Shown: positions 1 to 44,011 of the stretch, piece by piece
How positions within the stretch are numbered: the first letter of the stretch is position 1
Layout of the letters: every line of letters begins with the position of its first letter
Source of the DNA: a bacterium
GTDB lineage: Bacteria > Zixibacteria > MSB-5A5 > WJJR01
Assembly (NCBI GenBank): GCA_035559435.1
Contig: DATMBC010000100.1
Coordinates: 1 to 44,011 of the forward strand
Reading direction: 5' to 3'
DNA: 44,011 nt
Made by a program: the position numbers and the translations under genes
The notes under the pieces: generated by a model
What the model saw: the letters and a program-made list of their open reading frames with translations, nothing else
Told to the model about the DNA's origin: nothing
The model's database searches: none

Positions 1-94
1 CATCCCGCCGGTGGCGCCGTAGCCGGTCACTCAAGCCCGCCGGCCATCTGCCGATACTTGCAGTACACGACAGAAAGTTCGTACGGCCATAGAG

Positions 95-125
95 GGCGGC
101 TCTCCCAAGGGCGGGGAGAGCCGCC
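95..125 (-). terminator. Strong hairpin at end of ABC-2 export operon
   Basis: Positions 95-106 and 114-125 form a perfect 12-bp inverted repeat with a 7-base loop, just past the stop codon of the permease that ends at 133. The minus-strand tail is not U-rich, so this could be a weak or Rho-assisted terminator, or could serve a plus-strand transcript (tail ATCTTGCTT). Positions 1-94 hold no gene I can support. Confidence 0.5.
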
Positions 126-132
126 ATCTTGC

Positions 133-1002
133 TTAGTGGTCGGTCTTCTCGTCGAGTTTGCCGCGGGCGATGGCCAGATACTGCGCGCCCCGCAGCGCCA
201 GCGCCGCGGTCAACGCGATCCCAACCGTCAGCAGCGCCAGACGCTGGAGGATCTGGGCATCGGACAATCCCGCCAGCGAACTGTTGAACGGCGCTCCTAG
301 TAGCACATGCCGGGTCCCTTCCAGCCAGTAGGTCCACGGAAGCAAGCGTCCCAGTTCGGCAAACGCCCCGGGCAGCAGGTCGACCGGGAAGACCACGCCG
401 GACAGCAGAAAGAGCGCCCCGACCACGCCCTCGGGCATCGACTGCCCATGATGTGCCAGGAGCATGGTGGCCGCCGCCAGGATCAACCCCATCGCCAGCG
501 TCGCCGCCACGCCCAACGCCATGGTTGCGGCGAAGTAGGGCAGTTCGGACAGCGCCAAGTGCATCCGCAGGTCGAACCCGAAGACGCCCAGCAGGAGCGT
601 GAGGATGATCGCGGCGCTGGTGGCCGCCACATGCGAGGCGCCGCGCGCCAGCATGTAGGGCCCCAGGCCGATCGGCGCCAGATAGACATAGCGGATCATC
701 TCGTAACGCTCCCGATCCTCGAAGACGATGAAGCCGATCACGAGGATCGACTGCATGACGAGGATGAAGAAGGCGTTGCCCAGATAGATTTGCGCGAAGC
801 CCAGCGGATCATCGGCGCCGCCGCGGATCACCTTGTACATCACCACCAGGATGAGCGCGCCGAAGAGCGGACGCACCACCTGGTAGACGAAGAAGACAAA
901 CGGGTCGGTCCAGTTGGATTCGATGGCCCAGCCCAGACGCACCGCCGCCCAGAACTGGCGGGCGCGGGTGCCCAGCGAATGCCTGATCGCGGTTGCGGTC
1001 AT
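133..1002 (-). CDS. ABC-2 type transporter permease (second of two)
   Basis: A 289-residue polytopic membrane protein of the ABC-2 permease type, the membrane half of an export ABC transporter. About six hydrophobic segments are visible, including FVFFVYQVVRPLFGALILVV near the N-terminus and a VVGALFLLSGVVFPVDLLPG stretch, which resembles the conserved loop of DrrB/NodJ-like permeases. The ATG at 1002 was chosen over the longer reading frame because GAAAGGA lies just upstream and the protein then starts in the usual cytoplasmic tail. It is the last gene of an operon with an ATPase, another permease and a small unknown protein. The two permeases probably form a heterodimer. Substrate unknown. 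Confidence 0.85.
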   Translation of the reverse strand: MTATAIRHSLGTRARQFWAAVRLGWAIESNWTDPFVFFVYQVVRPLFGALILVVMYKVIRGGADDPLGFAQIYLGNAFFILVMQSILVIGFIVFEDRERYEMIRYVYLAPIGLGPYMLARGASHVAATSAAIILTLLLGVFGFDLRMHLALSELPYFAATMALGVAATLAMGLILAAATMLLAHHGQSMPEGVVGALFLLSGVVFPVDLLPGAFAELGRLLPWTYWLEGTRHVLLGAPFNSSLAGLSDAQILQRLALLTVGIALTAALALRGAQYLAIARGKLDEKTDH

Positions 1003-1019
1003 CGTGGTGTCCTTTCGGC

Positions 1020-1406
1020 TCAATTGCGCCGGGCGATCGGCGAGAGATTCAGACTCCGCCCCAGACGGGAATGCACCGTCACCCGCACATGTTCGACATC
1101 GCTGCGGCGGTCGATCTCCCAGTCCAGCATGCACCAGGCGTTGAACGGCTTGACCGAGACCGCATCGAGGACGGCGCAGGGATAGGTCTCGCCGGTGGGC
1201 GCGATATACTCGACGATGTGCATGCGCAGTTCCCATTCGCCCGCCAGGACCACGTCGGCGACATGCCAGGCGGCGTCGACAAAGACCGCCGGCGGCAGCA
1301 GCCGCAGGACGCGGCGGCTGTCGGCCCCGCGTTCCTGAATCATGGTCAGCGTGTCGGCCATCCAGCGGTCGAGGGCATCGTCATTGTTCATTCGGTTCGT
1401 ACGCAT
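1020..1406 (-). CDS. Unknown 128-residue soluble protein between two ABC permeases
   Basis: I do not recognise the family. The protein is soluble, has no signal peptide and contains a hydrophobic central beta-like stretch (AVFVDAAWHVADVVLAGEWE). The start at 1406 is supported by AGGAG about 9 bases upstream; an internal ATG at 1391 is the alternative. It starts 12 bases after the upstream permease ends and stops 17 bases before the downstream permease begins. It is therefore surely co-transcribed and may be a regulator, substrate or accessory factor of the exporter. Codon use matches its neighbours. Confidence 0.7.
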   Translation of the reverse strand: MRTNRMNNDDALDRWMADTLTMIQERGADSRRVLRLLPPAVFVDAAWHVADVVLAGEWELRMHIVEYIAPTGETYPCAVLDAVSVKPFNAWCMLDWEIDRRSDVEHVRVTVHSRLGRSLNLSPIARRN

Positions 1407-1418
1407 CGTGACTGACTC

Positions 1419-2237
1419 CTACTGCGCCTTCAGCGTCAGACGTCCGGTCTGTTTGCCGAGACGCTCCATGTATTCCAGCATCCGCAGCGCGGCGTAGTTG
1501 AGGATCACCGCGCCGATCGCCAAAAGCGCCAGTTCCACCCCGACCGAGAACAGCGGATTGACCGGCTGCCCGGCGAAGATCAACTGACGGATCGCATCCA
1601 AGCCCAGCGTAAGCGGCATCGCCGAGGCGGCCAGCGCCGCGACGCTCCCCAGCGCCCGCACCGGGAAGTAGAAGCCGCTGATAAAATACACCGGCTCCTG
1701 GAACAGGTTGGCGGTGTGCCAGGCCTCGCGGCCATAGAGCATAAACAGCGACGCGGCCAGCATCCCCAAACCGTAGATCGCCGCCATGGTGAGCCAGAAG
1801 ACGCCGATCAACGCCAGCCAGTTGGCGACCGTGTACTGCACATCGAAGATCCAACTGCCGACCAGCAGGATCGCCGCCGCGCGGGTGCCGGTCATGAACA
1901 GCCCGCCGATCGCCATGCCCAGCAGGATCGCCATGCGGGAGATCGGGGCGATCAGGTACAGCTCGAGATTGCCCATCTCCTTCTCCCAGTAGAACTGCGA
2001 GGCCATACCCCAGAGGATATTCTGCCAGAAGGCGATCATCGCGCCCGAGACGACCACAAAGCCGATGTACTGCTCCGGCGCGCCCAGCCCGCGGTAGAGC
2101 ATGGCGAAGCCGAACACCGACAGCAGCGGCAGCACGACCTCGAAGATCAGCCACGACAGCTCGCGGTTGGCGCCGACGACGCGCACATAGGCGCGTCCCC
2201 AGATCGCCCGCAGATTCGTTTTCAGATCCGTCTTCAT
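1419..2237 (-). CDS. ABC-2 type transporter permease (first of two)
   Basis: A 272-residue membrane protein with six probable membrane spans, typical of ABC-2 permeases. Examples are ELSWLIFEVVLPLLSVFGFA near residue 30 and the segment ending EPVYFISGFYFPVRALG, the characteristic re-entrant loop before the last span. The ATG at 2237 is preceded by GGGAG at a good distance. An ATG at 2255 would add six residues but has a poorer upstream site. It follows the ATPase gene by about 50 bases. The related but not identical permease at 133-1002 suggests a heterodimeric exporter. Confidence 0.85.
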   Translation of the reverse strand: MKTDLKTNLRAIWGRAYVRVVGANRELSWLIFEVVLPLLSVFGFAMLYRGLGAPEQYIGFVVVSGAMIAFWQNILWGMASQFYWEKEMGNLELYLIAPISRMAILLGMAIGGLFMTGTRAAAILLVGSWIFDVQYTVANWLALIGVFWLTMAAIYGLGMLAASLFMLYGREAWHTANLFQEPVYFISGFYFPVRALGSVAALAASAMPLTLGLDAIRQLIFAGQPVNPLFSVGVELALLAIGAVILNYAALRMLEYMERLGKQTGRLTLKAQ

Positions 2238-2288
2238 CGTCTTACTCCCGGCCATCGCACTTTCTGCCGGTCAATCCGGCGCCGCGTC

Positions 2289-3326
2289 TCAATGCCCACC
2301 GGTGCCGTTGGCGCCGGAGAGCCCATGCCCGACCAGATTCAAAAACGCGTCCTCCAGCGTCGGCTCCAGCCGGATGACCGCATGCGGCGTGATGCCGCGT
2401 TCGGCCAGACGGTTCTGCACCGCGGCGATCCCGTCTTCCGCCTCGAGGAGGACGCGCAACTGCGTGCGCCCGCGTTCGTCGTTATGCTCGGCGTCGACCG
2501 ACTTGACCACCGCGAGGTCGTCGAAGGTCCGCCCGAAACTGGTCCACAGCGGCGTTTCGATCCGGTAGACGACCGACGGCGCCCAGTCGCGCTTGAGATG
2601 GTCCGGCGTGTCGCAGGCCTGCACCCGGCCCTTGTCGATGATGGCGATCCGGTCGCACATCGAGTCGGCCTCGGCCATGTAGTGCGTGGTCAGGATCACG
2701 GTGCGGTCGGGATTCTCATCCATCCAATGCCGCACGAAGGTACGCACCTCGCGCGCCACGCCGACATCCAGCCCGAGCGTGGGCTCGTCGAGGTAGAGAA
2801 TCTTCGGATCGGAGACAAATCCGCGCACGATGTTCATCTTCTGCCGCGTCCCGGTCGACAGCTTCGAGATCTTGGTGTTGGCGAATCGGGTTAAATCGAG
2901 CGCCTCCATCATCCGGTCGGCGCGCTCGTGCGCCACCCGCGTCGGCACGCCATAGAACTGCGCGAACATCCAGATCGTCTCGCGCACGGTCAGGATGCCG
3001 TAGCCGGAATGCTCACCGCCGGAGACCATGTTGATCCGCCGCCGCACCTGTTCCGGCTCGCGGGCGACATCGAGCCCATCGACGCGGGCGGTGCCGCTGG
3101 ACGGCAGCAGCAGGGTCGAGAGGATTTTCAGCAATGTGGTCTTCCCCGCGCCGTTGGGTCCCAGAAGCCCGAACAGTTCACCGGGTCGGACGGTCAGATC
3201 GACGCCATCCAGGGCGATGGTCTCGCCGTTGCCGTTTGTGCCGTCGGCGTGACGCCGCCACCAGCGTTTGGCCAGACCGCCCTTGAAACGGCGGGTGACC
3301 TGATGTGTTTCAATGGCCCAATGCAT
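2289..3326 (-). CDS. ABC transporter ATP-binding protein, NatA/DrrA-like
   Basis: This 345-residue protein is the ATPase of the exporter. It shows Walker A (GPNGAGKTT), the signature LSTGTRQKM, Walker B (LYLDEPTLGLD) and the switch histidine in TTHYMAEAD. The C-terminal roughly 100 residues form the extra domain seen in DrrA/NodI-type ATPases. The start at 3326 has CGAGGT upstream; the longer frame runs into the terminator hairpin at 3399-3434 and is rejected. It is the first gene of the operon, about 70 bases after a terminator, so expression may depend on read-through or on a second promoter inside 3327-3398. Confidence 0.92.
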   Translation of the reverse strand: MHWAIETHQVTRRFKGGLAKRWWRRHADGTNGNGETIALDGVDLTVRPGELFGLLGPNGAGKTTLLKILSTLLLPSSGTARVDGLDVAREPEQVRRRINMVSGGEHSGYGILTVRETIWMFAQFYGVPTRVAHERADRMMEALDLTRFANTKISKLSTGTRQKMNIVRGFVSDPKILYLDEPTLGLDVGVAREVRTFVRHWMDENPDRTVILTTHYMAEADSMCDRIAIIDKGRVQACDTPDHLKRDWAPSVVYRIETPLWTSFGRTFDDLAVVKSVDAEHNDERGRTQLRVLLEAEDGIAAVQNRLAERGITPHAVIRLEPTLEDAFLNLVGHGLSGANGTGGH

Positions 3327-3398
3327 ATGCGTACCTCGATTTGTGTTCTCTGTTGGCTGACGGCGCCCCGGTCTACGACCGCTGCGGCCGCCATCGGT

Positions 3399-3434
3399 AA
3401 AGAAAAACCGCCGCCCAACTGCGATGGGCGGCGG
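3399..3434 (-). terminator. Intrinsic terminator upstream of the ABC operon
   Basis: On the minus strand a perfect 10-bp stem (3408-3417 with 3425-3434, CCGCCGCCCA/TGGGCGGCGG) with a 7-base loop is followed at once by TTTTTCTTT. This is a textbook Rho-independent terminator, about 70 bases before the ATPase start codon. Confidence 0.9.
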
Positions 3435-3609
3435 TGTGGCGGTCACACGCAAGCATCAATCTGCTATGGCCCATCGGTATGGCTGGGGGAGCCCGTCAAT
3501 GCGCGGCTGCGCGCCGGGCAGACTACCCCCCTGGCTCCGATCTTGTGTTGCGTAATGCACAGATTGATCATGGATCTTGGTCTCCAGCTCCCCGAATCAA
3601 GAATTCGGT
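3399..3609 (-). ncRNA. Candidate structured small RNA or attenuator leader
   Basis: Between a promoter at 3616-3644 and the terminator at 3399-3434 there is no gene, but the minus strand can fold into a long rod. Paired arms, given as plus-strand positions, are 3560-3568 with 3455-3463 (9 bp), 3537-3541 with 3473-3477 (5 bp) and 3526-3530 with 3485-3489 (5 bp G/C). Inner GCCCG/CGGGC and GCGCG/CGCGC stems complete it. The predicted RNA is about 210 nt. It could be a stand-alone RNA of 6S-like shape or a transcription-attenuating leader of the ABC operon. I recognise no known riboswitch consensus. The folding was done by eye. Confidence 0.45.
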
Positions 3610-3615
3610 ACGGCG

Positions 3616-3644
3616 AATTAGCGCGGCCGGTTGCGGCCTGTCAA
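3616..3644 (-). promoter_or_regulatory. Sigma-70-like promoter, minus strand
   Basis: A consensus -35 TTGACA (3639-3644) is followed after 17 bases by CTAATT (3616-3621); a one-base-shorter reading gives GCTAAT. Predicted transcription starts near 3609 and would run through the structured leader to the terminator at 3399. Confidence 0.55.
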
Positions 3645-3705
3645 ACAAAAACTCGTTGGGGGCCAAAAAAGTAAGACGGACCGCGGCGGCATCGCCGACG
3701 CAACC

Positions 3706-5361
3706 CTAAGGCGTGGATACACCTGGCGCCTGGGGTCCGAACAGGGAGCCGATATAGCGCAAATCCCATGTGGGCTTGTCAACCTCCCGGGCTTCGTCGA
3801 GCATGAAGGTCAGCTCGGCGTCGGAGTAGTTCGATTCACAGAGGTAATAGGGCGACGCATAGAAGTCGCAGGGGAAGCTGATCATCGCCGGGCCGGCGGC
3901 GGCCAGTTTCTCGCGAATCCCCAGCGACTTCGAGCGCCAGTCCCAGGGACGGTTTCCGAACAGGTACTGCTCATCAATGATCACACGGTCGAACACCTCG
4001 GAGGTGACCACCCAGCTGAGCGTCGACGGCACGGGGGCGGGCAAAAAGAGCCACTCGTGCGCGTCGCTGACATTCACCCGGAAGATCGGCGGAGCATAGC
4101 AGCCCATCGGTTGCGGCGGAAACTGGTCGGGGTGGTCCTGAATGAAGTCGGAGAGTTTGCGAATGCCATCTTCACTCTTGTAATAGTCCCCGGCCTGGAG
4201 AGCGCGCACGGAGATTCCCGCGAGAATGAGTGTCAACAGAATCGCGGCGAACCGCGCACGGCGACTCCCGGTTTCCAACTCGGCCGCCGCCTGTCCCGCC
4301 AGACGGGCAAAGACCAGCAGGCCAATAACAACCGCCGGGGCGAACATTCGCGCCGAGCGCGGCCAGAAGATCACGCTGAACCCGATGCAAATAACCGCCC
4401 CCATGATCACCGCGCGCCGGATGATGCGCGCCGAGGGGTCATCGTTGAAAGAGTCCTCCCGCCGACGCAGCCACTGCTGCCAGAGGGTCCAGCCAAACGC
4501 CCAGAATCCCCCCAGCACCCAGAGGAAGATGAGCAGATTCCAGGACAGCGACGGCCGAAAAGCGTCGATGTGGGTCGGGGCGGTGACATAGTGGATGATC
4601 GAGGGGAGATAGAGCGGATTGACGATGGCCGCGACGGCCACCACCGCCGCTGCCCAAAGCGCGGTCAACCCGAGACGACGTGCCAGGGTCATGATCGTCT
4701 CGCGCGCCCAAAACCGCCCGGTCTGCCGATCGATCAGCCACTGCTCCCAGAGTTCGATGGCCAGAATTCCGGCGGCAGAGAAAGAGAGCCATTTGTAATC
4801 GGTGAGGATCAACAGACCGCTTAAGAGCCCCGGCACAATCATCCAACGGCGGCGGACGGCATTGGGCGCGCCATAGAACAGAACCAGCAGGAGCCACAAC
4901 CCCATCGACTGAATCGTCGGGTTGGCCATCCCGATATACTTGTTCACGATCGGCAACGACAGCATCGCGCCGACCCAGGCCAACGCCCCGATCACGGAAA
5001 ATCGTCCCTGAATCCGGAAGAGGGGTGTGACGAAGGGGGCGGCCAGCATCACAACAAACCACGCCATCCCCAGCGCCGGCGCCGGGGCCGCGCTGGTCCA
5101 GTGCCGCAGACACCAATATGGCAGGGCGTAGCCATACTTGAGCACCGCGTATTCGCCCTTAATCACATCCTCGCCAGTGGGAAATCCCGTCTTTTCGGTC
5201 CCCTGGATGAGCGCGGCCTCGTCCCAATAGCGGGCAACACTGCCCTGCCAGGGCAGATAGCAGACGAGGTTGATCGCCGCGATGACGACCGCGGCGCCGG
5301 CGAATACCAGCATCGCGGTGGTAAGCCCGGACGCCAAACGCGATCGAGGTGTGCCCGTCAA
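3706..5361 (-). CDS. Polytopic membrane protein, glycosyltransferase-39/83-like
   Basis: A protein of about 551 residues with a dozen hydrophobic segments in the first 400 residues and a soluble C-terminal region of about 150 residues. The organisation resembles GT-C fold membrane glycosyltransferases that use polyprenyl-phosphate sugars, including an early luminal YWDEAALIQG segment where such enzymes carry their acidic catalytic residues. No family-defining motif is certain. The TTG at 5361 is chosen because GAGAGG lies six bases upstream and the protein then starts just before the first membrane span. The longer frame to 5496 adds arginine-rich, non-homologous sequence. It stands alone, downstream of the sigma operon and upstream of the small-RNA locus. 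Confidence 0.75.
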   Translation of the reverse strand: MTGTPRSRLASGLTTAMLVFAGAAVVIAAINLVCYLPWQGSVARYWDEAALIQGTEKTGFPTGEDVIKGEYAVLKYGYALPYWCLRHWTSAAPAPALGMAWFVVMLAAPFVTPLFRIQGRFSVIGALAWVGAMLSLPIVNKYIGMANPTIQSMGLWLLLVLFYGAPNAVRRRWMIVPGLLSGLLILTDYKWLSFSAAGILAIELWEQWLIDRQTGRFWARETIMTLARRLGLTALWAAAVVAVAAIVNPLYLPSIIHYVTAPTHIDAFRPSLSWNLLIFLWVLGGFWAFGWTLWQQWLRRREDSFNDDPSARIIRRAVIMGAVICIGFSVIFWPRSARMFAPAVVIGLLVFARLAGQAAAELETGSRRARFAAILLTLILAGISVRALQAGDYYKSEDGIRKLSDFIQDHPDQFPPQPMGCYAPPIFRVNVSDAHEWLFLPAPVPSTLSWVVTSEVFDRVIIDEQYLFGNRPWDWRSKSLGIREKLAAAGPAMISFPCDFYASPYYLCESNYSDAELTFMLDEAREVDKPTWDLRYIGSLFGPQAPGVSTP

Positions 5362-5508
5362 GAGGTGCCTCTCGGTCGATCTATGTGTCGTTGTTCGGTC
5401 GGTTCGACGGGGGCAAGACTGACGCTCGGCTCGGCAACCACCGGCATCAGCCCCGTCGAGCAGTAAGTAGCCGTCCGCGGCCGCGATTGGCAACAATAAT
5501 CGCCGGGT

Positions 5509-5955
5509 TCAGCGGGCGCGATGCGGCTGCGCCGACAGCGCATACCATAGGAGAATCAGCGCCGCCAGAATCGGCAGCGTCGGGTTGTCCGTGACCAGCC
5601 AGCCAAGCGCGCCGGGCAGCGAGCCGCCGGATTGGGCCAGCTTACGTCCAATGAGGGGATACAACCCGATACCAATGCCGGCAAAGAGCGCCGTGTAGGC
5701 AAAGCCGGAAATCCGAGCAATCAGCAGACTGCGGCGCTGACGCTCGGCGAACTGCGCCTTGAGCCAGAGACGTGTGGGATCGGGGGCCGGTGTGGGCTGA
5801 TCGCCCGCCCGCAAGAGGGTCAGCTGCGCATGGAGGCGCAGCACCTCCGCGCACGCAGCACAGGTCTGCGTGTGACGGCGCAGTTCGGGCTGCCACTGCC
5901 CCGTGTGCGCCGCGCGCAGCACAGCCGATTCGTGGATGCAACCTGACTCAGTCAT
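5509..5955 (-). CDS. Putative anti-sigma factor with zinc-finger-like N-terminus
   Basis: A 148-residue protein with HTQTCAACAEVLRLH near residue 28, matching the H-x3-C-x2-C core of ZAS anti-sigma domains. Two hydrophobic segments follow (about residues 82-102 and 125-142), so it is anchored in the inner membrane with the zinc finger inside. It overlaps the preceding ECF sigma gene by 8 bases (ATGACTGA), the usual coupling of sigma and anti-sigma. Its likely role is to bind and inhibit that sigma factor. The short extracytoplasmic part makes the sensed signal unclear. Confidence 0.75.
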   Translation of the reverse strand: MTESGCIHESAVLRAAHTGQWQPELRRHTQTCAACAEVLRLHAQLTLLRAGDQPTPAPDPTRLWLKAQFAERQRRSLLIARISGFAYTALFAGIGIGLYPLIGRKLAQSGGSLPGALGWLVTDNPTLPILAALILLWYALSAQPHRAR

Positions 5956-6454
5956 CGCGTCTCTCGCTGGGTTCGGCCGCCAGAAAGGCGGCCAGACGGC
6001 GTCGCGCCCGCATCAGCAGCACACGCACACTGGCGGATTCGACCCCGACAATCTCGGCGATCTCCTTGTGTTCATATCCCTCGACATAAGCCAGCCAGAC
6101 CAACGAACGCTGACCGGGCGAGAGCACTTCCAACGCCCGCCGCAGGTCCAAGCCGGCGGCGAGGGCGGTTTCCGGTTCGGCGGATGGTTCACTCTCTTCC
6201 TGCTCGGCCAGCCAGGCGCTCTGCGTCTTCCGCGCGCGCCAGGCGTCCTTGATCAGGTTGGTCGCGATACGGTACAGGTACGATCGCTGGTCCGCCTCGC
6301 TGAGATGCGATGGCGCGGCGCGCAGGAAGCGAAAGAAGGACTCCTGCACGGCATCGTCGCACTCGGCGCGATCGGCAATCATGCGATGCACATAGCTCCA
6401 CAGCCGCGGATACATCTCCCGGTAGAATGCCCGGAACCGGGTCTCATCCATCAT
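5948..6454 (-). CDS. ECF-type RNA polymerase sigma factor
   Basis: A 168-residue sigma-70 family protein with only regions 2 and 4. Region 2 includes ECDDAVQESFFRFLR and RSYLYRIATNLIKD. Region 4 is LSPGQRSLVWLAYVEGYEHKEIAEIVG followed by the recognition helix segment VRVLLMRARRRL. The start at 6454 may be either of two adjacent ATG codons. It lies 47 bases after the small membrane protein at 6502-6984 and overlaps the anti-sigma gene. The three genes probably form one stress-response operon; the regulon cannot be read from here. Confidence 0.9.
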   Translation of the reverse strand: MMDETRFRAFYREMYPRLWSYVHRMIADRAECDDAVQESFFRFLRAAPSHLSEADQRSYLYRIATNLIKDAWRARKTQSAWLAEQEESEPSAEPETALAAGLDLRRALEVLSPGQRSLVWLAYVEGYEHKEIAEIVGVESASVRVLLMRARRRLAAFLAAEPSERRDD

Positions 6455-6501
6455 GTCGCCCGGCTCCGGTGGTCGTCATTAATGGTCCGTGGCGGCGGAG
6501 A

Positions 6502-6984
6502 TCAGGCCTTGCCGGATTTGCCCGATTCGCCGCCGAGAAGGTGTGTCATAATCCCGGCGGCAATAAATCCCACCGCCAGCCCGAAGGCCATCCTCCCCCA
6601 ATAGCGCAGTTCCGCCACCTTGTTGATGAAGTTCGGATCGGTCGAGTTGTCGTAGGCGGATGTTCCGCTCATGAAACCATATCCAACGGCGAAGAGCAAG
6701 GCCGCGACCACAAACATACGCAGCGCGGTCTGCCGGGGACTGATCCCGTTGACCCCCGACTCGCGCAGGAGACTGCGCCCCTCCTCGCTTTTGACGAAGT
6801 CCACAAAGTCCTTCGCGTCGCCGAATTTGTCGACCAGCCTGCCGAAGGTTTCCAGTTTGCGGGCGTTCACCTGGGTGCGCACCTGGTAACGTTTGTAGAG
6901 CAGCCAGAGCACAAATCCCGCCAAGGCAAACAGGCCGATGAAGGTGATCGCCTCATGCAGCAGCACCGCCTGGGTATCGGTCAT
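6502..6984 (-). CDS. Unknown membrane protein with three spans
   Basis: A 160-residue protein with hydrophobic segments at about residues 13-32 (FIGLFALAGFVLWLLY), 83-103 (LRMFVVAALLFAVGYGFM) and 130-152. A charged cytoplasmic-type segment lies between the first two (LVDKFGDAKDFVDFVKSEEG). The ATG at 6984 is preceded by AAAGGATCC; the upstream extension is non-coding in character. It is the first gene of the sigma/anti-sigma operon. The family is unrecognised; co-transcription suggests it takes part in sensing or in the response. Confidence 0.7.
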   Translation of the reverse strand: MTDTQAVLLHEAITFIGLFALAGFVLWLLYKRYQVRTQVNARKLETFGRLVDKFGDAKDFVDFVKSEEGRSLLRESGVNGISPRQTALRMFVVAALLFAVGYGFMSGTSAYDNSTDPNFINKVAELRYWGRMAFGLAVGFIAAGIMTHLLGGESGKSGKA

Positions 6985-7221
6985 CGCACGGATCCTTTCG
7001 GGTTCGGGACAAGCATCGCCATCACTCTCTCCGACCATAGAACGGGCAGGGGGGTGATCGGTAAACAGCTCATGGAGGGCCAAGGCCGCAACTTTGGCGG
7101 TTCGGGTGATTTCCGGGACTTCCGGGGACGGACCTAAAGGCGGGATCATCCGGGGTCGATACTTCCGGTGGGTGGGGCGTTGTCCCCACCGGTTGTATCT
7201 CCGGGTCGACAGTCAGAATTC

Positions 7222-7944
7222 ATGCCACCCTCTCCCGACGATCGTGTATCAATATCCATCGTGAGCCCGCATCCGAAACATGCGGAAAGTCACCCGCGCG
7301 GGGTGGGAATTCTGGCCTGCGGGGGGTGGTTTGTCATGCCCGGCGAACGGGACCTGCCGTCGGCGTATTACCGCGCGCTGGAGGCGGGCATGGGGATTGT
7401 CGTGCCGGTGCGCGACCACAATGGCCGTCTGGTAATCTCGGCCGGTCCGGCAAGCGATGCCTCCCCGCGGTTCGATGACTTCCTCGCCGAGCGTCCGGTC
7501 TGGCCGGGGCATCCTCCGATCATGGCGGTGCGCATCTGCGCCGATGGGCTGGCACGGATGGTCCACCGGTCGCTGGCGAATCTGGATGGACTTGTGCCCT
7601 ATATCTTCGGCATGTCGGTGGCCGACACCGCCGGGTACCTCGATGGGCAGATCCCGCTGTTTGTCCGTCAAAGCGAGCACGAACCGCAGCCGGCGTTCTA
7701 TGAGCTGGCCGAGGGAGTCTGGCTGGATTCATTCGAGCGCGACTGGTTCGATGAACGCCTGATCATCCAGCATCTGCGCGCCGGCAAGCTGGTGTGTGTG
7801 GTCTCGCCCGACCTGCACGGCCGTCCGCATGGAGATCTCTGGACGATGCTGAAATCCCTGCAGGGGAAACTGGAAGAGTTGTCCTGCCGTCTGCAGTTGT
7901 GCACCCACCTGCCCGCCGAGGCGCGCGCCTTCTTCGAGGTCTGA
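7222..7944 (+). CDS. Glycerophosphodiester phosphodiesterase-like protein, catalytic residues missing
   Basis: About 240 residues. The C-terminal half is typical of a GDPD-like TIM-barrel subfamily: YIFGMSVADTAGYL, then GVWLDSFERDW, then GKLVCVVSPDLHGR and LCTHLPAEARAFF. In that family the N-terminal strands normally carry HRG, an E-x-D pair and a later SHD. Here the equivalent positions read ACGGW, VVPV and ISAG, so every catalytic residue I can place is replaced. It is probably a binding or regulatory pseudoenzyme. The start is uncertain: ATG 7222 is used, GTG 7261 and GTG 7168 are alternatives, and none has a good ribosome site. It is followed by a nucleotidyltransferase-like gene that is also eroded. 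Confidence 0.65.
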   Translation: MPPSPDDRVSISIVSPHPKHAESHPRGVGILACGGWFVMPGERDLPSAYYRALEAGMGIVVPVRDHNGRLVISAGPASDASPRFDDFLAERPVWPGHPPIMAVRICADGLARMVHRSLANLDGLVPYIFGMSVADTAGYLDGQIPLFVRQSEHEPQPAFYELAEGVWLDSFERDWFDERLIIQHLRAGKLVCVVSPDLHGRPHGDLWTMLKSLQGKLEELSCRLQLCTHLPAEARAFFEV

Positions 7945-8075
7945 TTGCCCGCCTTCGATTTCACGATACCGCTATCCAACCATCCGATTTTTCCTCTTGC
8001 CCGCCGGGGCGTCGGTCTGCAAACTAACGGGGTCTGCTGATTGGAGGGTGTGGACCCTCACCGGGGGAGTCGGAA

Positions 8076-8663
8076 GTGATTGCCGGGTTGATCCTGGCCG
8101 CCGGCCAGGTGAAATACTCAGGCCAGGCCAAGCCGCTGTTGGCGGCCGATCAGGCGTTTCTGCTCGAGATGGTGGTGCGGCAATTCCGCGCCGCGCCGCT
8201 GGATGATCTGATTGTGGTGCTGGGGCAGGATGCCCGGCAGATCGTGCAGCGCATTTCCCTCAACGGCATCAAGATCATCATCAACAACGAGCACCGCGCC
8301 GGGCTGTCGTCGTCGATTCAACGCGGGCTGGCGCACATCTCCTCGCGGTTTCAGGCGGTGCTGATCGGGCGTGGGAACATGCCGCTGGTCACCAGCGGCA
8401 CAATCGGACGGCTGGTCGCCGAGTATCAGAAGGGCAAGAAGGGGATTGTCGTGCCGGTGCACGAGGGGCAGCGCGGCTATCCGGTGCTGCTGGATCTGAA
8501 GCATCTGGAGTCGCTGGTCAGTCTGCGCGGCGATGTCGGCGCCACACCGGTGCTCGAGTCCAACCCGAATGATATCCGCGAGGTCCCCATCGCATCCGAT
8601 GAAGTGCTGATCGATGTCGACAGCCGCGAGGTGTGGGAAAAGGTCCGCCACCGTCTCAACTGA
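8076..8663 (+). CDS. MobA/MocA-like nucleotidyltransferase fold, altered active site
   Basis: A 195-residue protein with the fold pattern of molybdenum-cofactor nucleotidyltransferases: GLILAAG at the N-terminus, VVLGQDARQIV, LSSSIQRGL, GRGNMPLV and LRGDVGATPVLE. The expected LAAG-x-S-x-R-M-G-x-x-K signature reads LAAGQVKYSGQAK, losing the arginine, and the metal-binding Asp of GDMP is Asn. The lysine and the later GD-x-GA are kept. Activity is doubtful. The GTG start at 8076 has GGGGGAG at 8063-8069. It lies 131 bases after the GDPD-like gene on the same strand, so the pair may work together. Confidence 0.7.
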   Translation: MIAGLILAAGQVKYSGQAKPLLAADQAFLLEMVVRQFRAAPLDDLIVVLGQDARQIVQRISLNGIKIIINNEHRAGLSSSIQRGLAHISSRFQAVLIGRGNMPLVTSGTIGRLVAEYQKGKKGIVVPVHEGQRGYPVLLDLKHLESLVSLRGDVGATPVLESNPNDIREVPIASDEVLIDVDSREVWEKVRHRLN

Positions 8664-8712
8664 CCGCGCCGGAGTCCGTCGCCACCACCCGCGAGAAAAT
8701 CACGCGCCCCTT

Positions 8713-8742
8713 TTGACTTGGGGGAGCGCAACCGTGTATATT
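8713..8742 (+). promoter_or_regulatory. Promoter of tRNA-Ser
   Basis: TTGACT at 8713-8718 and TATATT at 8737-8742 are separated by 18 bases. The predicted start falls at about 8749, the first base of the tRNA, so little or no 5' leader would be made. Confidence 0.75.
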
Positions 8743-8748
8743 CGCGCC

Positions 8749-8835
8749 GGAGAGGTGCCGGAGCGGTTGAACGGGGCGGTCTCGAAAACCGTTAACCTTT
8801 CACGAGGTTCGAGGGTTCGAATCCCTCCCTCTCCG
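8749..8835 (+). tRNA. tRNA-Ser(CGA)
   Basis: An 87-nt class II tRNA. The acceptor stem pairs 8749-8755 (GGAGAGG) with 8828-8834 (CCTCTCC), and the discriminator is G8835. The anticodon loop CTCGAAA gives anticodon CGA. A long variable arm pairs AACCT with AGGTT, and the T arm is GAGGG-TTCGAAT-CCCTC. CCA is not encoded. The 3' end is the apparent integration site of the following island, and the tRNA itself stays intact. Confidence 0.95.
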
Positions 8836-8837
8836 AT
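8822..8837 (+). repeat. Attachment site, left copy (tRNA 3' end)
   Basis: The 16-mer TCCCTCCCTCTCCGAT covers the last bases of tRNA-Ser plus two flanking bases. It recurs exactly at 21731-21746, and a 14-base core recurs at 13579-13592. All copies are in the same orientation. Confidence 0.75.
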
Positions 8838-8978
8838 TTGCATACATTCCCCCTCACTAACTCATTACCATCTTTCGAGAAATTAATCGGAGAGGAAGAG
8901 CCTCGACGGCAACCAGCTAACTTCGCGTTCACTGCTAACGAAGGTCTGACACAGAAGATTGTAACTTGGGCTGAGGGT

Positions 8979-11114
8979 CTAAATCGAGATGAGGTACTTC
9001 AGTTTCACCGCAAAAACCCGCTGTCGCGGCTGATAATTGCCGTCCTCGCGTCTTTGGTAGTCGTTGAACGCCAGATACAGCCAACTCTTATTGGCGAAGT
9101 TGTATGAGAACGCCCAACCCAGTCGGAATGAGAGCAACCCATCGCTCTTGGTCACCGGAATCTCCACATAGAGTCTCGTGTTCATTCCGTCCGTGATCGC
9201 CCAATCGGTGCCGGGGCGAAAGCGCAACGTCACTTCCTCCACTCCGCCCGCCGGGCCGCGTTCGACCCAGGAGGAGCCATTGAAATAGGCAGAATTGCGC
9301 TTCGAGAACCTCCAGGAAGTGTACCAATCGCCGTAATCGCTGCGCCCGAAATGGCCACGGGCATAGTTGTACTCGTACACGGAGTAGTACGACAGCGAGA
9401 CCCAAGCCCGCCGCGACGGATCCGACGACAGCGACACGCTCAGCGCCCTGGGGTTGTACGAGCCGAACAATTCGCGCTCGCGGCCGATCCGGCCATTGAG
9501 GACCGCCCCCCAGTTGTTGCGGAACGACGCCTCGAGCGTCGCAATGTAACTGGTGGAGTAACGACTCTCGCCGTATTCGCGGCTGACGTCGGCGGTCAGA
9601 CGCGCACTGCCGTAGACGATGGTGCCCGAGTCGCTGATCAAAGTCGGTCCCGCCGAAAGCGAGTACCGTCGCAGGCCATACCATGGCACAAACCCGATCT
9701 GCGACACATCAAACCTATCGCCAATGATCGTGGCGTATGCGCTGACCGAAAAGGCGCGGGCAAAGTAGCCAAAGTAGGACTTGGCCGCCCAATCCGAAGT
9801 ACCAAGGTATGTGCTGCGCGCCACCTGAGTGGTGAACTGCAACGTTGCCGTCGACACTGTCCCGTCCAGGGACAACACGTTGTTATCGACCGAATCCGTA
9901 AACTTGCCCGCCGCCATGACCGCCCCGGTGATCGGTGTCGCAAACTGGTGGTTCCAGCGGGCAACCCCAAAGCCCGCGCGCGGCTCGCGACCCAATCCCG
10001 AAAACCCGTCGTACGTCTTTTCTCCCGTCAGGGCTCCCAACGCGGCGATTTCTTCGTTCTGCCACTTCATCGTCATTCGAAGGCCCGCATCAAGCGGGAC
10101 CTCCGTGCCATCCGGCAGCTTCTGCCCGATCTGGCGCGAGTAGAACACCTGCAACATGTCGGCCACGACACCGCCGCTCGGCCGGAAGAATTCCTGTCCC
10201 TCGACGAAGAAAGGGCGCTTCTCACGAAAATAGAGGCTGTACTTTGACAGATTGAGGGCGAATGGATCGGCCTCAACCTGCGAGAAGTCCGAATTGACGG
10301 TCGACTGAAGCCGGGCATACGAAGTGATCGCCCAGTTGAGATCCAACGCCGGCTTCCATGTTTCCGATCGCTCGTCCAAGTATTTCTCGGTGCGATAAAA
10401 ACCCTGCGGGTAGATCTCGATCCCGCACGCCCGCACCACAGGCTTGAGTCCAGTCAGGGTACGGAACCCAGAGACTCTCAACCCTTCGTTCAGACGAACG
10501 GGCGTCGCGAAAGCCAATTCCCCACTCAGCGGGATCGCGCGCTCCAAATTGAAGCCCCATTCTTCCTTCTTGCGATCGTATCGAAGCGTCGACCAGGGGA
10601 TCCGAATCTCGACGGTATACCCAGCGGAGTCCCGCGTGACCGCGCTTTCAAAGCGGCCATCCCAATCGGCATTCGACTCCTTGCCATCGGCGGACACAAT
10701 CTCATCCGCCTGGACGCCGGCGCAATTGACGGAAAAGCGATATGCCGTGCGGCGGTCATGAAATGTGTCAAGGAAGACACTGACATAGTCCCCCTCGTGA
10801 CCGTCGCGGTATCCGGGACGGCAGTCCGGCGTTCGCCCATTGGTCCCGCAACGCAGAGCGAAACAAAGAGCTTGCTGGGTCTGCATGACGTAGGCAACGG
10901 TGGGCTCGGAAACCGGAGCGCCTTCGCGCGGCTGGACCTGATAGAATTCGACAATCGAATCTGCGCCCTGCCAGGCACTTTCAAGAATTCCGTCAACGAC
11001 AACAGGCGTCGCCACGAACTTCACATGTGTCGTGTTGTCTGCAAGAGCCGCCGTCCGGCACAGGACAGGAACGATCAGCGCGCCCGCGATACTAACGTAG
11101 CGAAGCCAGCGCAT
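8979..11114 (-). CDS. DUF5916/CBM9-like outer-membrane protein
   Basis: A 711-residue exported protein. The signal peptide is at residues 1-25 (cleavage after AALA). A carbohydrate-binding-family-9-like domain covers about residues 35-220 (VDGILESAWQGA, then GDYVSVFLDTF). The DUF5916 hallmark follows at about 277-310 (DFSQVEADPFALNLSKY, then REKRPFFVEG). The C-terminal 400 residues are rich in alternating aromatic strands and end in KLKYLISI, as expected of an outer-membrane beta-barrel. The start at 11114 has GGAGG upstream and overlaps the redoxin gene by 23 bases. It is last in a four-gene operon. The function of DUF5916 is not established; surface binding or export is inferred. Confidence 0.85.
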   Translation of the reverse strand: MRWLRYVSIAGALIVPVLCRTAALADNTTHVKFVATPVVVDGILESAWQGADSIVEFYQVQPREGAPVSEPTVAYVMQTQQALCFALRCGTNGRTPDCRPGYRDGHEGDYVSVFLDTFHDRRTAYRFSVNCAGVQADEIVSADGKESNADWDGRFESAVTRDSAGYTVEIRIPWSTLRYDRKKEEWGFNLERAIPLSGELAFATPVRLNEGLRVSGFRTLTGLKPVVRACGIEIYPQGFYRTEKYLDERSETWKPALDLNWAITSYARLQSTVNSDFSQVEADPFALNLSKYSLYFREKRPFFVEGQEFFRPSGGVVADMLQVFYSRQIGQKLPDGTEVPLDAGLRMTMKWQNEEIAALGALTGEKTYDGFSGLGREPRAGFGVARWNHQFATPITGAVMAAGKFTDSVDNNVLSLDGTVSTATLQFTTQVARSTYLGTSDWAAKSYFGYFARAFSVSAYATIIGDRFDVSQIGFVPWYGLRRYSLSAGPTLISDSGTIVYGSARLTADVSREYGESRYSTSYIATLEASFRNNWGAVLNGRIGRERELFGSYNPRALSVSLSSDPSRRAWVSLSYYSVYEYNYARGHFGRSDYGDWYTSWRFSKRNSAYFNGSSWVERGPAGGVEEVTLRFRPGTDWAITDGMNTRLYVEIPVTKSDGLLSFRLGWAFSYNFANKSWLYLAFNDYQRREDGNYQPRQRVFAVKLKYLISI

Positions 11115-11643
11115 CTGAGAGGTCCTCCCTGAACTCCTCCGCCGCGTTGGCCGATAGCCGCGCTGGGTCCGCCCACCGGATGACACCATCCTGCGACACC
11201 AGAACCTTCAGAGGCATTACGCGCAGCCCCATGCTCTCAGGCAATGTAAAGGTCGTGTCCAGAAACGTCGGCATGGAGAACTCCATGCGTTCGGTCCAGT
11301 CCCAGTATTCTGAGGGTGACGGCCACGTGCCAATGCCAAATACCGGAATCCCCGCCTCCTGGGTGACATGGTTCCAGAGAGATCGTTCCTCCAAACATGG
11401 GGGACAATCGGCGGGCGAAAAGAACACGAAGAGACTTGCGGGGGAATTGTCCGTCACTTCGCGAAGGCTCCAGGAGCGCCCTGTGCGATCGATAACGGAA
11501 ACCGCCGGCAGGGCGGCGCGTGAGACGTATTCCTTTAGCAACGGCTTCTGTCCTGGATTTGACAGTGAGAACTGTTTGGCCAACAGCAGCGCATTGACGA
11601 TCAATAGCGCAATGATGGCGACTTTGTACCGTGTTGTGCTCAT
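11092..11643 (-). CDS. Membrane-anchored thioredoxin-like redoxin
   Basis: A 183-residue protein with an N-terminal hydrophobic anchor (residues 7-24) and an AhpC/TSA-TlpA-like fold. FVFFSPADCPPC places the redox CxxC at residues 80 and 83, and PLKVLVSQDGVIRW supplies the cis-proline-type strand region. It would act in the periplasm on thiols. The ATG overlaps the stop of the beta-propeller gene (ATGA, 11640-11643), so the two are translationally coupled. With a four-cysteine secreted peptide at the head of the operon, a role in forming or reducing that peptide's thiols is a natural inference. Confidence 0.82.
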   Translation of the reverse strand: MSTTRYKVAIIALLIVNALLLAKQFSLSNPGQKPLLKEYVSRAALPAVSVIDRTGRSWSLREVTDNSPASLFVFFSPADCPPCLEERSLWNHVTQEAGIPVFGIGTWPSPSEYWDWTERMEFSMPTFLDTTFTLPESMGLRVMPLKVLVSQDGVIRWADPARLSANAAEEFREDLSDALASLR

Positions 11644-12746
11644 GGGACGATTCTCTCCCTGACGTGAGTCTTCAACAATCGGTCGCCTTTGAGCGTCAGA
11701 AAGTAAATGGCGCCATCGCGATCAACACCGATCGGCCACGCATCCGAAGGGACTCCCTCGGCAACCAACTCTCCATCCTTCGTGAACACATCGATGATGA
11801 ACGGGGCGGACACTCCCGGAACCTTGCCGTTCGACAGCGACGTCCGAAGCACTCGATCCTGGTCGATGCAGGTGATGCCGATGGGGCGGGTCCATGCCGT
11901 CCAGTAACTCGGAGGCGGCGACTCCAACTCAAAGATCGGCGGCGAAAGCACCGGAGGACCGACAAACCAAGTTGGGCTGGCGCCGAAGGACCTGACTTCA
12001 CGTCCGCTCTGGTCATAGACGTGGACCGTCGGATCACACGTGAAGGTTTGAAATATTGTGCCGGCTGTGTCGACATCAAACGTGGCGGCAACCCCGACCC
12101 ACAGATTCCGTTCGAACGCAATGGAAGGCGTGTAGGCCAACGCCAGCAAATGATTGCCGGAAGGCGTGTAGAGATTGCAGTGATGGCCGGCGTTGAGCCG
12201 TTGCTTGCGGTCCAGGCGCAGGTTGGCACAAAGAATGTTTCCATGCGACGCCAAGCGCATGGTCGACGGAACATCCTCATCCGCGCCAAACAAGAAAGAA
12301 CTGACGACATCCCCATGTCTCGCGAACATGCTTAGCCGCCGGTTTCCGGCATCGCTGACCATCAACCGACCGCTACGATCAAAGGCAACTGCGACAGGAA
12401 TATTGACCTGGTCCGGATTGCGCCCTTGCCGCGCCACCGTCTTGACAAATGTCTGCCAGTCAAAACCCTCAAGCGCCTCGCCCGACTCGTGTGATGCCAA
12501 CGCAGCGCCCGCGGTGTGTTTGACCGCCACAGATTGGTGTCCCGAATTGAGTTCATAGGTCACAACTTCATGACGGGTCGGAACTATGAGCGCGATTCGA
12601 TCTCCCTCTGGAGCCACGGTACAAAAACTCCACTCGCTCCAGCCGTGCTCGCCCGACACCTGTATCGACGGCGGCAACGTGTACGATGTATCGATCCTGA
12701 ATGCGTTGCCAAACGGAATAGCGGCGATCATCAAGAATACCAACAC
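11640..12746 (-). CDS. Secreted six-bladed beta-propeller (NHL-like) protein
   Basis: About 368 residues. The GTG at 12746 is taken as start because AAGGAGG ends six bases before it, and it yields a clean signal segment (LVFLMIAAIPFGNA). The longer ATG at 12818 has no ribosome site and adds 24 residues encoded over a hairpin. NHL-like blades are visible (VNIPVAVAFDRSGRLMVSDA, then GNRRLSMF; IGVDRDGAIYFLTLKGDRLL near the end). Such propellers bind ligands or peptides in the periplasm. Similar 6-bladed propellers occur beside small leader-bearing peptides in Bacteroidetes, which fits the peptide gene upstream. Confidence 0.78.
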   Translation of the reverse strand: MLVFLMIAAIPFGNAFRIDTSYTLPPSIQVSGEHGWSEWSFCTVAPEGDRIALIVPTRHEVVTYELNSGHQSVAVKHTAGAALASHESGEALEGFDWQTFVKTVARQGRNPDQVNIPVAVAFDRSGRLMVSDAGNRRLSMFARHGDVVSSFLFGADEDVPSTMRLASHGNILCANLRLDRKQRLNAGHHCNLYTPSGNHLLALAYTPSIAFERNLWVGVAATFDVDTAGTIFQTFTCDPTVHVYDQSGREVRSFGASPTWFVGPPVLSPPIFELESPPPSYWTAWTRPIGITCIDQDRVLRTSLSNGKVPGVSAPFIIDVFTKDGELVAEGVPSDAWPIGVDRDGAIYFLTLKGDRLLKTHVRERIVP

Positions 12747-12784
12747 GGCCGGCCTCCTTGTTGAGGACGAAACCACCGAGGCGT

Positions 12785-12803
12785 CCGGGGGCATGCACCC
12801 CGG
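12785..12803 (-). repeat. Intercistronic hairpin after the peptide gene
   Basis: CCGGGG (12785-12790) and CCCCGG (12798-12803) form an inverted repeat with a 7-base loop in the 87-base gap between the peptide and propeller genes. There is no U-run, so it is more likely an mRNA-stabilising or partially terminating element. Such an element would raise the peptide-to-downstream ratio. Confidence 0.45.
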
Positions 12804-12833
12804 AGCCCCGTGGCGCATTACGCCGATTTCACT

Positions 12834-13052
12834 TCACTTCTGAACATCGTCGTACTGGCAAACACACGGGCCACGCAACCGTGGGCAACGGCAGCCGACG
12901 ATTTGGCCACCCTGATTGATCACATCGCCGGCAGAAAACGTTGATCCCCCATCGGTGGCCCTCGCTGTCGTGGCTGTCAACAGCGCAACCCCATCCAGCA
13001 CGATGATGCTCAGCACCAAGAGAACACCGAGCACGACTCCGGCCTTCTTCAT
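12834..13052 (-). CDS. Small secreted cysteine-rich peptide (CxC-x6-CxC)
   Basis: A 72-residue protein, family unrecognised. Residues 1-32 form a clear Sec signal peptide (MKKAG start, long hydrophobic core, cleavage after ARA), leaving a mature peptide of about 40 residues. The mature part is glycine-rich and then has C54-x-C56 and C63-x-C65 (CRCPRLRGPCVC), a symmetrical arrangement suited to a metal or Fe-S site or to two disulfides. The start is excellent: AAGGAGGTGA lies just upstream of the ATG at 13052. It is the first gene of the operon with propeller, redoxin and DUF5916 barrel, so those proteins may mature, bind or export it. Confidence 0.72.
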   Translation of the reverse strand: MKKAGVVLGVLLVLSIIVLDGVALLTATTARATDGGSTFSAGDVINQGGQIVGCRCPRLRGPCVCQYDDVQK

Positions 13053-13102
13053 TCGCTTTCACCTCCTTCCTGTGAAGCGATCAAGAATCGCGATGCCTAG
13101 AC

Positions 13103-13127
13103 GTGAGAACACCCGGAATGTCCTCAC
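13103..13127 (-). promoter_or_regulatory. Inverted repeat in the leader of the peptide operon
   Basis: GTGAGAACA (13103-13111) and TGTCCTCAC (13119-13127) pair over nine bases with one G-U in RNA and a 7-base loop, about 50 bases upstream of the peptide start codon. It could be an operator or a leader hairpin. I found no convincing -35/-10 pair nearby. Confidence 0.35.
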
Positions 13128-13219
13128 CACATAGTCGCAGTAGCCCTAATGTACTCCCCACCCCTCCGCGACGCTGTCACGCAGATTCAACCCCAGAACG
13201 AGAAAATCCATCTCATACA

Positions 13220-13231
13220 GACCGATCGGTC
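13220..13231. promoter_or_regulatory. Perfect 12-bp palindrome GACCGATCGGTC
   Basis: A perfect palindrome followed by ATAAT. Its form is that of operators of many TetR-family repressors. No regulator gene lies nearby. The rest of 13128-13435 shows no gene I can support; it may be the upstream control region of the peptide operon or remnant DNA. Confidence 0.35.
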
Positions 13232-13435
13232 ATAATTTGATCCTCCCGATCCACGCTTCGAGGTGTGCACGATCAATTGCATTACCGGCGAAGTGTCTGC
13301 CTATTCCCTTTCAATTCATGACTTGGATCCTTCGAACCGGATCATCGCCCCCGCGAGGCCCAGAGGATGTCTTGTTCAAGGAGCACCGAGCCAAGCATGC
13401 TGACCGCGGAGTTGTGAAGTCTTTCTGGAGGCGAA

Positions 13436-13592
13436 ATTGAAGCAATGAGAATGAAATCCCGGCACGTTCACGACAACTCAAAGCAACTTCCTGAGGCAAG
13501 TCTGCGCGATTGGCCATCGCAGCGTTACGATGGAACCGTCTGTGTTGCAAGCAGTTCGGGGACACACCGTGCTGGAATCCTCCCTCTCCGAT
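13436..13592 (+). repeat. Cassette end module, copy A, with attachment core
   Basis: It begins ATTGAAGC, continues with the shared GAGAATGAAA and ends in the 14-base core CCTCCCTCTCCGAT (13579-13592). The copy at 21590-21746 has the same 157-bp length and matches in 21 of the first 24 bases. The following 40 bases match more loosely and the middle is diverged. Core plus left flank (GAATC) also matches the tRNA end with one base missing. Confidence 0.65.
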
Positions 13593-13739
13593 CTCAGTCA
13601 TCACGCCGCACTGTCTCATGTGGTCTTCGCGTACATGGCAAGCCGCAGGAGAAGCTGGGTCCGTTCGAGCAATCCCGCTCTGAATTTCATTCTTGCGCTC
13701 ATTCACGGGCGATGCCCGCGTAGGATTCCGCGGTCAGCG

Positions 13740-14504
13740 TTACTCGACTCTGAACAGCTCCGCCACCAACTTCGAGGCGGCGACCAGCATGACTAACGCG
13801 AGAATTCGTCTGAGCGCCGGGAAGCGAAGCTTCTTAACCGCCAGCCAGGAGCCGAACAGGCCGCCGCACAGAGCCACGATCGCCAGTAGCGCCGCCTGAG
13901 CGGGAATGTGTTGCATTGAAGAGGCATGGCCGAGAAGCCCGGATATTGAATTGACCAGAATGAAGGGCGCGGATGTTGCGGCCGTGCGGCGCGGGTTTTC
14001 CCATCCAGTCAGTATGAGGATGGGAGACAAGAATATGCCGCCGCCGATGCCTGTGAGGCCGGATACGAAACCAAGCAGCGCACCCAACGCGATGAAACCC
14101 CAGAGGGGCGGGTGGGCGCGCGGGGCCGTATCGCCCTCGGCAAAGATCAGACGCAACGCCGCAAGCACAAGGCAGGCAGCCAGCATTGGCTCGTAGATAC
14201 GAGGAGGAAGCGCAATCCAGCCGCCGAGAAAGGCCGCCGGGATGGAGCCGATACAGAGGGAGCCGAGAAGCTTCCAGGGAACCTGTCCTGCCGATGCGAA
14301 GCGCCAAGTTCCGACGCAGGCTACGAGGATGTTGAGGACGAGGGCTGTGGGCTTGATCATCGGAGTCGCCACGCCGAACAGCACCATCGCCGCTATGTAA
14401 CCGGAAGCACCGGCATGACCGACCGAGGAATAAAGAACCGCCGCGAGCAGGATGAGGGACGCGAGCAAGGAGAGATGGAAAGGATCGGTGGGCATGGCAG
14501 CCAT
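13740..14504 (-). CDS. TauE/SafE (TSUP) family membrane permease
   Basis: A protein of about 254 residues with seven or eight membrane spans and the two family motifs: GHAGASGYIAAM in the first half and GLTGIGGGIFLSPILIL in the second. TSUP proteins move anions such as sulfite, sulfoacetate or thiosulfate across the inner membrane. The start is unsure: ATG 14504 (used) or ATG 14495, neither with a strong ribosome site; the upstream frame runs into riboswitch 1. It is divergent from the fluoride-controlled dynamin gene inside cassette 2. A role in fluoride handling is possible but not shown by the sequence. Confidence 0.82.
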   Translation of the reverse strand: MAAMPTDPFHLSLLASLILLAAVLYSSVGHAGASGYIAAMVLFGVATPMIKPTALVLNILVACVGTWRFASAGQVPWKLLGSLCIGSIPAAFLGGWIALPPRIYEPMLAACLVLAALRLIFAEGDTAPRAHPPLWGFIALGALLGFVSGLTGIGGGIFLSPILILTGWENPRRTAATSAPFILVNSISGLLGHASSMQHIPAQAALLAIVALCGGLFGSWLAVKKLRFPALRRILALVMLVAASKLVAELFRVE

Positions 14505-14600
14505 CAAGACGGGAAAGACGCGGCTCCCTTCCTGGCCAAGTTCCGAAAACGGATCGCGGCGGGAAAGCGCAAATGCGATTCTGCGCCCCTTCGTGCGATC

Positions 14601-14629
14601 TTGCGCGTGGCCCCGCCCGTACGTATCTT
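14601..14629 (+). promoter_or_regulatory. Promoter of fluoride riboswitch 1
   Basis: TTGCGC (14601-14606) and TATCTT (14624-14629) with a 17-base spacer. The predicted start is near 14636, a few bases before the aptamer. Confidence 0.45.
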
Positions 14630-14641
14630 GATCAGGACTCA

Positions 14642-14685
14642 GGGCAATGGAGTCTGCCCAAACTGCCTTTGGCTGATGACTCCTT
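14642..14685 (+). promoter_or_regulatory. Fluoride riboswitch 1 (crcB motif), before the dynamin gene
   Basis: The sequence keeps the fluoride aptamer plan: GGGC-AATGGAGTC-TGCCC, the linker AAAC, TGCC-TTT-GGC, then TGATGACTCC. GGAGTC (14649-14654) pairs with GACTCC (14678-14683). The layout and the AAACTGCC segment are very close to the Thermotoga petrophila aptamer as I recall it. CTCCT (14680-14684), part of the aptamer's 3' strand, is also complementary to the ribosome site AGGAG (14708-14712). This suggests translational control of the GTG start at 14723. Confidence 0.85.
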
Positions 14686-14722
14686 GACGCCGTCTTGCGA
14701 CGCCGAGAGGAGCACAGCTGTT

Positions 14723-16570
14723 GTGCAATCCCCGCAGTCCGACCCAAACCGAATAAGCAGCAGCATTCCCGCTCAGTCGTGGGGCGATGAAATGTCCTCC
14801 CATCAGGCGCGGGCCACGGCGAATCTCCTGCGCGAATCAATCGATTGCCTGGCGGGTCTGGGGGGAGACTTTGGGAGTGCGATGGCCCGAATCGGGGAAC
14901 TGCATGACCGCTTGGTCGGCGGCGTGTTCCACCTTGCAGTGCTGGGCCAGTTCAAGCGCGGAAAGAGTGCGTTGATCAACGCACTGATTGGCGACACGGT
15001 CCTCCCAACCGGGATTGTGCCCGTGACCGCGGTTCCAACGCTTGTACGATCGGGTTCCGATTTCCGTCTCACGATTGAATACGAAGACGGTCAGAGGACC
15101 GAGACGGTTAGCGTCTCGTGCAGCGAAGAGGCACGCAATAGACTGACCGATTTGGTGAGTGAGACAGGCAATCCGGAAAATCGCCGGCGCATCTCGCGCG
15201 TGACGGTTGTCTACCCGGAAGCGCTCTTGGCCGACGGGGTCGTGGTGATCGACACACCGGGCATCGGCTCGACGCTGCGCCACAACACGGAGACCGCCGT
15301 CAATTTCCTTCCCCATTGCGACGCAGGGATATTCGTACTGTCCGCTGATCTCCCGCCGACTGAGGCGGAGGTTCAGTATCTGGCCAGGGTACGGCCGCAG
15401 ATTCCCCGGCTCTTTCTGGTCCTCAACAAGATTGACAGAGTCACGTCAGAGGAGTTAAGCACAGCCCTCGCCTTTCTTCGAAGGACGCTCGAACAACAGA
15501 GCGCACTCAACAAGGACACGCCGGTGTTTTGCCTCTCCGCAACAATGGGATTGGACGCTCGAGCCAGGAGGGACAAGGCGCGCTGGCGGGAAAGTGGCGT
15601 CGCCGACCTGGCAGAGCATTTGATCCGCTTTCTCGACACAGAGAAAAGGCCGGCGCTTCTCGACGCCGTGAGGTTGAAATTCTCGAGTGTCTTGTTGGAT
15701 ACTCTCCTCCGGCTCCGGTTGACCACCAAGAGCCTGGAAATGCCTCTCGCGCAACTCGGATCCCGCCTTCAAATGTTTGCGGAGGAACTTGAGAAGATCC
15801 AAGTGGAGCGCATTTCGACCGCGGATCAGCTGGCCGGGGATCAGAAGCGTGTCATCGATGAGCTCGAGGCGCAGGCGGAGACCCTTCGGAAGGAATCGCG
15901 AGTCCACATCAGAACCATCCTTCAAAACGTCGCGCCCTTCGGCGCCGCGTCGGGTCAACAGGAGTCCTCCGAAGCCGGTCTTTCGCGTGCAATCTCAGAT
16001 TACTTTGAGCAATGCTTTGTCCAGACGATGGAACGACTCCGCGCGCGCATCGGAGAGGTGCTCGGTCGACACGATGAGAAACTCAACGGGATCATCGAAC
16101 GGATCCGGACGGCAGCCAGTGACTCATTCGGGATCGCGCACACCGAGGCGCCGGGCGGCGGGGCACTTCGATTGACACGGTTGCCCTACTGGATCAGTCA
16201 GGAGTGGGTCGCCGGTCTGACCGCGATGCAGAAACACCGATGGGAGAGTTTCATTCCGCATGAGTATAGACAAGGGCAACGCGCCAAGCGTCTTGAGAGA
16301 GAGATAGAGACGCTGGTTGTAACCAATGTCGAGAATCTCCGCTGGGTGCTCCTCCAGAGCATCAACGAGACATTTCGCATCTACGGCGACTCCCTTGACG
16401 AGCGCTTTGCCGACACCCTGGCCGCCACACATGACGCCATCAGGTCAACGTTGCAGCGCCGCCGCGAGAATGTCGCGATGGTTGAACGGGAGCTGCCTTT
16501 GATGAAGCAGGCGGAGGAGCGTCTGCAGAACATCCGGAATGTGTTGACGGGCCTCGGCGGGAAACTGTAG
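14723..16570 (+). CDS. Dynamin-like GTPase under fluoride riboswitch control
   Basis: About 615 residues. Bacterial dynamin-type GTPase domain: G1 GQFKRGKS (residues 75-82), G3 DTPGIGS (from about 177) and G4 NKID (235-238). A long helical C-terminal region follows (LQMFAEELEKIQVERIS, LEREIETLVV), the usual stalk. A hydrophobic paddle is not obvious. The GTG at 14723 is chosen because AGGAG at 14708-14712 sits ten bases upstream and can pair with the riboswitch. ATG 14792, with only GGGG upstream, is the alternative. Such proteins remodel or repair membranes. Control by a fluoride aptamer suggests a membrane-protective role during fluoride stress (inference). Confidence 0.85.
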   Translation: MQSPQSDPNRISSSIPAQSWGDEMSSHQARATANLLRESIDCLAGLGGDFGSAMARIGELHDRLVGGVFHLAVLGQFKRGKSALINALIGDTVLPTGIVPVTAVPTLVRSGSDFRLTIEYEDGQRTETVSVSCSEEARNRLTDLVSETGNPENRRRISRVTVVYPEALLADGVVVIDTPGIGSTLRHNTETAVNFLPHCDAGIFVLSADLPPTEAEVQYLARVRPQIPRLFLVLNKIDRVTSEELSTALAFLRRTLEQQSALNKDTPVFCLSATMGLDARARRDKARWRESGVADLAEHLIRFLDTEKRPALLDAVRLKFSSVLLDTLLRLRLTTKSLEMPLAQLGSRLQMFAEELEKIQVERISTADQLAGDQKRVIDELEAQAETLRKESRVHIRTILQNVAPFGAASGQQESSEAGLSRAISDYFEQCFVQTMERLRARIGEVLGRHDEKLNGIIERIRTAASDSFGIAHTEAPGGGALRLTRLPYWISQEWVAGLTAMQKHRWESFIPHEYRQGQRAKRLEREIETLVVTNVENLRWVLLQSINETFRIYGDSLDERFADTLAATHDAIRSTLQRRRENVAMVERELPLMKQAEERLQNIRNVLTGLGGKL

Positions 16571-16576
16571 TATAAT
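16544..16576 (+). promoter_or_regulatory. Promoter of the crcB operon
   Basis: A perfect TATAAT at 16571-16576 starts immediately after the dynamin stop codon. TTGACG at 16544-16549 is the best -35 but is 21 bases away, longer than usual. The predicted start is close to the first base of the aptamer at 16583. Confidence 0.6.
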
Positions 16577-16582
16577 GAGGAC

Positions 16583-16656
16583 GGGTGATGGAGTTCACCC
16601 GCGGGGCGTCCGCCTCGACAAGCACCGCGTCGCAATTCGCGGTTGATGACTCCTGC
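16583..16656 (+). promoter_or_regulatory. Fluoride riboswitch 2 (crcB motif), before crcB
   Basis: GGGTG-ATGGAGTT-CACCC at 16583-16600 and GGTTGATGACTCCTGC at the 3' end match the fluoride aptamer consensus. GGAGT pairs with ACTCC, and ACCGCG pairs with CGCGGT as the inner stem. Between CACCC and that stem lie about 23 extra bases that can form a small hairpin (GCGG-CCGC) where the classical aptamer has about four. The 3' strand of the aptamer is shared with the terminator at 16646-16699, so fluoride binding should prevent termination. Confidence 0.92.
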
Positions 16657-16699
16657 TCTCATTCACAGGCGGTATGAGAGAGGGAGTCATTTCTTTTTT
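16646..16699 (+). terminator. Fluoride-controlled terminator (expression platform)
   Basis: ATGACTCCTGCTCTCAT (16646-16662) pairs with 16674-16690 over 17 bases with two mismatches, followed by TTCTTTTTT. The 5' arm contains the aptamer's GACTCC strand, so aptamer and terminator are mutually exclusive: an ON switch in fluoride. Confidence 0.9.
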
Positions 16700-16716
16700 G
16701 GGAGGGGACTCGGTTC

Positions 16717-17091
16717 GTGGCGCGGTATTTCGTTGTGTTCGCCGGGGGTGGGCTCGGCGCGACGGCGCGGTATTTGCTCTCCGGCGCGGTCTACCGCTTC
16801 ATGAGTTCGCAGTTTCCGTATGGAACAGTTCTGGTCAACACGTTGGGATGCTTTCTGATCGGATTCCTCATGACGTTTTTCCAGGAACGATTCGCAGTGA
16901 ATCCCGAGCTTCGTCTGTTTCTGACAATCGGGATGTTGGGAGGGTTTACCACGTTTTCCACGTTCAGCTATGAAACCATCCCGTTGATCCGGTCCGGCGG
17001 TTACATGACGGCGTCGGCAAATGTCGCGTATATGCTTCTGAATTGCCTGGGGGCCACCTGGGTCGGCGGTCTGATCGGAGCACAATTCTAG
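16717..17091 (+). CDS. crcB: Fluoride ion channel CrcB (Fluc)
   Basis: A 124-residue inner-membrane protein with four spans that exports fluoride as a dual-topology dimer. Family motifs: GGGLGATARYLLSG at the N-terminus, VNTLGCFLIGFL in span 2 and GMLGGFTTFSTFSYE in span 3, holding the Phe-box phenylalanines and the central sodium-site region. The GTG start at 16717 is nine bases after GGGAGGGG. It is the first gene after riboswitch 2 and 14 bases before the DUF190 gene. Length and motifs are complete. Confidence 0.96.
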   Translation: MARYFVVFAGGGLGATARYLLSGAVYRFMSSQFPYGTVLVNTLGCFLIGFLMTFFQERFAVNPELRLFLTIGMLGGFTTFSTFSYETIPLIRSGGYMTASANVAYMLLNCLGATWVGGLIGAQF

Positions 17092-17105
17092 GATTGGAGG
17101 CTGCC

Positions 17106-17453
17106 ATGAAACTCGAAGGCGAAGGCAAGCTCGTGCGCATCTTCATCGGGGAGTCGGATCGACTGCATCACCGACCGCTGTACGAAGAGATTATCTACAA
17201 GGCCAAGGAAGTCGGCATGGCGGGCACCACCGTGTTGCGCGGCATCGAAGGATTTGGTGCGGCGAGCCGCATCCACACCGCGAAGATCCTTCGCTTGTCG
17301 GAAGACCTGCCGATCATCATCGAAATCGTCGACACGATTGAACGGATCGACAACTTCATCAAGGCAGTCGATGATCTCTTTGAGGAAGCGGGGTGCGGGG
17401 GACTCATCACCGAAGAAAAGATGCACATCATTCGCTACGCGGCGGGCAAGTAG
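17106..17453 (+). CDS. DUF190 (PII-like) protein
   Basis: A 115-residue cytoplasmic protein. KLVRIFIGESDR, GMAGTTVLRGIEGFG and LPIIIEIVDTIERID are the hallmark segments of DUF190, a family with a GlnB/PII-like fold often found beside crcB. The ATG at 17106 is preceded by GGAGG at 17096-17100. It lies in the fluoride operon between crcB and enolase. A regulatory or nucleotide-binding role in fluoride transport is likely by fold and context, but its biochemistry is not settled. Confidence 0.9.
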   Translation: MKLEGEGKLVRIFIGESDRLHHRPLYEEIIYKAKEVGMAGTTVLRGIEGFGAASRIHTAKILRLSEDLPIIIEIVDTIERIDNFIKAVDDLFEEAGCGGLITEEKMHIIRYAAGK

Positions 17454-17487
17454 TCGTCCAAGGACAAAAGTTGAACATTGGAGCTGA

Positions 17488-18837
<1,350 letters not shown>

Positions 18838-18841
<4 letters not shown>

Positions 18842-19224
18842 GGTGGTTCTGTGGCCGATGCTGGCGTGAGACCTCGAAGGAAACGGTTGTCTGCCCGAAC
18901 TGCGGGGCGAGCCAGCACGAATTGGCTGACGAGCCATTCGTCCAAAAGCTCATTCGGTCGCTGCACAGCCCTGAACCCGAAACTCCTCTCCGAGCGGCCG
19001 CGCTGCTGGGCGAGCTGCAGGCGCGCGAAGCCATCCCGCACCTCATTGAGATCGTTCGGACATCTCGGGATCACTACCTGAAAGCAGAGGTCATTCGAGC
19101 GCTGGGGAGAATCGGCGGGAATGAGGCAGTCGCCGTCCTTTCGGCGCTGTCGGGTCGGGAATCTGGCGTGATCGAGAAGCGCGCGGTTCAGAAGGCTTTG
19201 CAGACGCTCGGGATCGTAAAGTGA
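18838..19224 (+). CDS. Zinc-ribbon protein with HEAT-like repeats
   Basis: A 128-residue protein. The N-terminus has two CxxC pairs (FCGRC at residues 5-8, CPNC at 19-22), a zinc ribbon. The rest is two or three HEAT-type helical repeats (PLRAAALLGELQAREAIPHL, then LKAEVIRALGRIGGNEAVAVL). The ATG overlaps the enolase stop (ATGA). This tight coupling supports the second enolase frame being translated. It is probably a protein-protein adaptor, perhaps for enolase, in the fluoride operon. No enzymatic motif. Confidence 0.75.
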
Positions 19225-19412
19225 GTCTTGCGAGTCGACTGCCGTGCTGCCGAAAACCCTGTGGGACCGTGGCATTAGCGTATCCGATGGTGCCGCGTCG
19301 CGACGCGCCCCGGATGTCGTGTAGCGCGGGCGTCGCAGACGCATTATACATGGTTGGGCTCCCGGCTGCCGCACTGCTATTCGTGTTGATGGGGCTGTTG
19401 ATGGGTCGCTGA
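19221..19412 (+). CDS. Doubtful small membrane protein
   Basis: A possible 63-residue reading frame starting at a GTG that overlaps the preceding stop (GTGA). Only its C-terminus is protein-like: a single hydrophobic span VGLPAAALLFVLMGLLMGR. A 20-residue version starting at ATG 19350 is also possible. No ribosome site and no recognised family. It fills the 256-base gap before the antiporter and may be spurious or a micropeptide. Confidence 0.25.
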   Translation: MSLASRLPCCRKPCGTVALAYPMVPRRDAPRMSCSAGVADALYMVGLPAAALLFVLMGLLMGR

Positions 19413-19480
19413 GTTGGAATGAGTGTCGTCCGTCTGTCTGGGGCGAGTGAAGCACCCGCTGTCCAATACAAAGAGAGCCG

Positions 19481-20692
19481 ATGGATAATATCTGGTTCGT
19501 TGCTGCAATCTGGATGGGACTGGCTCTTCTGGCCAGCCTGATCTCGATCCGCCTTGGAATCTCCGTCGCTTTGGTCGAGATCCTCGTGGGCGTGATGGCG
19601 GGCAACCTCCTGGGGCTGTACAAGACCACCGAGTGGATCAATTTCCTGGCCATGCTGGGCAGCGGGGTTCTCACTTTCCTTGCGGGGGCGGAAATCGATC
19701 CCGTTTCCTTGCGGACAAACCTGAAAGCGAGCCTGAGCATCGGCGCCCTCTCCTTTTTTCTCCCCTTTTTGAGCGTCTGGGGCTTTGCCCAATTCGTGCT
19801 GGGCTGGACACTGCAACAGTCACAGATTGCCGGGATTGCGCTATCGACAACGTCCGTGGCCGTCGTGTACGCGGTCATGATCGAGCGCGGGTTCAATGAC
19901 ACCGCCATGGGAAAGATGATTCTGGCCGCGTGTTTCATCACGGATTTCGGGACCGTCCTGGCGTTGGGAGTCTTGTTCGCGGACTTCAACATCTGGCTTT
20001 TGGTATTCGTCGTCGTCAGCGCCGTCATGCTCTGGTTTATGCCCAAGTGGACGAAGGCCATCATCGTGCACTTGGGCGCGACGCGCGTCAGTGAGCCGGA
20101 GGTCAAATTCATCCTCCTGATCCTCTTTTTTCTGGGCGGCTTGGCGACAACGGCAAAAAGTGAAGCCGTACTTCCCGCGTACCTGGTAGGGCTTGTCGTT
20201 GCGGGTGTATTCTTGCGGGACAAGACACTGGTGATCCGAATGCGCAGCATCGCCTTTGCGATGTTCACGCCATTCTACTTCATCAAGGCGGGCCTCTACG
20301 TCTCGGCCTCGGCCCTGTGGGCGGGACTGGGTATTATCGGGATTCTTCTGTTGATCAAGGTGGCCTCAAAGGTCGTGGGCGTCTGGCCGTTGGCGCGCGG
20401 CTTCAAAATGCGGGCGCGCGAAGCCAATTACACAACTTTGCTGATGGCAACCGGCCTGACCTTCGGCACAATCTCGGCGCTCTTCGGGCTGAACAACAAG
20501 ATCATAGACCAGCGGCAGTACACGATACTCGTCACCGTCGTCATCTTGAGCGCCGTAATTCCAACAATGATCGCACAGCGCTTCTTCCAGCCGAAGACCA
20601 CGACTATGCATGCGTGGGGGCGTTTGTTGCAAGGCGCGAACGGAGAAGAAGCAAAGAATCAGACAGCCGCCATATCGGAGGGTGAGTCATGA
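19481..20692 (+). CDS. CPA2-type cation/proton antiporter
   Basis: A 403-residue membrane protein with about 12 spans of the Na+/H+ exchanger family. Visible are GSGVLTFLAGAEID, ALSTTSVAVVYAVM and CFITDFGTVLALG, the discontinuous-helix region with its ion-binding Asp in TDFG. No TrkA-N or other cytosolic domain follows the membrane part. AGAGAG lies upstream of the ATG. Antiporters of this type are among the gene families reported downstream of fluoride riboswitches. In the operon it may counter acid or sodium load linked to HF entry. It overlaps uspA by four bases. Confidence 0.9.
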   Translation: MDNIWFVAAIWMGLALLASLISIRLGISVALVEILVGVMAGNLLGLYKTTEWINFLAMLGSGVLTFLAGAEIDPVSLRTNLKASLSIGALSFFLPFLSVWGFAQFVLGWTLQQSQIAGIALSTTSVAVVYAVMIERGFNDTAMGKMILAACFITDFGTVLALGVLFADFNIWLLVFVVVSAVMLWFMPKWTKAIIVHLGATRVSEPEVKFILLILFFLGGLATTAKSEAVLPAYLVGLVVAGVFLRDKTLVIRMRSIAFAMFTPFYFIKAGLYVSASALWAGLGIIGILLLIKVASKVVGVWPLARGFKMRAREANYTTLLMATGLTFGTISALFGLNNKIIDQRQYTILVTVVILSAVIPTMIAQRFFQPKTTTMHAWGRLLQGANGEEAKNQTAAISEGES

Positions 20693-21135
20693 TCCGAAAG
20701 TTGCTCGTGGGATACGATGGTTCCGATGGCTCCAAACTGGCGTTGAAGTATGCCATCAATCTGGCGAAGCTGACGGGAGCCTCTTTGCGCGCGCTCTGGG
20801 TTCGGGGATCGCTTCCCCACTATCCTGAAACTGTTGACGAAATAGAGGAAGAGAAATCCGCGACCGACAGGTACTGGATGAAGCTCGAAGCCGAAATCCG
20901 CGAGATGTCCGCGCGGGAGGGAGTCGAGGTGCAGACGGATTGCCGAGCCGGGCATCCTGCGAAGGCGATCGCCGAATACGCCGAGGAGGCTGGGGTGGAC
21001 CTGATCGTGCTGGGCAACCGGGGGCATTCCGGACTCTGGGGCCGTTTCCTGGGACACACTGCTGATCGCATCAGCGAAAACGCGCCTTGCAGTGTGCTCA
21101 TTGTGCGGGGCAACGAATCGCGTGAGAAGAAATAA
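20689..21135 (+). CDS. Universal stress protein UspA family
   Basis: A 148-residue single-domain Usp protein. The N-terminal KLLVGYDGSDGSKLAL has the conserved early Asp. The C-terminal LGNRGHSGLWGRFLGHTADRI, continuing to CSVLIVR, is the ATP-binding G-x2-G-x9-G type motif (third position followed by H-T). GGAGGG lies upstream, and the ATG overlaps the antiporter stop (ATGA). UspA genes are known members of fluoride-riboswitch operons. Likely a cytosolic nucleotide-binding stress factor. Confidence 0.92.
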   Translation: MIRKLLVGYDGSDGSKLALKYAINLAKLTGASLRALWVRGSLPHYPETVDEIEEEKSATDRYWMKLEAEIREMSAREGVEVQTDCRAGHPAKAIAEYAEEAGVDLIVLGNRGHSGLWGRFLGHTADRISENAPCSVLIVRGNESREKK

Positions 21136-21539
21136 TGAGGCTCCCGGACAACCATAGACGCAGCCTGTCGGCAACGGCCCAGGTGATGGAAGACACGCTG
21201 GATCAACTTGAGGACTTGCTGAATCGGAACAGACCCGACAGGATTTCTGAGAGGGTGCACGCGAGCTATACGCCCGGCAAGAGGAGGGCCCTGCTCGAAG
21301 CCGTCAGCGCCCTGCGACGCGCCAACGAAGCAATGTTCCAAGCCCTCGAGTTGGAACCGCGCCGCGTGGATGAGAGTCAAGTTGTCGAGGCCATGCGGTC
21401 ATATTTGTGGACGGTGCTCGAGGACAGCAGGCCGCATGCCTTGACGGGGTACGGCGAACTTTCGCCGGCTGAACAAACCGTGATTGAAAGACACGTTGTC
21501 GCAATGCTGCAACTCCTGCCACGGCTGTCCGTGAAGTAA
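21135..21539 (+). CDS. Unknown 134-residue protein, last gene of fluoride operon
   Basis: A soluble, mostly helical protein with no signal peptide and no recognised family (VMEDTLDQLEDLLNRN; LLEAVSALRRANEAMFQALEL). Its ATG shares one base with the uspA stop (TAATG), so it is translationally coupled and almost certainly real. Presence at the end of a fluoride-induced operon is the only functional clue. Confidence 0.75.
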   Translation: MRLPDNHRRSLSATAQVMEDTLDQLEDLLNRNRPDRISERVHASYTPGKRRALLEAVSALRRANEAMFQALELEPRRVDESQVVEAMRSYLWTVLEDSRPHALTGYGELSPAEQTVIERHVVAMLQLLPRLSVK

Positions 21540-21589
21540 GTCTGCCATACGCTCAGTCTGATTCGAGGAGCTACGATCAGGGAAGCTGA

Positions 21590-21746
21590 ATTGAAGCTAC
21601 GAGAATGAAAGCCTGAAACACTTCTGACGACTAAAGATCGCTTCTGAACTTGGTTATAAGTATCAGGGAGTCAGGCCCTTACGGCAGAATCGATGGCGCG
21701 CTGACAAGTTGGAAGTGACGACGGTGCGTGTCCCTCCCTCTCCGAT
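21590..21746 (+). repeat. Cassette end module, copy B, with attachment site
   Basis: The same module as 13436-13592: ATTGAAGC, GAGAATGAAA, then 157 bp in all to the end of the core. Its last 16 bases (21731-21746) equal the tRNA-Ser end at 8822-8837. It is taken as the right boundary of the island. Confidence 0.65.
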
Positions 21747-21783
21747 GCCGTACCTCCCGCCCCCACAGTCTCTTTACGACCTC

Positions 21784-22012
21784 CTACGTCCCCGTCCCGA
21801 AGCTGAAGGTATCGCCCGTTTGGCGGAGCGTTGCGGCTTCGACCACACCGATGGCGGTCAGGCGAACCCGATGTTTGACGGTGGCGCCGTAATGCAGCAG
21901 ATGCGCCGGGAGGCCTGTGCCCACAGAAACGGACCGACGGCGACATCCTCCGATGGCCGGTCGGGGAAGATCAGGACGTTGGCGTTTTGCTCCAGTTCGG
22001 AGAGCTTTTCAT
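21784..22012 (-). pseudogene. Decayed C-terminal fragment of a phosphotransacetylase-like domain
   Basis: The minus strand encodes, in one frame, ELEQNANVLIFPD then AVGPFLW. In another frame it encodes HLLHYGATVKHRVRLTAIGV then VEAATLRQ, ending at the stop 21784-21786. Together these match the end of the phosphate acetyl/butyryltransferase domain, as found in Pta and at the C-terminus of NADP-malic enzymes (ANVLIFPNL, GPILLG, VHVLQRGASV, MTAIAVV). An internal deletion after FPD and a frameshift make it non-functional. The N-terminal part is absent; the dadA-like gene follows. Positions 21747-22046 hold nothing else. Confidence 0.65.
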
Positions 22013-22046
22013 TGCCCCGCCGGTCCGGTCATGCGAGGTTTTCACC

Positions 22047-23315
22047 ATGAGCGAGCGCATTCTCATTGTCGGCGCCGGCGTGGTCGGGTTGTCGACGGCC
22101 TGTTACGGCGCGCGGCGTGGATTCACCGTGACGGTGATCGAGCGCGGGGCCGCCGACGAGGAGGGTTGTTCCTTCGGCAACGCCGGTTTGATTACCCCCA
22201 GCCACATTGTGCCGTTGGCTTCTCCCGGGATGATCAAACTCGGCATCAAATACCTCTTTGACCCGGAAGGCCCCTTTCACATCAGGCCCCGACCCAGCGG
22301 CGAGCTGTGGTTCTGGGCCTGGCGCTTCTGGCGTTCGGCCACCACGGAGCATGTGTTGCGCGCGGCGCCGTTGATCCGCGACTTGAATCTGGCCAGCCGC
22401 GATTGCTACGAAGAATTGCTCGCCGAGATCGGCGACGACTGCGCCTTGAAACGCGACGGCGTCATCAATCTCTGCCGCACCGAGCGCGGACTGGCGCAGG
22501 AAGCGCAGACCGCCGAATTGGCGCGTCGGGTGGGGCTGACCGCCGACGTGGTCGATGCCCGGCGGGCGCGGGAGCTGTATGGCGATCTGAACCTCAATGT
22601 CGTCGGTGGCGTCCACTACCCGCAGGACTACTTCCTCTCGCCGAATCGCTTCATGGCCGGACTGCGCCGCCTGGCCGAGCGATGGGGCGTGCGCATTGAA
22701 TGGGGGACCGAACTGACCGGATGGCGGACCGACGGCCGTCGGGTGAGCGCCGCCCTGACCGCGCGCGGCGAACGCGAAGCGGATCAATTTGTGATTTGCG
22801 CCGGATCCTGGTCGCCGCGGGTGGCGCGCGGACTCGATCTGGACATTCCGATTCAGGCGGGCAAGGGGTACAGCGTCACGCTCACCCATCCACCGCGACG
22901 TCCAAAGATCGCGGCGATTCTCTCCGAGGCACGGGTGGCCATCACGCCGATGGGCGCGGCGTTGCGTTTTGGCGGAACGATGGAGATCGCCGGGTTGGAC
23001 GAATCAATAACGACGCGGCGTGTCAACCGCATTATCCGCGCCGCCTGCCAGCATCTGACCGATTTTTCGCCGGCGGACTTCGCGGGCGTGGCGCCATGGC
23101 GGGGATTGCGCCCGGTGACGCCGGATGGACTGCCGTATATCGGACGGACCAGGCAGTTTGACAACCTCGCGGTAGCGGCCGGGCACGCGATGATGGGATT
23201 CAGCCTCGGTCCGATCACCGGACGACTCATCGCCGCGATCCTGGCGGGCGAAACGCCGCCCCTGGCCAGCCCGCTCCTGTCGCCGGACCGCTTCGCGCGG
23301 CGCCGTCAGCGGTAG
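22047..23315 (+). CDS. FAD-dependent amino-acid oxidase/dehydrogenase (DadA-like)
   Basis: A 422-residue flavoprotein of the DAO family. The N-terminal ILIVGAGVVGLSTACYGARRG is the FAD-binding Rossmann motif with GxGxxG. CSFGNAGLITPSH is characteristic of DadA-type D-amino acid dehydrogenases. The C-terminal PWRGLRPVTPDGLPYIG and AAGHAMMGFSLGPITGRL are also typical. GAGG precedes the ATG at 22047; the longer frame overlaps the pseudogene and is rejected. It probably deaminates D-amino acids or glycine-like substrates, passing electrons to the quinone pool. It ends 10 bases inside the convergent yajQ. Confidence 0.88.
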   Translation: MSERILIVGAGVVGLSTACYGARRGFTVTVIERGAADEEGCSFGNAGLITPSHIVPLASPGMIKLGIKYLFDPEGPFHIRPRPSGELWFWAWRFWRSATTEHVLRAAPLIRDLNLASRDCYEELLAEIGDDCALKRDGVINLCRTERGLAQEAQTAELARRVGLTADVVDARRARELYGDLNLNVVGGVHYPQDYFLSPNRFMAGLRRLAERWGVRIEWGTELTGWRTDGRRVSAALTARGEREADQFVICAGSWSPRVARGLDLDIPIQAGKGYSVTLTHPPRRPKIAAILSEARVAITPMGAALRFGGTMEIAGLDESITTRRVNRIIRAACQHLTDFSPADFAGVAPWRGLRPVTPDGLPYIGRTRQFDNLAVAAGHAMMGFSLGPITGRLIAAILAGETPPLASPLLSPDRFARRRQR

Positions 23316-23803
23316 TTGGCGAATTCGATGTGGTAGGGCAGATCCTTGTCGCGCAGAGTCTGAATCACCGATTGCAAATCGTCTTTCTTGGCGCCGGTGA
23401 CGCGCACCTGTGACTCCTGGATCGTGGCTTGGACCTTCAGTTTCTGTTCCTTGATGATCTTGACGATTTCCTTGCACTGATCACTCGACAGTCCCGACTG
23501 CACGGTCACCACTTGCGTCACCGTTCCTTCAAACGAGGCGGTGACCTTGCCGAATGCCAGCGCCTTGGGGGAAATCTCGCGTTTGGCCAGGCGGAGCTTG
23601 AGAATCTCGATGATGTTCTTCAATTTGAGCTCGTCGTCGGCCACGATCGTGATCGTGTGATCCTTCTGGTTCAAATTGACTTCGCTTTTGGTCCCTTTGA
23701 AGTCAAAGCGCTGGGATAGTTCCTTGAGCGTCTGATTGACGGCGTTATGGACCTCGTCCATTTTGACTTTGGATGTGATATCAAAGGAAAACGTCTGCGC
23801 CAT
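23306..23803 (-). CDS. yajQ: YajQ family nucleotide-binding protein
   Basis: A 165-residue cytosolic protein, full length for the family: MAQTFSFDITSKVKMDEVHNAV, then RFDFKGTKSEV, KEIVKIIKEQKLKVQATIQ, and the C-terminal VRVTGAKKDDLQSVI. YajQ homologues bind RNA or cyclic di-GMP. The ATG at 23803 is preceded by GGAGG. Stand-alone; divergent from the serpin gene and convergent with dadA. Confidence 0.95.
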   Translation of the reverse strand: MAQTFSFDITSKVKMDEVHNAVNQTLKELSQRFDFKGTKSEVNLNQKDHTITIVADDELKLKNIIEILKLRLAKREISPKALAFGKVTASFEGTVTQVVTVQSGLSSDQCKEIVKIIKEQKLKVQATIQESQVRVTGAKKDDLQSVIQTLRDKDLPYHIEFANYR

Positions 23804-23955
23804 GCCATCCTCCGGTTCGGTGCGCCCAAGGTGCGCAAGCGCGCCGGATGAATCCACGCTTTTGATGCCGAAACCTGTGGCCCGCGGTCGGGAAGAAATC
23901 GTGGGAATAACGGCGCAGCTCGTTGGTAGAATCCCTCGAAGCAAAGGAGGGAGTC

Positions 23956-25197
23956 ATGAAGCAGTTGATTGTCATCCTCTTGTCCGTCTGTCTCTTGGCC
24001 GCCTGCGGCCGGGAGCAAGTTGCCGGCACATCCGCCAACGGAGACAATCCCCCCGTCCCTGCCGGCCAGATTGACCCCCGTCTGGCCGACGCCACCAACC
24101 GTTTTGGATTCGAGTTGCTGTCCACTTTGCGCGTCGGCGGGGCCGACCAGACGCTGATCTCGCCGGCCAGCGTCGCCATGGCGCTGGCGATGACGTATAA
24201 CGGCGCTGACGGAACCACCGCCGCCGAGATGGCCGATGTTCTGCAGGTCACCGGTATGACCCGCGAGGAATTGAGCGCCGCGCATCGGGCGTTGCGCGAG
24301 TTTTTGACCGACCCGAAGTCCGATGTCACGCTCGACATCGCCAATTCACTGTGGGCGCGTCTCGGCCTGCCCTTCGATTCGGCCTTCCTGGCGTTGAACA
24401 TCGAGGCATTCGATGCCCGCCTCACCGAGTTGGATTTCGACCAACCGGCGGCGGCGGACTCGATCAATGGCTGGGTTGAGCGCAAGACGCGCGGCAAGAT
24501 TGACAAGATCATTGAGCGGATCGACCCCAGCACCATTCTCTACCTCATCAACGCCATCTACTTCAAGGGGACCTGGACCTACAGATTCGATTCCACCAAA
24601 AGCTACGAACGCGAATTCCACTTTCCCGCCGGCGCCCGGGAGCGGCGGTTCATGTGGCAGGAAGGCGAGTTCGATTATTACGAGGATGAGACCATTCAGG
24701 CGGTGCGTCTGCCCTACGGCAAGTCGCAACGGTTCGGGATGTATGTCGTGTTGCCGCGCGCCGATACCGGACTGGCCGCCTTTCTCAACACCCTGACGGC
24801 GGAGCGCTGGCGCCAGTTGACCGGCCGGCTCGCCGACCGTAAGGGGGAAATCCACTTGCCGCGATTCAAGCTCGAATGGGAGAAGGACCTGGTCGGCCCG
24901 CTGCGCACGATGGGCATGCCCTCGGCGTTCGAACCAAATCGAGCCGAGTTCACACGCATGATCGATTTGCCGGATGCCAACGCCTTCATCAGCAAGGTGC
25001 TGCACAAGACGATTATGGAAGTCAACGAGGAAGGAACGGTGGCGGCCGCGGTCACCGCCGTCGAGGTCGGCATCACGTCGGACATCCAGCCGGTCGGTCA
25101 CTTCCGGATGCTGGTGGATCGCCCCTTCTTCTGCGCCATCGCCGACCGCGAATCGGGGCTGATCCTGTTTATGGGAAGTGTCAACGACTTTGATTAA
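23956..25197 (+). CDS. Lipoprotein serpin (serine protease inhibitor)
   Basis: A 413-residue protein. A lipoprotein signal peptide ends in the lipobox LLAAC (Cys17), so it is tethered to a membrane on the outer side. The serpin fold is complete: SPASVAMALAMTYNGADG, YLINAIYFKGTWTYRF, FGMYVVLPRA and the C-terminal VDRPFFCAIADRESGLILFMG. The reactive-centre loop starts near residue 355 (EVNEEGTVAAAVTAVEV). It keeps the small-residue hinge of inhibitory serpins, so it should trap proteases. AAAGGAGGGAG upstream fixes the ATG at 23956. The target protease is unknown; defence against external proteases is plausible. Confidence 0.95.
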   Translation: MKQLIVILLSVCLLAACGREQVAGTSANGDNPPVPAGQIDPRLADATNRFGFELLSTLRVGGADQTLISPASVAMALAMTYNGADGTTAAEMADVLQVTGMTREELSAAHRALREFLTDPKSDVTLDIANSLWARLGLPFDSAFLALNIEAFDARLTELDFDQPAAADSINGWVERKTRGKIDKIIERIDPSTILYLINAIYFKGTWTYRFDSTKSYEREFHFPAGARERRFMWQEGEFDYYEDETIQAVRLPYGKSQRFGMYVVLPRADTGLAAFLNTLTAERWRQLTGRLADRKGEIHLPRFKLEWEKDLVGPLRTMGMPSAFEPNRAEFTRMIDLPDANAFISKVLHKTIMEVNEEGTVAAAVTAVEVGITSDIQPVGHFRMLVDRPFFCAIADRESGLILFMGSVNDFD

Positions 25198-25660
25198 GCC
25201 GCGGCCATGGTGCGCGAGTCTGCTGGTCTTCGCGGCGCTGACCGCCGCCTTCGACCACGGGATCAGCGCCCGTCCGGCGGCAGACACGGCGGTGGTCATC
25301 ACCAACCGCTCGCCCGATGATCTGCGCCATGATGCCTTCACCATTGAACAGGCGGAGATCCACGGAGCGCGTCTGCACCTGATCATCTCCTCCGGCGGCG
25401 GATGCCGCGGGCATGATTACGAATTGCTCATGACGCCGGCGGTGTTCATGGAATCGTACCCGGTGCAGGCGAATCTCTATCTGTGGCACGACGCCCACGA
25501 CGATCCCTGCGACGCGATCGTGCGCGACTCGCTGGTCTTCGATCTGGGGCCGATTGGACGGCTGTATGCGCAGATGTACGGCCCCGACGGGCAGGTGTAT
25601 CTGAATCTGCACGACTTCGAGCAGACGAGTTCGACACGGCTGGTTTATCGCGTGAGATAG
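25178..25660 (+). CDS. Unknown secreted protein
   Basis: About 160 residues with an N-terminal signal segment (CASLLVFAALTAAFDHGISA) and a beta-rich mature part (HLIISSGGGCRGHDYELLM; GPDGQVYLNLHDFE). Two cysteines, in GGGCRG and DDPCDA, could form a disulfide. The GTG at 25178 overlaps the serpin gene by 20 bases, with GGGAA upstream; TTG 25190 is an alternative. The overlap suggests co-expression with the serpin. No family recognised. It overlaps convergent menE by 16 bases. Confidence 0.65.
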   Translation: MSTTLIKPRPWCASLLVFAALTAAFDHGISARPAADTAVVITNRSPDDLRHDAFTIEQAEIHGARLHLIISSGGGCRGHDYELLMTPAVFMESYPVQANLYLWHDAHDDPCDAIVRDSLVFDLGPIGRLYAQMYGPDGQVYLNLHDFEQTSSTRLVYRVR

Positions 25661-27099
25661 CGTTCGCGCAACGCCTGTCGGTCGGGCTTTCCGGAGGGCA
25701 GCGTGGGCAGGCCATCCACGAACTCGATGATCCGCGGCAGCTTGAAGCGCGGCAACCGTACGGCGAGGAAGGCGCGGACATCCTCAACGGAATCGGCGCT
25801 CCCGGGGACGCGTTCGATCATCGCGGCCGGAGCCTCCCCCCACTCGGCATCGGGCACGCCCACCACCGCCGCCCGTATCACCGTCGCCATCTCCGCCAGC
25901 ACATTCTCAATCTCTTCGGCATGAATCTTCTCGCCGCCGGATATAATGACCTGATCGATGCGTCCATGCACGGTCAGATAGCCATCCTGGTCGAGAGAAC
26001 CGACATCGCGCGTCGGCATCCAGCCGTCGGCGCCGGCCAGCGGGCGCGCCGCGCCGGCGCGATCGAAGTACGCCGATGCCACCATCGGCCCGCGCAGATG
26101 AATCTGTCCCTCGCATTCGGCCGCGACGGCCTGGCCATGTTCGTCGCGAATCGCGATCTCCGCCAGCGGCAAGGCCATACCGGCGGTGTGGCGTTTGGCC
26201 GGCGGCGCCCACGGCGCCAGGGTGGCGATCTGCGAAGCGGTCTCCGTCATGCCGTAGGTTGGCAGGACCGGGAAACCACGATCGCGCGCGGAATCCAGAA
26301 GCGCGGAGGGCGCCGGACCGCCGCCCACCAGCGCCGAACGCACCCACCCAGGGCAGCGAGACTCCGGCTCCACATCGAGCAACCGCCGCAGGGTGGTGGC
26401 CACCAGCGACAGTTGCGTCACACGGTCCTCGCGGATGGCCCGCCAAGTCGCGGCGGGATCGAAACGGTCATGCACCACTACGGTTGTCCCATAGATGGCG
26501 GCGCGCAGAATGATCGCCAGGCCGCCGATGTGGAAGGCGGGCAGATTCAGCAGCCAGCGGTCATCGGGTTGCACGCCGAGATTGAGCGCCGAGGCCAGCG
26601 CTCCGGCCAGATGATTGCGAAACGTGAGGCCGATGCCCTTGGGCTCCCCTCCCGAGCCGGAGGTGAAGACAATGGTGCAGAGGGAATCAGGATCGATCTC
26701 TGCCGGCACGTCGCTGGCCGACGACGGTTGTGATATGACTGTCAACGGCCACGACGACGGCCAGCGATCCTGGAGCGCCGGGTCGCAGAGCACCAGTCGT
26801 GGATGGAAGCGCTCCATCAGCGCGCGCGCCTCGGTCGGCAGCAGTTGTGTGCGCGCCGCGATCAGGGTCGCGCCCAGTCGCATCAGCGCATGCGCCGTCA
26901 CAATCCAATCGAGGGAATTGACGCCGCAGACCACCACCCGGTCGCCGGGTCCGACGCCATGTTGCCGCAGCGTTCCCACGGCAGAGCCGATCAGCGCCTC
27001 CAGCCGGCGGTAAGTGACAACGAGGCCCGCGGTGATCACCGCGGGATGATCGGGGATCGCGCGCGCCCAGCGTATGGTCGGATACTCGATGGTGGTCAT
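25645..27099 (-). CDS. menE: o-Succinylbenzoate-CoA ligase MenE
   Basis: A 484-residue acyl-adenylate-forming enzyme that activates o-succinylbenzoate with CoA in menaquinone synthesis. Motifs: TIVFTSGSGGEPKG (P-loop), YGMTETAS, DVGSLDQDGYLTVHGR and the C-terminal catalytic lysine region LPSGKPDRQALRE. The assignment to MenE rather than a generic ligase rests on its place in the men operon. The ATG at 27099 is 10 bases after menC. Last gene of the operon, overlapping the convergent secreted-protein gene. Confidence 0.93.
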   Translation of the reverse strand: MTTIEYPTIRWARAIPDHPAVITAGLVVTYRRLEALIGSAVGTLRQHGVGPGDRVVVCGVNSLDWIVTAHALMRLGATLIAARTQLLPTEARALMERFHPRLVLCDPALQDRWPSSWPLTVISQPSSASDVPAEIDPDSLCTIVFTSGSGGEPKGIGLTFRNHLAGALASALNLGVQPDDRWLLNLPAFHIGGLAIILRAAIYGTTVVVHDRFDPAATWRAIREDRVTQLSLVATTLRRLLDVEPESRCPGWVRSALVGGGPAPSALLDSARDRGFPVLPTYGMTETASQIATLAPWAPPAKRHTAGMALPLAEIAIRDEHGQAVAAECEGQIHLRGPMVASAYFDRAGAARPLAGADGWMPTRDVGSLDQDGYLTVHGRIDQVIISGGEKIHAEEIENVLAEMATVIRAAVVGVPDAEWGEAPAAMIERVPGSADSVEDVRAFLAVRLPRFKLPRIIEFVDGLPTLPSGKPDRQALRERYLTR

Positions 27100-27109
27100 G
27101 GGCGACCTG

Positions 27110-28195
27110 TCAGTCTGCCAGCAGCTCTTCCACCGGCTCGACTCCCATCCCCGGGCCGTCGGGGACTGCGAGATAACCACTGTCGATGGCAAGCGGTGTC
27201 CGGAGAATGCCGTCGGCGATCATGCCGGCCGTCGACAGTCCCATCGCCGGCGGATGCGGACCAAGGGCCGCCGCCAGGTGAAGTGTCGCTGCGACACCAA
27301 TATCGGATTCCCATGACGATGTGTAGATCACCTGCATGCCCGCCTGTTGGGCGCGCCGGGCTGTCACAAAGCATTGATACAGATGCCCGATCACCATCGG
27401 CTTGAGCACAAGGACATCGCAGGCGCGTTGCGCAATCAGGTGATCGGCTTCGGCGATGGTCTGGATTTCTTCATCAAGGGCCAGACGAATGCCGAAGCGG
27501 TGCGCCAATGCCTGCGCCGCCTCCCACTGCCCGCGCGGGAAGGGTTGCTCGATGAAATCCAGCCGCTCCAGCGGAATCCGTGAGAGAACGTCCTCGGCCC
27601 ACGCGGCGGTCCAGCCGGCGTTGGCGTCCAGACGCAGGAGGACGTCAGGGGCGGCTTCGCACGCGGCAATGATCCGACGGACATCGTCGAACGGCGAGTC
27701 ATAACCGACTTTGAGCTTGAAGACATGGTACCCCGCGGCGGCCAGCGCCGTCGCCCGCGTCTGCGTCTCCCCGACCGTGGCGCCGCTCAACAGACCGTTG
27801 ATGGGAACTCTCGCGCACGTTTCCTCACCCGACAACGTCCGACACAGACTGAGACCGACCGACTTGGCTTTCAGCTCGCCGAGGGCGCAGGCGACGGCAA
27901 ACCGCGCCGCGGGCGGCATCGAGATGATCGGGTGCGAGAAATCCGAGAACCAGTGTGCGGGATCAAGGCGTGAGCGGCCCGCTGTCATCAGGCCGGACAA
28001 CGCCGCGGCGCACTCCGCAAATGTGTCCGTCGACACGCCGGCCAGCGGCGCCGCTTCGCCGATCCCGACCCGGCCCGACTCATCGCGCAGGATCAACACA
28101 ATCCCTTCGCGCTCGCGGTATTGCCCATGCGCGGTGGTGATCGGACGCGGCAGCGCCCGACGGTAAGGGATGACTTGGACCGATTCGATGTTCAC
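27110..28195 (-). CDS. menC: o-Succinylbenzoate synthase MenC
   Basis: A 361-residue enolase-superfamily enzyme that dehydrates SHCHC to o-succinylbenzoate. The catalytic lysine motif is KLKVG; metal ligands are in RLDANAGW, FIEQPF and ALDEEI; the opposite lysine is in VLKPMVIG. The GTG start at 28195 overlaps the menA stop (GTGA), so translation is coupled. Full length. Confidence 0.95.
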   Translation of the reverse strand: MNIESVQVIPYRRALPRPITTAHGQYREREGIVLILRDESGRVGIGEAAPLAGVSTDTFAECAAALSGLMTAGRSRLDPAHWFSDFSHPIISMPPAARFAVACALGELKAKSVGLSLCRTLSGEETCARVPINGLLSGATVGETQTRATALAAAGYHVFKLKVGYDSPFDDVRRIIAACEAAPDVLLRLDANAGWTAAWAEDVLSRIPLERLDFIEQPFPRGQWEAAQALAHRFGIRLALDEEIQTIAEADHLIAQRACDVLVLKPMVIGHLYQCFVTARRAQQAGMQVIYTSSWESDIGVAATLHLAAALGPHPPAMGLSTAGMIADGILRTPLAIDSGYLAVPDGPGMGVEPVEELLAD

Positions 28196-29103
28196 AGGTT
28201 GATCCCCACGGCAAAGACGAGAGCGTAAACCAGTTTCAGCCGCGCGGTGCGCGCCAGGAAGTCGTTGAGGATCGCCCCCGACTTCATCGGCTTCGACTGG
28301 GAGCGCAGCGACTTCATGTTCAAGGGAATGAAGACGACGATGACCAGCGATGACAGCAATGTCCAGGGACCGGCGGTGTCGGTCATGACCATCGCCAAGG
28401 GCGCCAGCGCCGACAACAGAAGCATGAGCACATATTCGCCGATGCTGCCGAACCGCCCCAGACGCACCGCCAGGGTCTTTTTGCCCGCGCGACGGTCGGT
28501 GTCGATGTCACGCAGATTGTTGACCACCAGAATCGCGGTTGCCAGCGCTCCCATCGGGATGCTGGCCCACCAGACCGCCGGCACGATCGACAATGCCTGC
28601 ACATAGTAAGTGCCGACCACCGCCACCGGACCGAAGAAGAGGAAGACAAACAGATCGCCCCAGCCATAGTAGCCAAAGGGATAGGGCCCTCCGGTGTAAA
28701 GGATCGCCGCGGCAATCGAGCACAGACCGATCCAGACAATCGGCCAGCCGCCGCGCGCGACCAGATAGATGCCGATCAGGAAGGCAACGCCGAACACCAG
28801 GATCATGGCGTTACGAATCTGCGCCGGGGTGACCAAGCCCGCCTGCGTGACGCGCAGCGGGCCCTGGCGGTCGGACGTGTCGGTGCCGCGCAGATGATCG
28901 AAGAGGTCGTTGGCGAGATTGGTGCCGATCTGAATCAGCACCGCGCCGGCCAACGCCGCCAACGCCGCCGGCCAATGAAACTGATGGTCGCGCACCGCCA
29001 CCGCCGCGCCGACAATGACCGGCGCCACCGAGGCCCAGAGGGTCTTGGGACGGGCCGCCAGCACCCACACCTGCCAACGCGAAACGGACGGCTCACTGGT
29101 CAT
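28192..29103 (-). CDS. menA: 1,4-Dihydroxy-2-naphthoate polyprenyltransferase MenA
   Basis: A 303-residue UbiA-superfamily membrane enzyme that prenylates and decarboxylates DHNA. Two Asp-rich motifs, NDLFDHLRGTD and NNLRDIDTDRRAGKKT, sit in cytoplasmic loops between eight or nine spans. The LAARPKTLWASVAPVIVG segment is typical of MenA. The start at 29103 is 12 bases after the end of menB. Unusual order: menA lies inside the operon between menB and menC. Confidence 0.96.
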   Translation of the reverse strand: MTSEPSVSRWQVWVLAARPKTLWASVAPVIVGAAVAVRDHQFHWPAALAALAGAVLIQIGTNLANDLFDHLRGTDTSDRQGPLRVTQAGLVTPAQIRNAMILVFGVAFLIGIYLVARGGWPIVWIGLCSIAAAILYTGGPYPFGYYGWGDLFVFLFFGPVAVVGTYYVQALSIVPAVWWASIPMGALATAILVVNNLRDIDTDRRAGKKTLAVRLGRFGSIGEYVLMLLLSALAPLAMVMTDTAGPWTLLSSLVIVVFIPLNMKSLRSQSKPMKSGAILNDFLARTARLKLVYALVFAVGINL

Positions 29104-29115
29104 GGCGGGACAGCG

Positions 29116-29931
29116 TCAGGGAAACCGCGGAAACTTGCTGAAATCCGGACGGCGCTTTTCGAGGAAGGCCTTCTTCCCTTCCTGCGCTTCCTCGGTCATG
29201 TAGAAGAGCAAGGTGGCGTTGCCGGCCAGCTCCTGCAACCCGGCTTGGCCGTCGCAATCGGCGTTGAGCGCCGCCTTCAGGCAGCGCAGCGCCAGCGGGC
29301 TGTGTTCGAGGATGCGTTTGCACCAGGCGACGGTCTCTTCCTCCAGCCGTTCCAACGGCACCACGGCATTGACCAGCCCCATTTCGAGCGCCTGCTGCGC
29401 ATCGTACTGCCGGCAGAGGTACCAGATCTCCCGCGCCTTTTTCTGTCCGACAATGCGGGCCAAATACGACGCGCCATAGCCGCCGTCGAAACTGCCGACC
29501 CGCGGCCCGGTCTGCCCGAAGCGAGCGTTGTCGGCGGCGATGGTCAGATCGCAGATCACATGCAGGACATGTCCGCCGCCAATGGCGTATCCGGCCACCA
29601 TGGCGATCACCGGTTTGGGCAGGGTGCGGATCTGGCGTTGCAGGTCGAGGACATTCAGACGCGCCACGCCCTGATGATCGACATAGCCGGCCTCGCCGCG
29701 GATGCTCTGGTCGCCGCCGGAGCAGAAGGCTTCCGGCCCCTCGCCGGTGAGGATGACCACACCGATGGCGGCGTCGTCGCGAGCGTCATTGAAGGCCTGC
29801 GACATTTCGAAGACGGTCTGGGGACGGAACGCGTTGCGCACGTGCGGCCGGTTGATGGTGATCTTGGCGATCCCCTCGGCCTTGTCGTACTTGATATCGG
29901 CGTACTCGCCGGCCTTCTGCCACTGGATCAT
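29116..29931 (-). CDS. menB: 1,4-Dihydroxy-2-naphthoyl-CoA synthase MenB
   Basis: A 271-residue crotonase-fold enzyme that cyclises o-succinylbenzoyl-CoA. Signature segments: [39 protein letters not shown] (oxyanion hole), [15 protein letters not shown] and the C-terminal [14 protein letters not shown]. All are diagnostic of MenB rather than other crotonases. It begins 7 bases after menH ends. Confidence 0.97.
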
Positions 29932-29938
29932 GGACGTC

Positions 29939-30712
29939 TCAACTTTCGCTGGCGGAGGTCATCAGGAAGGCGGACACCGCCGCCGCCGTCGCCTGCGGAC
30001 GCTCCCAATGCGGGGAATGCCCCGCCTCGGGGATGATACACAATTGCGCGTTGGGGATCGAGCGGGCCATCGCCTCGCCGATCGCGCGGTATTTGGCATC
30101 CTGTGCGCCCGCCAGCACCAGGGTCGGCATCGTCAATTCCGGCAAGCGGTTGTGTAGCGGGGCCTGACGGCCGACGCTGAAGCCGCGCAGCGCCCGGGCC
30201 AGGCCTGTCGGGCGATTCTGCCGACGCAATGCCTGCCCACGCTCAAAGCGCGCCGCCGGCAGCGACTTTTGCGAGGCAAAAAGCGGCTGGTCGAGCCAGC
30301 GCTCGACAAACCAGTCGATCCCCCGGCTTTCAATCTCACTGGCCAGCTGATCGTCGGCCTGACGCCGCCGGGCACGTTCACGGTCATCGGCGATGCCCGG
30401 CGAGGCGCTTTCAAGAATCAGCCGACGCACACGGTGCGGATGGGCCAGCGCAAATTGCAGCGCAATGCGTCCGCCCATCGAATATCCCCACAGCGTCACC
30501 GCCGTGTGGCCGGCATGATCCAGATGCCCGGCGATCTCCGCGATCACCGACGCGAAGGTGTAACGTTGTGGATCGTCCAGATCGGTGAGCGCGCCATGGC
30601 CGGGCAAGTCGATGGCCTGGGTTTGCAGAGACGATTCGAACGCGGCGCGCACATCCGTCCAGACCGCGGCGCAGCCGGTGAAACCGTGGAGCAACCAGAG
30701 CGGGGATGGCAT
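29939..30712 (-). CDS. menH: SHCHC synthase MenH (alpha/beta hydrolase)
   Basis: A 257-residue alpha/beta hydrolase that eliminates pyruvate from SEPHCHC. LLHGFTG gives the oxyanion loop, GYSMGGR the nucleophile serine elbow, and GHSPHWERP the catalytic histidine. The acid is probably the Asp in LAGAQDAKY. The ATG at 30712 is two bases after the menD stop. Placement between menD and menB matches its pathway step. Confidence 0.93.
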
Positions 30713-30714
30713 CG

Positions 30715-32532
30715 TCAGTTCAGCTCCAGCGCGGCACGCGCCGCCGCCGTGGCGCGTGTCAGCGTCGCCTGATGCCGGCGGTGATTGTCGGCACGATCAC
30801 TGCGCAGGATAAACAGGCACGGACCGGGTTGCGCCAGGGAGTCGACAACTTGCACGTCAACGTTGCCACCGCCGGTTAGCCGCCGGCTTGGAATGCCGTG
30901 CGCCTGCGCCAGTCTTTCGAGATCGACACCATGCGGCATTGCCACCAGCGGTTCAAACACCGGGGTGTGCGCGGCGATCGGCAGGAAGTGAAACACCCCG
31001 CCGCCGTCGTTGTGGAAGACGACCAGTTTGAGCGGTACCTCCTGACGGACCAGACCCCAGAGGCCGTTCTGGTCGTGCAGGAATGTCAGATCGCCGAGCA
31101 CGCAGACGGTCGGCTTGCCGGTGCCCGCCGCGACACCGGCCGCGGTGGAGATGATCCCGTCAATGCCGTTGGCGCCGCGGTTGACGATCACCCGCGGATG
31201 CCCGGCCCGCGCCGCGGCATACATCTCGGCCCAGCGTATGGGCATGCTGTTGGAGAGAAAAAGCGGAGTCGCCGTCGGCAGTTGCGCGATGAGATCGGCG
31301 ATCGCCGCCGCCTCCGTCGGGGCTTCCGACAGGGCAATGGATTCGCGCAGCGACTGCGAAACCGCCGTGTCCGCCACCTGCCAGCGCCTGCGGTAAAACT
31401 CCGCCTCCGCAGCGACCCGGAGATCGGCCTGATGCAGTTGTGCCAGCGCCGCCGCCAACGGCAATGACAGCGCGTGGGTCAGACAGCGATGCGGATCGGG
31501 AACCTGGAGTTCATGAATGCCGATCTTCGGGACATCGCGCAACCCGGCGATCCACTCACTGAATGCCTTCGAGGTCGGCAGGCCGCCCAGCCGCAGGACG
31601 AGATCGGGCGCCAACGCTTCGGCCACATGCGAATCGCGGAGAATGAGATCCGCATGCGCGATCGCGCCGGGCAGCGCGCGCGTCGGCGACGCAATGTCGG
31701 ACAGAAGCGGCGCGCCCAACGCATCGGCCAGTTGGCCAATCCCATTGGATACCGCTTCAACCGCCGGCATCGGACCGCAGACAATCAGCGGGCGTCGGCT
31801 CTGCCGCAACAACTCCGCGACTGTGGCAAGTTCGCCGTGCTCCGATGGCTGCTGATCGACGAATTGGTCGTTGGTCGTCAATTGCGGCAATGCGGCGTCG
31901 GCATCGCCGATGATGCCCGCGGCCTCAGCGGGCGTCGGAATCAACGGCTCATCGAACGGCGCATTCAGATGAACCGGGCCGTGGGCTGACCGACGGAATG
32001 ATTCCACACCCGCGTCGATCCAGCGCGTAAACGTCGCGGGGCGGGCATCGGGAACCGGGAGATCAACGAAGTGGAGCGGGTAGTTGCCATACAGATGGAT
32101 CTGGTCGATGGTCTGCGACGCGCCCACGCCGCGCAGGCGCGGCGGACGGTCGGCGGTGATGACGATAAGCGGCGTGCCGGAAGCGCGGGCTTCAATGATG
32201 GCGGGAAAGTAATTGGCGGCGGCGGTGCCGGAGGTGCAGACGAGCGCAGCCGGCTGTCCGGTGCCCTTGCCGATGCCCAGCGCCAGAAATCCCGCCGCGC
32301 GTTCATCGGGATTGGTCCAGATCCGCAGCGCGCGGCCATGTCCGGCGGCCAGCACCAGCGGCGCGCAGCGCGAGCCGGAGGAGACCACGACATGCCGCAA
32401 TCCGGCGCGCGCCAACGTCGCAAGCAGCGCGTGGGCGCAACGCAGATTGTCGGCGGCGGCGCCTACGGCTGCGGCTCCGCCGGATGGACCGCGCTGTGGA
32501 AGGCGCTCAGTTTGTCCTGTATTTCGCACCAT
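30715..32532 (-). CDS. menD: SEPHCHC synthase MenD
   Basis: A thiamine-diphosphate enzyme of about 605 residues that adds 2-oxoglutarate to isochorismate. SSGSRCAPLVLA opens the pyrimidine domain and holds the early SPGSR-like site; TSGTAAANYFPAI follows. The ThDP/metal motif region is VNRGANGIDGI with LGDLTFLHDQNGL. The conserved domain begins near 32445. The first in-frame standard starts upstream of it are ATG 32532 and GTG 32529, inside the end of menF, so the genes overlap by about 70 bases unless a non-standard CTG near 32447 is used. No ribosome site stands out. Confidence 0.92.
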   Translation of the reverse strand: MVRNTGQTERLPQRGPSGGAAAVGAAADNLRCAHALLATLARAGLRHVVVSSGSRCAPLVLAAGHGRALRIWTNPDERAAGFLALGIGKGTGQPAALVCTSGTAAANYFPAIIEARASGTPLIVITADRPPRLRGVGASQTIDQIHLYGNYPLHFVDLPVPDARPATFTRWIDAGVESFRRSAHGPVHLNAPFDEPLIPTPAEAAGIIGDADAALPQLTTNDQFVDQQPSEHGELATVAELLRQSRRPLIVCGPMPAVEAVSNGIGQLADALGAPLLSDIASPTRALPGAIAHADLILRDSHVAEALAPDLVLRLGGLPTSKAFSEWIAGLRDVPKIGIHELQVPDPHRCLTHALSLPLAAALAQLHQADLRVAAEAEFYRRRWQVADTAVSQSLRESIALSEAPTEAAAIADLIAQLPTATPLFLSNSMPIRWAEMYAAARAGHPRVIVNRGANGIDGIISTAAGVAAGTGKPTVCVLGDLTFLHDQNGLWGLVRQEVPLKLVVFHNDGGGVFHFLPIAAHTPVFEPLVAMPHGVDLERLAQAHGIPSRRLTGGGNVDVQVVDSLAQPGPCLFILRSDRADNHRRHQATLTRATAAARAALELN

Positions 32533-33926
32533 TCGTTGTCGGGGACGGAGCCGCGCACTAGCCCGGCGCCGGCATAGAGCCATCCACGCTCGACACCCAG
32601 CAGCGCGGAACGAATCGCCACCGCGAACTCGGCGCTATCGGCGCCGATCCAGCCCACCGGGGCCGCATACCAACCGCGCGGAATCGCCTCCACGGCGCGG
32701 ATAATGGCCAACGCGGCCGCGCGCGGTGTGCCCGCCACCGCCGGCGTCGGATGCAGGGCCTCCAGCATCTGCCCGGGGGTGACGCCGGACCGCAGATCGA
32801 CGGCCATCGCCGAACGCAGATGAGTGAGCGTGCGCAGACGGGACAGTTCCAACTGCGCGACCGGATCGGGAGAATCGGATGCCGCCAAACGGCGCAGCGC
32901 GTCGCGTACCGCATCGACCACGACACGATGCTCGTGCTGATCCTTGGCGCTGGCCAACAGTTGCTCGGCTCGCGCCTGATCACTGGCGGGATCGACGCCA
33001 CGCACCACCGTGCCGGCGATCGCCTCGCTTTCCAGACGGCCGCCGCTCCAGCGCAACAAACGCTCCGGCGAGGCACCGAGGAAGGCGAAGCGCTCATCGT
33101 ATTGAAAACCGAAGTGATAGCAGGAGGCGTCGAAATCACGCAAGCGACGGACCACCGGCCAGGGGTCGAGCGCGCCGGAATTGGGAGATTGGATGGCGAC
33201 GGGCTGGCAGTGGGCAATCACCGTCTTGACGAAATCGCCAGCGTCAATACGGCGCAGCACATCACGCACCGATGCCAACCAGGCGTCACGCGCCGCGTCC
33301 GTCCCTTCCTCGTCGACGGCGATTCGCGGACCGGCAGGGCATTCGCCGGCAAATCCGCCCCAGTACCGTTGATTGAACAGCGCCAGCCGGTCGACCAGCG
33401 TCTCGGAGGTGGTGCGCGGGGTCACCTCGAAGGCGAAGAACATGTACGATTGCGTGTCGCGACGGACATAGAGCGCTTCGGGAAGAATCAGCGCCGCATC
33501 GCCGAAGCTGCTGTCGCGCCAGGGGCCGCGGTCGGTCTGATGCGGGTCGAAGGCGAATCCGCCGAAGAACCGCGGGCGACGTCCCGCCGGCGCCGGTTCG
33601 GCGATGACATGCTTCCGGACAAATGCGGCGGCCTCATCGGCGGCGGCGCGCATGGCGGATTCGCCATGGCCGCCGATGACATGGGCGGCGCCGAGCCCGG
33701 CATACTCCCAGCCGTCGCGCCCGCGCCAGTACATCGCAGGAATGCCATGATGTCGCGACAACCAGACCACCGGATCACCGACCGGGGCGGTGAAGCCGAG
33801 CACAAGCACGGTCTTGGTGTCCTGACGGCGGGCCTGCTCAATGGCGGTGCGCGCCAAGTCCCAGGCCGAGAGGGCAGGCGCGCCAACCGTGGGCGCGGGA
33901 GGGGTCATGGTGGAAAGTGAGGCCAT
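32463..33926 (-). CDS. menF: Isochorismate synthase MenF
   Basis: A 487-residue chorismate-binding enzyme that converts chorismate to isochorismate. The C-terminal domain has FLGASPERLLRW, EAIAGTVVRG, KDQHEHRVVVDAV, LHPTPAVAGTPR, YAAPVGWIG and the final YAGAGLVRGSVPDNEWCE, with the metal-binding glutamates. The ATG at 33926 is preferred; ATG 33908 and TTG 33962 are alternatives. First gene of the men operon, reading away from menG with 125 bases between. Confidence 0.93.
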   Translation of the reverse strand: MASLSTMTPPAPTVGAPALSAWDLARTAIEQARRQDTKTVLVLGFTAPVGDPVVWLSRHHGIPAMYWRGRDGWEYAGLGAAHVIGGHGESAMRAAADEAAAFVRKHVIAEPAPAGRRPRFFGGFAFDPHQTDRGPWRDSSFGDAALILPEALYVRRDTQSYMFFAFEVTPRTTSETLVDRLALFNQRYWGGFAGECPAGPRIAVDEEGTDAARDAWLASVRDVLRRIDAGDFVKTVIAHCQPVAIQSPNSGALDPWPVVRRLRDFDASCYHFGFQYDERFAFLGASPERLLRWSGGRLESEAIAGTVVRGVDPASDQARAEQLLASAKDQHEHRVVVDAVRDALRRLAASDSPDPVAQLELSRLRTLTHLRSAMAVDLRSGVTPGQMLEALHPTPAVAGTPRAAALAIIRAVEAIPRGWYAAPVGWIGADSAEFAVAIRSALLGVERGWLYAGAGLVRGSVPDNEWCEIQDKLSAFHSAVHPAEPQP

Positions 33927-33956
33927 GGTCAGCCGCCGGGGCGCCGTTCCCGCCGG

Positions 33957-33971
33957 AGGCAAATTTTGCCT
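33957..33971. promoter_or_regulatory. 15-bp palindrome in the menF/menG gap
   Basis: AGGCAAA-T-TTTGCCT is a perfect 7-1-7 inverted repeat, 31 bases upstream of the menF ATG. It is operator-like; the cognate regulator is unknown. Confidence 0.4.
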
Positions 33972-33980
33972 GAGTATCGC

Positions 33981-33995
33981 AGGGAACAGTTCCCT
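33981..33995. promoter_or_regulatory. Second 15-bp palindrome in the menF/menG gap
   Basis: AGGGAAC-A-GTTCCCT is a perfect 7-1-7 inverted repeat. Its centre is 24 bases from that of the first palindrome. It lies next to TATGTT on the minus strand, a possible -10 of the menF operon. Confidence 0.42.
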
Positions 33996-34051
33996 AACAT
34001 ACGCAACCGTTCCGGCCCCATTCCAGCCGATTTCGGCGCGGGCGGAGGGTC

Positions 34052-34780
34052 TTGGAAGCGGATAACGCGGGAATTGCCAAAGTGTTCGCCAGTGTGCAAA
34101 TCCAGGAGATGTTCGACGCGGTCGCGCCGGGATATGACCGCGCCAACCAGGTGCTGTCGTTGGGCATCCATCATCGCTGGCGCCGACAGCTGGTGCGGCT
34201 GGCGGGGGCGGGAGCGGGGATGCGGGTCCTGGACTGCGCCACCGGCACCGGCGATCTGGCCTTCGCCTTCCAGCGCGCGGTCGGGCCCACCGGGCAGGTG
34301 ACCGGCCTGGATTTCGCGCCGCAGATGATCGCGCTGGCCGAGCGCAAACGCGCCCAACGTCATCTGCCGGTCGTGTTCACCGTCGGCGATGTCCTGGCGC
34401 TGCCGTTTCCCGACGACGCCTTCGACATCAGTTCGATTGCCTTCGGGATTCGCAATGTCGATGACCCGGTGGCGGGACTGCGTGAAATGGCGCGAGTGGT
34501 CCGTCCCGGAGGGCGTGTCGCGGTGCTGGAATTCGGTCAGCCGGATGGGGCGCTGTTCGGACGGTTCTTCCGCTGGTACAGCAACCGGGTGATCCCCAAA
34601 GTGGGCGGCTGGATCACCGGCAAACCCTCCTCGTACCGATACCTGACCGACAGTTCGGCCGCCTTCCCCGCGGCGGAAAAATTCGTCGAGCTGATGCACG
34701 CCGCCGGGGTTTTTAGCGCGATTGTCTCCCGCCCCGTAACTGGAAAGATCGCCTACATATACATCGGCACCGTCGCCTGA
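34052..34780 (+). CDS. menG: Demethylmenaquinone methyltransferase MenG/UbiE
   Basis: A 242-residue SAM-dependent methyltransferase completing menaquinone synthesis. VLDCATGTGDLAFAF is the SAM motif I, VTGLDFAPQMIALA follows, and IAFGIRNVDDPVAGLREMARV is the UbiE signature. SSYRYLTDSSAAFP near the C-terminus is also typical. The TTG start at 34052 has GGAGGGTC just upstream. It is divergent from the menF operon, probably with shared control. Confidence 0.95.
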   Translation: MEADNAGIAKVFASVQIQEMFDAVAPGYDRANQVLSLGIHHRWRRQLVRLAGAGAGMRVLDCATGTGDLAFAFQRAVGPTGQVTGLDFAPQMIALAERKRAQRHLPVVFTVGDVLALPFPDDAFDISSIAFGIRNVDDPVAGLREMARVVRPGGRVAVLEFGQPDGALFGRFFRWYSNRVIPKVGGWITGKPSSYRYLTDSSAAFPAAEKFVELMHAAGVFSAIVSRPVTGKIAYIYIGTVA

Positions 34781-34915
34781 GGCCGTCTTCCCCCGTCCCC
34801 ACGCGCCTGTTTTTCCCTGCGGAAACGGTCGATTCGACGGAACCTGCGGCGGGATTTCCCGTAAGAATAGGTGTGGGCAGTGAGGAGCTGCCCCGGGACC
34901 GTAAGGAGCGCAGTG

Positions 34916-35122
34916 ATGTATTTCGAAAAGACCCGCCGGTCATTCCGGCGCTTCCGCCGCCGTCTCGCATCTCTCCGCCGCAAAGAACTGCGTCAATTGC
35001 AGACCGAAACATCGGTCGATGAATCGTTGCACGAGAGGCAGATTCATCGTGTTCCCACGCGGCAGGAGAAACGCGTCGCAGAGGCCTTCCATCAGGACCT
35101 CCGCGAGGTTGAAATCGCCTAA
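34916..35122 (+). CDS. Small basic protein, unknown
   Basis: 68 residues. The N-terminal half is very arginine-rich (RRSFRRFRRRLASLRRK) and the C-terminal half is acidic and helical. AAGGAG lies nine bases before the ATG at 34916, and an intrinsic terminator follows at 35172, together arguing for a real short gene. It may bind nucleic acid; no family recognised. Positions 34781-34915 hold no other gene and may contain its promoter. Confidence 0.5.
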   Translation: MYFEKTRRSFRRFRRRLASLRRKELRQLQTETSVDESLHERQIHRVPTRQEKRVAEAFHQDLREVEIA

Positions 35123-35171
35123 CTCTTGCCCCGTCCCGCCAACCGTCGGGACGGCTTCCCCGTGCAGCACA

Positions 35172-35206
35172 CGCCGGTCTCCCCCAAGAGGCCGGCGTTC
35201 TTCTTT
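35172..35206 (+). terminator. Intrinsic terminator after the small basic protein
   Basis: A 10-bp stem with one G-U (35172-35181 with 35188-35197) and a 6-base loop, followed by TTCTTCTTT on the plus strand. An additional hairpin without a U-run (CCGTCCCG/CGGGACGG) lies at about 35129-35152. Confidence 0.8.
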
Positions 35207-35307
35207 AGGTGAAGTCCGCGCTCGACGATGGCGCACGGCGTGTCGGCTCTCACTCCCGCATGAAGAATCGGCTCTCGATTCGCAGGAGATGTTGAATCGA
35301 TTCTGTC

Positions 35308-35325
35308 GCCCCCGAAAGCGGGGGC
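35308..35325. repeat. GC-rich palindrome, possible dispersed element
   Basis: GCCCCCG-AAAG-CGGGGGC forms a 7-bp stem in the otherwise empty stretch 35207-35399, downstream of the permease at 35400. There is no U-run on either side. It may be a terminator helper or a dispersed REP-like sequence. Confidence 0.3.
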
Positions 35326-35399
35326 CCAGACCGCGGGCGACCACGATGACATTGTGACTTAAGGGACGTGCGCTTGTCGCAGGCCCTGACGGGGACGAT

Positions 35400-36569
35400 C
35401 TACGCCGCGCGCAGCGACTCGATGATCTTGGCGCGCGATGCGCGCACCGCCGGCAGGAAGCCGCCGACCAGTCCCATGACCAGCGCGAAGATCAGCGAAC
35501 TCACCACAATCTGCGGTGAGAGCGCGAAACTGAAGGCCAGCTCGGAGAAGGTGTCCCAGTTGGTGGTCGAGACCTGGACCAGCGACATGAACGAGGCGGC
35601 CACCAACCCGACCGCGCCGCCCAACAGCGCGATCCAGATCGACTCCAACAGAAAGACAAAGAGGATGCGTCCGCGCGAAAACCCAAGGGCGCGCAGAGTG
35701 CCGATCTCGATGGTGCGGTTGGCCACGGCGGCGTACATCGTGATCATCGCCCCGACGATCGCCCCCAGCCCGAAGATGAACGACACCACCTGTCCGACCA
35801 CGGTGATGAAGGTGGTCGTTGCCTGCGACTGCTTGGCGTAGTACTCCTTTTCCTGGTGGACATCGACGGTCATGCGCGGGTCGGACTCCATCTTCTGCTT
35901 CAACTGCTCGAACAGGGCCGGATCGCGCAGACGCACGGTGACCGAGGAATAGATGTTGCGGCGGAAGGCCTGCTGGACCTGGTCGACATCGCCCCAGAGT
36001 TCGGAGTCGAACCCGGCGCCGCCGGCGTCGAAGGTGCCGACCACCGTCCACTCGCGTCCGGCAAACGACACGCTCTCCCCCAGCCCGCAGCCGGTGAAGT
36101 TCTTCGCCACCGCGCTGCCGGCGATCACCTCGGAAGTTCCGGGGGTGAACATCCGCCCGGCGGTCAGCCGGACCAGTTCGCCGCGCAACTCGAAGACGTT
36201 GTCGTTGGTGCCGCGGATGATGACGTTGGCGGCGTCGCCGCCCTCGCGCTTGGTGGTGTTGATCAGGACGACGATTTCATTGACCGCGATCGGCTTGCCC
36301 TCGGCGTTGACGGCGACTTCGGACTGCGTCTTGGCGATCTGCGCGTCGCTGCGCATGACCAGCGAAATCGTCTCGGTGTTGGCGCCGTCGCGGACGAAGA
36401 TCGCGTTGTCCGTGGAGCCGGTGGCGACCAGCGTTTCCTGCAGCCCATGGCCGAGCATCAGCACGGCGGCGAAGACGAAGACCACCAGCCCCATGCCGAG
36501 CACGGTCAGCGCGGTGGTGAGTTTGCGCGTGGTCAGGTTCCGCCAGGTGTAGGAGAGAAAAAGACCCAT
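35400..36569 (-). CDS. FtsX/MacB-type ABC permease (second)
   Basis: A 389-residue inner-membrane protein with the MacB/LolC plan: one N-terminal span (TTALTVLGMGLVVFVFAAVLML), a periplasmic MacB-PCD-like domain of about 200 residues, then three C-terminal spans of the FtsX domain (GLGAIVGAMITMYAAVANRTIEIGTLRALGFSRG; FLPAVRASRAKIIESLRAA). The ATG at 36569 follows the stop of the preceding permease by one base. Together with 36571-37728, the ATPase and the adaptor it forms a tripartite-type exporter with a heterodimeric membrane part. Confidence 0.9.
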   Translation of the reverse strand: MGLFLSYTWRNLTTRKLTTALTVLGMGLVVFVFAAVLMLGHGLQETLVATGSTDNAIFVRDGANTETISLVMRSDAQIAKTQSEVAVNAEGKPIAVNEIVVLINTTKREGGDAANVIIRGTNDNVFELRGELVRLTAGRMFTPGTSEVIAGSAVAKNFTGCGLGESVSFAGREWTVVGTFDAGGAGFDSELWGDVDQVQQAFRRNIYSSVTVRLRDPALFEQLKQKMESDPRMTVDVHQEKEYYAKQSQATTTFITVVGQVVSFIFGLGAIVGAMITMYAAVANRTIEIGTLRALGFSRGRILFVFLLESIWIALLGGAVGLVAASFMSLVQVSTTNWDTFSELAFSFALSPQIVVSSLIFALVMGLVGGFLPAVRASRAKIIESLRAA

Positions 36570-36570
36570 A

Positions 36571-37728
36571 TCATCCAATCCGCCGCAGGCCGTTGACGAT
36601 CGACACATGGATGGCGCGCCAGGCGGGGAAGACCGCCGCCAGCACACCGACACCGAAGGCGGCCAACCCCGCCAACTGGAAGGTGCGCGCCTCGATCGGG
36701 AAGACCGGGAACCAACTGCGCAGCGCCACCGCCACGCCGTTGAGCACCGGGAACATCAGGAGCATCCCCACCACACCCCCCATCAACGCGATCATCAGCG
36801 ACTCGCCGCCGATCAGTCCGAGGATGTGCCCGCCGGAGAAGCCGAGGGTCTTGAGGACGGCGTATTCGGAGATGCGCTCGCGCGCGGTCATCGCCATGGT
36901 GTTGGCCGCCACCAGCAGGATGATGCCGATGACCAGGACCGAGATCACCTGCAGCGAGAAGATGATCGTGCCGGCCATCGCCACAAAACTCTGCTGGAAC
37001 TGCGCCTCGGTCTCGGTGACGGTCTCGTCGGGCGAGTTGTCGAACTCGGCGTCGACCGCCTGCGAGATCGCCGCCGCGCGGGCGGGATCGTCGATTTTGA
37101 TCACGTACCAGCCCACCTGTCCGGCGCGCTCGGGCCACTCCTGCAGCATGCGCTGCTCGATGTACTGCCAGTTGAAGATGAACTGCGAATCGTCGATGGT
37201 CTCGTCACGGCCGCGGTAGGTGCCGACAATCTCGAAGTCCCAGGTGCCGGGGTAGATGGTGCCGGTAAACGGGATCTTCTGCCCCACCTGCCAGCCGAAC
37301 CGCGCCATGGTTTCGACGCCGACGATGGCGCCGTTGCGGGTGTTGGCCAGCTTATCGATGGCGCCCTCATCGACGATGAACTCGGGGTAGAGCCGGAACA
37401 TCGATGTGTCCTCGAAGGCGAACTGGGCAAAGAAGTTCTTCGGATCCTGGTAGATGCCGCCAAACCAGGTCCCATGCCCGACCGCCTCCACGCCGGGGAT
37501 GCGTTCGATCTTCTGCTTCTGCGCCACCGGCAACGTGAAGGTGATCGAGATGCGGCTGCGGGTGATGAGCCGATCGGGGGCCGACTGATTGACGCCGGCG
37601 TACCAGGCGGCGATCACCGTGCGCAGAAGCCCGAAGGCGAGAATGGCCACCGCGATCCCGAGCACCGTGAGCGCGGTGCGCAGCTTGTGCCGCAGGGCAT
37701 TCTTGTAGATCAGCTTGAAGACGCGCAT
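36571..37728 (-). CDS. FtsX/MacB-type ABC permease (first)
   Basis: A 385-residue permease with the same layout as its downstream partner: N-terminal span LRTALTVLGIAVAILAFGLL, periplasmic domain, and three FtsX spans with the ISEYAVLKTLGFSGGHILGL loop. The ATG at 37728 is supported by GAGGACGAACCG. It lies 10 bases after the ATPase gene. Confidence 0.9.
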   Translation of the reverse strand: MRVFKLIYKNALRHKLRTALTVLGIAVAILAFGLLRTVIAAWYAGVNQSAPDRLITRSRISITFTLPVAQKQKIERIPGVEAVGHGTWFGGIYQDPKNFFAQFAFEDTSMFRLYPEFIVDEGAIDKLANTRNGAIVGVETMARFGWQVGQKIPFTGTIYPGTWDFEIVGTYRGRDETIDDSQFIFNWQYIEQRMLQEWPERAGQVGWYVIKIDDPARAAAISQAVDAEFDNSPDETVTETEAQFQQSFVAMAGTIIFSLQVISVLVIGIILLVAANTMAMTARERISEYAVLKTLGFSGGHILGLIGGESLMIALMGGVVGMLLMFPVLNGVAVALRSWFPVFPIEARTFQLAGLAAFGVGVLAAVFPAWRAIHVSIVNGLRRIG

Positions 37729-37738
37729 CGGTTCGTCC

Positions 37739-38413
37739 TCAGGCGAGCTCGCCTTTTTCGAGGTGACGCTGGGTGTGCGCGCGTTCGGCCGCGCGCGGGT
37801 CATGGGTGACCATCACGATGGTCTTTTTGAATTCGCTGTTCAACTGCCCGAGCAAATCGAGAATTTCCCCGGCCGATTGCCGGTCCAGATCGCCGGTGGG
37901 TTCATCGGCGACGATCAGCGTCGGATCGGTGACAATGGCGCGGGCGATGGCGACACGCTGCTCCTGACCGCCGGAAAGTTGGCGCGGGTAGTGGTGCATG
38001 CGGTCCTTCAGCCCGACCAGCTCCAGCGCGGTCTCGGTCTGCCGCTTGCGCTCGGCGCGGGTGAGTTTCGTCAGAAGCAGCGGCAGCTCCACATTGCCGA
38101 AAGCGGTCAACACCGGCAGCAGATTATAGAACTGGAAGACAAAGCCGATGTGACGCGCCCGCCACTTGGCCAGGTCGGACTCGCCCAACTGCCCCAGGTT
38201 GGTGCCCGCCACCCAGACTTCGCCCGAATCGGGACGGTCGATGCCGGCGATCAGGTTGAGCAGAGTGGTCTTGCCCGAACCCGAAGGCCCCATCAGCGCG
38301 ACAAACTCCCCTTCGGGCACAGTCAGGGACAAGTGGTTGAGCACCGGAACTTCGACTTTGTCGCGGTGGTAGACCTTGCTGACGCTGCGTACTTCGACCA
38401 CGTTGTTGGCCAT
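37739..38413 (-). CDS. LolD/MacB-type ABC ATPase
   Basis: A 224-residue ATPase with Walker [11 protein letters not shown]-loop [10 protein letters not shown], signature [14 protein letters not shown], Walker [13 protein letters not shown] and H-loop [11 protein letters not shown]. The sequence groups with LolD/FtsE/MacB ATPases that energise extracytoplasmic export or lipoprotein release. It is second in an operon of adaptor, ATPase and two permeases. The signature has QEQ where QQQ is commoner. Confidence 0.95.
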
Positions 38414-38433
38414 GTGATGGATCCCGAACGGTT

Positions 38434-39675
38434 TTAGGATTTCAGTTTGATGGTGTCGCCATCGCCCAGCTGCGGCGGCGGGGCGATCACCACGACATCG
38501 CCGAGTTCGACGCCGGCGCGCACTTCCACCGTGCCGCCGTAGGTCTGCCCGGTCTCGACCGGGCGCATGCTCACACGTCCCTGCTTGACCACAAACACCG
38601 CGGCGACGCCGTTGCGCTGCACCACCGCGCTGGAGGGCACGGTCAGCACGGTCTTGGTGCTGACCGCGTCACTTTGCAGGTCGCCGGGCAGAAAACTGAT
38701 CTTGGCGCTCATCTCCGGCAGGACCCGGCCATCGAGCTGGTCGAAGGCGACCTTGACCATGACCGTGGCCTTCGAGCGGTCGGCGGTGGGAACGACTTTC
38801 TTCACACGGCCGCGGTAGGGCTCGGCGGGGAGCGCATCGAGTGTGATCAGGCAGGGCTGGCCGACACGGATCTGCTGGATGTTCGACTCGCTGACATCGG
38901 CCTCGACTTCCAGCGAGGACATGTCGGCGATGGTGACCACCGCCCCTCGCGAGCTGGAGGAGGAGGCAAACGGCGCGACCACTTCGCCGACGTCGGCGGT
39001 CTTGGTGAGCACGGTGCCGTCGAAGGGGGCGCGGATGATGGTGTTCTCCACCTGCACCTCGGCCCACTCGACATTGGCGGCGGCGGCGCGCAGACCGGCC
39101 TCGGCCGCGACGACGTTGGCCTCGGCGCTCTCGCTGGCGGCGCGCGCCTGATCGTATTCGGCCTCGGAGGCCAGTTGCTTGTCGCGCAGACCGCTGACAC
39201 GGTCGAAGCGCAGACGCGCCTCACGGGCCTGGGCCTTGGCGTATTCGACCGCGGCTTCGGCCTCCTTCTGGGCCGCGCGCGCGGCGCCCAGCGAGGCGGT
39301 CACATCGGCCGCCTCGAGGCGGGCGATGATGTCGCCGGCCTTCACCTGATCGCCTTCCTCGACACGCAGTTCTTCCAGACGGCCGGTGCCCTTCGAGGCC
39401 ACTGCCGCGGCGCGTTGCGCCACCACATATCCGGTGGCGGTCAGAAGCGACTGCGCGCTCGCCGGCGCCAGACGCTGCACCGTGGCGGTCTGCACTTCGA
39501 TCGCCGCGGCGCCGCGTCCAAAGAAGAAATAGCCGATCAGCGCAACGACAGCGACAGCAATCAGACCCCACAGCCAGGCGCGCGATTTGGACGAAGCGGA
39601 TGGACCGGAGGGACGCGGTTCATCGCGGTTAATGCGCAGCGAAGAGAGACTGGGTCTGGGTGAGTCGGTCGTCAT
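38434..39675 (-). CDS. MacA/HlyD-type membrane-fusion (periplasmic adaptor) protein
   Basis: A 413-residue protein with a short cytoplasmic N-terminus, one membrane anchor (WLWGLIAVAVVALIGYFFFG, about residues 34-53), a lipoyl/barrel-sandwich domain (GRLEELRVEEGDQVKAGDIIA; NTIIRAPFDGTVL), a coiled-coil hairpin of alternating Ala/Glu (residues about 120-200) and a beta-barrel domain. It bridges the inner-membrane exporter to an outer-membrane channel not encoded here. AGGATG precedes the ATG. First gene of the operon. Confidence 0.93.
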   Translation of the reverse strand: MTTDSPRPSLSSLRINRDEPRPSGPSASSKSRAWLWGLIAVAVVALIGYFFFGRGAAAIEVQTATVQRLAPASAQSLLTATGYVVAQRAAAVASKGTGRLEELRVEEGDQVKAGDIIARLEAADVTASLGAARAAQKEAEAAVEYAKAQAREARLRFDRVSGLRDKQLASEAEYDQARAASESAEANVVAAEAGLRAAAANVEWAEVQVENTIIRAPFDGTVLTKTADVGEVVAPFASSSSSRGAVVTIADMSSLEVEADVSESNIQQIRVGQPCLITLDALPAEPYRGRVKKVVPTADRSKATVMVKVAFDQLDGRVLPEMSAKISFLPGDLQSDAVSTKTVLTVPSSAVVQRNGVAAVFVVKQGRVSMRPVETGQTYGGTVEVRAGVELGDVVVIAPPPQLGDGDTIKLKS

Positions 39676-39991
39676 GGTGTCATCCTGAATCCGAGGACCA
39701 GAGTGCTCCCGTGCAAAAGAGCCGCAATATACGGCAGAGCATTAAACGGGCGATATCACTCTGAGTTTCGGACCGGACATGGATCATGGCCTTTTCCTGC
39801 TTCGGCCAGACGTCTATTTTGTAAGGTCAAGCGGGACAATGCGATATCGCGCACGTTCCGTTTTACTCCCGCGATATTTGCCGGCCGGAGTTTTCGTTAT
39901 GTTCACACCGTCGGCGGGGGAAGTGATTGCCTGCCGCCACGGATTGGCCGATTCTGGACGGGGTGTCGGCGGCGATTCTCAGGAGGCGCGG

Positions 39992-41338
39992 ATGGAGTGG
40001 TTGATACCGCTGGTGGTGGGGCTGTTTTTGGGCGCGGCGATGACATGGGTGATCGCCCGCCGTCAGAACGCCGCCTCGCTGCAGGCGTTGCGCGAGGAGA
40101 TGGCGTTGTCGCACCAGAACGCGCTGGCCTTCGCGCAGACGCAATTGCAGAAGAACGAGGAATCCTTCGTGCGTTTGCGGCAGGAACACGAGGAGGCGAA
40201 GGTCGCCCGAGAACGCGCCGAATCCGATCTGCGCAACGCCCAAAAAGCGCTGGAGGACCAGCGCCGCAACATCGAGGAGATCCGCGCGCAGATGATCGAC
40301 CGTTTCAAGGCGCTCTCCTCGGAGATTCTCCGTCAGACGCTCGATGACGCCAAAGGCGATCTGACCCAGAAGCAGCAGGCGATTGACACGCTGCTCAGGC
40401 CGGTGGCCGACACGCTCAAGCGATATGAGGAACACATCAAGGCGCTGGAACAGGCGCGTCAGCAGGCCTACGGCAACATCGAGGCGCAACTCAAGCAGGT
40501 CACCCAGTCGACGCAGGAGTTGCAGAAGCAGACCTTCAGTCTCGGGCAGGCGCTGCGCGCGCCGCAGGTGAAGGGGCGCTGGGGCGAGCTGACCCTGCGC
40601 CGCATCGTTGAACTGGCCGGCATGACCGAGCATGTCGACTTCGTCGAGCAGTTCTCGGTCGACTCCGAGGAGGGGCGCCTGCGTCCCGACATGATCGTGC
40701 ACATCCCCGGCGGCGGGACGATGGTGGTCGATTCGAAGGTGCCGCTCAACGCCTACCTCGAAGCGGTCAGCGCCGACAGCGAGGAGACCCGCGCGTCGCA
40801 ATTGGCGCGCCACGCCCAGCAGGTCAAGGCGCATGTCCGCAGTCTGTCATCGAAGGCGTACTGGAATCAGTTCGACCAGTCCCCCGACTATGTCATCATG
40901 TTCATCCCCGGCGAATCGTTCTTTTCCGCGGCGTTGGAGGCGGACCGTGGCCTGTTCGAAGAGGCGATGGCCAGCCGCGTCATCCTCGCCTCTCCCAGCA
41001 GTCTGATGTCGATCCTCAGCGGTCAGGCGCACTCCTGGCGCCTGGAGCAATTCCAGAAGAACGCCGAAGAAATCCGTATCCTGGGCGGGCAACTCTATGA
41101 CCGGATCGTGACCTTTGTCGACAACTTCAGCGGCGTCGGCAAGGCGCTGGAACAGGCGGTGAGTTCCTACGACAAGGCGGTCGGGTCACTTGAACGACGG
41201 GTGCTGGTGTCGGCGCGCAAATTCCGGGAATTGGGCGCCACCGCCCAGCCGGAGATCGCCGAGGTCAACATCGTCGAACGGGCCCCGCGCAAGGTGCAGT
41301 CGGAACTCCTGATTGGTCCGGACAACGAGGAGAATTGA
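39992..41338 (+). CDS. rmuC: RmuC family DNA recombination protein
   Basis: A 448-residue protein: an N-terminal membrane anchor (WLIPLVVGLFLGAAMTWVIA), a long coiled coil to about residue 150, then the RmuC nuclease-like domain. The domain has VKGRWGELTLRRIVELAGM, RPDMIVHIPGGGTMVVDSKVP and DYVIMFIPGESFF, with the conserved Asp and Lys of the PD-(D/E)xK-like core. AGGAGG sits just before the ATG at 39992; the longer frame is non-coding upstream sequence. The gap 39676-39991 holds only presumed promoters. Confidence 0.95.
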   Translation: MEWLIPLVVGLFLGAAMTWVIARRQNAASLQALREEMALSHQNALAFAQTQLQKNEESFVRLRQEHEEAKVARERAESDLRNAQKALEDQRRNIEEIRAQMIDRFKALSSEILRQTLDDAKGDLTQKQQAIDTLLRPVADTLKRYEEHIKALEQARQQAYGNIEAQLKQVTQSTQELQKQTFSLGQALRAPQVKGRWGELTLRRIVELAGMTEHVDFVEQFSVDSEEGRLRPDMIVHIPGGGTMVVDSKVPLNAYLEAVSADSEETRASQLARHAQQVKAHVRSLSSKAYWNQFDQSPDYVIMFIPGESFFSAALEADRGLFEEAMASRVILASPSSLMSILSGQAHSWRLEQFQKNAEEIRILGGQLYDRIVTFVDNFSGVGKALEQAVSSYDKAVGSLERRVLVSARKFRELGATAQPEIAEVNIVERAPRKVQSELLIGPDNEEN

Positions 41339-41344
41339 TTCGCG

Positions 41345-41917
41345 ATGCCAGCCGGCGCGAAACTCACCTTCCATCCCCTCACCCCCGCGCGCTGGGCGGA
41401 TTTCGAAGCGTTGTTCGGCGAACGCGGCGCCTGCGCCGGATGCTGGTGCATGTGGTGGAAGCGCTCGCGCGCCGAGTGGACCAAGAACAAGGGCGCGAAA
41501 AACCGCGCCGCGCAGCGCCAGATCGTGATGTCGGGCGCAACGCCCGGCATTCTCGCCTACGACGGCGCCGAACCGGTCGGCTGGTGCGCGGTCGAGCCGC
41601 GGGAGAACTACCTGATGCTGGAGCGGTCGCGATCGCTTAAGCGCATCGATGATCAACCGGTCTGGTCGATCACCTGCTTTTTCACCAAGAGGAGCCACCG
41701 TCGCCGCGGCATCAGCGTCGCGCTGTTGGAAGCGGCCGCGGTCTATGCCCGTAAGAAGCGCGCCAAAATCCTCGAAGGATATCCCTCGGTCGTGCGCCAG
41801 GACAAGGCGCCCGATGTCTTCATCTACACCGGCACGGAGACCGCCTTCCGCAAGGCGGGATTTGTGGTGGTGGCTACGCCATCGCCGTCACGGCGGATCA
41901 TGCGACGGATTCTGTAG
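41345..41917 (+). CDS. GNAT family N-acetyltransferase
   Basis: A 190-residue protein. CAGCWCMWWKRSRAEW near residue 35 is typical of a GNAT subgroup with a CxxCWCM motif. The acetyl-CoA loop is seen in FFTKRSHRRRGISVALLEAA (R-R-G-x-S/G-x-A type), and the C-terminal strand is AFRKAGFVVVATPS. It begins 6 bases after rmuC and is probably co-transcribed. Substrate unknown. Confidence 0.88.
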   Translation: MPAGAKLTFHPLTPARWADFEALFGERGACAGCWCMWWKRSRAEWTKNKGAKNRAAQRQIVMSGATPGILAYDGAEPVGWCAVEPRENYLMLERSRSLKRIDDQPVWSITCFFTKRSHRRRGISVALLEAAAVYARKKRAKILEGYPSVVRQDKAPDVFIYTGTETAFRKAGFVVVATPSPSRRIMRRIL

Positions 41918-41941
41918 ACAATCGCGCGGGCAGGGTGACGC

Positions 41942-41960
41942 AAGGGGCGGAATGCCCCTT
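41942..41960. terminator. Hairpin between convergent GNAT and purA genes
   Basis: AAGGGGC (41942-41948) and GCCCCTT (41954-41960) form a 7-bp stem with a 5-base loop between two convergent stop codons. No long U-run follows on either strand, so its strength as a terminator is uncertain. Confidence 0.4.
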
Positions 41961-41976
41961 CCACGGCTGTTGGAGG

Positions 41977-43293
<1,317 letters not shown>

Positions 43294-43893
43294 TCACGCC
43301 GCCGCGGCGCGGCCGGCGCGAACAGTGTCCACCCATTGCCAGATCTTCTCGGCCCCGGTGCCGTCGAGCGCCGAGGAGAGCAGCGGCTTTTGCGCGGTCG
43401 GTTCATCCAGCGTCCAGCGCCGGAGTGACTGCGCTTTCTCGTTGTTTGACAACTTGTCGCACTTGGTCAGCACGATCAGGTAGGGCCGTCCCCACTGCGC
43501 CAGCCAGGCGATCCAGTCCAAGTCGACGTCGGTCGGCTCGCGGCGCGAATCGAACAGGGCGATGATGCCGCGCGGACGATCGGGCAGGGCGAGGTAGCCC
43601 TCGATCAGACGGGCCCACTCATCACGCATCGATTGCGAGACCTTCGCGTAGCCATAGCCGGGCAGATCGACCAGATAGAATGGCCCCCGCTTGTCGGGCG
43701 TGACCTGGAAGTAGTTCAGGCAACGGGTCTTTCCCGGGGTCTGCGAAGTCTTGGCCAGGTTGCGTTTCTTCAGCAGTTTGTTCAACAGCGACGATTTCCC
43801 CACGTTCGACTTGCCGGCGACCGCGATCTCCGGCAGCCGATCCTGCGGGAGGTCTTTCAACGTGAACACACTCTTGACAAATTGCGCATCCAT
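43294..43893 (-). CDS. engB: Ribosome-biogenesis GTPase EngB (YsxC/YihA)
   Basis: A 199-residue TRAFAC GTPase for 50S ribosome assembly. G1 is AGKSNVGKSSLLN, the switch I threonine lies in SQTPGKT, G3 is DLPGYGYAKVS, G4 is LTKCDKL and G5 falls near LLSSALDGTG. Full length. It lies 32 bases after the partial gene at the window edge. Confidence 0.97.
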   Translation of the reverse strand: MDAQFVKSVFTLKDLPQDRLPEIAVAGKSNVGKSSLLNKLLKKRNLAKTSQTPGKTRCLNYFQVTPDKRGPFYLVDLPGYGYAKVSQSMRDEWARLIEGYLALPDRPRGIIALFDSRREPTDVDLDWIAWLAQWGRPYLIVLTKCDKLSNNEKAQSLRRWTLDEPTAQKPLLSSALDGTGAEKIWQWVDTVRAGRAAAA

Positions 43894-43925
43894 GGCAACG
43901 GTCCATCGTTCCGGCCGGCGCGGAG

Positions 43926-44011
43926 CTAGGCGGTCTTCTTCTGGGTGGCGGCGAATTCGAGGATCGGCTTGGCCTCGCCGCGGATCGCATCGGCGGTGAT
44001 GATCACCCGCC
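43926..44011 (-). CDS. C-terminal end of a gene, possibly ClpX (partial)
   Basis: Only the last 28 codons are in the window, ending TADAIRGEAKPILEFAA then TQKKTA and a stop at 43926-43928. A VVIT-x-(3-4)-RGEAEPIL-like tail is common in ClpX. A clpX/lon-engB order is also frequent in bacteria, but the fragment is too short to be sure. Confidence 0.4.
   Translation of the reverse strand, partial: RVIITADAIRGEAKPILEFAATQKKTA

Follow-up and report, generated by a model that had tools for sequence, protein, structure and literature searches.

Four genes lie on the minus strand between positions 13052 and 8979 of the window, which is the whole stretch of 44,011 nucleotides that was analyzed. The first gene (12834 to 13052) encodes an exported peptide of 72 aa, and it is followed by genes encoding a secreted NHL-type six-bladed beta-propeller (11640 to 12746), a membrane-anchored TlpA/ResA-like redoxin (11092 to 11643), and a DUF5916 protein (8979 to 11114) whose N-terminal domain is CBM9 and which probably includes an outer-membrane beta-barrel. 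The last three genes run into one another, with 4 bp shared by the end of the propeller gene and the redoxin gene and 23 bp shared by the redoxin and DUF5916 genes; these overlaps, and the recurrence of the block in other genomes, bear out the operon with overlapping downstream genes proposed in a preliminary description of this DNA. The near-perfect ribosome site that had been reported ahead of the lead secreted peptide gene was found to be an exact Shine-Dalgarno sequence, AAGGAGGTGA (plus strand: TCACCTCCTT; 13059 to 13068, minus strand), separated from the ATG by a spacer of 6 nt, and strong ribosome sites also precede the homologous peptide genes in the genomes labeled G006 and G044. The signal sequence of the peptide ends in ATARA, and the mature part of about 40 aa contains four cysteines and no tryptophan in the window sequence.

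The propeller gene has a GTG start with AAGGAGG upstream, and the start at 12818 given in the mechanical ORF list was rejected in favor of this GTG at 12746, with which the starts of the homologues agree. A structural model of the propeller built from eight sequences (mean pLDDT, 77) showed six blades, the last one closed by the N-terminal strand. NHL domains were the top fold and sequence matches, which places the protein among the NHL-type six-bladed propellers; the Pfam NHL model gave no match above its cut-off for the window propeller, and the Bacteroides DUF4221 propeller 3s9j was among the fold matches. The redoxin has a single N-terminal membrane helix and a CPPC active site (residues 80 to 83; codons at 11395 to 11406, minus strand), resembles TlpA, ResA, and CcmG, and belongs with the TlpA/ResA-like proteins, with an AhpC-TSA match of 28.1 bits against a cut-off of 26. 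A CPxC motif and the N-terminal helix were present in all six operon redoxins, and the CxxC and cis-Pro regions were conserved among the operon copies. The CPPC motif does not separate an oxidase from a reductase.

The DUF5916 protein starts at the conserved ATG at 11114 rather than at 11189 as in the ORF list, and its signal sequence ends in AxA. The window protein matched CBM9_1 (E=1.4e-10) and DUF5916 (PF19313; E=1.8e-14), the latter with 53.8 bits over residues 265 to 358 against a curated cut-off of 22.6 bits, so that the earlier naming of the fourth gene holds; the homologue in G087 scored 79.2 bits. In the structural model, about 24 to 26 long antiparallel strands filled the C-terminal two thirds, from residue 256 on, and the fold matches of this poor, low-confidence model were all outer-membrane barrels, including the barrel of the Mtr complex. 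The barrel is considered only likely because the mean pLDDT of the model was 48.7. We know of no function for the DUF5916 family, and with the set of partners that the present locus gives it, its role becomes open to testing. Elsewhere in the genome from which the window comes (G000, contig C71), two paralogues from another DUF5916 subfamily lie next to each other.

The next plus-strand feature beyond the operon is a tRNA-Ser gene (8748 to 8836). A dynamin-like GTPase gene (14573 to 16570, plus strand; Dynamin_N E=5.5e-27) lies upstream of the operon on the opposite strand, and a putative bacterial serpin gene, recognized by the appearance of its sequence, lies at 23923 to 25197 on the plus strand. 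The suggestion that the operon is carried on an island was not upheld. The GC content of the operon (57.6 to 59.3%) fell within the range of the neighboring genes (mean, 63.1; standard deviation, 3.6), and the nearest homologues of its genes came from the same family, a pattern expected from vertical inheritance with loss. The neighboring MobA and TauE genes were traced in congeners and no empty site was found; none was readable because local synteny was not kept.

The operon was compared across 132 genomes of one phylum (Zixiibacteriota), largely represented by fragmented assemblies; the assembly containing the window comprises 3.0 Mb in 106 contigs. The full four-gene block was present in the same order in the window, G006, G044, and G087, in keeping with the expectation from the preliminary description that the four genes co-occur in other neighborhoods. 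In addition, the block was divided between two contigs in G101 and ended with the contig in G106, and G107 had two copies: in one, the redoxin and DUF5916 genes were on another contig, and in the other, a secreted protein of 457 aa (LNCPDCDENYF...) encoded by the fourth gene (locus L074, 2675 to 4048) took the place of DUF5916; this protein had no Pfam match above the cut-off. In G096, the DUF5916 gene directly follows the peptide gene with nothing between, and a search of this genome found no propeller or redoxin of the operon type. DUF5916 pieces in G090 and G058 end at contig edges, with the upstream genes outside the contigs. With the exception of G096, the peptide gene heads the same block wherever the contigs allow a check. 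The block proteins are 33 to 60% identical in other genomes, and gene order and overlaps are alike in several genera belonging to three families. Full-length propellers, redoxins, and operon-type DUF5916 proteins, the last forming a subfamily with at least 797 bits compared with 256 for the next full candidate, occurred in the same few of the 132 genomes as the peptide, and Fisher tests that ignored phylogeny gave P values of about 1e-9 to 1e-10 for this co-occurrence. These comparisons of gene content and order support the view that the four genes constitute a real, co-inherited operon.

The peptide profile matched in 8 of the 132 genomes. Weak matches in G001, G003, G007, and others were rejected as chance, with no propeller, redoxin, or related DUF5916 gene adjoining, as was a match in G089 (L079) that sits within an unrelated locus. 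Alignment of nine homologues showed a conserved core, GQIVGCRCPRLRGPCVC (12858 to 12908, minus strand), with an invariant G, GC-x-CP, and G-x-C-x-C; the motif is CxCPxxxGxCxC, the cysteine spacing is CxC-x6-CxC, and the invariant residues are A41, G42, G49, G53, C54, C56, P57, G61, C63, and C65. Conservation of the peptide frame, which had been named beforehand, beside co-occurrence of the four genes, as a test on which the proposal should stand or fall, was evident: for the closest pair (G106/G107), dN was 0.28 and dS was 0.97, a ratio of about 0.29, and all four cysteines were invariant in the nine peptides. The propeller gave a ratio of about 0.18 for the same pair. The proposal of an exported peptide that is under purifying selection and whose cysteines do not shift is supported.

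Further loci were reached through distant redoxin matches, and the adjoining open reading frames were put through a single fixed filter that asked for a basic start, a hydrophobic segment, at least two cysteines after residue 24, a ribosome site, and no second membrane segment. An exported Cys peptide on the same strand was found at 14 of 22 redoxin loci and at 2 of 50 control loci from the same phylum (P=1e-7); of the two positive controls, one is a propeller-redoxin locus in its own right. A few loci had been seen before the filter took its form, and without those discovery loci the counts were 11 of 17 and 1 of 49. The redoxin-linked peptides are mutually unrelated in sequence and contain 2 to 9 cysteines in unrelated patterns, and among close pairs dN was again lower than dS. 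With mature parts cut by eye, the cysteine count was even in 23 of 26 peptides, or in 12 of 14 after grouping by similarity (P=0.006). The peptide-linked redoxins have no Trp before the CxxC and, in most cases, a membrane helix, and no exported Cys peptide was found at the loci of generic WCxxC redoxins (L176, L180, and L181).

Individual loci of this kind were as follows. In the window's own genome, a locus found later (L206, 2846 to 3781; G000 contig C79) has a second redoxin (CEPC, with a membrane helix) and, after it, a 66-aa exported peptide with eight cysteines. A locus in G131 and three in G016 have a small exported ORF next to a propeller of distant relationship; a redoxin adjoins in all but one of them. 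At L168 (G029), L169 (G040), and L170 (G015), between one and three exported Cys peptides in tandem follow a redoxin, without a propeller. The three G016 loci (L150, L161, and L162), which have a propeller at each and a redoxin at two, share a near-identical leader (MFLRKW...GLLVAAFLVL) with unrelated cores, and the tandem peptides of L168 to L170 likewise have similar leaders and different cores. One 51-aa peptide of the tandem set has CxxxC twice and is alpha-hairpinin-like. At L171 (G011) and the second G044 locus (L188), redoxin-like proteins without CxxC, which may not be thiol oxidoreductases, lie beside GCWGxGxxC peptides. Most redoxin-peptide pairs lack a propeller. The pairing across the phylum implies that the core unit is a redoxin plus an exported Cys peptide, to which the propeller and the outer-membrane protein are additions. 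The link between redoxin and peptide is therefore much stronger than first claimed, recurring across the phylum with unrelated peptides, and the repeated pairing suggests an undescribed maturation route for exported Cys peptides. Gene callers routinely overlook short exported peptides; a redoxin with a single membrane anchor and no Trp before the CxxC served as a genomic handle that exposed new, mutually dissimilar Cys peptides in many genomes of this uncultured phylum.

We favor, at about even confidence, a reading in which the operon matures and handles one small exported four-Cys peptide by means of the redoxin, the propeller, and the DUF5916 protein. Sec export and signal peptidase cleavage would free the mature peptide of about 40 aa, and the CPPC site of the redoxin would set the periplasmic thiol-disulfide state of the CxC...CxC cysteines, most likely by making or rearranging disulfides. 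The constant pairing is most simply explained if each redoxin, once its partner peptide has been exported, acts on that peptide's cysteines. In the blocks, the propeller gene has the peptide gene on one side and the redoxin gene on the other, and its product is plausibly a peptide-binding partner that would bind the peptide or hold it against the redoxin. The DUF5916/CBM9 outer-membrane protein could provide a docking or exit point for the peptide, and the product of the fourth gene, whether DUF5916 or another secreted protein, would plausibly be the outer-membrane partner. Counting against this model are the ambiguity of CPPC as to oxidase or reductase function, the CxxC-less redoxins of G011 and the second G044 locus, the absence of propeller and redoxin from G096, the swapped fourth gene in one G107 copy, and a cysteine spacing that would serve a metal site just as well. 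More tentatively, and with the balance somewhat against it, exported Cys peptides throughout the phylum might each be matured by their own membrane-anchored redoxin, with some lineages adding an NHL propeller and an outer-membrane protein, DUF5916 or another, so that a fixed four-Cys peptide is processed and put on the surface or outside the cell. The operon, the exported conserved peptide, and the redoxin link of the earlier reading stand, and the island is not supported.

The best-surviving alternative, which we consider rather unlikely, is metal handling: after reduction of its cysteines by the redoxin, the peptide would take up Cu, Zn, or Fe in the periplasm, the propeller would pass the metal on, and DUF5916 would form the entry in the outer membrane. 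The four invariant cysteines are symmetrically spaced, and the CxC-x6-CxC arrangement of the window peptide could suit metal binding equally well. TlpA reduces the cysteines of ScoI ahead of metal loading, and the redoxin is TlpA/CcmG-like. There is also a precedent in AztD, a periplasmic propeller that transfers zinc (PMC6689063). However, the even cysteine counts and varied spacings of the other redoxin-linked peptides, with their 2 to 9 cysteines in unrelated patterns, favor disulfides over a single metal site; in addition, the block contains no metal transporter or metal regulator, and the peptide has no invariant His.

A secreted antimicrobial or signaling peptide of the RiPP type that has dedicated means of disulfide maturation, secretion, and display appears improbable. 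The near-identical leader and different cores of the three G016 peptides, the tandem peptides in G029 and G040, and the patchy, lineage-specific occurrence would fit such a product, but the block has no immunity gene, protease, or ABC exporter, and the core motif is kept across families rather than diversifying. Marginally less probable is a periplasmic redox enzyme with the peptide as its small subunit or light chain, the propeller as heavy chain, a MauD-like redoxin, and DUF5916 for substrate entry. The set of peptide, propeller, and redoxin recalls MauA/MauB/MauD, and some redoxins have a weak likeness to MauD, the best scores being 29 bits (E=6.6e-7) for a relative in G029 and 16.7 bits (E=0.004) for the G044 copy; the window peptide, however, has no Trp from which a tryptophylquinone could form, the block has no MauE, MauG, or cytochrome, the propeller is of the six-bladed NHL type rather than the seven-bladed amine dehydrogenase fold, and most redoxin-peptide pairs lack a propeller. 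A chance grouping of unrelated envelope genes under one promoter, to which the lost or replaced parts in G096 and G107 might point, is very improbable given the order and overlaps kept in several genera of three families and the joint absence of the four genes elsewhere.

The literature searched contained no description of the four-gene set, no paper naming DUF5916 or NVEALA, and nothing linking Zixibacteria to ribosomal peptides. The NVEALA peptides of Bacteroidetes (PF14055) are small exported peptides encoded beside a secreted six-bladed propeller. Of the analogy drawn earlier with Bacteroidetes peptide-propeller pairs, only this layout is retained: the window, G006, and G044 peptides had no PF14055 match at E<=1 and no NVEALA motif and thus fall outside the family, and the only match in the window's own genome scored 13.9 bits and lay elsewhere than the operon. 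Methylamine dehydrogenase operons (mauA/mauB/mauD/mauE) likewise combine a small exported Cys subunit, a propeller, and a redoxin. In contrast to them, the present operon has no quinone-forming Trp, which sets it outside that group, no MauE or MauG, and a six-bladed NHL propeller. The MauD model (TIGR02661; equivalog cut-off, 188.6 bits) stays far below its cut-off in the related redoxins and gives no match to the window protein.

NHLRC2 offers another case of a thioredoxin fold working beside an NHL propeller: its thioredoxin-like domain is fused to a six-bladed NHL propeller, with which it forms a shared cleft, and the study reports no conserved bacterial operon (PMC6107167). There, unlike here, both domains belong to a single protein, which has a CCINC motif, and there is no peptide gene. 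In candidate RiPP families of Streptomyces found with decRiPPter, MauE/MauD homologues adjoin Cys-rich precursors with at least 8 Cys (PMC7794033), so that, as here, a redoxin homologue lies by a Cys-rich precursor outside any methylamine pathway; those families are actinobacterial and include MauE, whereas the present operon has no MauE, a peptide with 4 Cys, and propeller and outer-membrane partners. The sublancin operon of Bacillus subtilis (sunA-sunT-bdbA-sunS-bdbB), in which BdbB forms both sublancin disulfides (PMC6391423), resembles the present one, as a glycocin system, in joining a small exported Cys peptide and a thiol-disulfide oxidoreductase in one operon. The conserved block here has no ABC exporter/protease or glycosyltransferase and is accordingly not a member of that group; it belongs to a Gram-negative envelope and has a propeller and DUF5916 in addition, and the two systems would not be expected to be related in sequence. 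A Cys peptide with its own oxidoreductase in one operon is thus already known, and the wider class of redoxin-linked peptides is the more interesting part.
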